Assembly: GCA_027315365.1 (NCBI GenBank)
Contig: DAHUYF010000038.1
Span: 1-55,918, forward strand
Reading direction: 5' to 3'
Length of the DNA: 55,918 nt
Origin: Rhodospirillales bacterium
GTDB taxonomy: Bacteria > Pseudomonadota > Alphaproteobacteria > ATCC43930 > CGMCC-115725
The notes beneath the pieces are model-generated. The model made no database searches. It had not been told where the DNA came from and saw only the letters and a program-made list of their open reading frames with translations. The translations under genes and the position numbers were made by a program. Position 1 is the first letter of the stretch; the number at the start of each line of letters is the position of its first letter. Below, in pieces: positions 1-55,918 of the stretch.

Positions 1-222
1 ATCCTGCACGTCGATCCCGCCGCGGTGATGTGCGCCTCCTCGCGCATGGTGGTGAAGCGCAAGGACGCCGCGGCGCCGAGCGTCGTCGCCTGCACGCTGC
101 TGCCCTATGATCCCCGCTTCGATCTCGGCCCGACGCTCGCCGCCGCCGCCGGCGCGGTGAGCCTCAACCACCAGCACTGCGCCAAATTCTGCGTGCTGGG
201 TGGCGGGGCGTGCAGCCGGTAA
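1..222 (+). CDS. C-terminal end of a probable radical SAM family protein (partial)
   Basis: The frame is open from the left edge and stops at 220-222, leaving the last 73 residues. The fragment carries the segment PSVVACTLLPYDPRF and ends in a cysteine-rich tail, NHQHCAKFCVLGGGACSR, with Cys at fragment positions 60, 64 and 71. I recognise this ending from a group of alphaproteobacterial radical SAM proteins, where such late cysteines would bind an auxiliary Fe-S cluster. The catalytic CxxxCxxC domain lies outside the window, so the reaction cannot be named. A short dyad (249-266) follows the stop without a T-run. The gene's left part is simply missing; nothing suggests that it is broken. Confidence 0.55.
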   Translation: MLHVDPAAVMCASSRMVVKRKDAAAPSVVACTLLPYDPRFDLGPTLAAAAGAVSLNHQHCAKFCVLGGGACSR

Positions 223-348
223 CGATTCGACGATTAGGGCCACTACCCGGCGCTCGCGAAAGCGCCTGTGAATTAATCCGTGAAGATTTTTATATGGTGA
301 ACGAGTATTTGGGGAGTCAAGCGGGAGAACGATAGGTCCGTTCCACGT

Positions 349-840
349 TCACTTTGCATAGTAACGGTTCGCGATGGTGCAGACATCGCGGGCGATCTTC
401 TGTGGCGATCCGGCAGCTTTGAAAAATTGCGGCTCCCCCTTCGCCGGCTTTCGGCCGAATGACCGCTGCATGGTCCAATTTTGCTCTTCCGCGCCCAGCG
501 TATAGTCGAGGAAAAGCACCCAGTCTGCTTTCTTGACCGCCTCATCGGCGCTGCTTGACGCTGCTGGTCCACCATATGCGCTGAGGGCGACGCTACTGCA
601 GTTCGGGCTGACGGCGAACTGCGTGATGAGTCGCGTCTCAAAGTCGCGTTCCTCGGCCGCGGCCGATGTCTTGCATGCGGTATCCGGTTGCTTTTTCCAG
701 AAGTCAGGCGGCCCGACGTAGTCGCATGACTGTCTCGCATAGTCCACCGACCACCAACTATCTAGCACTATGATCGTCTGCGCCTGAGCTGGCGAGCTCG
801 CCAATAGGAGAGCTCCGATGAGGGTGAAAATGTACTTCAT
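349..840 (-). CDS. Hypothetical secreted protein, cysteine-containing orphan
   Basis: This is a 163-residue protein of no family I recognise. The ATG at 840 is preferred over an in-frame GTG at 861 because it places a clean signal peptide at the N-terminus: a Lys, a hydrophobic stretch of about 15 residues, and an AQA-type cleavage site near residue 21. The mature part has four cysteines, suggesting disulfides in the periplasm, and several Trp and Tyr. No membrane segment follows the signal. It stands alone, and its DNA is visibly less GC-rich than the flanking genes, which hints at later acquisition. No Shine-Dalgarno sequence is obvious. Function unknown. Confidence 0.6.
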   Translation of the reverse strand: MKYIFTLIGALLLASSPAQAQTIIVLDSWWSVDYARQSCDYVGPPDFWKKQPDTACKTSAAAEERDFETRLITQFAVSPNCSSVALSAYGGPAASSSADEAVKKADWVLFLDYTLGAEEQNWTMQRSFGRKPAKGEPQFFKAAGSPQKIARDVCTIANRYYAK

Positions 841-1112
841 GGCCAAATAATGGGTCGACACGGCTTTCTAGTCGAGAGTGATTCCGCAGCCCTAATTAAT
901 GCATGGCGTTCGCTGACCCACCCGGCGTCCCATGCGATGTTTTCTCATATCCAAGCCGGCCGGAGCGGGTGCATCGCGTGTTGAACAATGCCGGCGGCGG
1001 CCACGCTGGCCCATGGAGTGACGGTGTCGCGCCCTGTCTGACCGTCTTTCTTGATGGGCGCTCTCACCCGACGCGAGCTTCGCCCGCGTCACCCTCTCCC
1101 GTATGCGGGGGT

Positions 1113-2471
1113 TCACCGCGCCTTTTTCTTCCGCGCCACTTCCCCCGGCACTCCCGCCGCTGCCAGCGCCTCGCGCTGCCGCCGCGCCAGCGCGTCGCGG
1201 TCGAAATCCTCGATCAGCTCGTGGAACAGGCGGTGCCAGTTGATCTCCGCCTTCAGATGCATGAAGACCGAGCCCAGCCCGATCGCGGCGCGGTCCATGA
1301 AGACGAATTCGCGCGGCGGCGTCACGCCCCCCAGCCGGCGGATCTCGCGGTGCACCTCCTCGACGACGTCGCGGCCATAGACCCCTTCCTGCTCCTGGAT
1401 GCGGCGCTTGCGGTCGTCGAGCAGCGGCGCGTAGAGGAAATGCGCCCAGCGGTTCAGCGCCGCGATCATCTCGCGCGACAGGTTGCGGAAGCCCCAGCTC
1501 TCATAGGCATGGACGGCGAGCGCCTCGTCGTCGCGCTCGAGCGCGTGATAGAGGTCGATGACGCCGGCGACGAACAGCGGCGGGAAGATTCGGATGCAGC
1601 CGAAATCCAGCAGGTTGATGCCGGCATCCTCGCGCACGGTGTAGTTGCCGAGATGCGGGTCGCCGTGAATGACGCCGTAATAGTAGAAGGGCACGTACCA
1701 GGCGCGGAACATGTTGCGCGCGATGGCGTTGCGCCGCGCCGCCGGCGCCTTCACCGCCTCGAGAAAGGCGGCGCCGTCGAGCCAGCTCATGGTCAGCAGC
1801 CGCGCCGTCGACAGCTCCGGCACCGGCTCGGGCACGGCGACCTCCGGCGTCTCGGCGAGGATGCGGCGATAGAGCCGCATATGCGCCGCCTCGCGCCGGT
1901 AGTCGAGTTCCTCGCGCAGCCGCTCGGCGATCTCGGAATGAATCTCGTCGGTGGTGATGGCGCGGTCGTAGCGCTCGTAGAGCGACATCACCAGTTTCAG
2001 CTGGTTGAGATCGGCCTCCACCGCCGAGGCCATGTCGGGATATTGCAGCTTGCAGGCGAGCTTGCGTCCGTCGAGCGCGGTGGCGCGATGCACCTGGCCG
2101 AGCGAGGCGGCATGCGCCGCCTCGTGCTCGAAGCTGGCGAAGCGCTTCTGCCAGTCCGGCCCGAGCTCCGCCTGCATGCGCCGGCGCACGAAGGGCCAGC
2201 CCATCGGCGGCGCGTTCGCCTGCAGCGCCGCGAGCTCGCCGGCATATTCCTTGGGCAGCGCGTCGGGGATGGTGGCGAGCAGCTGCGCCACCTTCATCAG
2301 CGGCCCCTTGATGCCGCCCAGCGCCGAGGTGAGATCGGCGGCGTGGCGCGCTTTGTCGATCGGCAGGCCGAGATAGCGCGCTCCGGCGAGCCGCGCCGCG
2401 AGCCCGCCCATGGCGGTCGAGACCCGCGCGTAGCGCCGCATGCGCCCCGGGAGATTGTCGCCGTCGGCCAT
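1113..2471 (-). CDS. ABC1/UbiB-family atypical kinase
   Basis: The protein has 452 residues of the ABC1 (AarF/UbiB/COQ8) kinase-like fold. Visible motifs are a KxGQ-like segment, here KVAQ (60-63); the alanine-rich loop and following AASLGQVH (121-128); a candidate ATP-binding Lys at 141; the catalytic HGDPHLGN (269-276); and DFG (289-291). Members act as ATPases or kinases that support ubiquinone biosynthesis or lipid homeostasis. The KVAQ form, with Ala for the usual Gly, and the absence of C-terminal membrane helices suggest the soluble ABC1 branch rather than UbiB itself. The start lies 7 bases after the stop of the M3 peptidase gene, so the two are probably co-transcribed leftward. The C-terminus is very basic (RKKKAR). 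Confidence 0.85.
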   Translation of the reverse strand: MADGDNLPGRMRRYARVSTAMGGLAARLAGARYLGLPIDKARHAADLTSALGGIKGPLMKVAQLLATIPDALPKEYAGELAALQANAPPMGWPFVRRRMQAELGPDWQKRFASFEHEAAHAASLGQVHRATALDGRKLACKLQYPDMASAVEADLNQLKLVMSLYERYDRAITTDEIHSEIAERLREELDYRREAAHMRLYRRILAETPEVAVPEPVPELSTARLLTMSWLDGAAFLEAVKAPAARRNAIARNMFRAWYVPFYYYGVIHGDPHLGNYTVREDAGINLLDFGCIRIFPPLFVAGVIDLYHALERDDEALAVHAYESWGFRNLSREMIAALNRWAHFLYAPLLDDRKRRIQEQEGVYGRDVVEEVHREIRRLGGVTPPREFVFMDRAAIGLGSVFMHLKAEINWHRLFHELIEDFDRDALARRQREALAAAGVPGEVARKKKAR

Positions 2472-2478
2472 CGCGGCC

Positions 2479-4284
2479 TCAGCCCATCGCCTCGAGCTCG
2501 TCGATGAAGCCGGCGATCACCGACAGGCCCTTCTGCCAGAAGCCGGGATCGCCGGCATCGAGGCCGAAAGGCGCCAGCAGCTCCTTGTGCCGCTTGCTGC
2601 CGCCGGCGCGCAGCATGTCGAGGTATTTCTCGGCGAAGCCCGGCGCCGCGCCCTGGTAGACCGCATAGAGCGAGTTCACCAGGCAGTCGCCGAAGGCATA
2701 GGCGTAGACGTAGAACGGCGTGTGGATGAAGTGCGGGATGTAGGTCCAGTAATGCCGGTATTCCGGCTCGAAGGTGATCGCCGGCCCCAGGCTCTCGCGC
2801 TGCACCTCCATCCAGATCTCGCCGATGCGCTCGGCGGTGAGCTCGCCCTCGCGGCGCTCGTCATGGATGCGGCGCTCGAACTCGACGAAGGCGATCTGCC
2901 GCACCACCGTGTTGAGCATGTCCTCGACCTTGGAGGCCAGCATGATCCGGCGCCGCTTGGGGTCGGTCTCGGCGCCGAGCAGCGCGCGGAAGGTCAGCAT
3001 CTCGCCGAACACCGAGGCGGTCTCGGCGAGCGTCAGCGGCGTGTCCGACAGGAGCTGGCCCTGGCCGCCGGCCAGCACCTGATGCACGCCGTGGCCGAGC
3101 TCGTGCGCCAGCGTCATGACGTCGCGCGTCCGGCCCTGGTAGTTCAGCAGCAGATAGGGATGCGCGCTCGGCACCGTCGGATGGGCGAAGGCGCCCGGCG
3201 CCTTGCCCGGCCTGAGCGGTGCGTCGATCCAGCGGTTGGCGAAGAAGCGCCGCCCGATCTCGGCCAGTTCGGGCGAGAAGGCGGCATAGGCCTCGAGCAC
3301 GATGCGCTCGGCCTCGGGCCATGGCACCAGCGCGTCGTCCTGCTCGGGCAGCGGCGCGTTGCGGTCCCAATAGGGCAGCGCCGCGACGCCGAACCAGCGC
3401 GCCTTGAGGCGGTAGTAGCGGTGCGACAGCGCCGGGAAGCTGCCGCGCACCGCGCCGATCAGCGCGTCGACCACCTCGTCCTCGACGAAGTTGCCGAGAT
3501 TGCGCGACGAGATCGGCCGGGCAAAGCGCCGCCAGCGGTCCTCGATCTCCTTGTCCTTGGCCAGCGTGTTGGTGATCAGCGCGAACAGCCTGGCGTTCCT
3601 GCCGAAGACCTCGCCGAGCGCCTTGGCGGCGCGCTTGCGCCGGCCGGGGTCGGCCTCGGAGAGCAGATGCAGCGCCTCGGCGCTGGTCAGCTCCTGCCCG
3701 TCGACGGCAAAGCGCAACCCCGCCATGGTCTCGTCGAAGAGACGCGTCCAGGCGGCGCGGCCGGCGACGTATTTCTCGTGCAGCAGCTGCTCGATCTCGT
3801 CGGAGAGCTGGTGCGGGCGGAAGGCGCGGATGTCGCGCAGCCAGGGCGCATAGCGCCGCAGCTCCGGGCTTTCGAGCCTGGCGGCGAGATCGCTGTCGGC
3901 GATGCGGTTGATCTCGAGCGTGAAGAACAGCAGCGTCGTGGCGATGGCGTTGACCTTCTCCTGCATGTTCTGGAAGAAGCGCGCGGTCTCGGCGTCCGCC
4001 ATGTCGCCGGCATAGGCGAGCGAGGCGTAGCTCATGATGCGCCCGAGCGTCTCCTGCAGCCGCTCGTACTCGGCGATGGCCTCGCCCAGCGCCGGCCCCG
4101 GCAGCGCCGCCAGCTTGCCCTCATGGCGCCGGCGGAAGGCCGCCGCCGCCGTCTCGCTCTGCTCGATGTCGCGCTTCAGCGCGGCGCTGTCGCGGCCGGG
4201 ATAGAGGTCGCGCAGATCCCATTCCGGCAGGGCGCCGAGGGCCGGCGCGGCGGCGGGGGGCTTTTCACTGGGCTGCGAGGCCAT
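2479..4284 (-). CDS. pepF: M3 family oligoendopeptidase (PepF-type)
   Basis: This 601-residue cytosolic zinc peptidase hydrolyses short peptides. The zinc site HELGH is at 394-398, with the third ligand in ETASVFGE (Glu421) about 25 residues on, as in M3 thimet/PepF enzymes. The N-terminal 200 residues are helical, matching the oligopeptidase F domain, and total length is typical of PepF (about 600). The Ala/Pro-rich first 20 residues are probably disordered. It is the first gene of a two-gene leftward unit with the ABC1 kinase and diverges from the acyl-CoA ligase across a gap of about 150 bases. Family assignment is secure; the exact peptide substrates are unknown. Confidence 0.9.
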   Translation of the reverse strand: MASQPSEKPPAAAPALGALPEWDLRDLYPGRDSAALKRDIEQSETAAAAFRRRHEGKLAALPGPALGEAIAEYERLQETLGRIMSYASLAYAGDMADAETARFFQNMQEKVNAIATTLLFFTLEINRIADSDLAARLESPELRRYAPWLRDIRAFRPHQLSDEIEQLLHEKYVAGRAAWTRLFDETMAGLRFAVDGQELTSAEALHLLSEADPGRRKRAAKALGEVFGRNARLFALITNTLAKDKEIEDRWRRFARPISSRNLGNFVEDEVVDALIGAVRGSFPALSHRYYRLKARWFGVAALPYWDRNAPLPEQDDALVPWPEAERIVLEAYAAFSPELAEIGRRFFANRWIDAPLRPGKAPGAFAHPTVPSAHPYLLLNYQGRTRDVMTLAHELGHGVHQVLAGGQGQLLSDTPLTLAETASVFGEMLTFRALLGAETDPKRRRIMLASKVEDMLNTVVRQIAFVEFERRIHDERREGELTAERIGEIWMEVQRESLGPAITFEPEYRHYWTYIPHFIHTPFYVYAYAFGDCLVNSLYAVYQGAAPGFAEKYLDMLRAGGSKRHKELLAPFGLDAGDPGFWQKGLSVIAGFIDELEAMG

Positions 4285-4431
4285 CGCTCACTCCATGGGG
4301 TTGCCGCATCAGCATATGGCTCCTGCCGTCGGCGGCGCCAATCGCCGGCTATTCCGCTGCCGCCGCAAAACCCGTACAACACCGGAAAACGGCGCTGCCG
4401 GCGCGCGGCGGTGCCGGAGCAGGGGGGAGCC

Positions 4432-6222
4432 ATGGATTATCATACCTGCCCCAATCTTGCCGCCATGTTCTTCGAGTGGGCGGCGGAGAAGGGGGATCGG
4501 CCCTTCCTCTGGACGAAGCGCGGCGGCGCCTATCAGCCGATCTCCTGGCGCGACGCCGCGGAGCAGGTGACGGCGCTTGCGCGCGGCCTGCGCAGCCTCG
4601 GCGTGGCGCGCGGCGACCGTGTCGGCGTGGTCTCCGAGAACCGGCCGGAATGGGTGATCGCCGATTTCGCCATCATGGCCGCGGGCGCCATCACCGTGCC
4701 GGCCTATACCACCCATGGGGTGGAGGATCACCGCCACGTGCTGGCCAACAGCGGCGCCAAGGCGGTGATCATCTCCACCGCGGCGCTCGCGCACCGCGTC
4801 ATGCCGGCGGCCGACCAGGTCTCGACCATCACCGCCATCATCACCATGGAGCCGCTGACGAGCGGGCAGCTCTCCCATGCCGAGGTCCATTCCTGGGCCG
4901 AGGTGGTGGCGCGCGGCGCGGCGCTTGCCGAGGACATCCGCGGCTCGGCCGCGGCGATCGCGCGCGACGATGTCGCCTGCCTCATCTACACCTCCGGCAC
5001 CGGCGGCGTGCCCAAGGGCGTGATGACCACCCACGCCAACATCTTCGCCAATTGCTACGGCGCCTTCCGCCTGCTGCAGACCATCGGGCTCGGCGACGAC
5101 GTCTTCCTGTGCTTCCTGCCGCTGTCGCATTCCTACGAGCATACCGCCGGGATGATGTTCCCGGTCTCGCTCGGCGCCGAGATCTATTTCGCCGAGGGCG
5201 CCGAGACGCTCGCCGCCAACATGCTCGAGGCGCGCCCCACCATCATGACCGCGGTGCCGCGCCTCTACGAGACCATGCATCAGCGCCTGCTGCGCGGGCT
5301 GGAGCGGCAGAGCGGCCCGCGCCGCCGGCTGTTCGAGCTGGCGCTGCGCCTCGGCCGCAAGCGGTTCGACGATGCGCGGCTCACGCTGCTCGAGCGGCTG
5401 CTCGACCTCGTCGCCGAGACGCTGGTGCGGCGCAAGGTGCGGCAGCGCTTCGGCGGCCGGCTCAAGGCGATGGTCTCGGGCGGCGCGCCGCTCAATCCCG
5501 AGATCGGCCGCTTCTTCCTCGCGCTCGGCGTGCCGCTGCTGCAGGGCTACGGCCAGACCGAGGCGTCGCCGGTGGTGAGCGTCAACCCGCCGCGCCGCAT
5601 CAAGATCGACACGGTGGGGCCGCCGCTGGAAGGCGCCGAGGTGCGGCTTGCCGAGGACGGCGAGATCCTGGTGCGCGGCGCGATGGTGATGAAAGGCTAC
5701 TGGAACGATCCCGAGGCGACCGCCCGCGCGCTCGCCGAGGGCTGGCTGCACACCGGCGATGTCGGCGAGGTCGATGCCGAGGGCTATATCCGCATCACCG
5801 ACCGCAAGCGCGACTTCATCAAGAATTCCGGCGGCGACATGCTGTCGCCGGCGCGGGTCGAGGGCTACCTCACGCTGCAGCCCGAAATCGGCCAGGCGAT
5901 GGTGTTCGGCGATCGCCGCCCCTATCTCGTCGCCGTCATCGTGCCGCATGCCGACTTCCTCGACGGCTTCGCGCGGCGGCGCGGCGTCAGCCCGGATCTT
6001 GCCGTGCTCGCCGCCGACGGCGAGCTGCGCAAGGTGATCGCCGCCGCCGTGGCGCGGGTCAATGCCGAGCTGTCGCCGATCGAACGCCTACGCCATTTCA
6101 TCGTCGCGCCGGAACCGTTTTCCACCGGCAACGGCCAGATGACGCCGACGCTCAAGATCAAGCGGCACGCCATCCGCCATGCCTATGGCGACGCCCTGCT
6201 CGCGCTCTATGACGGCCGTTAG
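4432..6222 (+). CDS. Long-chain fatty acid-CoA ligase (AMP-forming)
   Basis: This is a 596-residue ANL-superfamily enzyme that activates a fatty acid with ATP to acyl-AMP and then acyl-CoA. The start at 4432 is set by a strong purine-rich ribosome site (AGGGGGGAG) six bases upstream; the frame is open further 5' only as an antisense shadow of the peptidase gene. Motifs are the P-loop YTSGTGGVPKG (about 186-196), GYGQTE (about 372), HTGD (about 439) and the catalytic lysine in LKIKRHAIR near the C-terminus. The region after HTGD reads DRKRDFIKNSGGDMLSP, typical of the long-chain (FadD/FACS) branch. Monocistronic; a dyad at 6322-6340 followed by a T-run may terminate it. Confidence 0.88.
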   Translation: MDYHTCPNLAAMFFEWAAEKGDRPFLWTKRGGAYQPISWRDAAEQVTALARGLRSLGVARGDRVGVVSENRPEWVIADFAIMAAGAITVPAYTTHGVEDHRHVLANSGAKAVIISTAALAHRVMPAADQVSTITAIITMEPLTSGQLSHAEVHSWAEVVARGAALAEDIRGSAAAIARDDVACLIYTSGTGGVPKGVMTTHANIFANCYGAFRLLQTIGLGDDVFLCFLPLSHSYEHTAGMMFPVSLGAEIYFAEGAETLAANMLEARPTIMTAVPRLYETMHQRLLRGLERQSGPRRRLFELALRLGRKRFDDARLTLLERLLDLVAETLVRRKVRQRFGGRLKAMVSGGAPLNPEIGRFFLALGVPLLQGYGQTEASPVVSVNPPRRIKIDTVGPPLEGAEVRLAEDGEILVRGAMVMKGYWNDPEATARALAEGWLHTGDVGEVDAEGYIRITDRKRDFIKNSGGDMLSPARVEGYLTLQPEIGQAMVFGDRRPYLVAVIVPHADFLDGFARRRGVSPDLAVLAADGELRKVIAAAVARVNAELSPIERLRHFIVAPEPFSTGNGQMTPTLKIKRHAIRHAYGDALLALYDGR

Positions 6223-6304
6223 ACGGTACCGCTCCTCCGGGTAGGGCGCCCGCGGCGCTCTCGCCCCTTAGGAGAACGCGCGGGCCGGATGAGCCGTGCG
6301 GGCT

Positions 6305-6316
6305 CACCATTTGGTG
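6305..6316. promoter_or_regulatory. Palindrome CACCATTTGGTG upstream of the FNR-like gene
   Basis: The perfect dyad CACCA-TT-TGGTG ends 75 bases before the FNR-like start codon. Twelve bases (ACCATTTGGTGC, 6306-6317) recur exactly, inverted, at 7393-7404. The AT-rich core stands out in GC-rich DNA. A candidate operator by inference only; it does not match the FNR box TTGAT-N4-ATCAA. Confidence 0.4.
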
Positions 6317-6391
6317 CCCGGATGCCCATTTGATGGGCATTTCACGGTCGCTTTTTACATTTCAACGCTTGGCTAAGCCATTGATGCCGAT

Positions 6392-7156
6392 ATGTTGTTC
6401 GGCATGTCCGCCGTGTCCCGAGCTGTGCACCTACCCTGCATCGATTGTCGGCTGCGCCACCGGGCCTGCTTCCGCCCGTTCAGCGCCGCGGAGTTGCGCG
6501 CGATCTCGTCGATGAAGACCGCGCATCTGGCACTGCCGGCCAAGCACGAGCTGGTGCAGGCCGGCGAGGTGGGCGGCGCGCTCTACACGCTCTACGAGGG
6601 TTGGGCGTTCCGCTACAAGAAGCTGCCGGCCGGCGGGCGGCAGATCCTCGATCTCGTGCTGCCGGGCGAGATCATCGGCCTGTCCTCGGCGCTGCTCGGC
6701 ACGGTGCGCCATTCGGTGCAGACGCTGACGCCGGCCAGCGTCTGCGTCATGACCGGCGTTCCGCTGGTCGAGCTGCTGCGCGGCAACCTCGATCTCGCCT
6801 TCGACCTGCTGCGCTGGCGCGTCGAGGAGGAGCATCGCGCCGATGTCCGCCTGGCGCTGCTCGGGCGCTGCAAGCCGCTCCAGCGCATCGGCTATCTGAT
6901 GCTGGAACTGTTCGACCGGCTCAACCGGCTCGAGCTGGCCGACGGGACCATGTGCCCCTTCCCGCTGCAGCGCCAGCACCTCGCCGATGCGACCGGGCTG
7001 TCGATGATCCACCTCAACCGCACGCTGAGCCGCTTGCGCGGCGACCGGCTGGCGACGATCGAGGACAAGATGCTGATCATCCTGGATCGCGCGCGGCTGG
7101 CCGAGCTTTCGGGATACCGCAGCGAGCCGCTGACGATGCCGCGTATGCTGCTTTAG
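6392..7156 (+). CDS. Crp/Fnr-family transcription regulator with candidate 4Fe-4S cysteines
   Basis: The 254-residue protein has a cyclic-nucleotide-binding-like domain (about 45-140), a long dimerisation helix (140-160) and a C-terminal winged helix (about 190-235). Cysteines at 16, 19, 26 and 118 match the layout of FNR cluster ligands (20, 23, 29, 122 in E. coli), so oxygen or redox sensing is likely. The recognition helix reads LSMIHLNRTLSRL: the FNR Glu and Ser that read the TTGAT half-site are replaced by Ile and Asn, while the Arg is kept, so the operator should differ. A second Met at residue 5 is an alternative start; no strong ribosome site decides. An FNR-type half site TTGAT lies at 6381-6385, touching the start codon. 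Effector unproven. Confidence 0.82.
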   Translation: MLFGMSAVSRAVHLPCIDCRLRHRACFRPFSAAELRAISSMKTAHLALPAKHELVQAGEVGGALYTLYEGWAFRYKKLPAGGRQILDLVLPGEIIGLSSALLGTVRHSVQTLTPASVCVMTGVPLVELLRGNLDLAFDLLRWRVEEEHRADVRLALLGRCKPLQRIGYLMLELFDRLNRLELADGTMCPFPLQRQHLADATGLSMIHLNRTLSRLRGDRLATIEDKMLIILDRARLAELSGYRSEPLTMPRMLL

Positions 7157-7174
7157 CAGCGATCGCGTCGCGGA

Positions 7175-7363
7175 TTACGGCTGACGCGCCAGGCTGACCA
7201 CGCGCCGAGCGCCGTCCCAGACCTCGATCCCCTGAGCCGCGGCGCGCTCGGCGAGGAATTGCTGCGCTTGCGCAACGGCGTGCTGGTCGTCGACGCAATC
7301 GAGTGCGGCCGCGTCGACGATTTTCCGGCTGACGCCGATGAAATAGAAGCGGAACGATGGCAT
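7175..7363 (-). CDS. Small DUF6894-like protein
   Basis: This 62-residue protein begins MPSFRFYFIGVSRKI and ends with a stretch around IEVWDGARRVVSLAR. The layout (aromatic N-terminal strand, central acidic/Ala helix, C-terminal VWD strand) resembles the small DUF6894 proteins common in rhizobia and relatives, though the match is loose. The ATG at 7363 is used; the frame runs further 5' only from a TTG inside a palindrome. It converges with the FNR-like gene (18 bases between stops), and a strong dyad lies 15-38 bases before its start. Its role is unknown. It may belong to the regulon of the neighbouring regulator, because both upstream regions share a 12-mer. Confidence 0.5.
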   Translation of the reverse strand: MPSFRFYFIGVSRKIVDAAALDCVDDQHAVAQAQQFLAERAAAQGIEVWDGARRVVSLARQP

Positions 7364-7377
7364 ACCGGAATGCCCGT

Positions 7378-7404
7378 ATTTGGTGTAATTTAGCACCAAA
7401 TGGT
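7378..7404. promoter_or_regulatory. Interrupted palindrome upstream of the DUF6894-like gene
   Basis: Eight-base arms ATTTGGTG (7378-7385) and CACCAAAT (7394-7401) flank an AT-rich 8-base centre. Positions 7393-7404 repeat, in inverted orientation, the 12-mer found at 6306-6317 upstream of the FNR-like gene. Placement just before the start codon suggests an operator. It could also form a hairpin in a transcript. Confidence 0.45.
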
Positions 7405-7466
7405 ACCATGATTGTAACCGACTTGCCAGGTCTTTTGCCGCTCGGCGGGCGAGCGGCGCGCTGTCG

Positions 7467-8444
7467 TCAGCGGCGATGATAGTCGCGAAACCACGCGACG
7501 AAGCGCGGCAGGCCCTCGTCGATCGGCGTCACCGGCCGGAAGCCCAGGTCGCGCGTGGTCTCGGCGATGTCGGCGTAGGTCGCCGGCACGTCGCCGGGCT
7601 CGATCGGCGCCAGCTCGACCACCGCCTTGCGCCCGAGCGCCGCCTCGAGCAGGGCGACGAAGCGGGTCAGCTCCTCGCTGCGATGATTGCCGAGATTGTA
7701 GAGCCGGTAGGGCGGCGCGCCGTCGTCGGCGGGCGGGCGGTCGAGCGCGGCCAGCACGCCGGCGACGATGTCGTCGATATAGGTGAAGTCGCGCCGCATG
7801 TTGCCGTGGTTGAACAGCCGCACCGGCCGGCCGGCGAGGATGGCGTCGGTGAAGATCCAGGCCGCCATGTCCGGCCGTCCCCACGGGCCGTAGACGGTGA
7901 AGAAGCGCAGCGCCGTCATCGGCAGGCGGTGCAGATGGGCGTAGCAATAGCCCATCAGCTCGTCGGCCTTCTTGCTCGCCGCATAGAGCGACCGCGGCGT
8001 ATCGACGGGATCGGTGATCGCGAAGGGCAGCTTGGTGTTGCCGCCATAGACCGAGGAGGAGCTGGCGAAGACGAGATGGCCGAGGCGCGGCAGCCGCCGG
8101 CAGGCCTCCAGCACCTCGAGCTGGCCGACGATGTTGGCGCTGACATAGGCGTGCGGGTTGGTGAGCGAATAGCGCACCCCGGCCTGGGCCGCGAGATGGA
8201 CCACCCGGTCGATGCCGCCCTCGCGCGCGGCCAGTTCGCCGAGCGCGCCGCGCTCGGCGATATCGAGGCGCTGGAAGCTGAAATCCCGGAAGCGGGCGAG
8301 CTCGGCCAGCCGCGCCTCCTTCAGCGTCACCGCGTAATAGTCGTTGAGATTGTCGACGCCGATCACCCGCTCGCCGCGCTGCAGCAGGGCCTTGCTGGTG
8401 CTATAGCCGATGAAGCCGGCAGCGCCGGTGACGAGAACGGTCAT
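7467..8444 (-). CDS. NAD-dependent UDP-sugar epimerase (UDP-glucuronate 4-epimerase type)
   Basis: This 325-residue extended short-chain dehydrogenase has the NAD-binding TGAAGFIG at 6-13, the SSSSVYG catalytic Ser region (about 128-134), Tyr154 and Lys158 (YAASK), and the sugar-nucleotide segment RFFTVYGPWGRPD. The stretch AAQAGVRYSL and the loop GVDNLNDYY are typical of UDP-glucuronate 4-epimerases (CapI/LpsL), which make UDP-galacturonate for surface polysaccharide. The product fits the polysaccharide-export lipoprotein 2.6 kb away, but the two are not in one operon. The start ATG at 8444 is the only sensible one because the Rossmann motif follows at once. Substrate is inferred from motif similarity; another UDP-hexose is possible. 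Confidence 0.85.
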   Translation of the reverse strand: MTVLVTGAAGFIGYSTSKALLQRGERVIGVDNLNDYYAVTLKEARLAELARFRDFSFQRLDIAERGALGELAAREGGIDRVVHLAAQAGVRYSLTNPHAYVSANIVGQLEVLEACRRLPRLGHLVFASSSSVYGGNTKLPFAITDPVDTPRSLYAASKKADELMGYCYAHLHRLPMTALRFFTVYGPWGRPDMAAWIFTDAILAGRPVRLFNHGNMRRDFTYIDDIVAGVLAALDRPPADDGAPPYRLYNLGNHRSEELTRFVALLEAALGRKAVVELAPIEPGDVPATYADIAETTRDLGFRPVTPIDEGLPRFVAWFRDYHRR

Positions 8445-8591
8445 GCGACAGCGATATAGCCCGCCCGCCGACGGAAATCACCCTTCGTCCCCGGGATCGA
8501 AGCCTGTCCCCGCCGGCGGCCGGACGGCCGGCTGCTGACAGGCTGCCCGCGCTCGCCTAAGCTTCGGCCAACGATCGCCAGGAGGATGGCC

Positions 8592-9647
8592 ATGAAGAGC
8601 TACGATGTCGTCGATTTCGGCGCGCCGCTGAGGCCGAGCGAGAAGCCGACGCCGAGCCCGCACGGCACCGAGGTGCTGCTGCGGACGCTGGCCGCCGGCG
8701 TCTGCCACAGCGATCTCCACATCTGGGACGGCTGGTACGATCTCGGCGGCGGCAAGAAGCTGACGGTGAAGGATCGCGGGCTGGTGCCGCCGCTCACCAT
8801 GGGCCACGAGATCGTCGGCGAGGTGGTGGCGCTGGGCCCCGAGGCCACCGGCGTCAAGCTCGGCGACAAGCGCCTGGCGCATCCCTGGATCGGCTGCGGC
8901 GACTGCGCCGCCTGCCGGCGCGGCGAGGAGCAGCTCTGCGCCAGCCCGCGCTTCCTGGGCGTGCAGAAGCCGGGCGGCTATGCCGACCACGTGCTGGTGC
9001 CGCATCCGCGCTACCTGCTGGAACTCGGCGGCCTCAGCCCGGCGCAAGCGGCGCCTTTCGCCTGCTCCGGCATCACCGCCTTCGGCGCCCTGAAGCGCGT
9101 CGGCGAAGCGATCTTCAAGGAGCAGCCGATCCTGGTGATCGGCGCCGGCGGTCTCGGGCTGATGTGCCTGGCGCTGCTGAAGGCGCTTGGCGGCAAGGGT
9201 GCCGTGGTCGCCGACATCGACCCCAGGAAGCGCGAGGCGGCGCTTGCCGCCGGTGCCATCGGCGCCATCGACGCCGGCGCCGCCGATGCGGTGCGGCAGG
9301 CGCAGGCCGCCGCCCGGGCGCCGATCGGCGCCGCCATCGATTTCGTCGGCGCCTCGGCCACCGCCAAGCTCGGCATCGACGCCATCGCCAAAGGCGGCAA
9401 ATACGTCATCGTGGGATTGTTCGGCGGCGACATCACGCTGAGCCTGCCGCTGCTGCCGATGCGCGCCATCACCGTCCAGGGCTCCTATGTCGGCAGCCTC
9501 GCCGAGATGCGCGAGCTGCTCGCCCTGGTCGCCACCGGCAAGGTGCCGCCGGTGCCGGTCGACCACCGCCGGCTCGATCAGGCGAATGCCGTGCTCGAGG
9601 AGCTGAAGGCGGGCCGCATCATCGGCCGCGCCGTGATGACGCCGTAA
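8592..9647 (+). CDS. Zinc-dependent alcohol dehydrogenase (MDR family)
   Basis: This 351-residue medium-chain dehydrogenase has catalytic-zinc ligands Cys38, His72-Glu73 and Cys158, structural-zinc cysteines at 102, 105, 108 and 116, and the cofactor motif GAGGLG (184-189). Two in-frame ATGs lie six bases apart. The AGGAGG box at 8580-8585 abuts the first and sits six bases before the second, so the start at 8592 is chosen. It would oxidise an alcohol or reduce an aldehyde with NAD(P); the substrate cannot be read from sequence. It is followed at 25 bases by the binding-protein gene on the same strand, so the two may share a transcript. Confidence 0.88.
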   Translation: MKSYDVVDFGAPLRPSEKPTPSPHGTEVLLRTLAAGVCHSDLHIWDGWYDLGGGKKLTVKDRGLVPPLTMGHEIVGEVVALGPEATGVKLGDKRLAHPWIGCGDCAACRRGEEQLCASPRFLGVQKPGGYADHVLVPHPRYLLELGGLSPAQAAPFACSGITAFGALKRVGEAIFKEQPILVIGAGGLGLMCLALLKALGGKGAVVADIDPRKREAALAAGAIGAIDAGAADAVRQAQAAARAPIGAAIDFVGASATAKLGIDAIAKGGKYVIVGLFGGDITLSLPLLPMRAITVQGSYVGSLAEMRELLALVATGKVPPVPVDHRRLDQANAVLEELKAGRIIGRAVMTP

Positions 9648-9672
9648 GGGTCGGCGAGATCGGGGGGGACAG

Positions 9673-10881
9673 ATGATCGCTCGTGCCGTCCTTTGCGCCG
9701 TGGCGCTGCTGTGCGCGCCGGGCCTCGCCCGCGCCCAGATTTCCGACGATGTGGTGAAGCTCGGCGTGCTCACCGATATGAGCAGCCTCTATTCCGACGC
9801 CACCGGCAAGGGCTCGCTGCTCGCGGCGCAGATGGCGGTGGCGGATTTCGGCGGCACGGTGCTGGGCAAGCCGATCGAGGTGATCTCGGCCGATCATCAG
9901 AACAAGCCCGATATCGGCGCCGCCATCGCCCGGCAGTGGTACGACCAGGACAAGGTCGACGCCATCGTCGACGTGCCGACCTCCTCGGTGGCGCTGGCGG
10001 TGCAGCAGATCTCGAAGGACAAGGATCGCGTCTTCCTGATCTCCGGCGCCGGCACCTCGGACCTGACCGGCCCGGCCTGCTCGCCGGTCGGCGTGCATTG
10101 GACCTATGACACCTACGCCCTCGCCCACGTCGCGGGCAAGGCGATGGTCGAGCGCGGCGAGGACACCTGGTTCTTCATCACCGCCGATTATGCCTTCGGC
10201 CATGCGCTGGAGCGGGATGCGGCGGAGGTCGTCACGGCGTCGGGCGGCCGGGTGCTGGGCAGCGCCCGCGTGCCGCTCAACACCGCCGACTTCTCCTCCT
10301 TTCTGCTGCAGGCGCAGGCTTCCGGCGCCAAGGTGGTGGCGCTCGCCAATGCCGGCGGCGATACCCAGACGGCGATCAAGCAGGCGGCCGAGTTCGGGCT
10401 GCAGAAGGGCGGGCAGAAGCTCCTGGCGCTGCTCATCGAGATCACCGACACGCACAGCCTCGGCCTCGCCACCGCGCAAGGCATGATCCTCACCGACGGC
10501 TTCTACTGGGATCGCGACGCGGCGACGCGCGCCTTCGCCACCCGGTTCTACGAGACGATGCACGTCATGCCCAGCATGATCCAGGCCGGCGTCTATTCCG
10601 AGGTAGCGCATTACCTGAAGGCGGTGAAGGCCGCCGGCACGGACGAGGGCAAGGCGGTGGTGGCGATGATGCGCGCGCTGCCGATCAACGACTTCTTCGC
10701 CCATAACGGCACCCTGCGCCCGGACGGCCGGATGGTGCACGACATGTATCTGATGCAGGTGAAGACGCCGGCCGAATCCAAGGGCGCGTGGGATCTCTAC
10801 CAGGTGCTGGCCACGGTGCCGGGCGATCAGGCCTACCGCCCGATGGCGCAAGGCCGCTGCCCATTGGTCACCGGCAACTAG
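9673..10881 (+). CDS. ABC transporter substrate-binding protein (branched-chain amino acid type)
   Basis: This 402-residue periplasmic protein of the Peripla_BP_6 (LivJ-like) fold starts with a signal peptide whose likely cleavage is after the Ala-Arg-Ala at about residue 21. The mature N-terminus (VKLGVLTDMSSLYSD) is the usual first strand of this family. These proteins deliver amino acids, amides or aromatic acids to a Liv-type ABC importer. No permease or ATPase gene is adjacent, so it is an orphan that presumably docks on a transporter encoded elsewhere. A G-rich run precedes the ATG at 9673 and gives a weak ribosome site. The neighbouring alcohol dehydrogenase could act on a related compound, but this is only context. 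Confidence 0.85.
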   Translation: MIARAVLCAVALLCAPGLARAQISDDVVKLGVLTDMSSLYSDATGKGSLLAAQMAVADFGGTVLGKPIEVISADHQNKPDIGAAIARQWYDQDKVDAIVDVPTSSVALAVQQISKDKDRVFLISGAGTSDLTGPACSPVGVHWTYDTYALAHVAGKAMVERGEDTWFFITADYAFGHALERDAAEVVTASGGRVLGSARVPLNTADFSSFLLQAQASGAKVVALANAGGDTQTAIKQAAEFGLQKGGQKLLALLIEITDTHSLGLATAQGMILTDGFYWDRDAATRAFATRFYETMHVMPSMIQAGVYSEVAHYLKAVKAAGTDEGKAVVAMMRALPINDFFAHNGTLRPDGRMVHDMYLMQVKTPAESKGAWDLYQVLATVPGDQAYRPMAQGRCPLVTGN

Positions 10882-10958
10882 CCCGGCTTCTCAATCTCCG
10901 CTCCCGGCCTGCCGGTGCGCCTGCGCGCCAACCGGAAACGAGAACTCGCCCGCCGCAT

Positions 10959-10983
10959 GGAACGTTGAGCGTTCCCAGCCGTT
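10959..10983 (+). promoter_or_regulatory. Perfect EcfG-type promoter GGAAC-N16-CGTT
   Basis: GGAAC is at 10959-10963 and CGTT at 10980-10983 with 16 bases between, the consensus of alphaproteobacterial general-stress (EcfG) and related ECF promoters. A start near 10990 leaves about 26 bases before the export lipoprotein ATG. Two dyads overlap the promoter (10959-10975 and 10974-10990). Confidence 0.65.
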
Positions 10984-11015
10984 CGCTGGGCGCATCCATG
11001 GCAAGGAGTGGGAAG

Positions 11016-11576
11016 ATGCCATCGACTGTCCGCATGATCCTCGCGGCCCTGGTGATCATGCTGCCGCTTGCAGCTTGCTCCTCGCAGGGCTCCAATCTGC
11101 CGCTGCTCGATCAAACCAGGACCGACGAGTCCACCTACCGGATGGGGCCGGGCGACAAGCTGCACGTCGTCGTCGCCGGCGCCGACGATCTTACCGCCGA
11201 TTATGTCGTCGGCGACAACGGCGCGGTCAGCATGCCGCTGATCGGCGACGTCAAGGCCAACGGCCTCACCCGCGGCCAGCTCGAGCACGAGATGGAAGCC
11301 AAGCTGGGGCAGGGCTACCTCAAGAATCCGAAGGTGAGCGTCGCCATCCTGAGCTATCGGCCCTTCTACATCTATGGCGAGGTCACCAAGCCCGGCGAGT
11401 ATCCCTACGCCGCCGGCATGCGCGTGACCAGCGCGGTGGCAACCGCCGGCGGCTATACCTATCGCGCGCAGGAGAGCTATGTGGTGGTGACGCGCGATGG
11501 CAAGGACCATCGGGCGCTGCCCAACATGCTGATCCGGCCCGACGACGTCATCCGCGTACCGGAGCGGTATTTCTGA
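11016..11576 (+). CDS. Polysaccharide export outer-membrane lipoprotein (Wza/GumB-like, short)
   Basis: This 186-residue lipoprotein has a lipobox LAAC with the acylated Cys at residue 21. The polysaccharide biosynthesis/export domain follows (from RMGPGDKLHVVV through PLIGDV), then an SLBB-like segment containing the family hallmark FYIYGEVTKPGEYPY. It would form part of the outer-membrane channel for capsule or exopolysaccharide. The start at 11016 is fixed by AAGGAG seven bases upstream; the in-frame ATG at 10998 has no such site. It is about half the length of Wza and lacks the C-terminal membrane helix, like GumB/ExoF relatives. No polymerase or tyrosine kinase is nearby. A stress-type promoter precedes it. 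Confidence 0.85.
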   Translation: MPSTVRMILAALVIMLPLAACSSQGSNLPLLDQTRTDESTYRMGPGDKLHVVVAGADDLTADYVVGDNGAVSMPLIGDVKANGLTRGQLEHEMEAKLGQGYLKNPKVSVAILSYRPFYIYGEVTKPGEYPYAAGMRVTSAVATAGGYTYRAQESYVVVTRDGKDHRALPNMLIRPDDVIRVPERYF

Positions 11577-11591
11577 CGACCACGCCGCGGC

Positions 11592-11616
11592 GGAACCTTT
11601 CCGCCCGCGCGCCGTA
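11592..11616 (+). promoter_or_regulatory. Weaker ECF-type promoter candidate GGAAC-N16-CGTA
   Basis: GGAAC (11592-11596) is followed after 16 bases by CGTA (11613-11616), one base off the CGTT consensus, 35 bases before the ATG of a small secreted protein. Same spacing as the sites at 10959 and 14713, which is why it is listed. Confidence 0.35.
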
Positions 11617-11650
11617 TTCAAAATTGACGGCGCAAGCGCGCGAGGCGGCG

Positions 11651-11944
11651 ATGACAGAGCGAGGCACGGCTCCCCTGAGACATTGGTGCGGCGGGCTGTG
11701 CCTTGGGCTGCTGGGCTCGCTCGCCTTGGGCGGTGCGGCGCTGGCGGACGGGACGCGCGAGGCGGCGGCATCCGCCATCGCCGGTCAGGCACCGGACGCG
11801 ACGCCGATCGTTCCGGCGACGGCGCTCAGCGCCGATCCGGCGTCCGCCGCGCCTCAGGACGACGAGCGCCGCCGCCGCATGCTGCTGTTGCTGCTCATGC
11901 GCAGCACCGGGCGATTCGGGCCGTACGGGGCGCTCGGGCAGTAG
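11651..11944 (+). CDS. Small secreted hypothetical protein
   Basis: This 97-residue protein has a signal peptide (hydrophobic segment about residues 13-32, LGLLGSLALGGAALA, with cleavage near ALA-DG). The rest is low in complexity: an Ala/Pro-rich stretch, then a charged DDERRRR motif directly followed by a run of leucines (MLLLLLM) and a Gly-rich end. The Arg cluster followed by Leu could be a short amphipathic or membrane-touching helix. No family recognised. It follows the export lipoprotein on the same strand after 74 bases and has its own candidate ECF promoter, so it may belong to the same stress response. Coding status is likely, not certain. Confidence 0.5.
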   Translation: MTERGTAPLRHWCGGLCLGLLGSLALGGAALADGTREAAASAIAGQAPDATPIVPATALSADPASAAPQDDERRRRMLLLLLMRSTGRFGPYGALGQ

Positions 11945-11973
11945 GATATTACTCTCCGCGACAGGGATGGCCG

Positions 11974-12216
11974 ATGGATCGGGACGAGGAAAGACTCATC
12001 CGCGAGCGCGCCTACGAGATCTGGGAACGCGAAGGCCGGCCCGAGGGCCGTTCCGAGGAGCATTGGCGTCAAGCCGCGGCCGAGATCGCGGTCGCGGTGG
12101 AAAAGCCCGCCGCGCCGCCGCCCGCCGCCCCGCCGCCGCGGCGCAGCCGTCCGGTGCCGCGACGCGACGGCGGCAACGGCGCGGCAACGACGCGGCGGAA
12201 ACCCGAAGCGCCCTGA
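11974..12216 (+). CDS. DUF2934 family small protein
   Basis: This 80-residue protein starts with a short helical domain, ERAYEIWEREGRPEGRSEEH followed by WRQA, which is the DUF2934 signature found in many rhizobial and acetobacterial genomes. The rest is a Pro/Ala/Arg-rich tail, probably disordered and basic, with three Pro-rich clusters. Function of the family is unknown; the strongly charged helix and basic tail are compatible with nucleic acid or protein binding. The ATG at 11974 sits 29 bases after the previous stop, so both small genes may share one transcript. It converges with the EamA transporter gene (30 bases between stops). Confidence 0.7.
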   Translation: MDRDEERLIRERAYEIWEREGRPEGRSEEHWRQAAAEIAVAVEKPAAPPPAAPPPRRSRPVPRRDGGNGAATTRRKPEAP

Positions 12217-12246
12217 CGTCGCCCGGCGCGACGCCCCGCCGACGGT

Positions 12247-13329
12247 TCAATGCCCGTGGCGGTGATGCAGGTCCGGGTAGTGCGGATGGCGATGTCGCAG
12301 CGGCTCATGGCGATGGGCATGGCTGTGCGGCTCGCCCGGCGGGTCCTCGGCGCCATGGCGGTGCCCATGATGGGCATCGTGGCTGTGGCGATGCTCGTGG
12401 GTGAGCGACGCATGTTCGTGGGGATGCTCGTGCCGCTCGGCGAGATGGAGGACGAGGCCGAGCGCCATCAGCGCCGCGGCCAGTATCAGGCTCGCCGTCA
12501 TCGGCTCGCCCAGGAGCGTCACCGCCAGCACCGCGCCGATGAACGGCGCGGTCGAGAAGTAGGCGGCGGTGCGCGCGGTGCCCAGATGGCGCATCGCCAG
12601 AACGAACAGCGCCAGACTCACGCCATAGCCGCCGAGCCCGACCGCTCCCGCCGCCAGCGCGGCGCCGGCGCCGGGCCAGGGGGCGCCCTGCAGCAGCGCC
12701 AAGGCCAGATTGACGATGCCGGCGACGAGGCCTTTCGCCGCCGCGATCTGCAGCGGGTCGGCGGCGGCGAGATGGCGGGTCAGGTTGTTGTCGGCCGCCC
12801 AGCACAGGCAGGCAAGCGTGATCGCGAGCGTGCTCGTGCCGGCGGCGAGGCCGCCCGCGGCGGGCCAGGACAGTAGCGCCGCGCCGGCCAGGATGGCGCC
12901 GGCGCCGAGCGCGACGCGCCGGTCGACATTCTCGCGCTGCACCAGCCAGGCGATGGCCAGGGTGAAGACGCCTTCGAGGTTGAGGAGGAGCGAGGCGGCC
13001 GAGGCCTCGGCCCGTGCCAGGCCCGCCATCAGCAGCACCGGCGCCGCGACCCCGCCCGTCAGCACCGCCGCGGCGAGCCAGGGCAGGTCGGCCCGCCGCA
13101 GCGGCGCCTCGCGCCGCGCCGCCGCCAGGCTGCGCCGCAGCAGCAGGAAGGCGCCGAGCCCGAGTCCCGAGCCGAGATAGAGCAGTCCCGCCAACAGCCA
13201 GGGCGACACCGCGCCCAGCAGCAGCTTGGCGAGCGGCGTGCTGGCGCCGAACAGCGCCGCCGCGGCGAGCGCCAGCGGCGGCCCGACGGCGGCTATGGCC
13301 GGGGGCCGGCCATGGTTGCCGCCGGGCAT
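12247..13329 (-). CDS. EamA/DMT-family transporter with histidine-rich C-terminal tail
   Basis: This 360-residue inner-membrane protein shows the two EamA repeats, about ten hydrophobic helices between residues 10 and 295. It ends in a tail of 66 residues that contains 24 histidines in HxH patterns (for example THEHRHSH and LHHRHGH). Such tails usually bind zinc, nickel or cobalt ions, so metal export or metal-sensing control of a metabolite exporter is an inference. The start ATG at 13329 follows the anti-sigma stop by 7 bases, so the gene is the third in a sigma/anti-sigma/transporter operon. The frame is open further 5' only as a shadow. Direction of transport and substrate are unknown. 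Confidence 0.82.
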   Translation of the reverse strand: MPGGNHGRPPAIAAVGPPLALAAAALFGASTPLAKLLLGAVSPWLLAGLLYLGSGLGLGAFLLLRRSLAAARREAPLRRADLPWLAAAVLTGGVAAPVLLMAGLARAEASAASLLLNLEGVFTLAIAWLVQRENVDRRVALGAGAILAGAALLSWPAAGGLAAGTSTLAITLACLCWAADNNLTRHLAAADPLQIAAAKGLVAGIVNLALALLQGAPWPGAGAALAAGAVGLGGYGVSLALFVLAMRHLGTARTAAYFSTAPFIGAVLAVTLLGEPMTASLILAAALMALGLVLHLAERHEHPHEHASLTHEHRHSHDAHHGHRHGAEDPPGEPHSHAHRHEPLRHRHPHYPDLHHRHGH

Positions 13330-13336
13330 CAGCGTC

Positions 13337-14149
13337 TTATATCCCGTCGAACTGGTAGGCGAGATCGTTGTGGATGTTCCAGAGGTAGTTGGCGTTGGCG
13401 GTGCCCGCCAGCGCATAGGCGTGGCCGTGGTGGCGCCAGCGCAGCACGTTGATGTCGCTGCTGCGGGCGAAGCGCACGGTCTCGTCCGGCTTGCCGGAAT
13501 TGGCGACGACGACGATCACCGGCCCCAGCGCCTGATTGCTGGTGGTATAGACCAGCGCCGTCGCCGGCTGCCCCTCGACCATGAGGAAGCGCGCGCCCTG
13601 GAAGTCGAGTCCCCAGGGCTTGAGGTTGGGCAGGTGGAAATTCTGCGGCAGCTTGTCGAAGGAGGTCGCATCGCCCGGGTTCACCGTGACGTAGCGCTTG
13701 TAGTAGCCGGCGAGATTGTCCGGGAAGGTGTCGGACACCAGCTCGGCGCCGGGTGCCACCCTGGCGGTCTCCGGAGCGCCCGGCAGCGTGACCTCGCCGC
13801 CGCCCAGGCCGAAGCCGATGGCGAAGGCGGCGAACGATGCCGCCGCCGCGATGCCGACCCACCAGCGGGGGCCGCCGAGCACCCGGTTCCAGCGCCGGGA
13901 GCGCGCCGCCGAAAGCTCGACCACGGCGGCGCCCGCGCCGCGCGCGGCGGCGATCAGCCGCTCGGGCAGCGGCTCGCGCAGCACCTCGTCGAAGGCGGCG
14001 CGCAGCGCCGCCGCACTCTCGCCCAGCAGCGCCGCGCGCTCGCGCAGTTCGCCGTCGTGCTCCAGCCAATGAGCGATGGCGGCGCGCTCGCTCTCGTCGA
14101 GCTCGCCGTCGAGATAGGCAATCAGCCTGTCGTCACTCGGCTTCAGCAT
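13337..14149 (-). CDS. Membrane-bound anti-sigma factor for the adjacent ECF sigma
   Basis: This 270-residue protein has a small N-terminal anti-sigma helix bundle (DDRLIAYLDGELDESERAA, residues 6-24 and on), a single membrane helix at about 96-114, and a periplasmic C-terminal domain of about 150 residues. The N-terminal part lacks the His/Cys zinc motif, so it is not a ZAS-type sensor. The start overlaps the sigma gene by 17 bases, the usual coupling that keeps the pair in balance. It would hold the sigma factor at the membrane until an envelope signal arrives. The C-terminal domain (with WRHHGHAYALAG) is the likely sensor; what it senses is unknown. Confidence 0.8.
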   Translation of the reverse strand: MLKPSDDRLIAYLDGELDESERAAIAHWLEHDGELRERAALLGESAAALRAAFDEVLREPLPERLIAAARGAGAAVVELSAARSRRWNRVLGGPRWWVGIAAAASFAAFAIGFGLGGGEVTLPGAPETARVAPGAELVSDTFPDNLAGYYKRYVTVNPGDATSFDKLPQNFHLPNLKPWGLDFQGARFLMVEGQPATALVYTTSNQALGPVIVVVANSGKPDETVRFARSSDINVLRWRHHGHAYALAGTANANYLWNIHNDLAYQFDGI

Positions 14150-14660
14150 CCTGCGTCCTCCTCCGAAGTCCGCTGCCGGCGTCGAGCTTCGCCTGGAGCG
14201 CCACCCTGGCGCGCGCCAAACGGCTCATGATCGTCCCCACCGGCACCTCGGCAACCTCCGCCGCCTCCTTGTAACTCAACCCGTCCACCGTCACGAGCAG
14301 AAGCGCCACCCGCTGTTCCGGCGGCAGCTCCCGCAAGGCATTGCGTACCTCCTGCAACGCCAACCGCGCCTCGGCACGCCGACCCGGCTCATCGGTGCCG
14401 ACATGCATGCCCTCGTCCTCGGCCTCTTCCCGCCGCGTGTCCCGCGCCCGCAGCTGATCGATCCAGATCGTCTGCACGATGCGGAACATCCAGCTGTCGA
14501 AGCGGGTCCCCTCCTGGAACTGGTGCGCGCGGCTGAGTGCCCGCTCGCACGCCGCCTGGACGAGGTCGTCCGCCTCGACGGCAGAGCCGGTCAGACCGCG
14601 GGCAAAGCGCCGCATCCGAGGCAGCACGGCGATGAGCTGGTCGCTGACCGACACGCTCAC
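14133..14660 (-). CDS. ECF-family RNA polymerase sigma factor
   Basis: This sigma-70 ECF protein has region 2 (RRFARGLTGSAVEADDLVQ to WMFRIVQTIWIDQLR) and region 4 (LRELPPEQRVALLLVTVDGL followed by SYKEAAEVAEVPVGTIMSRL) joined by a short linker. I place the start at the GTG at 14660 (175 residues), where the family N-terminus SDQLIAVLPRMRR begins. The frame opens at a TTG at 14714, but that TTG lies inside the -10 element of a candidate ECF promoter (14713-14737), which argues for the downstream start. It is co-transcribed with its anti-sigma and the EamA transporter. The promoter motif suggests autoregulation or control by another ECF sigma. Confidence 0.85.
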   Translation of the reverse strand: MSVSVSDQLIAVLPRMRRFARGLTGSAVEADDLVQAACERALSRAHQFQEGTRFDSWMFRIVQTIWIDQLRARDTRREEAEDEGMHVGTDEPGRRAEARLALQEVRNALRELPPEQRVALLLVTVDGLSYKEAAEVAEVPVGTIMSRLARARVALQAKLDAGSGLRRRTQDAEAE

Positions 14661-14712
14661 GGCGCCGCGCCCCGACAGAGGCGGGTCGCCATGCCTGGCC
14701 TGACGAGGTGAC

Positions 14713-14737
14713 AACGGGTGGTGATGGGCCTTATTCC
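14713..14737 (-). promoter_or_regulatory. ECF-type promoter GGAAT-N16-CGTT before the sigma gene
   Basis: On the minus strand GGAAT (14737-14733) and CGTT (14716-14713) are separated by 16 bases, one mismatch from GGAAC-N16-CGTT. Transcription would begin near 14706, leaving a leader of about 46 bases to the GTG at 14660. The position suits an autoregulated sigma operon. Confidence 0.5.
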
Positions 14738-14856
14738 CTGACGAAAACCGGAATGCGCGCCGCGGGACCCGCAGGAGCGGCTTCCTCGCGCGCCGGTTGG
14801 TGCTAAAAAGGGCGGCACGAACGCTTGTTCGGCTATCTTAATGGGGTGGGTCGCCT

Positions 14857-15111
14857 ATGAAAAGAGCACTGCCGGGCCTCGCGGCTGCGGGTCTTGCCCT
14901 GATCGTTAACGGAATCCTGTCGGTGCCGGCGCGGGCGGACTGCGCCGCCGAGATCAAGACGCTGCTTGCCGAGCTTGCCACCGTCAAGGACGAGCCCCGC
15001 CGCCAGGAGCTGCAGAAGCTGATCGACAAGGCCGCCAAGGACGACCAGGCCGGCCGCTCGCAGCTCTGTGGCGAGGCCACCCAGCGCGCCCAGCTGCTGA
15101 TCAAGGGCTAG
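14857..15111 (+). CDS. Small secreted helical protein, hypothetical
   Basis: This 84-residue protein has a signal peptide (two basic residues, hydrophobic stretch to about residue 24, cleavage near ARA-D). The mature 57 residues are mostly charged and helical, with two cysteines (CAAEIKTLL near its start and LCGEATQRA near its end) that could pair into a disulfide and make a helical hairpin. I do not recognise the family. It diverges from the ECF sigma gene, so the roughly 200-base region between them carries both promoters. A 7-bp hairpin (15114-15130) directly follows the stop. An envelope-stress role alongside the sigma factor is possible but only by position. Confidence 0.6.
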   Translation: MKRALPGLAAAGLALIVNGILSVPARADCAAEIKTLLAELATVKDEPRRQELQKLIDKAAKDDQAGRSQLCGEATQRAQLLIKG

Positions 15112-15258
15112 TGCGACGCCGCAGGCGTCGTCGCTGGCGCCGCGGACGAAGGGGCTACGCGCCTTCGCCGAGGCTTCACAAATCGCGCGCCGCAGGTCAC
15201 AGTGTCGCGCCGGTCGCCGGTGGTGCCGGGTGGCGAGGGGCAGGGGAAGTCCGATCCG

Positions 15259-16425
15259 ATGAAAATCAGCGTTGCCAGGGAACGCCGCCCCGAGGAGCGG
15301 CGCGTCGCCGCCTCGCCCGACACGGTGAAGCGACTGGTCGGCCAGGGACACGAGGTGGTGGTGGAGGCCGGTGCCGGTAACGGCGCCTCCTTCACCGACG
15401 AGGCCTATGCCGCGGCCGGCGCCGCCATCGCGCCCGATGCCGCCGCGGCGCTCGGCGCCGGCGACGTGGTGCTCAAGGTGCAGCGGCCGCTGCGCGCCGG
15501 CGAGGGCCCGCTCGACGAGCTGGCGCTGATCAAGCGCGGTGCGGTGCTGATCGGCATGCTGCAGCCGCTGCAGCGGCGCGAGGATGTCGACGCCTATGCC
15601 AAGGCGGGCATCGCCGCCTTCGCCATGGAGCTGGTGCCGCGCATCACCCGCGCGCAGTCGATGGACGTCCTGTCCTCGCAGGCGAATCTCGCCGGCTACA
15701 AGGCGGTGATCGAGGCCGCCGGCGCCTTCGGCCGCGCCTTTCCGATGATGATGACCGCCGCCGGCACCATCCCGCCGGCGCGCGTGCTGGTGATGGGCGC
15801 GGGCGTTGCCGGGCTGCAGGCGATCGCCACCGCGCGCCGCCTGGGCGGCGTCGTCTCGGCCACCGATGTGCGCTTCGCCGCCAAGGAGCAGGTGGAGAGC
15901 CTCGGCGCCAGCTTCCTGGCGGTCGATCTCGACGCGATGAAGGCGATGGAGACCGCGGGCGGCTACGCCAAGGAGATGGGCGCCGATTTCGCCCGCCGCC
16001 AGCGCGAGCACGTCACCGAGGCGCTGAAGAAGATCGACATCGTGCTGTGCACGGCGCTGATCCCCGGCCGCAAGGCGCCGGTGCTGATCACGCGCGAGAT
16101 GGTGGGCGTGATGCGGCCGGGCTCGGTCATCGTCGATCTCGCCGTGGAGCAGGGCGGCAATGTCGAGGGCAGCGAGTTCGGCAAGACGGTGACGACGGCC
16201 AACGGCGTCACCATCCTCGGCCCGGCCAACCTGCTGTCGGAGATCGCCGTCGATGCGAGCCAGCTCTATGCCCGCAACCTGCTGGCCTTCCTGGCGCTGC
16301 TCATCGACAAGGATAAATCCCTCAAGATCGACGCCGCCGACGAGATCGTCAAAGCCACCTTGCTGACGCGCGACGGCGCCGTCGTGCACCCGCAATTGGC
16401 GCCGGCGCCGGCGGCAGGAGCCTGA
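15259..16425 (+). CDS. pntAA: NAD(P) transhydrogenase subunit alpha, part 1
   Basis: This 388-residue cytosolic NAD(H)-binding domain I of proton-translocating transhydrogenase couples the proton gradient to NADPH formation. It starts with the alanine dehydrogenase/PNT N-terminal sequence ([20 protein letters not shown]) and has the nucleotide motif GAGVAGLQA near residues 177-185 and the mobile-loop region after it. It lacks the membrane part, which is encoded by the next gene, as in Rhodospirillum-type three-subunit enzymes. The ATG at 15259 begins the conserved N-terminus; upstream sequence in the frame is not conserved. First gene of the pntAA-pntAB-pntB operon, 4 bases before pntAB. Confidence 0.95.
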
Positions 16426-16429
16426 TCCC

Positions 16430-16726
16430 ATGGAGCACAGCCAGATCTTCGTCTTCTTCCTCACCGTCTTCGTGCTGGCCTGCTTCGTAGGATATTACGT
16501 CGTCTGGCGGGTGACCCCGGCGCTGCACTCGCCGCTGATGAGCGTCACCAATGCGATCTCCAGCGTCATCATCGTCGGCGCGCTGATCGCGGCGGGCCCG
16601 GCCGGCTTCAGTTTCTCGAAGGTGATGGGCTTCGTCGCCGTCATCCTTGCCTCGGTCAACATCTTCGGCGGGTTCATCGTGACCCAGCGCATGCTGCAGA
16701 TGTTCCAGAAAAAGAAGACGAAATAG
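16430..16726 (+). CDS. pntAB: NAD(P) transhydrogenase subunit alpha, part 2
   Basis: This 98-residue membrane subunit of transhydrogenase contributes part of domain II. Hydrophobic helices are visible at about 6-27, 35-55 and 63-85, and the protein ends in a short basic tail (FQKKKTK). Length and order match the split alpha subunit of Rhodospirillum rubrum. The initiating ATG is 4 bases after the pntAA stop and 13 bases separate its stop from pntB, so the three genes are one transcript. It works only in complex with PntAA and PntB in the cytoplasmic membrane. Confidence 0.93.
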
Positions 16727-16739
16727 GGGGACCGCGACC

Positions 16740-18131
16740 GTGAGCGCCAATCTCGCCGCACTGCTCTATCTCGTCGCCTCGATCTGCTTCATCATGGCGC
16801 TGCGCGGGCTCTCCTCGCCCGTAACGGCGCGCGGCGGCAATCTCTTCGGCATCACCGGCATGGTGATCGCCGTCGGCACCACGCTGGCCACCCCCGGGGT
16901 CGTCAGCTATCCGCTGATCGTCCTGGGCGTGGTCATCGGCGGCGCCATCGGCACCTTCATCGCGCTGCGCATCCAGATGACGGCGCTGCCGCAGCTGGTC
17001 GCCGCCTTTCACAGCCTGGTCGGCCTGGCCGCGGTCTGCGTCGCCGCCGCCGCCTTCTTCGATCCCGCCGCCTACGGCATCGGCACGGCCGGCGCGATCC
17101 ACGCCAACAGTCTGATCGAGATGTCGCTGGGCACGGCGATCGGCGCCGTCACCTTCACCGGCTCGATCATCGCCTTCGGCAAGCTGCAGGGCCTGATCAC
17201 CGGCAAGCCGCTGGTCTTCGCCGGCCAGCATCCGCTCAACGCGCTGCTCGGCATCCTGCTGGTGGCGGTCATTGTCTGGTTCGTCATCGGCCAGTCGCCG
17301 GCGGCGTTCTGGACGATCGTGGCGCTGTCGCTGGCGCTGGGCTTCCTGCTCATCCTGCCGATCGGCGGCGCCGACATGCCGGTCGTCATCTCGATGCTCA
17401 ATTCCTATTCCGGCTGGGCGGCCTGCGGCATCGGCTTCACGCTGGCCAACAGCCTGCTCATCATCACCGGCGCGCTGGTGGGCTCCTCCGGCGCCATCCT
17501 CAGCTACATCATGTGCAAGGGGATGAACCGCTCGATCTTCAACGTCATCCTCGGCGGCTTCGGCACCGAGGGCGGCACGGTGGCGGCGGCCGCCCATGGC
17601 GACCGCGCCGTGAAGTCGGGCAGCGCCGAGGACGCCGCCTTCATCATGAAGAACGCCAGCTCGATCATCATCGTGCCGGGCTACGGCATGGCGGTGGCGC
17701 AGGCGCAGCACGCGCTGAAGGAGATGGCCGACATGCTGAAGCGCGAGGGCGCCAGCGTGCGCTACGCCATCCATCCCGTCGCCGGCCGCATGCCCGGGCA
17801 CATGAACGTGCTGCTCGCCGAGGCCAACGTGCCCTATGACGAGGTGCTCGAGCTCGAGGAGATCAACCGCGACTTCGCCTCGACCGACGTCGCTTTCGTC
17901 ATCGGCGCCAACGACGTCACCAACCCCGCCGCCAAGACCGATCCGGCCTCGCCGATCTACGGCATGCCGATCCTCGATGTCGAGAAGGCGAAGACCGTGC
18001 TTTTCGTCAAGCGCTCGATGGCGTCGGGCTATGCCGGGGTGGAGAACGAGCTGTTCTTCCGCGACAACACCATGATGCTGTTCGGCGACGCCAAGAAGAT
18101 GTGCGAAGAGATCGTCAAGGCGCTGGGCTAG
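16740..18131 (+). CDS. pntB: NAD(P) transhydrogenase subunit beta
   Basis: This 463-residue subunit has an N-terminal membrane half of about eight helices (domain II, proton channel) and a C-terminal soluble NADP(H)-binding domain III. Domain III shows the characteristic VPGYGMAVAQAQH and HPVAGRMPGHMNVLLAEA, then ANDVTNPAA and the end motif KRSMASGYAGVENELF. The start codon is a GTG at 16740, preceded by a GGGGG run. With PntAA and PntAB it makes NADPH from NADH using the proton gradient, supplying biosynthesis and redox defence. It is the last gene of the operon and converges on rpsU (26 bases between stops). Confidence 0.95.
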   Translation: MSANLAALLYLVASICFIMALRGLSSPVTARGGNLFGITGMVIAVGTTLATPGVVSYPLIVLGVVIGGAIGTFIALRIQMTALPQLVAAFHSLVGLAAVCVAAAAFFDPAAYGIGTAGAIHANSLIEMSLGTAIGAVTFTGSIIAFGKLQGLITGKPLVFAGQHPLNALLGILLVAVIVWFVIGQSPAAFWTIVALSLALGFLLILPIGGADMPVVISMLNSYSGWAACGIGFTLANSLLIITGALVGSSGAILSYIMCKGMNRSIFNVILGGFGTEGGTVAAAAHGDRAVKSGSAEDAAFIMKNASSIIIVPGYGMAVAQAQHALKEMADMLKREGASVRYAIHPVAGRMPGHMNVLLAEANVPYDEVLELEEINRDFASTDVAFVIGANDVTNPAAKTDPASPIYGMPILDVEKAKTVLFVKRSMASGYAGVENELFFRDNTMMLFGDAKKMCEEIVKALG

Positions 18132-18157
18132 CCGCGAGCGCGGCCGGCGCCGGCGCG

Positions 18158-18361
18158 TCAGTAGCCTTCGCGCTCCAGCCGCTTGCGCAGCAGCTTGCGG
18201 TAGCGGCGTACCGCCTCCGCCTTCTCGCGGGCGCGGCGCTCGGACGGCTTCTCGTAGTTGCGGCGGAGCTTCATCTCGCGGAACACGCCCTCGCGCTGCA
18301 GTTTCTTCTTCAGGGCGCGCAGCGCCTGGTCGACATTGTTGTCGCGGACGAGGATTTGCAC
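18158..18361 (-). CDS. rpsU: 30S ribosomal protein S21
   Basis: This 67-residue basic protein of the small subunit is needed for initiation. The sequence [20 protein letters not shown] and the later [16 protein letters not shown] are diagnostic of S21. The start is the GTG at 18361, with GGAG about eight bases upstream; the ATG-initiated extension to 18427 would add 22 residues not found in the family. The C-terminus is rich in Arg/Lys as usual. It stands alone, convergent with pntB and divergent from def. Confidence 0.93.
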
Positions 18362-18569
18362 GACAGCTCCACTCCGATCGGCAGGGTCAAAAAAAAGCCG
18401 GCCGCGAAACCGCAGCCAGTTGGCCAATCAAATAGCACAACTCCGCCAATTTGTGAAGCCGGTGCCCAGGCCGGCCGGCGCCGCCCGGCGGGTGCCGGGA
18501 CCGGTCTGCGACAATCCCGCCCCGCCCTTGCCGCTGCCGCTTTACCCGGACCGCGGCGATGCACATAGT

Positions 18570-19133
18570 ATGGCCATGGCCATCCTCAAGATCGCCCGGA
18601 TGGGGCATCCCGTCCTGCGCGGCATCGCCGCCGAGATCGCCGACCCGACGGCGCCCGAGATCCGGCAGCTGGTCGCCGACATGCTGGAGACGCTGGTCGA
18701 TATCGGCGGCGCCGGCCTCGCCGCGCCGCAGGTGCACGTGCCGCTCCGCCTCGTCCTCTTCCAGGTGCCGGCGGAGCGCACCACCGGCGCCGAGGACGAC
18801 CAGCCGCAGGAGCTGATGGCGCTGGCCAATCCGGTGATCGAGCCGCTGGGCGAGGAGCGCGCGCTCGGCTGGGAAGGCTGTCTCTCGGTGCCGGGGCTGC
18901 GCGGCGCGGTGCCGCGCTGGACCCGCATCCGCTATCGCGGGCTGACGCCCCGCGGCGAGCGGATCGAGCGCGTCGCCGCCGGCTTCCATGCCCGCGTCGT
19001 GCAGCACGAGTGCGACCATCTCGACGGCATTCTCTACCCCCAGCGCATGACCGATCTCGGCCTGCTCGTCTTCAACGAGGAGGGCATGCGCTATCCGGTG
19101 GATATCGGTGGCGCGGCCGCGGCGGAGGCATAA
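18570..19133 (+). CDS. def: Peptide deformylase
   Basis: This 187-residue metalloenzyme removes the formyl group from nascent proteins. The three defining motifs are present: GAGLAAPQ (47-54), EGCLS (102-106, metal-binding Cys104) and HECDH (146-150). The spacing is normal and the C-terminus short. Two ATGs lie six bases apart (18570 and 18576); neither has a clear ribosome site, so the start is uncertain by two residues. The insertion PAERTTGAEDDQPQE between motifs 1 and 2 is typical of the alphaproteobacterial type 1/3 enzymes. The COQ9 gene follows after 4 bases, suggesting a joint transcript. Confidence 0.93.
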   Translation: MAMAILKIARMGHPVLRGIAAEIADPTAPEIRQLVADMLETLVDIGGAGLAAPQVHVPLRLVLFQVPAERTTGAEDDQPQELMALANPVIEPLGEERALGWEGCLSVPGLRGAVPRWTRIRYRGLTPRGERIERVAAGFHARVVQHECDHLDGILYPQRMTDLGLLVFNEEGMRYPVDIGGAAAAEA

Positions 19134-19137
19134 GGCG

Positions 19138-19770
19138 ATGGACGAGAACGCCCGGCGCGCGGCGCTGATCGAGGCGATGCTGCCGGATGTGCCGTTCGAC
19201 GGCTGGGGCCGCGCCGCCGGCGCCGCAGCGCGGCGCCTCGGCTGGGACGAGGCCGATCTCGCCGCGCTCTTTCCCGGCGGCGAGCGTGCCATCGTCGCCG
19301 GCTTCAGCGGCTGGGCCGATCAGCGGATGCTGGCGGCATTGGCCGAGCGCAACCTGGCGGCGCTGAAGGTGCGCGAGCGCATCGCCACGGCGTGCTGGAC
19401 GCGGCTGTCGCTGCTCGAGCCGCATCGCGAGGCGGTGCGCCGGGCGTTGTCGCTGCTGGCGCTGCCGCAGCATGCGGCGCTCGGGCTGCGCCTGCTCTAC
19501 GACACCGTCGACGCTGCCTGGTATGCCGCCGGCGACACCGCGACCGATTTCAACTTCTACACCAAGCGCGGCCTGCTGGCGGCGGTCTATGCCGCCACCA
19601 CGCTCTACTGGCTCGACGACCGCTCGCCCGGCGCCGCCGAGACGCGGGCCTTCCTCGACCGTCGCCTCGCCGATGTCCTGGCGCTGCCGCGGCTCGGCAC
19701 GCGGCTGCGCCAGGGCCTCGACCGATTGCCCAATCCCTGGCGGATGATGCGCGCGGCGCGGCGGTCCTAG
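19138..19770 (+). CDS. COQ9 family ubiquinone biosynthesis protein
   Basis: This 210-residue protein resembles mitochondrial COQ9, a lipid-binding, TetR-like helical protein that presents ubiquinone precursors to hydroxylases. The N-terminal part (FDGWGRAAGAAARRLGW) and the C-terminal block (DFNFYTKRGLLAAVYAATTL, then FLDRRLADVL) match the family, found mainly in alphaproteobacteria and mitochondria. The C-terminal amphipathic, Arg-rich helix fits membrane contact. The ATG at 19138 follows the def stop by 4 bases. Its last 4 bases overlap the end of the convergent acetyltransferase gene. Together with UbiX and the ABC1 kinase in this window it points to aerobic quinone synthesis. Confidence 0.87.
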   Translation: MDENARRAALIEAMLPDVPFDGWGRAAGAAARRLGWDEADLAALFPGGERAIVAGFSGWADQRMLAALAERNLAALKVRERIATACWTRLSLLEPHREAVRRALSLLALPQHAALGLRLLYDTVDAAWYAAGDTATDFNFYTKRGLLAAVYAATTLYWLDDRSPGAAETRAFLDRRLADVLALPRLGTRLRQGLDRLPNPWRMMRAARRS

Positions 19771-20324
19771 GGCGGGGGAGATGCCGGCGACGGCTCGGCG
19801 AGGGGCACCGTATCGCCGCCCTCGCCCAGCGCCAGCTGCATCGCCACCGCGTCGACCCAGCGGCCGAATTTGAGACCCACGGCGAGTTCATGGCCGATGG
19901 TGCGGAAGCCCAGCCTGGTGTGCAGCCGAATCGACGCCGCGTTGGCGCTGTCGCCGATCACCGCCATCATCTGCCGGTAGCCCAACGCCGTGCAGTCGGC
20001 GATCAGCGCACGCATCAGCGCGAACCCCACGCCGCGACGCACCTCGTCGCGCGCGACATAGACCGAATTCTCCACCGTGTAGCGATAGGCCGAGCGGGCG
20101 CGGAAGCGCCCGGCATAGGCATATCCCACGACGCCGCCGCCGCTCTCCGCCACCCGCCAGGGCAGGCCCGCCGCGCGGATCTGCCGCCAGCGCCGGGTCA
20201 TCTCGTCGACCGATGGCGGCGTCTCCTCGAAGGTGCAGCAACTGGCCTCGACGTAATGCGCGTAGATGCCGGCGATCGCCGGCATGTCGTCGTCGTCGGC
20301 GGCGCGGAGCCGGGGAGCGTCCAT
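19767..20324 (-). CDS. GNAT-family N-acetyltransferase (phosphinothricin acetyltransferase-like)
   Basis: This 185-residue GNAT enzyme transfers acetyl from acetyl-CoA to an amine. The N-terminus LRAADDDDMPAIAGIYAHYV, the central YRYTVENSVYVARDEVRRGVG segment containing the acetyl-CoA pyrophosphate loop, and the C-terminal GDSANAASIRLHTRLGFR are typical of the phosphinothricin/methionine sulfone acetyltransferase branch. The substrate is probably an amino-acid analogue or methionine derivative, but this is by family only. A short Pro/Ala-rich tail is added at the C-terminus. The start lies 10 bases after the purK stop, making it the third gene of a purE-purK-GNAT operon; no purine link is known. 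Confidence 0.85.
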   Translation of the reverse strand: MDAPRLRAADDDDMPAIAGIYAHYVEASCCTFEETPPSVDEMTRRWRQIRAAGLPWRVAESGGGVVGYAYAGRFRARSAYRYTVENSVYVARDEVRRGVGFALMRALIADCTALGYRQMMAVIGDSANAASIRLHTRLGFRTIGHELAVGLKFGRWVDAVAMQLALGEGGDTVPLAEPSPASPPP

Positions 20325-20334
20325 GCTCGAGCCT

Positions 20335-21405
20335 CTAGTCTCGCCGCGGCAGCAGCCGCGTCACATGCCCCATCTTGCGGCCCGGCGCCATTTTGGCCTT
20401 GCCGTAAAGGTGCAGCTTGGTCGCGGGCTCGGCGAGCGCCTCGCGCCAGCGCTCGATGTCGCCGCCGATCAGATTCGTCATCACCGCATCCGAATGCCGC
20501 TCGGGCGAGCCCAGCGGCAGGCCGCAGACGGCGCGCACCAGCTGCTCGAACTGGCTGGTGACGCAGGCGTCGATGGTCCAGTGCCCGGAATTGTGCGGCC
20601 GCGGCGCCAGCTCGTTCACCAGCACCTCGCCGGTCGAGGTCACGAACATCTCGACCGCGAGCAACCCGACCAGCTCGAGCCGGTCGGCGACGTGGCGCGC
20701 GATCGCCTCGGCCCGCATCGCCACCGCCGGCGCGATCCGCGCCGGGGCGATGGTGGTGTCGAGGATGTGATGCGCATGATGGTTCTCCACCGGCACGTAG
20801 GCCGCCCAGTCGCCGCCGGTGCCGCGCGCGACGATCACCGAGATCTCGCAGAGGAAATCGACGTAGCTCTCGAGGATGCCGAGTTCGGCCCCCATCTCGC
20901 GCCAAGCCGTGGCGAGATCGGTGTCGGCGCGGATCGCCACCTGTCCCTTGCCGTCGTAGCCGCCGCGCACCGTCTTCAGCACGCCGTGCGGGCCGATGTC
21001 GCGCGCCGCGCGCACCAGCGCCTCGGCGCTCGCGACCTCGCGGTACTGCGCCGTGGCGACGTCGATGGAGCGCAGGAAGTTCTTTTCCTTGAGGCGGTCC
21101 TGGGCGATGCGCAGCGCGTTGGCGCCGGGTCGCACCGGCTTGATCGCGGCCAGGATCTCGGCGGTGTCCGCCGGCACGTTCTCGAATTCGAAGGTGACGA
21201 CGTCGACCGCCGCGGCGAAGCGCGCCAGCGCCGCACGGTCGCCATAGGCGGCGGTGGTCGCGTAGGGCGTCACCTGCTTGGCCGGGCTGTCGGGCTCGGG
21301 GCCGTAGACATGGCAGCGATAGCCCAGCCGTGCCGCCGCCAGCACGATCATGCGGCCGAGCTGGCCGTCGCCGAGAATGCCGATCGTCGCGCCGGGCTCG
21401 ATCAT
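20335..21405 (-). CDS. purK: N5-carboxyaminoimidazole ribonucleotide synthase
   Basis: This 356-residue ATP-grasp enzyme uses ATP and bicarbonate to convert AIR to N5-CAIR in purine synthesis. The N-terminus IGILGDGQLGRMIVLAAARL is diagnostic, as are the ATP-grasp segments (VLKTVRGGYDGKGQ) and the metal/substrate loop FVTSTGEVLVNELAPRPHNS. Length is normal. Its ATG shares one base with the purE stop (TGATG), so translation is coupled. The gene is followed by the acetyltransferase. Confidence 0.95.
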   Translation of the reverse strand: MIEPGATIGILGDGQLGRMIVLAAARLGYRCHVYGPEPDSPAKQVTPYATTAAYGDRAALARFAAAVDVVTFEFENVPADTAEILAAIKPVRPGANALRIAQDRLKEKNFLRSIDVATAQYREVASAEALVRAARDIGPHGVLKTVRGGYDGKGQVAIRADTDLATAWREMGAELGILESYVDFLCEISVIVARGTGGDWAAYVPVENHHAHHILDTTIAPARIAPAVAMRAEAIARHVADRLELVGLLAVEMFVTSTGEVLVNELAPRPHNSGHWTIDACVTSQFEQLVRAVCGLPLGSPERHSDAVMTNLIGGDIERWREALAEPATKLHLYGKAKMAPGRKMGHVTRLLPRRD

Positions 21406-21896
21406 CAGCCTTCCGGGAGGTCGGCGACCGCGTCGGTCTGCGCGCGCCGCCAGCGGTCGAGCGCGGCGGCGACGCCGCTGTCGCCGAGCGCCAGGATCGC
21501 CGCCGCCAGCAGTGCGGCGTTGACCGCGCCCGGCTTGCCGATGGCGAGCGTGCCCACCGGCACGCCGCCCGGCATCTGCGCGATCGACAGCAGGCTGTCC
21601 ATGCCCTTGAGCGCATGGCTCTCGATCGGCACGCCCAGCACCGGCAGCGGCGTCAGCGAGGCGACCATGCCCGGCAGATGCGCGGCGCCGCCGGCGCCGG
21701 CGATGATCACCTTGAGGCCGCGCTGGCGCGCGCCTTCGGCATAGGCGACCAGCCGCCGGGGGGTGCGGTGGGCCGAGACGATGCGCCGCTCATGCGCGAT
21801 GCCGAGCGTGTCGAGCGTCTCGGCGGCGTGCCGCATCGTCTCCCAATCGGACTGGCTGCCCATGATGATCCCGACCGCCGGTTGCGCGTCGCTCAT
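21405..21896 (-). CDS. purE: N5-carboxyaminoimidazole ribonucleotide mutase
   Basis: This 163-residue class I PurE moves the carboxyl group of N5-CAIR to make CAIR; partner of PurK. The phosphate-binding [22 protein letters not shown] and the [20 protein letters not shown] stretch are all present and in order. It is first in the leftward purE-purK-GNAT unit. The ATG at 21896 begins ten residues before the motif, as usual. No purine riboswitch or PurR box was seen in the 160 bases upstream. Confidence 0.95.
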
Positions 21897-22060
21897 CCCG
21901 TTCGAATCCCCTGCCGCGGAAGACGCGCATTATAGGTGGGAGGGGCATCAGGGCAAGCGACCATCGCCCGCGCCGCGCCGCCGCGGCGGCTTTGCGCCCC
22001 CGGCGATTTCTGGCATAATTGCAACCGTTTCGCGAATCCGGGCGTGGTGCTTCAGGCATT

Positions 22061-22795
22061 ATGGAAATACGCGACACCAAACCGGTCCTCGGCGCCGGCG
22101 CCAGCCGCAAGGCCGAGGCGCGGCGGGCGGTCGCCGAGGATGGCAGCGCCGCGCCGGCGGAGCCGATCGACATCCTCAATCTCGCCGGCGTGGGCGAGGC
22201 GGAGATCACTCCCAAGTTGCGCCAGGCGATCATGGGGCTGATGGCCGAGGTCGATACGCTCCGCCGCGAGCTCGGCGAGGCGCGCCAGCGCATCGGCTAT
22301 CTCGAGCGACTCGCCGACGAAGATCCGCTGATGCCGATCGCCAACCGGCGCGCCTTCGTGCGCGAGCTGACGCGCATGATGTCCTTTGCCCAACGCTATG
22401 GCACGCCCTCGAGCATCGTCTACATCGACATCAACGACATGAAATGGATCAACGACCAGAACAGCCACGCCGCCGGCGATGCCGCGCTGACGCAGGTGGC
22501 GCGCGTGCTGGTCGAGAATGTCCGCAACACCGATGTGGTCGGGCGTCTGGGCGGCGACGAGCTGGGCGTGCTGCTGGTGCAGACCGATCAGCCGCTTGCC
22601 GAGCAGAAGGCCGCGCAGCTGGCCGCCGCGGTCGCCGCCGCGCCGCTGTTGTGGCAGGGCCGCGAGATCCCGCTCAGCATCTCCTACGGCGTCTATTCCT
22701 TCACCGGCGGCGAGAACGCCGGCGATGCGCTCGATGCCGCCGACCGCGCCATGTACCAGGCCAAGCGGCAGCGCGGCGCCGCCGCCGGCTCCTAG
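22061..22795 (+). CDS. GGDEF-domain protein (probable diguanylate cyclase)
   Basis: This 244-residue protein has a disordered N-terminus, a helical stretch (about 50-85, coiled-coil-like) and a C-terminal GGDEF domain. The active-site motif reads GGDEL (164-168), with Leu replacing the usual Phe; the metal/GTP residues (YIDINDMKWIND, HAAGD) are kept, and the inhibitory RxxD site is present five residues before (R155-NT-D158). It probably makes cyclic di-GMP under product control, although the altered last residue leaves activity to be shown. No sensor or membrane domain is present, so the signal must come through the helix. ATG at 22061; the last 4 bases overlap the convergent DUF465 gene. 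Confidence 0.82.
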   Translation: MEIRDTKPVLGAGASRKAEARRAVAEDGSAAPAEPIDILNLAGVGEAEITPKLRQAIMGLMAEVDTLRRELGEARQRIGYLERLADEDPLMPIANRRAFVRELTRMMSFAQRYGTPSSIVYIDINDMKWINDQNSHAAGDAALTQVARVLVENVRNTDVVGRLGGDELGVLLVQTDQPLAEQKAAQLAAAVAAAPLLWQGREIPLSISYGVYSFTGGENAGDALDAADRAMYQAKRQRGAAAGS

Positions 22796-22995
22796 GCGAT
22801 GATGTCGGGAAGCAGCTGACTTTCGAGCCTGGCGATCAGGTCCTTGAGCGCCAGCTTGCGCTTCTTCAGGCGCTGCACATGCACCGGGTTGAGCGGGGCC
22901 TGCGCGTCGAGCCGCGCGATCGCCTCGTCGAGGTCGCGATGCTCGCTTTTTAGGGCCTCGATCCTGGCCTTGAGGACTTCGATGTCGAGATCCAT
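22792..22995 (-). CDS. DUF465 (YdcH-like) small helical protein
   Basis: This 67-residue protein forms a helical hairpin: a charged first helix (IEVLKARIEALKSEHRDLDE), a turn, and the conserved second helix HVQRLKKRKLALKDLIARLE. This pattern defines DUF465/YdcH, abundant in alphaproteobacteria, of unknown function. A paralog lies at 25411-25593. The gene diverges from the phosphofructokinase gene. A perfect -10 hexamer TATAAT lies upstream on its strand. Confidence 0.8.
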   Translation of the reverse strand: MDLDIEVLKARIEALKSEHRDLDEAIARLDAQAPLNPVHVQRLKKRKLALKDLIARLESQLLPDIIA

Positions 22996-23030
22996 GACCG
23001 GAATGATCGCTCTGGCGGTTGACGGTTAAC

Positions 23031-23036
23031 ATTATA
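23031..23036 (-). promoter_or_regulatory. Candidate -10 element TATAAT for the DUF465 gene
   Basis: On the minus strand TATAAT (23036-23031) lies 35 bases before the ATG at 22995. No good -35 is found 16-18 bases upstream, so an extended -10 or activator would be needed. Rare AT-rich hexamer in this GC-rich DNA. Confidence 0.35.
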
Positions 23037-23099
23037 GCAAAGCCCTGCGTGGAAGGTGAGCGCCGAGGACGACGTTAACCATCCCGCCAAGGAGACCTC

Positions 23100-24191
23100 A
23101 TGGCCCAGTTGCCCAAGACCATCGGCATCCTCACCAGCGGCGGCGACTGCGCCGGGCTGAACGCGGCCATCCGCGCCGTGGTCAGCCGCGCCGTCCAGGG
23201 CTATGGCTGGCGCGTGCTCGGCATCCGCCACGGCACCATGGGACTGCTGCGCCGGCCGCTCGAATTCGAGACGCTCGACCTGCGCATCGCCACCGGCAAC
23301 ATCCTGCGCCTGGGCGGCACCATCCTCGGCACCACCAACCGCGGCGATCCCTTCGCCTTCCCGATGCCCGACGGCAGCCTGCGCGACCGTTCGGCCGAGG
23401 TCATCGCCGGCCTGCGCGAACTCGGCATCGACACGCTCATCGGCATCGGCGGCGACGGCAGCTTCGCCATCCTGCGCCGGCTGGCGCAGCAGGGCGGCAT
23501 CAAGCTGGTCGGCATTCCCAAGACCATCGACAACGATGTCGGCGCCACCGAGAACTCGATCGGCTATCACACCGCGGTGATGGTCGCCGCCGAGGCGCTC
23601 GACCGGCTGCAGCCGACGGCGGCAAGCCACGACCGCGTCATGGTCCTCGAGGTGATGGGGCGCGACGCCGGCCATATCGCGCTTGCCGCCGGCATCGCCG
23701 GCGGCGCCGACGTCATCCTCATCCCCGAAATTCCCTACGGTCTCGAACAGGTGGCGGCCCATATCGAGAAGGTGCGCCTGCAGGGGCGCAATTTCGCGCT
23801 CGTGGTCGTCGCCGAGGCGGTCAAGGACCGCGGCGGCCAGCCGGTGCAGCAGCAACACTCCGGCGGCGGCGTCACCTATGGCGGCATCGGCCACCGCCTC
23901 GGCGACGCGCTGGCGCGGCTGACCGGCGCCGAGACCCGCGTCACCGTGCTGGGCCATGTGCAGCGCGGCGGCCAGCCGACCTGGAGCGACCGCATGATCG
24001 CCTCGGCCTTCGGCGTCCATGCGGTCGATCTCATCGCCGCCGGCAAATCCGACTGCATGGTCGCGTGGCAGAACCGCGGCGTGGTCGACGTGCCCCTGGG
24101 CGAGGCGGTGGCGGCGCCGCAGCAGGTCGACCCCGATAGCGCCCTGGTGCGCACGGCGCGCGGACTTGGAATTTGTCTGGGCGATGACTGA
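23100..24191 (+). CDS. pfkA: 6-phosphofructokinase (group III type, probably ATP-dependent)
   Basis: This 363-residue phosphofructokinase makes fructose 1,6-bisphosphate in glycolysis. It has the N-terminal GILTSGGDCAGLNAAIR, GIGGDGSF (115-122), the substrate/catalytic PKTIDND (140-146) and MGRDAGH. The Gly in GGDGS argues for ATP, whereas the Lys in PKTIDND is shared with pyrophosphate enzymes; this Gly/Lys combination is typical of group III enzymes. Co-substrate is therefore likely, not proven, to be ATP. AAGGAG precedes the ATG at 23100. It overlaps the next gene by 8 bases, and aldolase, gap and tkt lie elsewhere in the window. Confidence 0.9.
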   Translation: MAQLPKTIGILTSGGDCAGLNAAIRAVVSRAVQGYGWRVLGIRHGTMGLLRRPLEFETLDLRIATGNILRLGGTILGTTNRGDPFAFPMPDGSLRDRSAEVIAGLRELGIDTLIGIGGDGSFAILRRLAQQGGIKLVGIPKTIDNDVGATENSIGYHTAVMVAAEALDRLQPTAASHDRVMVLEVMGRDAGHIALAAGIAGGADVILIPEIPYGLEQVAAHIEKVRLQGRNFALVVVAEAVKDRGGQPVQQQHSGGGVTYGGIGHRLGDALARLTGAETRVTVLGHVQRGGQPTWSDRMIASAFGVHAVDLIAAGKSDCMVAWQNRGVVDVPLGEAVAAPQQVDPDSALVRTARGLGICLGDD

Positions 24192-24669
24192 CGGCACCGA
24201 TCCGTTCTGGACTTTCAGCCTGGGCTTCTATGGCCGGCCGGGGGTGGCGCAAGCCTGCATCGCGCTGCAGGACCGGCATGGCTGCGACGTCAACCTGGTG
24301 CTCTATGCCTGCTGGGTCGGGTTGAGCGGCCGCGGCCGGCTTGCCGCCGCCGATCTGGCGCGCGCCGACGCGGCCAACGCGCCCTGGCGCAGCGCCGTCA
24401 TCGAGAAGCTGCGCGCGGCGCGCCGCGCGCTGCGCGAGGAGGACCGGCACGGTCCCATCCTCGAACTCTACGAAGCGGCCAAGGCGGCCGAACTGGCGGC
24501 CGAGCGCGTCGCCCAGCGCCGGCTCCAGGCGCTGGCGCCGCCGGCGGGTGCGGCCGAGGCCGGCGCGCGCGCCGCCGATGCCACGGCCAATCTCGCGCTC
24601 TATCTCGAGGGCATGTCGGCCGACGCGGCCGCGGCGCCGGTCTTCGCCGCGATCGCCGCCGGCGCCTGA
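24184..24669 (+). CDS. TIGR02444 family protein (DUF2390)
   Basis: This 161-residue protein has the opening FWTFSLGFYGRPGVAQACIA and LQDRHGCDVNLVLYACW, the signature of the TIGR02444/DUF2390 family, whose function is unknown. The remainder is Ala-rich and helical. It starts 8 bases inside the end of the phosphofructokinase gene, so the two are translated together. The family is widespread in proteobacteria and usually small and soluble. Nothing in the sequence suggests a catalytic site. A role tied to glycolytic control would be pure context. Confidence 0.8.
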   Translation: MTDGTDPFWTFSLGFYGRPGVAQACIALQDRHGCDVNLVLYACWVGLSGRGRLAAADLARADAANAPWRSAVIEKLRAARRALREEDRHGPILELYEAAKAAELAAERVAQRRLQALAPPAGAAEAGARAADATANLALYLEGMSADAAAAPVFAAIAAGA

Positions 24670-24680
24670 GGCGGCGCGCC

Positions 24681-25286
24681 TCAGCCGGGCTTGCGGCGCA
24701 GCGGGCTCGGTGTTGCCGCGGGCTCGCCCCAGCGCCTGACCATCGGCGTCTCCAGACCGAAGAGGTCGAGCATGCGCCCGAGCGTGTGGTCGACCATGTC
24801 GGCGAGCGTCTGCGGCTCGGCATAGAAGGCGGGCACCGGCGGCGCCAGGATGGCGCCCATCTCGGCGAGCGCCGTCATGCTGCGGAGATGGCCGAGATGA
24901 AGCGGCGTCTCGCGCACCATCAGCACCAGCGGGCGGCGCTCCTTGAGGCAGACATCGGCGGCGCGGGTGAGCAGGGTCGCGGTCGTGCCGTGCGCGATGT
25001 CGGACATGCTGCGGATCGAGCACGGCGCCACGATCATGCCGAGGGTGCGGAACGATCCCGAGGCGATCGGCGCGGCGATGTCGGTGACCGCATGCGTGTG
25101 CGTGGCCAGCGCCTGCACCTCGGCAACCTTGCGCCCGGTTTCATGCGCCAGTGTGACCTCCGCCGCCCGGGTCATGACCAGATGCGTCTCGAGCGGGAGA
25201 TCGCGCAGGATTTCCAACAGCCTGACGCCATAGGTGACGCCCGAGGCGCCGCTGATGCCGACGATGAGACGGGGTGTCGCAGTCAT
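24681..25286 (-). CDS. ubiX: Flavin prenyltransferase UbiX
   Basis: This 201-residue enzyme attaches a dimethylallyl group to FMN to make the prenylated flavin cofactor of UbiD-type decarboxylases used in ubiquinone synthesis. Hallmarks are LIVGISGASGVTYGVRLLE at the N-terminus, the VAPCSIRSMSDIAHG loop, and RRPLVLMVRETPLHLGHL. The ATG at 25286 is preferred over a TTG one codon upstream. A short Pro/Arg tail is added at the C-terminus. No ubiD is visible in the window. It converges with the TIGR02444 gene and diverges from the second DUF465 gene. Confidence 0.94.
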   Translation of the reverse strand: MTATPRLIVGISGASGVTYGVRLLEILRDLPLETHLVMTRAAEVTLAHETGRKVAEVQALATHTHAVTDIAAPIASGSFRTLGMIVAPCSIRSMSDIAHGTTATLLTRAADVCLKERRPLVLMVRETPLHLGHLRSMTALAEMGAILAPPVPAFYAEPQTLADMVDHTLGRMLDLFGLETPMVRRWGEPAATPSPLRRKPG

Positions 25287-25410
25287 CAATTATCCCTTGC
25301 GCGGGCTGGAACCCGCCGCACCGCCAGCATATCTCTCTTGGTGCGTCGCTCCAATCGGCGTTAGCATAAAGACGTCAGCAGCTCTCACCGCGTCAAGCAT
25401 AGGAGGAGCC

Positions 25411-25593
25411 ATGTCGCTGCAAGATCGTATCGAGTCCCTCCGGGCCCGCCACCGCAACCTGGAGGAGGCCATCGATCAAGAGGTCGCCCGCCCGATGCCC
25501 AATGTCGAGATGGTTGCCGATCTGAAGCGCCAAAAGCTCCGAATCAAAGACGAAATCTTCAACCTCGAACATACCGTTCACGCCACCCAATAG
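25411..25593 (+). CDS. DUF465 (YdcH-like) small helical protein, second copy
   Basis: This 60-residue two-helix protein begins MSLQDRIESLRARHRNLEEA; its second helix, VADLKRQKLRIKDEIFNLE, carries the conserved LKRxKLxxKDxI core of DUF465. The start at 25411 is fixed by AGGAGGAG just upstream. It is a diverged paralog of the protein at 22792-22995 and is also small, charged and cytosolic. Function unknown. It stands alone between divergent ubiX and a convergent acyl-CoA synthetase. Confidence 0.8.
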   Translation: MSLQDRIESLRARHRNLEEAIDQEVARPMPNVEMVADLKRQKLRIKDEIFNLEHTVHATQ

Positions 25594-25617
25594 AGCCGGC
25601 AGCAAAGCAATCCGCGG

Positions 25618-27288
25618 CTAGCGTCCTTTCGGCGCCGAATTTTCTTCAGGCGTGTGCAGGGCTTTCGCTTGTTCGCGCAGGGCGAATTTCTGTACCTTCC
25701 CGGTCGACGTCTTGGGCAGCGGGCCGAACACCACCGTTTTGGGCGCCTTGAACCGCGCAAGACGGTCGCGGCAGTAGCGGATGATCTCGTCTGCCGTCGC
25801 GCTCGCTCCCGGCTTCAGGGTGACGAAGGCGCAGGGCGTCTCGCCCCAGGTTTCGTCCGGGCGCGCCACGACCGCCGCTTCGAGCACGGCGGGATGGCGG
25901 TAGAGCACGCTTTCGATCTCGATGGTCGAGATGTTCTCGCCGCCGGAGATGATGATGTCCTTGGAGCGGTCCTTGATCTCGATGTAGCCGTCGGTATGCA
26001 TGACGCCGAGATCGCCGGTATGGAACCAGCCGCCGGCGAAGGCGGCCTCGCTGGCTTGCGGGTTCTTCAGATAACCCTTCATCACGATGTTGCCGCGCAT
26101 GAACACCTCGCCGATGGTCGTGCCGTCGCTCGGCACCGGCGCCAGGGTCTCGGCATCGGCCACCATCAGCCCTTCGAGCACCGGGTAGCGTACTCCCTGG
26201 CGCGCCTTGCGGGCGCTGATCTGCTCGGCCGGCAGGGTGTCCCATTCGCCGTGCCAGGCGCAGACCGTGGCCGGGCCATAGGTCTCGGTCAGTCCGTAGA
26301 CATGGGTAATGCGGAAGCCCAGCCGTTCCATGCCCTCGATGACCGCAGCCGGCGGCGCCGCGCCGGCGGTCATCATGCGAACCTCGCGCCCGGCCGCGCT
26401 GCGGCGCTGCTCTTCGGGCGCATGCAACAGCATGTTCATGACGATCGGCGCGCCGCACAGATGGCTGACGCCTTGCTCGGCAATGGCGGCATAGATCGCC
26501 GGCGCCTCGACCCGGCGCAGGCAGACATGCGTCCCGGCCAGCGCCGTCACCGTCCACGGAAAGCACCAGCCGTTGCAGTGGAACATCGGCAAGGTCCAGA
26601 GATAGACCGGATGCTGCGGCAGGCTCCAGACCAGGGCGTTGCCCAGCGCGTTGAGATAGGCGCCGCGATGGTGATAGACGACGCCTTTGGGATTGCCGGT
26701 GGTGCCGGAGGTGTAGTTGAGCGCGATCGCGTCCCATTCATCCGCGGCGTTCTGCCAGGCGAAATCGGCGTCGCCGGTGGCGAGGAAGCGCTCGTAATCC
26801 ATCTCGCCCAGCAGCTTGCCCGGCGGCGCCAGCGCATCGTCGATGTCGATGACCAGCGGCGGCCGCTTGATCTGGGCCAGCGCCTTCTCGATCACCGGCG
26901 AGAACTCGCGATCGGTGATCAGCGCCTTCGCCTCGCCATGCTCGAGAATGAAGGCGATCGTCGCGGCGTCGAGGCGGATGTTGAGCGCGTTCAGCACCGC
27001 GCCTGCCATCGGCACGCCGAAATGCGCCTCGAGACATTCCGGCGTGTTGGTCGCCATCACTGCCACCGTGTCGTTCTTGCCGATGCCGCGCCGGCGGAGC
27101 GCGCTCGCCAGCCGGCGGCAGCGGGCATAGGTCTCGGCCCAGCGGTAGCGCCGCGCGCCGTGGACCACCGCCAGCCGATCGGGGAAGACGGCGGCGGTGC
27201 GGGAGAGGAAGCCCAGCGGCGACAGCGCCACGTGGTTTGCCGGGTTGCGCTCGAGGCCGGTGCTGTAAGGGCTTGGCGTGTCGGACAT
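25618..27288 (-). CDS. Acyl-CoA synthetase (AMP-forming), FadD3/ACSM-like
   Basis: This 556-residue ANL enzyme activates a carboxylic acid to its CoA ester. Motifs are the P-loop YTSGTTGNPKGV, the YGLTETYGP motif, WFHTGDLGVMHTDGYIEIKD and the catalytic C-terminal lysine in PKTSTGKVQKF. The N-terminus (NPANHVALSPLGFLSRTAAV) and the segment PMFHCNGWCFPW match medium-chain/aromatic acyl-CoA synthetases often annotated as o-succinylbenzoate or long-chain ligases. The ATG at 27288 has AGGAGA eight bases upstream; the longer frame 5' is unsupported. Monocistronic, divergent from the FIST-kinase pair. Substrate chain length cannot be read. Confidence 0.87.
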   Translation of the reverse strand: MSDTPSPYSTGLERNPANHVALSPLGFLSRTAAVFPDRLAVVHGARRYRWAETYARCRRLASALRRRGIGKNDTVAVMATNTPECLEAHFGVPMAGAVLNALNIRLDAATIAFILEHGEAKALITDREFSPVIEKALAQIKRPPLVIDIDDALAPPGKLLGEMDYERFLATGDADFAWQNAADEWDAIALNYTSGTTGNPKGVVYHHRGAYLNALGNALVWSLPQHPVYLWTLPMFHCNGWCFPWTVTALAGTHVCLRRVEAPAIYAAIAEQGVSHLCGAPIVMNMLLHAPEEQRRSAAGREVRMMTAGAAPPAAVIEGMERLGFRITHVYGLTETYGPATVCAWHGEWDTLPAEQISARKARQGVRYPVLEGLMVADAETLAPVPSDGTTIGEVFMRGNIVMKGYLKNPQASEAAFAGGWFHTGDLGVMHTDGYIEIKDRSKDIIISGGENISTIEIESVLYRHPAVLEAAVVARPDETWGETPCAFVTLKPGASATADEIIRYCRDRLARFKAPKTVVFGPLPKTSTGKVQKFALREQAKALHTPEENSAPKGR

Positions 27289-27378
27289 GTGGATTCTCCT
27301 GGCGCGGCGGCTGGCGGATTCCCGCATTAAGGGCATCGGTTAACGCCACATTAAAGACTATGTGCTTTCGTCGGTATA

Positions 27379-27408
27379 GGCGCGAGCGGGGATCCGGCGC
27401 GAGCGGGG
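27379..27408 (+). repeat. Two 13-base direct repeats upstream of the FIST gene
   Basis: GGCGCGAGCGGGG occurs at 27379-27391 and again at 27396-27408, starts 17 bases apart, between the divergent acyl-CoA synthetase and FIST genes. It could be a tandem binding site or chance in GC-rich DNA. Confidence 0.45.
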
Positions 27409-27473
27409 CTCCGCGGATGCCGCCGCAGCTTGCGCCATAAGCCGCGCCCGGCGATCACAGGAGGACCGGTCCG

Positions 27474-28601
27474 ATGAAGCTGGAACAGCGCCTCTGGTCG
27501 TCGCGGCAGGGCTGGACGCTTCTCGGCAGCGACCGGCCGGTCGAGCCGTCGCTGGTGCTGTTCTTTGCTGCGGCGCGCACGCTCGATGACGGCGCTCGCT
27601 TCGCCGAGCTGCGGGGGTTCTATCCCTCGGCGTCGCTGATCGGGTGCACGACCGGCGGCGAGATCGCCGGCGCCGACGTGCTTGACGGCAGCATCGCCGC
27701 CACCGCGGTCGAGTTCGCCACCACGCGCCTCGCCTTCGCCCATGAAAACGTGGCGCAGGGCCGCAGCTCGCTCGATGCGGGGGCGTCGCTGGCCGCGTCC
27801 CTGCCGAAGGCGGGGCTGCGCGGCGTGTTCGTGCTATCCGACGGCGTGCGCGTCAACGGCTCCGAGTTGGTCCGGGGCGTCCAACGGGTGCTGGGCAGCG
27901 ACGTGGCGCTCACCGGCGGCCTTGCCGGCGACGGCGCGCGCTTCGGCGCCACCCGCGTCGGCCTCGACGCAAACCCGGCGCCGGGCCATCTTGCCGCCAT
28001 CGGCTTCTACGGCGATGGCATTCGCCTCGGCCGGGGCAGCGGCGGCGGTTGGAACACGGTCGGGCCGGAGCGCATCGTCACGCGCGCCGAGGGCAACACG
28101 CTGTTCGATCTCGACGACCAGCCGGCGCTCGATCTCTACAAGCACTATCTCGGGCCGGAGGCCGCCGACCTGCCGGCCAGCGCCCTGTTGTTTCCGCTGC
28201 GCATCCATCCCGCCGGCCGACCCGAGGCCGGTCTCGTCCGTACCGTCATCGGTGTCGATGAGGAGCGCAAGGCGATGACCTTTGCCGGCAGCATCCCTAC
28301 CGGCCATGTGGCGCAGGTCATGCTGGGCCATTTCGACGATCTCATCGGCGGCGCCGGCCGCGCCGCGCGCCGCGCCGCGATCCCGGAGGCCAAGCTCGCC
28401 ATCCTGGTGAGCTGCATCGGACGCAAGCTGCTGCTGGGGCAGCGCACCGCCGACGAGGTCGATGCCGTGGCTGAGGTGCTCGATAACACCTGCCGCCTCA
28501 CCGGATTCTATTCCTACGGCGAGATCGCGCCGTCGGAAACCTCGCCCTGTTCCGATCTGCACAACCAGACGATGACGATCACGACGATCGGCGAGGCGTG
28601 A
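27474..28601 (+). CDS. FIST-domain signal protein
   Basis: This 375-residue protein has an N-terminal FIST domain (about 25-215, with FYPSASLIGCTTGGEI and the LTGGLAGDGARF loop) and a FIST_C domain (about 220-365, ending GFYSYGEIAPSETSPCSDLH). FIST proteins are thought to bind small ligands, such as amino acids, and feed two-component or cyclic-di-GMP signalling. There is no signal peptide or membrane helix, so it acts in the cytosol. AGGAGG lies upstream of the ATG at 27474. Its stop overlaps the start of the histidine kinase by 4 bases (GTGA), which strongly suggests a functional pair in which FIST senses and the kinase responds. Confidence 0.88.
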   Translation: MKLEQRLWSSRQGWTLLGSDRPVEPSLVLFFAAARTLDDGARFAELRGFYPSASLIGCTTGGEIAGADVLDGSIAATAVEFATTRLAFAHENVAQGRSSLDAGASLAASLPKAGLRGVFVLSDGVRVNGSELVRGVQRVLGSDVALTGGLAGDGARFGATRVGLDANPAPGHLAAIGFYGDGIRLGRGSGGGWNTVGPERIVTRAEGNTLFDLDDQPALDLYKHYLGPEAADLPASALLFPLRIHPAGRPEAGLVRTVIGVDEERKAMTFAGSIPTGHVAQVMLGHFDDLIGGAGRAARRAAIPEAKLAILVSCIGRKLLLGQRTADEVDAVAEVLDNTCRLTGFYSYGEIAPSETSPCSDLHNQTMTITTIGEA

Positions 28602-29923
28602 GCGTGCACAAGCTGCTGCGGCGCCAGCTCCGACAGGCAAGAAGGGATCCGACCGGCGACGCGGTCGATCTCGATCGGCTGCTCGCGCTGGTCGATGCCG
28701 CTTATTGCGAGATCGACCGCGAGCGCCGATACACCGCGCATGCGCATCGGGTGATGGCCGAGGAGCACGAGGCGCTCAATGCCAGACTGTCGAGGCTGCG
28801 CGACGCGATCTCGCAGATGGGCGCCGGCTTCGCCATCTGGGACGCACAGGACCGGCTGGCGCTGTCGAACGATCGGCTCAAGGAACTCGTGCCGGGCGTG
28901 GCCGAGCTGATCAAGCCCGGCACCGGCTTCGCCGAGCTGCTCGCGGCGGAGGCCGCGGGCGGCATGGTGGATCCGGCACCGCATGGCTCGGCGGCGGAAT
29001 GGACCAGCTGGCGCCTGGCGCGGCATCGCACGCCGGCCGGTCCGCTGCAGATGGTCTATACCGACGGGCGGCTGCTGCAGGTCTGGGAGGAGCGCACCCA
29101 TGAAGGCGGCATCGTCGGCCTCTACGCCGACATCAGCGAGACGCGCCGCATCGAGGACGAGCTGCGCCGCGCCAAGGAGACGGCGGAAGCGGCGAACCGC
29201 ACCAAATCCGAGTTCCTCGCCAATATGAGCCACGAGCTGCGTACCCCGCTCAACGCCATCATCGGTTTCTCCGAAGCGATGATCGGCGAGATCAAGGGAC
29301 CGCTCGGCGACCCCAAGTACCGCGACTATGCCGGCGACATCCTGGCCGGCGGCAAGCATCTGCTCGAGCTCATCAGCGACATCCTCGACATGTCGCGGAT
29401 CGAGGTCGGGCGCTACGAGCTGCACGAGGAATGGATCGACGTCGCGGAGGCGGTCGACACCGCGGTGCGGCTGCTGCGGGCGCGTGCCGAGGAGAGCGGC
29501 ATCCGGCTGCGCATCGACATCGCGCCGGACCTGCCGCCGCTCTACGCCGAGCATCGCGCCGTGCGCCAGATCCTGATCAACCTGATCGGCAACGCCGTCA
29601 AGTTCACCAAGCGCGACGGCAGCATCACCATCGATGCGGCGCTGCTGCCCGATGGCGGGCTGCGTGTCAGGGTGAGCGATACCGGCATCGGCATTGCCGA
29701 GGACCACATGCCGCTGGTGCTGAAGCCCTTCGGGCAGGTCGAGACCGCGCTCTCGCGCAAGCATGGCGGCGTCGGGCTCGGCCTGCCGCTTTCCAAGCGC
29801 CTGGCCGAACTGCATGGCGGCGCGCTGGAGATCGCCAGCACGCCCGGCATCGGCACCGCCGTCGACATCCGCTTCCCGCGCCAGCGCGTGGGCTTCCAGC
29901 AGCTGCGCGCCGCCTTCATCTGA
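28598..29923 (+). CDS. PAS-domain sensor histidine kinase
   Basis: This 441-residue soluble kinase has an N-terminal helical stretch (30-72, coiled coil), a PAS domain (about 73-185, GAGFAIWDAQDRLALSNDRL), a HisKA dimerisation domain with the phospho-acceptor His212 in NMSHELRTPLN, and a HATPase_c domain with the N box (LINLIGNAVKF), G1 (VSDTGIGIA) and G2 (GGVGLGLPLS). It has no membrane helix and no receiver domain, so phosphate must pass to a regulator encoded elsewhere. The GTG at 28598 overlaps the FIST stop; a GTG two codons on is possible. Co-translation with FIST is the best clue to its signal. Confidence 0.88.
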   Translation: MSVHKLLRRQLRQARRDPTGDAVDLDRLLALVDAAYCEIDRERRYTAHAHRVMAEEHEALNARLSRLRDAISQMGAGFAIWDAQDRLALSNDRLKELVPGVAELIKPGTGFAELLAAEAAGGMVDPAPHGSAAEWTSWRLARHRTPAGPLQMVYTDGRLLQVWEERTHEGGIVGLYADISETRRIEDELRRAKETAEAANRTKSEFLANMSHELRTPLNAIIGFSEAMIGEIKGPLGDPKYRDYAGDILAGGKHLLELISDILDMSRIEVGRYELHEEWIDVAEAVDTAVRLLRARAEESGIRLRIDIAPDLPPLYAEHRAVRQILINLIGNAVKFTKRDGSITIDAALLPDGGLRVRVSDTGIGIAEDHMPLVLKPFGQVETALSRKHGGVGLGLPLSKRLAELHGGALEIASTPGIGTAVDIRFPRQRVGFQQLRAAFI

Positions 29924-30029
29924 GCGACCCTCGCGCTTGACGCGGAATCCTCCAGGAAACTACGTATAGGCAGGCGCCGCCGCGCGGGACGACAATTCGG
30001 CGCGCCATACGGCACAGGGAGGGCAGATC

Positions 30030-31934
30030 ATGAACGGCCGATATGCCGAGGCGCATCGCCGCTCGCTGGAGGATCCCGAGGGCTTCTGGGCCGAGGCGGC
30101 TGCGGCGATCGATTGGGAGCGGCGCTGGGACACGGTGCTCGATGCCGGCAACCCGCCCTTCTATCTCTGGTTCCGCGGCGGCTGGCTCAATACCTGCTGG
30201 AACGCCCTCGACCGCCACGTCGCCGGCGGCCGCGGCGGGCAGGCGGCGCTGATCTATGACAGCCCGGTCGCCGGCGAGGTCACGACCTTCAGCTATGCCG
30301 AACTGCGCGACCGCGTGGCGCTGCTGGCCGGCGCGCTCAAATCGCTCGGCGTCGCCAAGGGCGACCGCGTCCTGATCTACATGCCGATGGTGCCGGAAGC
30401 GGTGATGGCGATGCTCGCCTGCGCCAGGCTCGGCGCGATCCACTCCGTCGTCTTCGGCGGCTTCGCGGCGCCGGAACTTGCCACCCGCATCGACGACGCC
30501 AGGCCCAAGCTCATCCTCTCCGCCTCCTGCGGCATCGAGGTGCAGCGCGTCATCCCCTATAAGCCGCTGCTCGACCGCGCCATCGAGCTGGCATCGGCGA
30601 AGCCCGCGGCCTGTGTCATCCTACAGCGGCCGATGGCGCCGGCATCGCTGGTCGCCGGCCGCGATCACGACTGGCAGGCGCTGGTCGCCGCGGCGCGCCC
30701 CGCCGACTGCGTTCCGGTCGAGGCCACCGATCCGCTCTACATCCTCTATACCTCCGGCACCACCGGCATTCCCAAGGGCATCGTCCGCCACAATGGCGGC
30801 CATGCCGTGGCGCTCTGCTGGTCGATGGCCAACATCTACGGGATGAAGCCGGGCGAGGTGTTCTGGACCGCCTCCGATGTCGGCTGGGTGGTGGGGCATT
30901 CCTACATCGTCTACGCGCCGCTGCTCTACGGCTGCACCAGCGTGCTCTACGAGGGCAAGCCGGTCGGCACCCCCGATGCCGGCGCCTTCTGGCGCGTCAT
31001 CGCCCAGCACGGGGTCTCCGTCATGTTCACCGCGCCCACCGCCTTCCGTGCGATCAAGCGCGAGGATCCCGACGGCACGCTCATCCGCCGCCACGACCTG
31101 TCCAAATTCCGCGCGCTCTTCCTCGCCGGCGAACGTGCCGATCCGCCGACGGTGGAGTGGGCCGAGCGGCAGCTCGGCGTGCCGGTGATCGATCACTGGT
31201 GGCAGACCGAGACCGGCTGGCCGATCACCGCCAACTGCCTCGGCCTGGAGACGATGCCGGTGAAGCATGGTTCGTCGACCAAGCCGGTGCCGGGCTGGGA
31301 TCTGCGCGTGCTCGGCACCGACGGGCACGAGCTGAAGCGCGGCGAGATCGGCGCACTCTGCCTGAAGCTGCCGCTGCCGCCCGGCGCGCTGCCGACGCTG
31401 TGGCACGCCGACGACCGCTTCGTCAGCTCTTATCTCGCCGAATATCCCGGCTACTACCAGACCGCCGATGCCGGCTATGTCGACGAGGACGGCTATGTCT
31501 TCGTCATGACGCGCACCGACGACATCATCAACGTCGCCGGCCATCGCCTCTCGACCGGCGGCATCGAAGAGGTGCTGGCGGCGCATCCCGACGTCGCCGA
31601 ATGCGCCGTCATCGGCGTCGCCGATTCATTGAAGGGGCAGGTGCCGGTGGGCTTCCTGGTGCTGAAGGCGGGTGCCGCGCAGCTGCCGGCGCAGGTGGCG
31701 GAGGAGGCGGTGCGGCTGGTGCGCGAGCGCATTGGCCCGGTGGCGAGCTTCAGGACCGCGATCGTGGTGCCGCGCCTGCCCAAGACGCGCTCGGGCAAGA
31801 TCCTGCGCGGTACCATGCGCCGCATTGCCGATGGCGAGGAATACAAGATGCCGGCCACCATCGACGACCCGGCAATTCTGGGCGAGATCGCCGATACGCT
31901 GAAAGGCGCCGGCTACGCCAAGCCTCCGGCCTGA
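30030..31934 (+). CDS. prpE: Propionyl-CoA synthetase (acetyl-CoA synthetase-like)
   Basis: This 634-residue AMP-forming short-chain acyl-CoA synthetase starts with the ACS N-terminal segment (YAEAHRRSLEDPEGFWAEAA). The P-loop YTSGTTGIPKGIVR, the DVGWVVGHSYIVYAPLL motif, DHWWQTETGWPI and the C-terminal lysine PKTRSGKILRGTMR are all present. The sequence around GIPKGIVRHNGGH and the lack of the ACS C-terminal TLAD motif favour the PrpE subgroup, which activates propionate for the methylcitrate or methylmalonyl route; acetate is the alternative. The catalytic lysine is the usual target of protein acetylation. A purine-rich AGGGAGG precedes the ATG. Monocistronic. Confidence 0.87.
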   Translation: MNGRYAEAHRRSLEDPEGFWAEAAAAIDWERRWDTVLDAGNPPFYLWFRGGWLNTCWNALDRHVAGGRGGQAALIYDSPVAGEVTTFSYAELRDRVALLAGALKSLGVAKGDRVLIYMPMVPEAVMAMLACARLGAIHSVVFGGFAAPELATRIDDARPKLILSASCGIEVQRVIPYKPLLDRAIELASAKPAACVILQRPMAPASLVAGRDHDWQALVAAARPADCVPVEATDPLYILYTSGTTGIPKGIVRHNGGHAVALCWSMANIYGMKPGEVFWTASDVGWVVGHSYIVYAPLLYGCTSVLYEGKPVGTPDAGAFWRVIAQHGVSVMFTAPTAFRAIKREDPDGTLIRRHDLSKFRALFLAGERADPPTVEWAERQLGVPVIDHWWQTETGWPITANCLGLETMPVKHGSSTKPVPGWDLRVLGTDGHELKRGEIGALCLKLPLPPGALPTLWHADDRFVSSYLAEYPGYYQTADAGYVDEDGYVFVMTRTDDIINVAGHRLSTGGIEEVLAAHPDVAECAVIGVADSLKGQVPVGFLVLKAGAAQLPAQVAEEAVRLVRERIGPVASFRTAIVVPRLPKTRSGKILRGTMRRIADGEEYKMPATIDDPAILGEIADTLKGAGYAKPPA

Positions 31935-31944
31935 GCCGCGGCTC

Positions 31945-32544
31945 CTAGGCGGCGCTGTCGGCCGCCCCGTCGCCCTCTTCCGCGCCGACCGGCTCGGCGT
32001 CGGGCGGTTCGACCACGACCTTTTTGCCGCGATTGGCGCGCGCGACCGTGGCGTCGAGTTCCTGCATCGTGCAGAGGCCGAGCGCCACCGGGTGGCGCGG
32101 CTTGATGTTGGGCGCGTTCCAGTGGCTGCGGTCGCGCACCGCGGCGATGGTCGGCTTGGTGGTGCCGATCAGCTTCGAGATTTGCCCGTCGCTCAACTCC
32201 GGATGGCTCTTCAGCAGCCAAGCGATGGCATCGGGCTTGTCCTGGCGCTTGGCGATCGGCGTGTAGCGCGGGCCACGATGCTTCACCGCCGGCACCGGCA
32301 CGGCCTCGGCCGAGATCTTGAGGCGGGTCGACGGGTCCTTCTGGCAGCGCTCGATCTCCTCCAGCGTCAGCTGGCCGGCGGCAATCGGGTCGAGCCCCTG
32401 CATCTGCACCGCGACCTCGCCATCGGCGATCGCCTGCACTTCCAGCGCATGCAGCCCGCAGAACTCGCCGATCTGGTCGAAGGTGAGCGAGGTGTTTTCG
32501 ACCAGCCACACGGCCGTGGCCTTCGGCATGAGCGGCAGAGCCAT
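31945..32544 (-). CDS. trcR: DUF1013 protein, TrcR-like cell-cycle transcription factor
   Basis: This 199-residue protein is typical of DUF1013, present only in alphaproteobacteria. The N-terminal domain starts MALPLMPKATAVWLVENTSL and has an HTH-like helix (FDQIGEFCGLHALEVQAIAD). The middle carries a second HTH-like region, AIAWLLKSHPELSDGQISKL. The C-terminal tail is acidic and Ala-rich. The Caulobacter member TrcR travels with RNA polymerase and is essential for normal cell-cycle transcription. The ATG at 32544 has AAGGAGG just upstream. Assignment to the family is strong; identical function is inferred. Confidence 0.87.
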   Translation of the reverse strand: MALPLMPKATAVWLVENTSLTFDQIGEFCGLHALEVQAIADGEVAVQMQGLDPIAAGQLTLEEIERCQKDPSTRLKISAEAVPVPAVKHRGPRYTPIAKRQDKPDAIAWLLKSHPELSDGQISKLIGTTKPTIAAVRDRSHWNAPNIKPRHPVALGLCTMQELDATVARANRGKKVVVEPPDAEPVGAEEGDGAADSAA

Positions 32545-32670
32545 CGATTTCCTCCTTAATTTACAATTACTTAGTATAGCCAACGGGGCAGCGACCCAGG
32601 GTCGCGCGCCGGCCGACGATGATGTCCTGGATCGACGCTATATAGGGGTTTGGCACGCCGCTGGGAAGGG

Positions 32671-33672
32671 TCAGACGGTCAGGACGATCTTGCCGATATG
32701 GGCCGAGCTTTCCATCAGCCGGTGCGCCTCGGCCGCCTCTGCGAGCGGAAAGCTGCGGAAAATCTGCGGCTTGACCTTGCCCTGCTCGATCAACGGCCAG
32801 ACCACCCGGCGGAGCGATGCGGCGATGGCGCCCTTCTGCTCGACGCTGCGCGCCCGGAGGGTCGAGCCGGTGAGGGTGCCGCGCTTCATCATCAGCGGCG
32901 CGAGATTGATCTCGGCCTTGGCGCCTTGCAGGAAGGCGATGTAGATGATCCGGCCTTCGACGGCGAGCGCATTGATGTTGCGCTGGACGTAGTCGCCGCC
33001 GACCATGTCGAGGATGACGTCGACGCCGCGGCCGCCGGTGGCTTCCTTGGTGATCTTGACGAAATCCTCGTGCTTGTAGTCGATGCCGCGCGTGGCGCCC
33101 AGGCGCTCGCAGGCATGGCATTTGTCGCGGCTGCCGGCGGTGGCGAAGATCTGATGCGCACCCAGCGCCTTGGCGAGCTGGATCGCGGTGGTGCCGATGC
33201 CGCTGGTGCCGCCATGGATCAGCACCGTCTCGCCTGGCGTGAACTGGCCGCGTTCGAAGAGATTGGTCCAGACCGTGAAGCAGGTCTCAGGCAGCGCCGC
33301 CGCCTCGGCCATGCCGAGCCCTTTCGGCACCGGCAGGCATTGCGGTTCGGGTGCCACGCAATAGCTGGCATAGCCGCCGCCGGTGACCAGTGCGCAGACG
33401 GCGTCGCCGATCTTGGTATGGTTGACGCCGAGCCCGACCGCGGCCACCGTGCCGGCGACCTCAAGCCCGGGGATGTCGGAGGCGCCCGCCGGCGGCGGAT
33501 ACTCGCCCTTGCGCTGCATCACGTCGGGCCGATTGATGCCGGAAGCGGCCACCTGGATCAGCACCTCGCCAGCGCCGGGCAGCGGCATCGGCCGGGTCGC
33601 CGGCCGCAGCACCTCGGGCCCGCCAGGCTCGGTGATCTCGATTGCGGTCATGGTGGCGGGAAGCGCTGTCAT
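32671..33672 (-). CDS. NAD(P)H:quinone oxidoreductase (zinc-free MDR, PIG3-like)
   Basis: This 333-residue medium-chain dehydrogenase lacks the zinc-binding cysteines. It has the N-terminal substrate lobe (LIQVAASGINRPDVMQRKGE), the nucleotide-binding IHGGTSGIGTTAIQLAKALG and the segment GSRDKCHACERLGATRGIDY. These features match the quinone oxidoreductase/PIG3 branch, which reduces quinones with NADPH one electron at a time. The start at 33672 is favoured, but an ATG seven codons downstream is possible. It diverges from a DUF1192 gene; no partner gene is evident. Confidence 0.85.
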   Translation of the reverse strand: MTALPATMTAIEITEPGGPEVLRPATRPMPLPGAGEVLIQVAASGINRPDVMQRKGEYPPPAGASDIPGLEVAGTVAAVGLGVNHTKIGDAVCALVTGGGYASYCVAPEPQCLPVPKGLGMAEAAALPETCFTVWTNLFERGQFTPGETVLIHGGTSGIGTTAIQLAKALGAHQIFATAGSRDKCHACERLGATRGIDYKHEDFVKITKEATGGRGVDVILDMVGGDYVQRNINALAVEGRIIYIAFLQGAKAEINLAPLMMKRGTLTGSTLRARSVEQKGAIAASLRRVVWPLIEQGKVKPQIFRSFPLAEAAEAHRLMESSAHIGKIVLTV

Positions 33673-33757
33673 CTGGGGTCCATCCCTGCTCTTGTGGCGG
33701 ATTGCACCTCTAGCCCGACCGCGCCAGACTGGCAACAGTTCCGCGCGGGGAGGGGCC

Positions 33758-33940
33758 ATGGACGAGGAAGACCTGCTGCCGCGGCACCGGAAGCCGCAGA
33801 AGAAGGACCTGACGCCGCTGGGCGTCGCCGAACTCGAAGCCTATATCGGCGATCTCGAGGAGGAGATCGCCCGCGCCCGCGCCGAGATCGGCGCCAAGCA
33901 GAAGCAGCGCAGCGGCGCCGACGCGCTTTTCAAGCGATAG
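33758..33940 (+). CDS. DUF1192 small protein
   Basis: This 60-residue acidic/basic protein begins MDEEDLLPRHRKPQKKDLTP and continues with a helix, VAELEAYIGDLEEEIARARA, ending KRSGADALFKR-like (here KQRSGADALFKR). This is the DUF1192 pattern: a Leu/Glu-rich helix between conserved ends. The family is small, cytosolic and alphaproteobacterial, with no known function. GGGGAGGGG directly precedes the ATG at 33758. It lies 74 bases before bdhA on the same strand. Confidence 0.8.
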   Translation: MDEEDLLPRHRKPQKKDLTPLGVAELEAYIGDLEEEIARARAEIGAKQKQRSGADALFKR

Positions 33941-34014
33941 CGCCGACTGGCCGCATCTTGCGCCGTCGCCGCCGAGCGGGCATACCGCCGGCGGGATCAG
34001 CACAGGAGCCCCTC

Positions 34015-34797
34015 ATGTTGCAAGGCAAGGTCGCGGTGGTCACCGGCTCGACCAGCGGCATCGGTCTCGGCATCGCCGCGGCGCTCGCCGCCGACGGCGC
34101 CGCGATCATGCTCAACGGCTTCGGCGATGCCGGCGCGATCGAGCGTCTGAAGCGGGATCTCGCCGAACGCCACGGCATCAAGGCGGGGTATTCGGCCGCC
34201 GACATGTCGAAGCCGGCGCAGATCCGCGAGCTCGTCGCCGCGGCGGAGCATGAGCTGGGATCGGTCGACATCCTCGTCAACAATGCCGGCATCCAGCATG
34301 TGGCGCCGGTGGAGAGCTTCCCCGAGGACAAATGGGACGCGATCATCGCCGTCAACCTCTCGGCCGCGTTCCACGCCAGCAAGGCGGCGATTCCCGCGAT
34401 GAAGCGGCGAGGCTGGGGGCGCATCATCAACATCGCCTCCACCCACGGGCTGGTGGCGAGTGCCGAGAAGGCGGCTTATGTCGCCGCCAAGCACGGCATC
34501 ATCGGCCTCACCAAGGTGGTGGCGATCGAGACTGCCAATGCCGGTATCACCTGCAACGCGATCTGCCCGGGCTGGGTATTGACGCCGCTGGTGCAGCGGC
34601 AGGTCGAGGCGCGCGCCAGGGAGCGGGGGCAGACGGTGGAGCAGGCGAAGAACGCGCTGCTGGCGGAGAAGCAGCCGATGTTGCGCTTCACCACGCCGGA
34701 GAATCTGGGCGCGCTCGCCTGCTTCCTGTGCAGCGACGCCGCCGCGACCATGACTGGCGAGGCGTTACCGATGGACGGCGGCTGGCTTGCGCAATAA
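34015..34797 (+). CDS. bdhA: 3-hydroxybutyrate dehydrogenase
   Basis: This 260-residue short-chain dehydrogenase converts D-3-hydroxybutyrate to acetoacetate with NAD, the first step in using PHB monomers. It has the cofactor motif TGSTSGIGLGIA (10-21), NNAG (89-92) and the catalytic Ser142, Tyr155 and Lys159. The sequences ASTHGLVASAEKAAYVAAKH and CNAICPGWVLTPLVQRQ are specific to this enzyme, as is the length. CAGGAG lies six bases before the ATG at 34015. The stretch to metY (283 bases) holds several hairpins. It fits a PHB-storing bacterium, though no phaC lies in the window. Confidence 0.93.
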   Translation: MLQGKVAVVTGSTSGIGLGIAAALAADGAAIMLNGFGDAGAIERLKRDLAERHGIKAGYSAADMSKPAQIRELVAAAEHELGSVDILVNNAGIQHVAPVESFPEDKWDAIIAVNLSAAFHASKAAIPAMKRRGWGRIINIASTHGLVASAEKAAYVAAKHGIIGLTKVVAIETANAGITCNAICPGWVLTPLVQRQVEARARERGQTVEQAKNALLAEKQPMLRFTTPENLGALACFLCSDAAATMTGEALPMDGGWLAQ

Positions 34798-34835
34798 GCC
34801 GGCTGCGGTTTTGGCTTCAGCAACTCTTAACCAAA

Positions 34836-34880
34836 GCGGACGATACTCCGTCCGCGGTTGGGGCTAGTCCCCCGCCGCGG
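34836..34880 (+). other. Overlapping alternative hairpins in the metY leader
   Basis: Hairpin A has a 7-bp stem (34836-34842 with 34849-34855, 6-base loop). Hairpin B pairs 34852-34857 with 34875-34880 and 34860-34863 with 34869-34872. They share 34852-34855, so only one can form. The arrangement resembles an attenuator or riboswitch expression platform, or the terminator of bdhA; I recognise no known SAM riboswitch. Confidence 0.45.
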
Positions 34881-34913
34881 GTTCCGGCATCGTCCGCACC
34901 TTTGCACCTTCAA

Positions 34914-34938
34914 GGAGCCGTCACTCGCTGACGGCTCC
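34914..34938 (+). other. 10-bp perfect hairpin upstream of metY
   Basis: Positions 34914-34923 pair with 34929-34938 around the loop CTCGC. No T-run follows on the plus strand. It may end bdhA transcription or act with the alternative hairpins at 34836-34880 in control of metY, 143 bases downstream. Confidence 0.5.
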
Positions 34939-35080
34939 GCGCCGCCCCCGGCGGCGGCGTGCCAAGCTAGCTTCGCTTGAGGCGGCTGCGGCAAGGGCGC
35001 CCGATTCGGGCCGGCGGATGCCGTCGGCGCCCGCTTTCGTGTATGGTGCTCGCTCCTTTGGGTTCTCCCGCGGAGCCGCC

Positions 35081-36409
35081 ATGGCCGAGGCCAAATTTCC
35101 CAGCTTTGCGACGCTGGCATTGCATGCCGGGCAGCGTCCCGATCCCGCCACCGGCGCGCGCGCCGTGCCGATCTACCAGACGACGAGCTATGTCTTCCGC
35201 GACAGCGACCACGCTGCCGCGCTCTTCAACCTCGAAGAGCCCGGCTATATCTACTCGCGCATCGCCAATCCCACCGTCGCGGTGCTTGAGGAGCGCCTGA
35301 CGGCGCTCGAGGGCGGTGTCGGTGCGGTTTGCACCGCCAGCGGCCAGGCAGCGCTGCATCTCGCCATCGCCACGCTGATGGGGGCGGGCGGCCACATCGT
35401 CGCCGCCGCCTCGCTCTATGGCGGCTCGATCAACCTGCTGAAGCTGACGCTGCCGCGCTTCGGCATCACCACCACCTTCGTCGACCCGCGCGACCCCGCC
35501 GCCTTCGCCGCGGCGATCCAACCGCAGACGCGTCTGGTCTTCGGCGAGATCCTCGGCAATCCCGGGCTCGAGGTGCTCGATATCGCCGCGGTCGCCGCTG
35601 TGGCGCATGACGCGGGCCTGCCGCTTCTGGTCGACGCCACCTTCGCCACGCCCTATCTCTGCCGCCCGATCGAGCATGGCTGCGACATCGTCATGCATTC
35701 GGCCACCAAATGGCTGGGCGGCCACGGCGTCGCCATCGGCGGTGCGCTGATCGACGGCGGCCGCTTCGACTGGCATCGCTCGGGCAGGTTTCCGACCTTG
35801 AGCGAACCCTATGCCGGCTATCACGGCATCGATTTCGCCGCCGAGTTCGGGCCGCAGGCCTTCGTCATGCGTGCCCGCGCCGAGGGGCTGCGCGATTTCG
35901 GCGCCTCGATGAGCCCGGCAAACGCCTTCCACCTGCTCCAGGGGGTCGAGACCTTGCCGCTGCGCATGGCGCAGCACATGGCCAATACCCGCCGCGTGCT
36001 CGATTTCCTGACCGCCTCCGACGCGGTCGCCTGGGTGCTCCACCCGGACCTGCCGAGCCATCGCGACCATGCGCTCGCCCGCCGGCTGCTGCCGCGGGGC
36101 GCCGGCTCGGTCGCGAGCTTCGGCGTCAAGGGCGGCCGCGACGCCGGCAAGCGCTTCATCGACAGCCTGCAGCTCGTCTCCCATCTCGCCAATGTCGGCG
36201 ACGCGAAGACCCTGGTGATCCATCCCGCGAGCACGACGCACCAGCAGCTCGACGCCGCGGCGCTCGCCGCCGCCGGGATCGGCGAGGACATGGTGCGGCT
36301 CTCCGTCGGATTGGAGGATGCCGCCGACATCATCGACGACCTCGCTCAGGCGCTGCGCTCGGCGCAGCGCTCGGCGCAGCGCTCGCCGCTGCGTCCGGCG
36401 GCGGAATAG
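35081..36409 (+). CDS. metY: O-acetylhomoserine aminocarboxypropyltransferase
   Basis: This 442-residue PLP enzyme of the Cys/Met metabolism family makes homocysteine directly from O-acetylhomoserine and sulfide. The N-terminus [20 protein letters not shown], the [16 protein letters not shown] region and the PLP lysine Lys210 in [10 protein letters not shown] are typical, as is the long region [13 protein letters not shown] that separates MetY from cystathionine synthases. The C-terminus carries a short Arg-Ser-Ala-Gln repeat (36355 on) from a 12-base tandem repeat. The ATG at 35081 starts the conserved part. It heads an operon with a hydrolase (8 bases on) and a thioesterase, and has a structured leader. 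Confidence 0.92.
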
Positions 36410-36417
36410 AGGGCGCG

Positions 36418-37206
36418 ATGGAATTCCTCCTCGACGGCAGGCGCGTCTATGCCGGCACCGGCGGTCGCGGCTACGATCCGGCCGTGCCCACGGTCGTGCT
36501 GCTGCACGGTGCCGGCATGGACCACACCATCTTCGCGGCGCAGGCGCGCGCGCTGGCGCATCACGGGCGCAACGTGCTGGCGCTCGACTTCCCCGGCCAC
36601 GGCCGCAGCGACGGGCCGCCGCACGAGGGCATCACCGCGCTCGCCGACTGGGTGCTCGCCGCCGCTGCCGCTGCCGGTGCCGAGCGCTTCCGCGTCGCCG
36701 GCCACAGCATGGGCGCGCTCGTCGCGCTCGAGACCGCGGCGCGTGGCGGCTCGCGAGTCGAAGCGCTGGCGCTGATCGGCTTCGCGCCGGAGATGCACGT
36801 CCATCCCGACCTGCTCGCCGCTGCGCGTGCCGGAGATCACGCGGCGGTCGAGCTGATGACCGGCTGGAGCTTCGCCGCGCAAGGCCGCCTCGGCGGGGCC
36901 AGGACGCCGGGCCTGTTTCTCCCGGGCAGTGCGCTCCGCCTGCTGGAACGGGCGGATGGGCGCAGCCTGGCCATCGACCTCGCGGCCTGCGACGCCTATC
37001 GCGGCGCCGCCGACTCGGCGGGGAAAATCCGCTGTCCGGTGCTGTTGCTGCTCGGCGGCGCCGACCGCATGACCCCGCCGTCGCGCGCCCGGAGCTTCGC
37101 CCCGGGCTTCGCCGATGCCCGGGTCGTCGTGCTGCCGGAGGCGGGGCACCTGCTGACGATCGAGGAGCCGGCGGCGACGCTCGCCGCGCTGCGGACGGTG
37201 CTGTGA
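36418..37206 (+). CDS. Alpha/beta hydrolase
   Basis: This 262-residue alpha/beta-fold hydrolase has the oxyanion region [12 protein letters not shown], the nucleophile elbow GHSMG (Ser97), an acid in [10 protein letters not shown] and the catalytic His in [12 protein letters not shown]. It has no signal peptide. The fold alone does not give a substrate; esters, thioesters or lactones are all possible. It lies 8 bases after metY and overlaps the next thioesterase start by one base, so it could act on a product of the same pathway, for example recycling an O-acyl or thioester by-product. Confidence 0.85.
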
Positions 37207-37661
37207 TGGCGACCGCGGCGACCGACCGGCGGAGCGACTACCCGCACTTCCTGGCGATCACCACGCGCTGGATGGACAACGATCTCTACGGCCACGTCAA
37301 CAACGTCGTCTACTATTCCTTCTTCGACACCGTCATCAACGAATACCTGATTCGCAAGGGCGATCTCGACATTCAGCAGGGGCCGGTGATCGGGCTGGCG
37401 GTGGAGACGATGTGCCGCTTCCACCGGGCGTTGGCCTATCCCGAGCCGGTCGAGGCCGGGCTGCGCGTCGGCACGCTCGGTCGCTCCAGCGTGCGCTACG
37501 AGATCGGCCTGTTCAGCCCCGGCGTGGCGGAGCCTGCCGCTACCGGCCACTTCGTCCATGTCTTCGTCGAGCGCGCTTCCCGCCGGCCGGCGACGATCCC
37601 CGCGACAATTCGCGCCGCTCTGACGCTGCTCATGCCACCGGAAAAACACACCGCCGGTTGA
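37206..37661 (+). CDS. Acyl-CoA thioesterase (4HBT hot-dog family)
   Basis: This 151-residue hot-dog fold protein has the catalytic segment [20 protein letters not shown] with the active-site Asp near 24-26. YbgC/FcbC-type members hydrolyse acyl-CoA esters. The C-terminus is basic. It starts with ATG at 37206, sharing one base with the hydrolase stop, so it is the third gene in the metY operon. The chain-length preference cannot be read. A link with methionine synthesis is not established; the two hydrolases may simply have been added to the operon. Confidence 0.85.
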
Positions 37662-37721
37662 CGCGACTCACGAGATAGGCGACTCTCCGTCAGTCCCTTT
37701 TGCGAAGGGAGCGGGCCGACG

Positions 37722-40700
37722 TTGCGTAAAGTGTGGGGGACCCTTCTGTCCGGGCCGGTACTGTCGGCGGTCTGGCTCGTCATTTGCGCCATTTACATCC
37801 AAACGCAGGTCGGCTGGGACGTACTGGCCTCGATGCTGCCCAACGAGATCGCCGTGACGGTGCTCGGCGTCGCCATGCCGCTCGCCTTCATCTGGGTGGT
37901 CAGCAGCTTCCGCCGGCGCGCCGGCGCGCTTGCCGACGCGGCGGCGCGGCTTGCCGCGCAGGTCGACGCGCTCACCTCCCCGTCCGAAGGCGCCGAGGCG
38001 CGGGCGCGCAGCGCCGGCGAGATGCTGCGCCGTCAGGCGGAGGAACTGGCCGAGACGGTGGGCGGTGCGGCCCAGCGGCTCGAGCAGACGGCGAGCGGCC
38101 TTGGCGCGCGGATGGGCGATATCGCGACGACGGTGAGCGGCGCCGCCGAGCGCGCCGAGCGCAGCCGCGGCGGGCTCGAGGCGACCGCCGGCACGATCGA
38201 ACGCTTGGCGGCGACGATCGGCAGCCACGCCGCCCAGATCGAGAAATCCGCCGGCCGCGATCTGGCTGCCGCGACCGAGCGTCTGGCCGGCCAGGTGGCG
38301 GTGGTCGAGACCGTGGTCGAGCGCGCCTTCAGCGCCAGCGGCGACCGTATCGCGGGCCGCGCCGGCGAGCTGCAGGCGAGTCTCGTCGATGCCTTCGAGC
38401 GGGCTGCCGACCGCACCGGCGAGGAACTCGGCCGCGTCGGCGACCGGCTGCTGCGCGAAGCCGGCGCCGCGGCCGACCGCGTTGCCGCCGAGATCGGCGC
38501 CTTCGAAGCGATGGTGGCGCGCAGCACCGGCGCGGCGAGCGAACGGATGGCCGAGCAGAGCGGCGCCATCGAGCAGTTGCTGGGCCAGGTCTCGGCGCGG
38601 CTCGAGGCCTCGGCGACCCAGATCGGCGGCGCGGCGCGGCGCCGAGGCGCTGCACGCCGAGACCGAGGCGCTGCTCGTCGCGTCGGACAAGGCAGCGGCG
38701 CAGGCCGAGGTGCTTGCCACCACCTTCCGCAACTACGCTGCCGATCTCACCCGCCACACCGAGCAGAGCGCGAGCCAGGCGGAGCTGCTCGGCAGCACGT
38801 TCGCGCGCCAGGCCCAGGCGCTGCGCAATGCCGCCGCCGAGGCGCTGGTGCGCGTCAAGGACGGCGGCGAGGCCTTCGGCGGCAATGCGGAGCACCTCGC
38901 CGCCGCGGCGCGCAGCGCCAGCGCCCGGGTCGAGGAGGTGGGCGAGGCGCTGCGCCAGCAGGCGCGCGACTTGCTCGCCGCTTCCGAGCAGTCAGCGGTG
39001 CGCGTCCAGGCGGTGGGCGAGTCGCTGCGTCAGCGCAGCCAGGACATTTCGGCGGTGGTGCAGGGCACCATCGCCACTGTGCGCCAGGCGGTCGACAGCT
39101 TCCGCGAGAGCGGCGAGGCGCTCACCGGATCGGCCGACCAGGCCGCGACCAAGGTGGGCGAGGCCGCCAGCGGCCTGCGCGGCCAGGGCGCCGAACTGCA
39201 GGCGATCGCCGATCAGGCGGCGGCGAAGATGCGGCGGGCGGGCGAGAGCTTCGACCAGCAGGCGGACCGCCTTGCCACCGCCACGGCGGAGGCGAGCGCG
39301 GCGCTTACCAATGTGGGCGACATGCTGCGCCAGCATCTCGACGGGATGAAGGAAGGCACCGAGACGGCGGTGGCGCAGGTGGGCCAGCTGCACGAGGGGT
39401 TCACCCAGCAGCTCGGCCGGCTGAACGCCGTGCGCAACGCGGTCGCTGCGCAGGTCGCCGAGATCCGCAGCGTGCTGCAGCAGCAGACTCAGGAGCTTAC
39501 GCGCGCCTCCGAAGGGGCGGTGCAGCGCTCGAGTCAGGTGGGCGACGCCTTCCGCGAGCATTCGCGCCTGTTGCGCGACGCCGCCACCGAGGCGAGCACG
39601 CAGGCGGAGGCGATGGCGGTGGTGATGCAGCGCCAGGTACGCGATCTTCACACTGTGGCCGACAATCTCTCGGCGCTCACCGCCACGATCAACGAGACGC
39701 TGCAGGCAGGCGCCGGCGAGGTGACGCAGGCGACCGACCGCGCCCATGGCAAGATCGGGGAGATCGGCCAGCTTCTCGCCGAGCAGAGCCGCGCGCTCAG
39801 CCAGGCCAGCGAGGTGGCGGGGCTGCGGCTCGGACAGAGCGGCGATCTCCTGCGCCAGCGTGGCACCGAAGTTCAGGAGATCGCCGACCGCGCCGCGGCA
39901 AAGCTCGGCGAGGTCGGCGATCGCTTCAGCGAGCGCAGCCAGCAGGTGGCCTCGGCCAGCGATACGGCGAGCGGCAAGCTGCGCGATTCCAGCGCCGCCT
40001 TCCGCCAGCAGGCGCAGGACCTTGCCGGCGCCGCCGACCGCGTCGCGTCGCGGCTGCAGGATGCGAGCGAGCACCTGAACGAGCGCGCCGCGGCGGTGGC
40101 CGGCGCCGGGGATCTCGTCGCCAACCGGCTGCAGGAGCTGGGCGAGGCCGCGCGCAGCCAGGCGACCAACCTCACCGTCGCCTCGGAGGCGGCATCGACC
40201 AAGGGCGAGCAGCTGAACGAATCGCTGCGCCGCCAGCTGCGCGATCTCGCCGCCGCGGCCGAGCATACCGGCAGCCAGCTCGGCGAGGTGCGCGGCGCGC
40301 TGCGCGAGCAGACGACCGAGCTCAACGCCGCCACCGATAAGGCGGTGGAGCGGCTGCGCGACGTCGCCGACAGCTTCCGCCGCCATTCCGGCGACCTCAT
40401 CGCCGCCGCCGATCGCGCCGGCGTCAAGGCAAAGGACGCCGCCGTGCTGTTCGAGACGCAGACCGAGAGCCTGCTCAAGGCGGCGAACGAGGCGTCGAGC
40501 GAAGCCCAGCGCGTGCGCGAGGCGGCGATCCAGACGCAGCAGGACACCTTCCTCAAGGCCGCCACCTTTATCATCGAGACGCTGCAGTCGATCGCGGTCG
40601 ACCTCAACCGCGTGCTCGATCAGAGCATCCCGGATGCGGTGTGGAAGCGCTTCCATGCCGGCGACCGCGGCATCTTCACGCGCCAGCTGCTGCAGATGCA

Positions 40701-40914
40701 GGAGAAGAACGCCGGCTCGCTGATCAAGAAGAAGTTCGAGGAGGATCCCGGCTTCCGCGACTACGTGCTGCGCTATCTCAACCAGTTCGAGAATCTGCTC
40801 GCTCAGGCGCGCGAATGCGACCACATGGACGTGCTCGGCGCCACCTTCGTCACCGCCGATGTCGGCAAGCTCTACCTCATCCTCTCCAATGCCGTAGGCC
40901 GGCTGAAGCACTGA
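37722..40914 (+). CDS. Membrane-anchored giant coiled-coil protein with 25-residue repeats (reading frame broken near 38640)
   Basis: Read with one frame correction, this encodes about 1,060 residues: two N-terminal membrane helices (about 13-30 and 43-61), a helical region (about 65-305), 25 uninterrupted repeats of exactly 25 residues (38647-40521), and a globular C-terminus (from QTQQDTFLKAATFIIETLQS to the end). The frame changes by +1 between about 38625 and 38645 in a GC-rich run; both flanks keep clear coding character, so sequencing error or recent mutation is likely. The start is a TTG at 37722 (GTG at 37731 is possible). Layout (two membrane helices, long coiled coil, conserved end) recalls Caulobacter TipN and large alphaproteobacterial apolipoprotein-like proteins. 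Role in envelope or polar organisation is inferred. Confidence 0.65.
38647..40521 (+). repeat. 25 tandem 75-base units encoding 25-residue helical repeats
   Basis: The 1,875 bases divide into exactly 25 units of 75 with no insertion or deletion. Unit position 2 is Leu, Phe or Met in 24 units and position 9 is Leu, Ile, Met or Val in all 25 (Leu in 19). A loose consensus is small-[L/F]-R-x-Q, then L at 9, A at 12-16 and G-[E/D] at 24-25. DNA identity between units is low, so this is a structural, old repeat. Confidence 0.85.
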
Positions 40915-40982
40915 GGGTGCCGCGGCGCCTGCGTAGCAGGCGCGAGAGCCGCTGCCCCCCAAGTGCCATCCGGGCACGCGAA

Positions 40983-41010
40983 CCCCCGCGAGCGCGGGCG
41001 CTCGCGGGGG
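40983..41010. terminator. Strong GC-rich hairpin between convergent genes
   Basis: A 12-bp perfect stem (40983-40994 with 40999-41010, loop CGGG) lies between the coiled-coil gene and the hsp20 gene, which converge. An 8-bp hairpin (40925-40943) precedes it. No T-run, so it may work with Rho or only protect 3' ends. Confidence 0.45.
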
Positions 41011-41032
41011 GGGGCGACGACTCGGTCGGAGT

Positions 41033-41488
41033 TCAGGCCGCTTTCTGGTCGATGACCCGGGCACCGCCGCCCTTGGCGATCTCGACCTTGCGCGGCTTCA
41101 TCGCCTCGGGGATCTCGCGGACGAGGTCGACATGCAGCAGGCCGTTGTCGAGGCTGGCGCCGGCGACCTTGATGTGATCGGCGAGCTGGAAGCGGCGTTC
41201 GAAGGCGCGCCGGGCGATGCCGCGATAGAGGTACTGTCGGTCCTCCTCCTCGGCCTTCGACTTGCCGGTGACCAGCAGCGCGTTTTCCTGCACCGTGATG
41301 TCGAGCTCGTCGGCAGCGAAGCCGGCCACCGCCATGGTCAGGCGGTAGGCGTTCTCGCCGGTGCTCTCGATATTGTAGGGCGGGTATCCGTTGCCGCTGT
41401 CGACCCGCGTCGCCGCGTCGGCGAGCCGCATCAGGCGGTCGAAGCCGATGCTGGAACGGAACAGGGGAGAGAGATCGAAGCTGTCCAT
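41033..41488 (-). CDS. Hsp20/alpha-crystallin small heat-shock protein (IbpA-like)
   Basis: This 151-residue chaperone has the N-terminus MDSFDLSPLFRSSIGFDRLM, the alpha-crystallin domain (about 35-130, with YPPYNIESTGENAYRLTMAV and YRGIARRAFERRFQLADH) and the IbpA-type C-terminus. The ATG at 41488 is chosen because GGAGGA lies seven bases upstream; the ATG at 41494 touches that site. It holds denatured proteins for refolding by DnaK/ClpB. A candidate RpoH promoter is about 100 bases upstream, as expected for a heat-shock gene. Monocistronic. Confidence 0.93.
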   Translation of the reverse strand: MDSFDLSPLFRSSIGFDRLMRLADAATRVDSGNGYPPYNIESTGENAYRLTMAVAGFAADELDITVQENALLVTGKSKAEEEDRQYLYRGIARRAFERRFQLADHIKVAGASLDNGLLHVDLVREIPEAMKPRKVEIAKGGGARVIDQKAA

Positions 41489-41590
41489 GACCATATCCTC
41501 CGATGAGCAACATGGGGTTCCGCTCGGGCCCGCCGGAATGGCCGGACCCGGAAACGGATCGGACCCGCAAGGCGGCGTCCGACGCTATCG

Positions 41591-41618
41591 AGATAGGTAT
41601 GGGGCTCGCCGGTTCAAG
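41591..41618 (-). promoter_or_regulatory. RpoH (sigma-32) promoter of the hsp20 gene
   Basis: On the minus strand CTTG (41618-41615), 17 bases, then CCTATCT (41597-41591) match the alphaproteobacterial heat-shock consensus CTTG-N17-CYTATNT. Transcription would start near 41584, about 95 bases before the hsp20 ATG. Confidence 0.7.
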
Positions 41619-41714
41619 AGGGCCCGAACAGGGTTAACGGCGGGTGCGGGCGCCGCCCTGGCCTAGCCGCGTCCGGGATGGTAGAGACCGCGCGGCAAGG
41701 CTAGAGTTATCGAC

Positions 41715-42107
41715 GTGACGGCGACCACCTTCTTCAGCAAGACCTACAACGAGGCGATGGACCTTCTGGTCGAGGCGCGCGACTACTTGGCGCATCGCGA
41801 GCCGATCGACCGGCAGGCCCTGATGCCGCTGCAGCGCCTGCATTTCTGCTGCGAGACGATGCGGCTTACGGCGCGGCTGACGCAGATGATGGCCTGGCTG
41901 CTGGCGCAGCGCGCGGTCTTCGCCGGGGAGATCAGCCAGCAAGACGCGCTCGCCGAGCATGGCGCCCTGGCCGAGGTCGAGATTTGCATGGGCAGCGAGG
42001 CCGAGGCGGCGATGCCGCAACGGCTTGCCAGCCTGCTCGACCGCAGCCGCCGGCTCTATCTGCGCGTCGCCCGCCTCGACGAGATGGCGCGCCGTCAGAT
42101 CGCCTGA
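41715..42107 (+). CDS. rcdA: RcdA-family protein (DUF1465), regulator of CtrA degradation
   Basis: This 130-residue helical-bundle protein begins FFSKTYNEAMDLLVEARDYL at residue 6 and has the core LHFCCETMRLTARLTQMMAW and LLAQRAVFAGEI, which identify RcdA/DUF1465. In Caulobacter it is the adaptor that, with CpdR, PopA and ClpXP, brings CtrA to the cell pole for degradation at the start of S phase. The start codon is the GTG at 41715. It stands alone between divergent hsp20 and convergent rpmE. Presence of RcdA implies a CtrA-type cell-cycle circuit in the organism. Confidence 0.88.
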   Translation: MTATTFFSKTYNEAMDLLVEARDYLAHREPIDRQALMPLQRLHFCCETMRLTARLTQMMAWLLAQRAVFAGEISQQDALAEHGALAEVEICMGSEAEAAMPQRLASLLDRSRRLYLRVARLDEMARRQIA

Positions 42108-42138
42108 CCCGCGCCGGGACGATCGCGGGACCGCTCAG

Positions 42139-42366
42139 CTACTTCTTGACGCCGATGCCGCCGAAGCGCTTGTTGAAGCGCGCGAGCTGGCCGCCGCTGT
42201 CGAGCAGCCGTTGCTGACCGCCGGTCCAGGCCGGGTGCGACTTCGAATCGATTTCCAGGCGCAGCGTGTCGCCGGGCTTGCCGTAGGTCGAGCGCGTCTT
42301 GTAGCTCGTCCCGTCGGTCATCACGACCGTGATCTCGTGATAGTCCGGATGAATACTGTCTTTCAT
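42139..42366 (-). CDS. rpmE: 50S ribosomal protein L31
   Basis: This 75-residue protein begins [20 protein letters not shown] and contains [20 protein letters not shown], diagnostic of L31. It has no cysteine, hence it is the zinc-free (C-minus) form that is the ordinary L31 in alphaproteobacteria. The ATG at 42366 begins the conserved N-terminus. It is monocistronic and diverges from the small lysine-rich gene; the 247-base intergenic region between them is rich in inverted repeats. Confidence 0.94.
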
Positions 42367-42459
42367 CGCTCCGCTCCGAAAAAAGCTGCGGCTTTATAGC
42401 GGAGCGAATCGCGCGGCGCAACTGCGCGACCCTCGTCGATTCGCCGGGGAAACGCCGAG

Positions 42460-42505
42460 AAAACGCGCGCGAAAACCGCGTCGCGACTCCGTTTTCGCGC
42501 GTTTT
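42460..42505. repeat. Inverted repeat of GAAAAC/GCGCG character
   Basis: AAAACGCGCGCGAAAAC (42460-42476) is matched by GTTTTCGCGCGTTTT (42491-42505), complementary apart from one extra CG step. It lies in the rpmE to small-basic-gene divergent region. It could be a binding site, a hairpin or a remnant of a repeat family. Confidence 0.5.
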
Positions 42506-42548
42506 GACGCGAAAAGCCGCTCGCCGGCCCGGTTTTTTCGCAATTCCA

Positions 42549-42578
42549 TTCGACTTTCGGTTGCGACTTACATAGAAT
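42549..42578 (+). promoter_or_regulatory. Candidate housekeeping promoter of the lysine-rich peptide gene
   Basis: TTCGAC (42549-42554), 18 bases, then TAGAAT (42573-42578), about 36 bases before the ATG at 42614. Both hexamers are imperfect but the AT-rich -10 stands out. Confidence 0.35.
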
Positions 42579-42613
42579 CTCCGGTGTTTCGTCGGCACAG
42601 GGGGTTTGATCTC

Positions 42614-42724
42614 ATGAAAGCAAGAGGTACACGTGCCAAGGCTGCCGCCTCGAAGGGCGCGGCCAAGAAGGCGCCGAAGCGGAAGAAAGCCGTGAAGCGC
42701 AAGACGGCAAAGAAGAAGAAGTAG
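42614..42724 (+). CDS. 36-residue lysine/alanine-rich histone H1-like peptide
   Basis: This short open frame begins MKARGTRAKAAASKG, ends KRKTAKKKK and stops at 42722-42724. Of 36 residues, 16 are Lys and several are Arg and Ala, with no acidic residue, like the C-terminal tail of histone H1 or bacterial H1-like proteins. An AGGGGG run lies about nine bases before the ATG and a candidate promoter further upstream. Two very strong hairpins follow the stop, so this is probably a stand-alone transcript. A DNA- or RNA-binding role follows from composition only. It could be missed by gene callers because of its size. Confidence 0.6.
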   Translation: MKARGTRAKAAASKGAAKKAPKRKKAVKRKTAKKKK

Positions 42725-42731
42725 TTCGGTC

Positions 42732-42772
42732 TCGCCGCCGCGACGCTCCCCCACGGAGCGTCGCGGCGGCGA
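42732..42772. other. 18-bp perfect hairpin after the lysine-rich peptide gene
   Basis: Positions 42732-42749 pair perfectly with 42755-42772 around the loop CCCAC, seven bases after the stop codon. It has no T-run, so it may protect the mRNA end or act as the first half of a double terminator with 42789-42819. Confidence 0.7.
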
Positions 42773-42788
42773 CATCCGAGAGGTAAAG

Positions 42789-42819
42789 CGAAGCCGCGGA
42801 GTTCTGCTCCGCGGCTTCG
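42789..42819 (+). terminator. Rho-independent terminator, 13-bp stem plus T-rich tail
   Basis: Positions 42789-42801 pair with 42807-42819 (loop TTCTG), followed by TGCTTTTC. It ends the lysine-rich peptide transcript. On the other strand it lies just beyond the MotB-like stop and may serve that operon too. Confidence 0.75.
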
Positions 42820-42825
42820 TGCTTT

Positions 42826-43887
42826 TCAGCGCTCCGTCAGCTTGAGTTCGATACGCCGGTTGCGGCGGAAGGCGCCCTCGTCATTGCCGGTATCGAGCGG
42901 CTGGAACTCCCCGAATCCGGCGGCAACCAGGCGGTTGGCGGGGATTCCCTGGTCGATGAAGAAGCGCACCACCGAGATCGCCCGCGCCGTCGACAGCTCC
43001 CAGTTGGAGGGGAATTGCGGCGTGTTGATCGGCCGCTTGTCGGTGTGGCCGTCGACCCGCAGCACCCAGTTGATCTCCGGCGGAATCTTGGCCGATATCT
43101 CCTTGAGCGCCTGAGCCACCGGCAGCAGGCGCTGCTTGGCGTCGTCGGAGAGCGAGGCGCTGCCCAGCGGGAACAGCACCTCCGACTGGAAGACGAAACG
43201 GTCGCCGACGATGCGGATGTCCGGCCGGTCGCCCAGCACCTCGCGCAGCCGCCCGAAGAACTCCGAGCGGTAGCGCGCCAGCTCCTCGACCTTGCTGGCG
43301 AGCGCGGCGTTGAGGCGCTTGCCGAGCTCGGCTATCTGCACCTGCTGGTCCTTGCTCTTGGTTTCCGAGGCGTCCAGCGCCGCGGCGATCTGCTGCAGCT
43401 GCTGGCGCAGCGCGAGGAGCTGCTGATTGAGCTGGTCGATGGTGGTCTGTGCCGTGGCCAGCTTGGCGTCGCGCTCGGCCACCTGCTGCTGCGCCGCACC
43501 CAGCCGGGCCTGGAGATCGGCCGAGCTGTCGCGCGTGGCGGCGGTGGCGTCGTCGGCCCGGTTGCTGAGCTCGGCGACGCGGTCGGTCAGCGCGTCGCGC
43601 TCGGCATTGACCGATTGCAGCTGGCTCGACAGCTGCGCCACGGTCTTGCGGAGGTCGGCGTTGGCGTTCTCGTCGAGCGCCAGCATGTCCGAGAGCTGCT
43701 GGATCTTCAGTCGGAGGTCGTGGACCTCGGCGTCGCGGCCGGTAAGCGCGTCGCTCAGGTAGAACTGGCCGGCGGTGAACACCAACAGCACGAAGACGAT
43801 GACCATGACCAGCTGCGACAGGGCGTCGACGAAGCCCGGCCAGATGTCGATGCTGGGACGGCGCTGGCGGCGCGAGGGAATCGCCAT
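42826..43887 (-). CDS. MotB/OmpA-like peptidoglycan-binding stator protein
   Basis: This 353-residue protein has one N-terminal membrane helix (about 22-42) preceded by WPGFVDALSQLV, whose Asp21 is positioned like the proton-carrying Asp of MotB. Then comes a long Gln/Ala-rich coiled coil (about 50-205) and a C-terminal OmpA domain (RVDGHTDKRPI near 280, RRNRRIELKL at the end) that binds peptidoglycan. Together with the upstream MotA-like protein it should form a proton-driven, wall-anchored unit. No flagellar gene is nearby. TAGGAG lies before the ATG at 43887. It is the last gene of the three-gene leftward operon, 9 bases after the MotA-like stop. Confidence 0.87.
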   Translation of the reverse strand: MAIPSRRQRRPSIDIWPGFVDALSQLVMVIVFVLLVFTAGQFYLSDALTGRDAEVHDLRLKIQQLSDMLALDENANADLRKTVAQLSSQLQSVNAERDALTDRVAELSNRADDATAATRDSSADLQARLGAAQQQVAERDAKLATAQTTIDQLNQQLLALRQQLQQIAAALDASETKSKDQQVQIAELGKRLNAALASKVEELARYRSEFFGRLREVLGDRPDIRIVGDRFVFQSEVLFPLGSASLSDDAKQRLLPVAQALKEISAKIPPEINWVLRVDGHTDKRPINTPQFPSNWELSTARAISVVRFFIDQGIPANRLVAAGFGEFQPLDTGNDEGAFRRNRRIELKLTER

Positions 43888-43896
43888 TGAAGGCTC

Positions 43897-45045
43897 CTAG
43901 GAGCGCTCCGGCTCCTCGGCCAGAGCGGCGATGGTGCGGGCGAGCAGCCGGATCTCGCTGCGGATCTCCTGCGTCGCCTCGCCGCGGCCTTGCGCCACGT
44001 CCTCGGCGAGCCGCGCCAGGTAGATCTCTATGTTGCGCAGGTGCCCGCGCGTCTCGTCGTGGCCGAGCGGACCGGAGGCGGTGGCGTCGGCCAGGCGCTG
44101 CAGCACCGGCTTCAGCTCCACTTGCCCCTCGGCGAGCCGCAGCAGCAGCGTCTGCTCGGTGCGCATCTGGTCGGTCAGCGTCGCCAGCCGCTCGGTCAGC
44201 GCCTGAAGATTGGTGTTGGCGGAGATGCGGCTCTCTTCGCCGCGCCCCATGATGCGTTGGAGATTGTCGAGGCTGTCGGCGGTCTGCTCAAGCAGCGCCT
44301 GGATGAAGGCCGGGACCGAAGCGTCGCCGGCATCGCTCGCCGGTCCGCCGCCGGACAGCCGCGTGTAGCCGGAGAGATACTCCTCGAGATCGTGATAGAA
44401 GCGGTTCTGCGCCAGCCCGGCCTGAAGATCGAGGAAGCCCAGCACCAGCGACCCCGCCAGCCCGAACAGCGAGGCGCTGAAAGCGGTGCTCATGCCGCCC
44501 AGCGGCGACTGGAGCCCGTTCTTGAGGTCGTTGAAGGCGCGCAGGGGATCGCTGGCGCCGGCCGACAGCGTGCCGATCACGCCGCCCACCGACTGCACCG
44601 TCTCGAGCAGGCCGTAGAAGGTGCCGAGCAGGCCGAGGAACACGAGCAGGCCGATCAGGTAGCGCGAGGTCTCGCGGGTTTCATCGAGCCGCGTGCCGAT
44701 GCCGTCGAGCAGCGTGCGCATGGATACGGCCGACAGGCTGACGCGCGCGCCGCGGCGGTCGGCCAGCATCGTCGCCATCGGCGCCAGCAGCCGCGGCTGC
44801 TGCTCGCCGGAGCCGGTCGCCTGGTTGCGGCGAAAGCGCTCGAGCCAGGCGACCTCGGGATTGAGCAGCATTACCTGGCGGAAGATGTAGAGGATGCCGG
44901 CGAGGAGGATGAACAGGATGACGCCGTTGACCGCGGGGTTGCCCATGAAGAAGCGGTAGAGCGCAGGCGACAGCGCCGCCGCGATGGCGGAAACCATGGC
45001 AACGAAGACGGCCATCCGGGTGAGATAGCGCTGCGGGCGGGTCAC
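43897..45045 (-). CDS. MotA/TolQ/ExbB-like proton channel protein
   Basis: This 382-residue protein has membrane helices at about 10-30, 38-57, 132-150 and 190-208, with a MotA/TolQ/ExbB-like core (SRYLIGLLVFLGLLGTFYGL then GMSTAFSASLFGLAGSLVLG). A cytoplasmic loop lies between helices 2 and 3, and a long C-terminal helical tail of about 170 residues includes charged coiled coil. It would surround the MotB-like helix as the channel of a stator complex. The initiation codon is the GTG at 45045. The pair resembles, but is not, the ZorA/ZorB pair of Zorya defence, because no ZorC/D/E gene follows. Biological role unknown; envelope mechanics or Tol-like work is possible. Confidence 0.85.
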   Translation of the reverse strand: MTRPQRYLTRMAVFVAMVSAIAAALSPALYRFFMGNPAVNGVILFILLAGILYIFRQVMLLNPEVAWLERFRRNQATGSGEQQPRLLAPMATMLADRRGARVSLSAVSMRTLLDGIGTRLDETRETSRYLIGLLVFLGLLGTFYGLLETVQSVGGVIGTLSAGASDPLRAFNDLKNGLQSPLGGMSTAFSASLFGLAGSLVLGFLDLQAGLAQNRFYHDLEEYLSGYTRLSGGGPASDAGDASVPAFIQALLEQTADSLDNLQRIMGRGEESRISANTNLQALTERLATLTDQMRTEQTLLLRLAEGQVELKPVLQRLADATASGPLGHDETRGHLRNIEIYLARLAEDVAQGRGEATQEIRSEIRLLARTIAALAEEPERS

Positions 45046-45078
45046 GGGGTTCGTCCTCTGCCGATGGAACGTGCGGGC

Positions 45079-46128
45079 TCAGTGTTCGAGCAAGACGATG
45101 TCGACGCGATCCGGCGGATCATCGCCTTCGTTGTGGTTGCCGAGCGCGCGCACATCCATGCGCGTATTGGCGACGCCGTGCTCCATCAGATAGCTGCGCA
45201 CCGCCAGCGCGCGCTGCAACGAGACGCGCCGCGCCTGGTTCGCCTGATCGGCGGTGCCGCTGGCATAGGCGACGAGCTGCAGGCGCAGATGCGCGTCGCC
45301 GGCAAGCCGCTGGGCCATCGCGTCAAGCACGCCTTTGGCGCCATCGGGCAGGTCGGCGCCGGCGCCGCTGAACAGGATGCGCGGGGGCTGGCCCGCGGCG
45401 GCCACGGCGGCAGGCGCTGCGGCCGGAGTGGGCTTGACCGGCGCCGCCGGCGGCAGGCTGGGCGGCGCATTCATCGCCGTCACCGCCGCCGCCGGGGTCG
45501 GCGGCGCCATCGGCGCCGGACTCGGTGGCGCCACGGTGGGCATGGTCGGCGCCGCCGCAGTCTGCTTGGCCGGTGCTGCAACGGGTGGCGAACCCGCCGC
45601 CGCGGCGGGGGCGGAGTTCGCGGATGCGGCAGAGGCCGGACTCGTCGGCGCGGTGGCGGTCGTCGGTGGCGGCGTCGCGGCCGGAACCGCCGCTTGCGGG
45701 GCCGCAGGTGGGCTCGGCGGTGGCTCGGCGAGGGGCGTCGCGGCGACGCTCTCGCGCGGTGCCGCGGCCGCGGTCGTTGCCGCCGGCTGGGCGGCGACGG
45801 CTTTCGTCTCGCTTTTGGGCGCCGCCTTGGCCAGCGCCTGCTTTTTTTCCGCCTTGGGCCGGTGGAGGATGATGCCCCCGGTCCGGGTCCGCCGTGCCGG
45901 CCGCGCTGCCGTCCTGGCGCCTGGCGGTGTCCGGCCGCGCAGCAGGTCCGGCAGGGTCGGCTCCGGACCCAGTGAATCGAGAACGCTGAGATCGACCGTC
46001 ACCGCCGGCCGCGGGACGGTGCCGACGACGGTCTGAGCCCCGGCCGGGAGCGCGGCGAGGGCAAGTAGAACCAGGGCTGAAACGAAGGAAAGCGCGGGAA
46101 TCGAAAGGCGAAAGGGTGAGCTGGCCAT
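45079..46128 (-). CDS. Secreted OmpA-domain protein with Ala/Pro-rich linker
   Basis: This 349-residue protein has a signal peptide (cleavage near AGA-Q at about residue 32), a basic stretch (RTAARPARRTRTGG), a very Ala/Pro/Thr-rich linker of about 130 residues (about 110-240) and a C-terminal OmpA-like domain (from ILFSGAGADLPDGAKG to the end, with AYASGTADQANQARRVSLQR). The linker would span the periplasm while the domain binds peptidoglycan. It is the first gene of the operon with MotA- and MotB-like genes, 33 bases upstream. An in-frame ATG at 46143 would add five residues. Likely the outer envelope partner of the stator pair. Confidence 0.82.
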   Translation of the reverse strand: MASSPFRLSIPALSFVSALVLLALAALPAGAQTVVGTVPRPAVTVDLSVLDSLGPEPTLPDLLRGRTPPGARTAARPARRTRTGGIILHRPKAEKKQALAKAAPKSETKAVAAQPAATTAAAAPRESVAATPLAEPPPSPPAAPQAAVPAATPPPTTATAPTSPASAASANSAPAAAAGSPPVAAPAKQTAAAPTMPTVAPPSPAPMAPPTPAAAVTAMNAPPSLPPAAPVKPTPAAAPAAVAAAGQPPRILFSGAGADLPDGAKGVLDAMAQRLAGDAHLRLQLVAYASGTADQANQARRVSLQRALAVRSYLMEHGVANTRMDVRALGNHNEGDDPPDRVDIVLLEH

Positions 46129-46217
46129 GCCGCCACGGTCCATCAATGCTTCGTCGGGCGCGCGATTTGCCGCGTCATGGCCGTAAAATACCGCAATCGG
46201 GGCTGTCGCCGCCACAC

Positions 46218-47030
46218 TCAGTTTGCCGACGGCTCCTGCAGCGCCTTCTTGAGCAGCAGCACCAGCGCCGGGTGCAGGTGGTCGTTGGCGGCGATGACGT
46301 CGCCGCTCGCCAGCATGCCCTGGCCGCCGGAGGGATCGCTGATATAGCCGCCGGCCTCGCGGACGATCAGGATGCCGGCGGCGATGTCCCACGGCTTGAG
46401 GCCGAATTCCCAGAAGCCTTCGAAGCGGCCCGCCGCGACATAGGCGAGGTCGAGCGATGCGACCCCCAGCCGGCGGACGCCGCTGGTCGCCGCCATCACC
46501 GCGTTGAGCGTGGCGAGATAGCGCGCATGGTCGCCGCGGCCGAGGAACGGAATGCCGGTGCCGATCAGCGCTTCCGCGAGGTGGCGGCGCGCCGAGACGC
46601 GCAGCCGCCGGTCGTTGTGAAAGGCGCCGGCGCCCTTCTCGGCCCAGAACATCTCGTCGCGCACCGGTTCGTAGATCACCCCGGCGATGATCTCGCCGTC
46701 GCGCTCCAGCCCGATCGAGATGGCGAAATGCGGGACGCCGTGCAGGAAGTTGGTGGTGCCGTCGAGCGGGTCGACGATCCACCGATGATGCCGGTCGCTG
46801 CCCGCCTCGCTGCCGCTCTCCTCCATCAGGAAGCCATAGCCCGGCCGCGCCTTGCCGAGCTCGGCGCGCAGCAGCTTTTCGGCCTTGATGTCGGCGGCGC
46901 TGACGAAGTCGCCGGGCCCCTTGACCGAGACCTGGAGCTGTTCGACCTCGCCGAAATCGCGGATCAGGCCGCGTGCCGCCTTGCGGGCGGCGGCGGCCAT
47001 TACATTGATGGTGGCCGAGCGCGGCGGCAA
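46218..47030 (-). CDS. suhB: Inositol monophosphatase family protein (SuhB-like)
   Basis: This 270-residue Mg-dependent phosphatase of the IMPase family has motif 1 WIVDPLDGTTNFLHG, EESG upstream (metal ligand Glu), and the second motif FGLKPWDIAAGILIVREAGG. Members dephosphorylate inositol-1-phosphate and may also act in ribosome/transcription complexes (SuhB). The conserved N-terminus SATINVMAAAARKAARG lies before the first ATG, so translation probably starts at the TTG at 47030, with AAGGAT seven bases upstream; the ATG at 47000 would cut it. It lies 4 bases after the efp stop, so efp and suhB form one leftward transcript. Confidence 0.9.
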   Translation of the reverse strand: MPPRSATINVMAAAARKAARGLIRDFGEVEQLQVSVKGPGDFVSAADIKAEKLLRAELGKARPGYGFLMEESGSEAGSDRHHRWIVDPLDGTTNFLHGVPHFAISIGLERDGEIIAGVIYEPVRDEMFWAEKGAGAFHNDRRLRVSARRHLAEALIGTGIPFLGRGDHARYLATLNAVMAATSGVRRLGVASLDLAYVAAGRFEGFWEFGLKPWDIAAGILIVREAGGYISDPSGGQGMLASGDVIAANDHLHPALVLLLKKALQEPSAN

Positions 47031-47033
47031 AAA

Positions 47034-47600
47034 TCAATCCTTCGCGCGTTCGAGATAGCTGCCATCGGCGGTGTTGACGACGATCCTGGTGCCGGCGGCG
47101 ACATGCGGCGGGATCATCACCCGCCGGCCGTTCTCGAGCTTGCCCGATTTGTAGGAGGAGGAGGCGGTCTGTCCCTTCACCACCGGATCGGCCTCGACCA
47201 CGGTCATCACCACGCTCTGCGGCAGGGTGACGGCGAGCGGCGACCCTTCATGAAGCTGGATGGTGCAGAGCATGCCTTCCTGCAGGAAATCGGCGGGCTC
47301 GCCGATCATCTCCTTGTTGACGGTGAGCTGCTCATAGGTCTCGTTGTCCATGAAGGTCGCGAGCTCGCCGTCGATAAAAAGGAATTGCATCTCCTTCTCG
47401 TCGAGCTGCGCCCGCTCTACCGTCTCCTGGGTGCGGAAGCGCTCGTTGAGCTTGGAGCCGCCGCGGAGGTCGCGCATCTCGACCTGGGCGAAGGAACCGC
47501 CCTTGCCGGGCTGCACCAGTTCGCGCCGCAGCACCAGCCAGAGCTTGCCCTGATGCTCCAGGACATTGCCCGGCTTGATATCGATGGCACTGATCTTCAT
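47034..47600 (-). CDS. efp: Translation elongation factor P
   Basis: This 188-residue three-domain EF-P relieves ribosomes stalled at polyproline. N-terminal KISAIDIKPGNVLEHQGKLW, the tip loop VQPGKGGSF with the modifiable Lys33 (equivalent to E. coli Lys34), and the C-terminal NGRRVMIPPHVAAGTRIVV are all present. The Lys in the tip loop together with epmA 2 kb away indicates beta-lysylation. The ATG at 47600 starts the conserved region. It heads a leftward unit with suhB and diverges from the phosphoesterase gene. The Pro-rich OmpA protein encoded nearby is a plausible client. Confidence 0.95.
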   Translation of the reverse strand: MKISAIDIKPGNVLEHQGKLWLVLRRELVQPGKGGSFAQVEMRDLRGGSKLNERFRTQETVERAQLDEKEMQFLFIDGELATFMDNETYEQLTVNKEMIGEPADFLQEGMLCTIQLHEGSPLAVTLPQSVVMTVVEADPVVKGQTASSSYKSGKLENGRRVMIPPHVAAGTRIVVNTADGSYLERAKD

Positions 47601-47747
47601 GGCGCTCGCCCTCGTTGGCGCTACGGTTAAGACGGAATTGCGATCGGTGCCGCTTCCTAGCAGCTTGCCTCGTCCAAAGGAAGGGGCGGCGCGGCTTCGA
47701 CTGTCATCGGGCCCGGGATATGCTGGGGCAGCAAGGGAGGCGAGGCG

Positions 47748-49454
47748 ATGCGCGGATGGGGTGGATATGCGGTGGGCGCGGCGCTGCTCGGCGCTGCCGG
47801 TCCGGTCTACGCCCAGCAGGCGCCGGCGCGGCCGACGACGCCGATCGAGCATCTCATCGTGGTGGTCGGCGAGAATCTCAGCTTCGACCATCTCTTCGCC
47901 ACCTTCCGCCCGCCGGCCGGGCAGAGCGTCGCGAACCTGCTCGCCAAGGGCATCGTCCGCGAGGACGGCAGCCCCGGCCCTCAGGCGGCGCTCGCCGTCC
48001 AGCACCTCGCCGCGCCGCGCGGGCGCTATGAGGTGACGCCGCCGATCGGCGGCAGTTTTGCGGCCTTGCCGCAGCCCGGCACCACCTATGCCCGCGGCCT
48101 GCCGAAGGAAACCGTCGATCGGCGCTTTCCGACGGCGATGCCGAACGCGCCGTTCCAGATCACGCGCCATGCCGATTACCTGGCCTTTGTCGGCGATCCC
48201 GTGCACCGCTTCTTCCAGATGTGGCAGCAAGTCGACGGCGGGCGCCAGGATCTCTTCGTCTGGGTCGATCTGACCTCGGGCGAGGGTGCCGGCCAGCGGC
48301 ACGCCGATCCCGGCCTGAGCACCAACCAGGGCGCCGTTGCCATGGGCTTCTATAATATGGCAGCGGGCGACGCGCCCTATCTGCGCGAGCTTGCCCGGCG
48401 CTACGCGCTCGCCGACAACTACCATCAACCGATCATGGGGGGCACCGGCGCCAATTACTTCGCGCTCGCCACCGGCTATGTCGCGTCATATTTGGCCGAC
48501 GGCCGACCGACGTCGCCGCCCGCCACTCAGATCGAAAACCCCGAGCCGCGTCCCGGCACGCCAAACTGGTATACCCAGTCCGGCTACGCCAGCGGCTCCT
48601 ATACCGCCTGCGCCGACCCGCGCCAGCCGGGGGTCAAGGCGATCGGCGACTATCTCGCGGCGCTCCCCTACAGGTCCTTCAACGACGGCAACTGCCTGCC
48701 CGGACACTACTACCTCGTCAACAACTACCATCCGGGTTATGCGCCGGACGGCACGCCGAAGCCGCTCGGACCCGGCGAGTTCACCCTGCCGCCGCAGCGG
48801 CAGAAGACCATCGCCGAGGCACTCTCGGCGAGCGGCGTGTCGTGGAAATGGTACAGCGGCGGCCGCACGGAGGACGGCATCGATGCCGACCAGTATTGCG
48901 ACATCTGCGACGCGCTGACCCATTCGACCGCGGTGATGACCGGGCCACTGCGGCGCAACCTCGTTGGCCTCGGAGCGCTCGATCGCGACATCGCCGGCGG
49001 CACCTTGCCCGCGGTCTCCTTCGTCGTGCCGCCCAACAGCGAGTCCGGCCATCCTGCCTATTCCACCGTGCCGCTCTATGAAAGCTTCCTGCGCCGACTG
49101 ATCGGGAAGGTGCAGGCCGATCCCGCGCTCTGGGCGAAGACGGCGATCCTGGTCACCACCGACGAAGGCGGCGGCTATTACGACAGCGGCTATATCCAGA
49201 TCCTCGATTTCTTCGGCGACGGCACGCGCATCGCCATGATCGCCGTCTCGCCCTTCGCCAAGAAAGGCCATGTCGAGCACACTTACTACGATCATGTCTC
49301 GATCCTGAAATTCATCGAGCGGAATTGGCGGATGAGCCCGCTGTCGCCGCAGAGCCGCGACAATCTGCCGAATCCAGTGATGTCCGCCGCCGACCCCTAC
49401 GTGCCGCAGAACCGCCCCGCCATCGGCGATCTGATGGAGCTGTTCCAGTTCTGA
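47748..49454 (+). CDS. Secreted phosphoesterase (phospholipase C/acid phosphatase family)
   Basis: This 568-residue protein has a signal peptide (cleavage near VYA-QQ, about residue 22). Its alkaline-phosphatase-like fold belongs to the phosphoesterase family (PF04185). The N-terminal metal site is HLIVVVGENLSFDHLFATF; the segment LADNYHQPIMGGTGANYFAL and the late TTDEGGGYYDSGYI and YYDHVSILKFIERNW supply further metal ligands. It would release phosphate or cleave phospholipids outside the cytoplasm. A purine-rich ribosome site precedes the ATG at 47748. Substrate (phosphatidylcholine, other phosphodiesters) is not readable. It separates efp from epmA. Confidence 0.85.
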   Translation: MRGWGGYAVGAALLGAAGPVYAQQAPARPTTPIEHLIVVVGENLSFDHLFATFRPPAGQSVANLLAKGIVREDGSPGPQAALAVQHLAAPRGRYEVTPPIGGSFAALPQPGTTYARGLPKETVDRRFPTAMPNAPFQITRHADYLAFVGDPVHRFFQMWQQVDGGRQDLFVWVDLTSGEGAGQRHADPGLSTNQGAVAMGFYNMAAGDAPYLRELARRYALADNYHQPIMGGTGANYFALATGYVASYLADGRPTSPPATQIENPEPRPGTPNWYTQSGYASGSYTACADPRQPGVKAIGDYLAALPYRSFNDGNCLPGHYYLVNNYHPGYAPDGTPKPLGPGEFTLPPQRQKTIAEALSASGVSWKWYSGGRTEDGIDADQYCDICDALTHSTAVMTGPLRRNLVGLGALDRDIAGGTLPAVSFVVPPNSESGHPAYSTVPLYESFLRRLIGKVQADPALWAKTAILVTTDEGGGYYDSGYIQILDFFGDGTRIAMIAVSPFAKKGHVEHTYYDHVSILKFIERNWRMSPLSPQSRDNLPNPVMSAADPYVPQNRPAIGDLMELFQF

Positions 49455-49502
49455 GCCATGATGAAGAGGTCGGGTCCATGAACGCGCGACATAGTCAGCT
49501 CA

Positions 49503-49519
49503 CCACGGAGGCTCCGTGG
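49503..49519 (+). other. 7-bp hairpin upstream of epmA
   Basis: CCACGGA (49503-49509) pairs with TCCGTGG (49513-49519). It sits between the phosphoesterase stop and epmA and covers a possible GTG start of epmA at 49516, which argues for a start further downstream. May help end the upstream transcript. Confidence 0.45.
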
Positions 49520-49545
49520 CTGCTCGTTCTTACGGGATGCGCGGC

Positions 49546-50586
49546 ATGACGCGGGACGCGTGGTGGCAGCCCGAACGCTTCGCGCAAAAGCGCGCCAGGC
49601 TCGAGACGCGCTCGCGCATCCTGGCCGCCATCCGGGAATTCTTCGCCGCGCGCGGCTTCGCCGAGGTCGACACGCCGGCGCTGCAGGTGAGCCCGGGGCT
49701 CGAGCCGCATCTCCAGGCCTTCGCCACGACGCTGCACGAACCCGGCGAAGGCTCGCGTCCGCGCTATCTGCAGACCTCGCCCGAATTCGCCATGAAGAAG
49801 CTGCTGGTGGCGGGCGTGCCGCTGCTCTTCCAACTCGCCCACTGCTTCCGCGACGCCGAGCGCTCGCGCACCCATCATCCCGAATTCACCATGCTGGAAT
49901 GGTATCGCGCCGGCGCCGGCTACCGCCACCTCATGCAGGATTGCGAGGCGCTGCTCGCCACCGTCCTCGCCGTTTCCGGCGCCGCACAGTTCGTCTGGCA
50001 GGGGCGCAGCGCCGATCCCGGCGCGCGCTGGAGCTACCTCACCGTCGCCGACGCGTTCCAGGGCTTCTGCGGCATCGACCTGCTCGCCACCGCGCCCGAT
50101 CCCGAGGCGCCGAGCCTCGCACTCCTCGCCGATGCCGCTCGCCCGCTCGCCATCGCGCCGCATCCGGGCGACACCTGGGAGGATCTTTTCTTCCGCCTCT
50201 TCCTCGAGTGCATCGAGCCGCATCTCGGCATTGGCGCGCCCACCATCCTCTACGATTATCCGGTCTCGATGGCGGCACTGGCGCGGGTCAAGCCGGACGA
50301 TGCGCGGCTCGCCGAACGCTTCGAGCTCTATGTCTGCGGCCTAGAACTCGCCAACGCTTTCGGCGAACTCACCGACGCCGCCGCCCAGCGCCGCCGCTTC
50401 CTGGCCGAGCAGGAGGCGAAGCGCCGGCGCTATGGCGAAGCCTATCCGATCGACGAGGATTTCCTGGCCGCACTCGCCCACGGCATGCCCGAGAGCGCCG
50501 GCATCGCGCTCGGCGTCGATCGCATGGTGATGCTGGCGACCGGCGCCGAGGCGATCGACGACGTGCTCTGGGTGCCGGTGGGCTGA
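49546..50586 (+). CDS. epmA: EF-P lysine aminoacylase EpmA (class II LysRS-like)
   Basis: This 346-residue paralog of lysyl-tRNA synthetase lacks the anticodon-binding domain. Class II motifs are visible: motif 1 near EVDTPALQVSPG, motif 2 FRDAERSRTHHPEFTMLEWY (101-120), motif 3 GIALGVDRMVML near the C-terminus. It attaches beta-lysine to the tip-loop Lys of EF-P. The partner KamA/EpmB, which makes beta-lysine, is not in the window. The start at 49546 is chosen; an ATG at 49537 and a GTG at 49516 are possible, but the latter lies in a hairpin. It converges with thiE (22 bases between stops). Confidence 0.92.
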   Translation: MTRDAWWQPERFAQKRARLETRSRILAAIREFFAARGFAEVDTPALQVSPGLEPHLQAFATTLHEPGEGSRPRYLQTSPEFAMKKLLVAGVPLLFQLAHCFRDAERSRTHHPEFTMLEWYRAGAGYRHLMQDCEALLATVLAVSGAAQFVWQGRSADPGARWSYLTVADAFQGFCGIDLLATAPDPEAPSLALLADAARPLAIAPHPGDTWEDLFFRLFLECIEPHLGIGAPTILYDYPVSMAALARVKPDDARLAERFELYVCGLELANAFGELTDAAAQRRRFLAEQEAKRRRYGEAYPIDEDFLAALAHGMPESAGIALGVDRMVMLATGAEAIDDVLWVPVG

Positions 50587-50608
50587 GGCCGAGATCGGGA
50601 CCCGCGTC

Positions 50609-51253
50609 TCAGCCTTCGCCCGCCTCCTCCTCCGCGGCGGCGATGGCCGCGAGGAAATCCTTCACCGCCCGGCCCGGCCCTTCCGGGTGGTTCCAGACGG
50701 CGGCGATGACGGCGAGGAAATCGGCGCCGGCGGCGACCAGCGGCGCGCAATTCTGCGGCGTGATGCCGCCGATGGCGACCGACGGCACGGTCATGATCTC
50801 GCTCCACCAGTGCAGGACCTCGGGATCGGCGCGCTGCGGGGCGTCCTTGGTGCCGCTGGGGAAGAAGGCGCCGAAGGCGACGTAATCGGCGCCGGCCTCG
50901 GCGGCCTCGAGCGCCAGGTGGCGGCTCTGGTGGCAGGTGACGCCGACGATGCGGTCGGGGCCCAGCAGGCGGCGCGCCTCGGCGTAGGAGGCGTCCTGCT
51001 GGCCGACATGGACGCCGTCGCATTCGGCGGCGAGTGCCAGATCCGGCCGGTCGTTCATCAGGAAAGCGACGCCGCGCTGCTGCGCCACCGGCCGCAGCGC
51101 CTCGGCGGTGCGGCGGATGGCGTCGTCATCGGCCCCCTTGAGGCGCAGCTGCACGCAGGCGACGTCGCCGGCATCCAGCGCCTCGGCCAGCGCGTCGGCG
51201 AACCTGTCCAGCACCAGCTCCGGCGGGGTGATGAGATAGAGCCGGGTGGTCAC
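50609..51253 (-). CDS. thiE: Thiamine-phosphate synthase
   Basis: This 214-residue TIM-barrel enzyme couples the pyrimidine and thiazole phosphates to thiamine phosphate. It has RLYLITPPE at the start, [30 protein letters not shown] with the substrate-binding [18 protein letters not shown] and [11 protein letters not shown]. The start is a GTG at 51253. As the last gene of a tkt-gap-orf-fba-thiE run it sits next to transketolase, which needs thiamine diphosphate, a plausible reason for the grouping. No THI box is visible, and control likely comes from the operon. Confidence 0.93.
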
Positions 51254-51276
51254 CGCGGGCGCCTGCCCGGGCGTGC

Positions 51277-52206
51277 TCAGGCTTCGCCCTTGTAGATGCG
51301 GATGATGCTGTCCAGCAGCTTCAGCGCCTGCTCGCGCGGCCGCTGGAAGGTGTTGCGGCCGATGATCGAGCCGTTGCCGCCGCCGTCGCGGATGGCACGC
51401 ACCTCGTTCAGCAAGCCGTCGACATCCTTGGCCTCGCCGCCGGAGAACACGACGATGCGCCGTCCGTTGAAGCAGGATTGCACGACGTGGCGGAAGCGCG
51501 CGGCGGGCGAAGCGATATCGATCTTCTGCTGCTCGTAGACCTTCTTCGCCGCATCGAGCTCGAGATGCTCGGTGGGCGGCTTCACCTTGATGATATGCGC
51601 GCCCAGCAGCGCCGCCATATGCGCGGCATAGGCGCAGATGTCCATCGCGGTCTCGCCCTGCTTGGAGAGCGAGCCGCCGCGCGGATAGGACCAGATCACC
51701 ACGGCGAGTCCATGCGCCTTCGCTTCGCGTCCCATCTCGGCGATCTCTTCCATCATGTCATAGGCGGCGTCCGAGCCGGGATAGATGGTGAAGCCGATGG
51801 CGGCGCAGCCCAGCCGCAGCGCGTCGCGCACGCTTGCGGTCACTGCTTGCGACGGACCCTCCTTGGCGCGCGCCAGCGAGTTGGCGGAGTTGACCTTGAG
51901 GATGGTCGGGATGGCGCCGGCAAAAGTTGCAGCGCCGGCCTCGATGAAGCCCAGCGGCGCGGCATAGGACGAGAGCCCGGCATCGATCGCGAGCCGGAAA
52001 TGGTAATGCGGGTCGTAGGCCGGCGGATTGGGGGCGAAGCTGCGCGCGGGGCCATGCTCGAAGCCCTGATCCACCGGCAGGATGACGAGCTTGCCGGTGC
52101 CGCCGAGCCTGCCGTGCATCAGGATGCGGGCGAGGTTGGCCTTGGTGCCGGGATTGTCGCTCTCGTAGCAGTCGAGGATTTTCTTGACGGGTTCGCTGAC
52201 CATCAT
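51277..52206 (-). CDS. fbaB: Class I fructose-bisphosphate aldolase (DhnA/FbaB type)
   Basis: This 309-residue Schiff-base aldolase of the archaeal/DhnA family splits or makes fructose 1,6-bisphosphate. The family segments [17 protein letters not shown] and the stretch IIKVKPP with catalytic Lys are seen, as is the phosphate-binding VFSGGEAKD. It needs no metal, unlike the class II FbaA. Two adjacent ATGs (52206, 52203) follow GAGGAG. It lies 23 bases before thiE and 117 bases after the orf139 stop on the same strand. It partners with phosphofructokinase and gap for glycolysis or gluconeogenesis. Confidence 0.93.
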
Positions 52207-52323
52207 GTCGGTGCGGCTCCTCGGGCGCGGCTGGGATTGGAGGCGGGTATAGCAGAAGGCCGCAGGCGCGGCAAAGCGCGCCATCGCTGCCGCTGCCGCC
52301 GGTTTCGCGCCGCGGGAAACGCG

Positions 52324-52739
52324 TCAGCCGGCGGATTCGTTCCCGGCGAGAAAGGCGCGCGCGGCCGCTTCGGGGTCGCGTGCCGCCAGCAGATCGAGCG
52401 CCGGCTCGGCGCTGGCGCCCTCGACCGCGGCGCCCTGCGCCGCGGCGATCTCGGCGAGGCGCCGGCGCGTCTCCTGGGGGCCGGTGAAGCGCACCCGTTC
52501 CAGCCCGGCGCGCAACGCCGCCAGCGTCGTGCCGGCCTCGTCGGCGCAATCCAGCACCGCCGCCGCCTCGGCCGCGGGATGCGCGCGGCGCGCTTCGTCC
52601 ACGAGGGCCTTGAACCACAGCGGCCCGGCATAGGCGCCGGCGCCGGCGGCGCTTTCGATCGTCACGCTCACGCGCAGCGCCGCCGCCGCCTTGAGCGCCG
52701 CGCGCGCCTGCTCGAGCGAATGCACGATGATGCGCCGGC

Positions 52740-52743
<4 letters not shown>
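52324..52743 (-). CDS. Uncharacterised protein coupled to gap (139 residues)
   Basis: I do not recognise the family with certainty. The 139-residue protein starts at the GTG at 52743, which overlaps the gap stop (GTGA). The N-terminal part (RRIIVHSLEQARAALKAAAA) looks like a strand then a helix; a segment YAGPLWFKALVDEARRAHPA and AAAVLDCADEAGTTLAALRA follow, then an Ala-rich helical end (DLLAARDPEAAARAFLAGN). It is soluble, with no signal or membrane segment and one Cys in LDCADEAG. Tight coupling to gap and position before fba suggest a metabolic or regulatory role in lower glycolysis. Its place is where pgk often sits, but it is far too small and unrelated to be Pgk. Confidence 0.65.
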
Positions 52744-53747
<1,004 letters not shown>

Positions 53748-53800
53748 GCCGTCCTCCACCCCCTGGCCGTCCCGGTGAACATCTGCCGACGTCGCTCGAT

Positions 53801-53822
53801 CCCTCCTTGTCCGGAAGGAGGG
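53801..53822. other. Hairpin between tkt and gap
   Basis: CCCTCCTT (53801-53808) pairs with AAGGAGGG (53815-53822) around GTCCGG, in the 89-base gap between tkt and gap. No T-run on the minus strand. It may partly terminate or set the ends of processed mRNAs, letting gap be made at a different level from tkt. Confidence 0.55.
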
Positions 53823-53836
53823 CGGATCGCGAGAGC

Positions 53837-55858
53837 CTACAGGCGCCGCAGTGCCGCCTCCGCCACCCTCTCGGCGGTGATGCCGAAATGGCGGTAGAGC
53901 TCTTCCGCCGGCGCCGAGGCGCCGAAGCCGGTCATGCCGATGACCGTACCATCGGCGCCGACATAGCGCTCCCAGCCGAAGGGCGAGGCCGCCTCGACCG
54001 CGATGCGCGGCGCGCGGCCCAGCACTTCGGCACGGTAGCCCGGCGTCTCGGCGTCGAAGAGCGCCCAGCACGGCAGCGACACCACCGCCGCGGCGACGCC
54101 GCGTGCCTTGAGCAACTCGCGCGCCGCCAGCGCCAGCGCCACTTCCGAGCCGGTGGCGATGAGCGTCGCCTGGCGCGCGCCCTCGGCCTCGGCCAGCACA
54201 TATCCGCCGCGGGCCGAGCGGTTCTCGCCGGCATCGCGGCGCAGTGCCGGCACGGCCTGCCGCGTCAGCGCCAGCACCGACGGCGCCTGCCGCGTGCGCA
54301 GCGCCAGCTCCCAGCATTCCGCGGTTTCCACCGCATCGGCGGGGCGGAACACCTGCAAATTGGGAATGGCGCGCAGGCTGGCGAGATGCTCGACCGGCTG
54401 ATGCGTCGGGCCGTCCTCGCCAAGCCCGATCGAATCATGGGTCAGGACATAGACGACGCGCAAACCCATCAGCGCCGCCAGCCGGATCGACGGGCGGCAG
54501 TAATCGCTGAACACCAGGAAGGTGCCGCCATAGGGGATGATGCCGCCATGGACGGCCATGCCGTTCATCGCCGCCGCCATGCCGTGCTCGCGGATGCCGT
54601 AATGCAGGTAGCTGCCGGAGAAATCGCCGGGGGTGACCGGCTTCTGGCTCTTGGCCTTGGTGTTGTTGGAGCCGGTGAGATCGGCCGAGCCGCCGATCAG
54701 CTCCGGCAACACCGGTGCCAGCGTGTCGAGCACCGTGCCCGACGCCTGCCGCGTCGCGGTCTTCGGCGCCTCGGCGGCGAATTTGGCGCGGATGCCGGCA
54801 ATCGCGGCGTCGAATCCCGGCGGCAACGCACCGTCGATGCGCTGCTCGAAGTCGCCGCGAACCGTCGCCGGGGCGGCGTCGAGCCGCTGCCGCCAGGCCG
54901 CCGATGCGCCGCCGCCGCGCGCGCCCACCGCGTGCCACCACTCGGCGACGTCGCCGGGGATGACGAAAGGCGGCTCCCGCCAGCCGAGGCGCTCGCGCGC
55001 GCCGGCGATCTCGGCGGCGCCCAGCGCCGAGCCATGGGCGGCGGCGGAGCCCGCCTTGCTCGGCGCGCCGAAGGCGATCACCGTGCGGCAGGCGATGAGC
55101 GAGGGCAGCTCGGTTTCGCGCGCCCGGGCCAGCGCCGCGGCCACCGCCTCGGGGTCGTGGCCGTCGACCGCGACGCTGTCCCAGCCGGCGGCGGCGAAGC
55201 GCTGGAGCTGATCCTCGGAGGTGGAAAGCTCGGTGCCGCCGTCGATCGAGATGGCGTTGTCGTCCCACAGCACGATCAGCTTGCCGAGCCGCAGATGACC
55301 GGCGAGCGAGATCGCCTCCTGGCTGATGCCTTCCATCAGGCAGCCGTCGCCGGCGACGACATAGGTGTAGTGGTCGACCAGGCCGTCGCCGAAGCGGGCG
55401 TTGAGCAGTCGCTCGGCCAGCGCCATGCCGACGGCATTGCCGAGCCCCTGGCCGAGCGGGCCGGTGGTGGTCTCGATGCCGGGGGCGTGGCCGTATTCGG
55501 GATGGCCGGCGGCGGGGCTGCCGAGCTGGCGGAAGCGCTTGATCTCGTCGAGGCTCATGCCGGGATAGCCCGTCAGATGCAGCAGGGCGTAGAGCAGCAT
55601 CGAGCCGTGCCCGGCGGAGAGCACGAAGCGGTCGCGGTCGGGCCAGTCGGGCCGCGCCGGGTCGAATTTGAGGAACCGGCTCCACAGCACGGTCGCGGCA
55701 TCGGCCATGCCCATGGGCATGCCGGGATGGCCGCACGTCGCCCGTTCCACCGCATCCATGGCGAGAACGCGGATGGCATTTGCCATGCGGCGCAACACGG
55801 GGTCGCGCGGTGTCGGCAACGGAGGGGGCGGCGAGGCCGCGGTGTGGGATGAGCTCAT
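53837..55858 (-). CDS. tkt: Transketolase
   Basis: This 673-residue thiamine-diphosphate enzyme transfers two-carbon units in the pentose-phosphate or Calvin pathways. It has [17 protein letters not shown], the ThDP site [14 protein letters not shown] and DDN, the pyrimidine-domain [16 protein letters not shown] and [19 protein letters not shown], and the C-terminal domain with [10 protein letters not shown]. The start at 55858 gives a short Pro-rich lead; a longer frame from 55909 lacks support. It is the first gene of the leftward tkt-gap-orf139-fba-thiE run. The upstream promoter lies at or beyond the right edge. Confidence 0.95.
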
Positions 55859-55918
55859 GGAACCGCGGGCAACTTGCCGGGCGGGCGGCGTCGCGTCAAC
55901 CGCGATCACGCGGCGCCA

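What the first reader, a model, noticed from the sequence alone, without database searches (positions are those of the whole stretch)
38647..40521. Protein with 25 consecutive repeats of exactly 25 residues
Reading the frame in blocks of 75 bases from 38647 gives 25 units with no indel. Hydrophobic positions 2 and 9 hold throughout (position 9 is Leu/Ile/Met/Val in all 25 units, position 2 is Leu/Phe/Met in 24). Twenty-five residues equal two heptads plus one hendecad (7 turns, 3.57 residues per turn), so the array should form one very regular, slightly underwound rod or amphipathic helix, roughly 90 nm long if fully helical. It hangs from two N-terminal membrane helices and ends in a conserved-looking domain. 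Exact unit length with low DNA identity means selection on geometry, as for a molecular ruler, a polar scaffold (TipN-like) or a lipid-binding apolipoprotein-like surface.
Basis: partly seen in the sequence, partly recalled or inferred. Interest (0 to 1): 0.78.

Follow-up and report, generated by a model that had tools for sequence, protein, structure and literature searches.

The report
Membrane-anchored rod of 25-residue repeats
The window encodes a membrane-anchored protein with a very long, geometrically regular helical rod and a conserved tip domain, related to a protein that organises the growing cell pole in rhizobia and, at both ends, to MamY, which positions magnetosome chains in magnetic bacteria.

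Summary
In detail: 25 units of exactly 25 residues at 38647-40521, no indel. Hydrophobicity peaks sharply at 3.572 residues (25/7): two heptads plus one hendecad. The array is the rod of a larger protein: a two-helix membrane hairpin (in another frame here, because five bases are missing relative to two close relatives) and a strongly conserved C-terminal domain. That domain matches the C-terminus of Sinorhizobium meliloti RgsE, homolog of the Agrobacterium growth pole ring protein GPR (tblastn 3e-19); the hairpin matches RgsE more weakly. Pfam and NCBIfam have no model that fits the domain, yet it occurs in 149 of 385 alphaproteobacterial genomes sampled. Unexpectedly, both ends also match MamY, the magnetosome-chain positioning protein (hhalign E 2.5e-18 and 1.2e-7; permuted controls far lower). 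Relatives' open frames range from 514 to 1753 aa, and many rod changes keep the helix phase: geometry is selected, not a fixed length. A scaffold is supported; a ruler and a true apolipoprotein are not. Best reading: a polar or membrane-geometry scaffold of a GPR/RgsE-MamY family. Localisation and partners in this organism are inferred. TipN itself could not be tested.

The parts
37722..38636 (+). [quoted passage not shown]
   Evidence: Open frame; aligned with 13 named relatives; hhalign to RgsE/Shinella anchor 88%, E 2.9e-6; to MamY 99%, E 2.5e-18
37743..37799 (+). membrane helix 1 (residues about 8-26)
   Evidence: Kyte-Doolittle 19-residue window mean 2.19; no K or R in the following loop
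37848..37904 (+). membrane helix 2 (residues about 43-61), followed by FRRR (positive-inside, so N- and C-terminus probably cytoplasmic)
   Evidence: Kyte-Doolittle 19-residue window mean 2.28
37947..38636 (+). membrane-proximal rod, hydrophobic period 3.624 (about 29/8), lags 22 and 11
38620..38646 (+). frame break: five bases fewer than in L003 and L004 in a GC-rich short repeat; separates hairpin frame from array frame
38647..40521 (+). rod: 25 units of exactly 25 residues, core positions 2, 6, 9, 13, 16, 20, 23 (spacing 4-3-4-3-4-3-4)
40522..40911 (+). C-terminal domain, all-helical; homologous to the C-terminus of RgsE and of MamY; the 122 modelled residues are 40546-40911
   Evidence: 16 loci in genome contigs, one of them partial; RgsE tblastn E 3e-19; MamY hhalign E 1.2e-7; model pLDDT 87.3, pTM 0.83, seven helices

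Best explanation
The gene encodes a membrane-anchored scaffold of the GPR/RgsE family, about 1,060 aa long in its nearest intact relative. A hairpin of two membrane helices holds both ends in the cytoplasm. From it rises a helical rod of some 850 residues, whose outer 625 residues repeat every 25 residues so that seven core positions fall on one nearly straight seam (3.571 residues per turn). This seam probably zips two or more copies into a parallel coiled coil of roughly 90 nm for the array alone. At the far tip sits a conserved helical domain, the most constrained part measured, which probably docks partners or cross-links rods. Shown: anatomy in sequence, periodicity, selection, homology of hairpin and tip to RgsE and MamY. 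Inferred: that the whole rod is one helix, oligomer state, topology, localisation at a pole or a region of particular membrane geometry, and the role as an organising centre.
For: Tip domain matches S. meliloti RgsE (36%, E 3e-19; CDS of 2,089 aa, the published RgsE length) at the same end of the protein. Hairpin region matches RgsE/Shinella (hhalign 88%, E 2.9e-6) and MamY (99%, E 2.5e-18); tip matches MamY (94%, E 1.2e-7); 60 column-permuted controls for each reach scores of only 21.9 (tip) and 19.6 (hairpin) against 52.9 and 123. HMMER: tip model hits 21 of 28 MamY-set proteins at E <= 1e-3 and hairpin model 27 of 28 at E <= 4.2e-7 (several of the 28 are near-identical), best unrelated ORF E 3.7 and 0.21 among 450 ORFs. 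Period 25/7. Tip dN/dS 0.00-0.02. Literature: GPR and RgsE are anchored by two N-terminal helices with the bulk in the cytoplasm, sit at the growing pole and shape the cell (passages and sections of PMC8262873, PMC7327166); removing 10 or 221 C-terminal residues of GPR damages function; MamY localises to positive curvature and self-interacts (passages of PMC13052382).
Against: No localisation or interaction data for this protein. PMC7327166 found no other Rgs proteins in Rhodospirillales, so the partners of RgsE are probably missing. Two other sampled genomes of the same family and one of the same order have no match (G277, G355, G182), so it is not universal in that clade. This assembly has a broken frame. 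RgsE has a different rod period (3.654, lags 11/22) and is twice as long. RgsE hairpin similarity is only 88% probability, from two sequences. GPR lacking 332 C-terminal residues works better than GPR lacking 221, so the tip is not simply indispensable. MamY prefers positive curvature, while pole-located chemoreceptors in the table of PMC12004969 are listed with negative curvature (passage), and deleting mamY does not disturb the chain in one of two species (PMC9512821 passage). The coiled-coil partner number was not computed.
Confidence: 0.7

Rival explanations
1. Molecular ruler: exact unit length and number set a distance.
For: No gap over 755 aa in two relatives 12-13% diverged; no sign of recent homogenisation: every unit's best match is the unit in the same place, 25 of 25 in both.
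Confidence: 0.06
2. Apolipoprotein-like amphipathic helix that lies on lipid.
For: PF01442 is the best Pfam hit of both halves (7e-7, 8.5e-8) and RgsE exceeds its cut-off (257.8 bits); GPR is classed this way in PMC8262873.
Against: 29.6 and 32.6 bits against 90; 7 of 14 control genomes ring below the cut-off; only 20% L/I/V/M/F/Y, no Pro or Trp in 625 residues, apolar residues on a narrow 4-3 spaced seam (counts). None of this excludes lipid contact.
Confidence: 0.1
3. The protein is a polar-growth organiser in the strict GPR sense, i.e. this bacterium grows from a pole.
For: Homology of both ends to RgsE.
Against: The other Rgs proteins were reported absent from Rhodospirillales (PMC7327166 passage); the family is spread over 149 of 385 sampled alphaproteobacteria, which to my knowledge is wider than known polar growth; MamY has no growth role in the passages read.
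Confidence: 0.2
4. The gene is dead in this strain (real frameshift).
For: Five bases fewer than in two relatives, frames differ.
Against: The lesion lies in a GC-rich short repeat of an assembly of 215 contigs, to my knowledge a usual place for assembly error; no further stop in 755 downstream codons.
Confidence: 0.15

Closest known systems
RgsE (SMc00190) of Sinorhizobium meliloti / GPR (Atu1348) of Agrobacterium tumefaciens
   Same: Two N-terminal membrane helices, long helical region, homologous C-terminal domain and juxtamembrane region; literature topology and role: passages and sections of PMC7327166 and PMC8262873.
   Different: About half the length; rod period 3.571 (25) instead of 3.654 (11/22); no proline-rich linker before the tip such as RgsE has; PF01442 below cut-off.
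MamY (NCBIfam NF040997) of magnetospirilla
   Same: Homologous hairpin with the GW-xx-L-xx-LP-x-E loop and homologous C-terminal domain, in the same order.
   Different: MamY is about 371 aa (PMC3905215 passage) with little room for a rod; the window protein is not hit by NF040997 at E <= 1.
TipN of Caulobacter crescentus
   Same: [quoted passage not shown] GPR is said to be similar to TipN (PMC8546619 passage). 13 of 19 genomes with the holdfast protein HfaB over its cut-off carry the tip domain.
   Different: TipN's sequence could not be obtained; membership not tested.
Apolipoprotein A1/A4/E (PF01442)
   Same: Repeated amphipathic helix.
   Different: Below the gathering score; heptad/hendecad seam rather than a broad apolar face.

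Membership tests
GPR/RgsE | two N-terminal membrane helices with cytoplasmic bulk | tested here: met
   Two hydrophobic peaks, RRR after the second; topology itself inferred
GPR/RgsE | homologous juxtamembrane/anchor sequence | tested here: met
   hhalign A5 vs RgsE+Shinella 88.3%, E 2.9e-6, 81 columns; weaker than the tip
GPR/RgsE | homologous C-terminal domain at the very C-terminus | tested here: met
   tblastn 35.7%, E 3e-19; alignment A2
GPR/RgsE | long uninterrupted helix | tested here: inconclusive
   sequence periodicity fits; only the last 200 residues were modelled, with 70 rod residues in one helix
GPR/RgsE | size near 2,100 aa and PF01442 above cut-off (as in GPR, RgsE) | tested here: not met
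   about 1,060 aa in L003; 32.6 bits against 90. A trait of the rhizobial members rather than of homology
GPR/RgsE | localises to the growing pole, ring of six foci | not testable with these tools
   needs microscopy
MamY (NF040997) | NCBIfam score of at least 600 bits | tested here: not met
   not listed at E <= 1 for any part
MamY (wider homology) | hairpin and C-terminal domain homologous and colinear | tested here: met
MamY (wider homology) | encoded with magnetosome genes | not tested
   of the mam families only NF040997 was searched for in the genome (no match in G000 at E <= 0.01)
Apolipoprotein PF01442 | gathering score 90 bits | tested here: not met
   29.6 and 32.6 bits
TipN | sequence homology to TipN | not tested
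   no TipN sequence reachable; HfaB-bearing genomes used as a proxy, crescentin marker found in 0 of 96 genomes of one proxy family
Molecular ruler | rod length conserved among orthologs | tested here: not met
   open frames 514-1753 aa, gaps listed; constant only in L003 and L004

The most novel reading that the evidence does not exclude
GPR/RgsE, the protein in this window, probably TipN, and MamY are one ancient alphaproteobacterial family with fixed ends (membrane hairpin and tip domain) and a rod of freely variable length built from 7- and 11-residue steps. Recognition of membrane geometry, by self-assembly of the ends, is the ancestral job. Magnetotactic bacteria took a rod-poor copy to hold magnetosome chains; rhizobia lengthened the rod to organise polar growth.
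Probability: 0.4. Interest if true: 0.82.

Novelty: new variant of a known kind. Interest (0 to 1): 0.64.

Why it matters
How GPR, TipN and MamY find their place on the membrane is open; the 2025 review PMC12004969 says that the mechanism by which MamY detects curvature remains unclear (passage). A shared hairpin and a shared tip domain point to the parts to mutate and allow swaps between a polar-growth protein and a magnetosome protein. The tip domain has no fitting Pfam or NCBIfam model (41 members scanned) although it is in 149 of 385 sampled alphaproteobacterial genomes. The 25-residue array is also a clean natural example of a helix seam with a fixed 25/7 twist, set against an 11/3-like rod in RgsE.

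Tried and rejected
Fold search of the tip domain against solved structures: no Foldseek match at E <= 0.001 (best 0.085); VIA-align best Z 6.4 over 73 residues, generic helical bundles. The rod-plus-tip model also gave none (best 0.27). These absences do not show a new fold. PDB sequence search of the tip: 0 hits at E <= 1.

Paralog hint at C78 (27 bases): not supported; the profile finds one copy in the genome at E <= 10.

NF040997 hits of the tip domains were first seen as weak (5 of 41, best E 0.0054) and were followed because one relative also matched the other end of that model. The family of that relative gave only itself (1 of 13). A class-wide MamY search found only 2 of 385 genomes; the order of G344 gave 28 of 297, of which 12 exceed the cut-off. 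I dropped no row of the 28-protein MamY set (picked): the tip model missed 7 of 28 at E <= 1e-3, three of them above E 0.5; the hairpin model missed L076, a short frame. In the 17-row alignment A9 I left out 11 of the 28 (near-identical or otherwise irregular). The lag analysis used 14 of the 16 named loci (not L017, L018).

TipN: crescentin (PF19220) was used twice to find a Caulobacter genome and failed (0 of 385; 0 of 96). HfaB marks holdfast bearers; 13 of 19 over cut-off have the tip domain and 6 have no listed match (G063, G278, G356, G080, G195, G137).

Phase test: 60 register jumps between well-scored segments in 11 relatives keep core on core (overlap 4.27 against 1.75 +- 0.27), but 30 of the 60 are -4 steps, largely of the 29-residue arrays of L005 and L006, so they are not independent.

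Gene neighbours (HSP20, OmpA-like) are conserved but suggest no function by themselves. Library searches for TipN with RgsE (0 papers) and for '25-residue repeat' with coiled coil and bacteria (0 papers) gave nothing.

Full report
WHAT IS THERE. The frame at 38647-40521 encodes 25 consecutive 25-residue units without indel. The consensus has apolar residues at positions 2 (24 of 25), 9 (25 of 25), 20 (17) and 23 (17), mostly small residues at 6, 13 and 16, and mostly polar or charged residues at 3-5, 7, 8, 14, 15, 19, 21, 22 and 25. The spacing of the core positions is 4-3-4-3-4-3-4, seven per unit: two heptads plus one hendecad. The Fourier spectrum of hydrophobicity has a sharp peak at 3.572 (power 731; at most 132 in 200 shuffles); at 3.5, 3.6 and 3.667 the power is 6, 36 and 5. 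Lags 25, 50, 75, 100 and 125 dominate self-similarity. The array holds no Pro, Trp or Cys.

THE WHOLE PROTEIN. Upstream, in another frame, lie two hydrophobic helices and a membrane-proximal rod whose period is 3.624, near 29/8. Alignment with two close relatives shows five bases fewer here, in a GC-rich repeat near 38626. L003 is open from inside the hairpin to the C-terminus; L004 begins later on its contig. I cannot tell assembly error from mutation; I analysed the two pieces apart. Downstream, 40522-40911 is a domain that is 98% identical to L003 and L004 while the array is less conserved: dN/dS 0.02 against 0.23-0.25. AlphaFold models of the last 200 residues (40-row alignment, mean pLDDT 82.6) and of the domain alone (41 rows, pLDDT 87.3, pTM 0.83) give one unbroken helix from the last 70 rod residues into a compact domain of seven helices. 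The rest of the rod was not modelled.

SELECTION ON GEOMETRY, NOT ON LENGTH. In L003 and L004 the 755 residues align without a gap at 87-88% identity, and each unit's best match is the unit in the same place (25 of 25 in each), while units within one protein share on average 23% of residues and 47% of bases. The array is therefore old and not being homogenised. Lag 25 is the strongest in 11 of 14 relatives tested and among the top three in all 14. More distant relatives gain and lose segments: L007 a net 11 residues, L009 and L011 18 residues in one piece, L016 18 in two pieces, L015 several of 25, 36, 11 and 14 but also 114 and a loss of 3; L008, L010, L012 and L013 show messier patterns. L005 and L006 carry a tandem block of 29-residue units (7+11+11) beside the 25-residue units. 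Sixty register jumps between well-scored segments in 11 relatives keep core positions on core positions, with the dependence noted under Tried and rejected. Open frames with hairpin and tip range from 514 to 1753 aa stop to stop; in the longest the hairpin begins about 180 residues in. A fixed ruler is thus unlikely; a seam of nearly constant twist is what is kept.

RELATION TO RgsE/GPR. The tip domain finds six plasmid-collection records at E <= 0.01, among them an S. meliloti CDS annotated 'kinesin' of 2,089 aa (E 3e-19, 36%), the length published for RgsE (PMC7327166, passage); that it is RgsE is inferred from species, length and its PF01442 content. The match lies at the C-terminal end in both. 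Hairpin regions match at 88% probability. RgsE's rod is different: lags 22, 33, 11, 44 and a peak at 3.654. PMC7327166 already reports distant RgsE homologs in Rhodospirillales and Emcibacterales and no other Rgs proteins there, and suggests a different role (passage). In GPR, removal of the last 10 residues impairs and of the last 221 abolishes function, though removal of 332 is less severe (PMC8262873, section 9). The sections and passages I read of that paper do not name a conserved C-terminal domain.

DISTRIBUTION. The profile A2 matches 149 of 385 alphaproteobacterial genomes drawn from the class (125 of 315 of good quality), usually once per genome; in the window's own family two sampled genomes have it (G000, G060) and two have no match (G277, G355). 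Among the listed loci the domain is nearly always at the very C-terminus; L033 is an exception with 411 residues after it. Scanning 41 members gives no Pfam or NCBIfam family with a convincing score (best E 0.0057 and 0.0045).

THE LINK TO MamY. Five of 41 tip domains touched the NCBIfam model of MamY (best E 0.0054), and the N-terminal part of that model hit the N-terminus of another family member. Searching the order of G344 produced 28 of 297 genomes with matches, 12 above the MamY cut-off. Profile comparison of 17 of these proteins with the window family gives 99% and E 2.5e-18 for the hairpin (59 columns, including the loop GW-xx-L-xx-LP-x-E) and 94% and E 1.2e-7 for the tip (107 columns). 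With only five true MamY rows the values are 9.4e-10 and 2.3e-6; 60 column permutations of each profile stay at or below scores of 19.6 (hairpin) and 21.9 (tip), against 123 and 52.9. HMMER agrees: the hairpin model hits 27 of 28 MamY-set proteins (E <= 4.2e-7; best other ORF 0.21) and the tip model 21 of 28 (E <= 1e-3; best other ORF 3.7), among 450 ORFs; several of the 28 are near-identical. The MamY-only model hits the window's N-terminal piece at 2.5e-8. Order of the parts is the same. I take homology of MamY to this family as about 90% likely. G344 carries both a MamY-like protein and a longer member on different contigs, so the two can coexist as paralogs. A search of the held library for papers with two of MamY, 'growth pole ring', RgsE, TipN listed 10 papers, of which two hold MamY and neither is about these proteins by its title; a second search listed 12 of 37 papers, and I read passages of three MamY papers on that list (PMC9512821, PMC11628618, PMC13052382) and of two others (PMC12004969, PMC3905215) without finding the link. 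Subscription papers, including the main MamY paper, are not held.

HOW IT PROBABLY WORKS. Shown: hairpin, rod periodicity, tip, constraint, homology. Inferred: copies zip into a parallel coiled coil along the seam; the hairpin keeps the base in the inner membrane; the rod carries the tip some 90 nm or more into the cytoplasm or along the membrane; the tip gathers partners or other rods into a patch at a pole or at a certain curvature. MamY self-interacts and finds positive curvature, also in a foreign host (PMC13052382, passage), and GPR forms a polar ring (PMC8262873 abstract); a shared hairpin and tip make self-assembly with a geometric preference the economical common denominator. Against a simple shared curvature sense: the table of PMC12004969 lists MamY with positive and the pole-located chemoreceptors with negative curvature, and in one species deletion of mamY leaves the chain in place (PMC9512821). 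What the scaffold organises in this bacterium is unknown.

TipN. PMC8546619 states that GPR is similar to TipN, and PMC13170164 calls the two analogous (passages). I could not obtain TipN. Of 19 genomes with HfaB above cut-off, 13 have the tip domain; I read the proteins of seven of these (684-1030 aa) and all seven have the hairpin region (N-anchor hits 1.5e-12 to 6.6e-19). This is compatible with TipN being a member, no more.

Noticed in passing
42826-43887 (-) and 43897-45045 (-): A PRK09039-type peptidoglycan-binding OmpA protein (465.9 bits) beside a protein with a weak ZorA hit (E 0.0039). The OmpA gene lies near the rod gene in 9 of 16 named loci, one partial (some loci end too early to tell); RgsE interacts with TolQ in S. 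meliloti, so a functional tie is conceivable.
   Followed up: partly
41033-41494 (-): An IbpA-like small heat-shock gene, convergent with the rod gene, found in 12 of 16 named loci.
   Followed up: partly
41715-42107 (+): DUF1465 protein resembling the protease adaptor RcdA (83.3 bits, below the NCBIfam cut-off of 170).
   Followed up: no
L005 and L006, C-terminal half of the rod: Tandem block of 29-residue units (7+11+11) similar to one another, apparently a recent expansion next to the old 25-residue array.
   Followed up: partly
L055:1027-2025 (+): MamY-like gene (NF040997 109.8 bits) whose flanking ORFs do not look like magnetosome genes by eye; MamY-like proteins may exist outside magnetosome clusters.
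   Followed up: no
L021 and L022, upstream of the rod gene: An Hpt-domain gene lies upstream, divergent, in both S. meliloti and Sphingomonas parapaucimobilis.
   Followed up: no
L033: Tip domain in the middle of a 944-residue frame with 411 residues after it.
   Followed up: no
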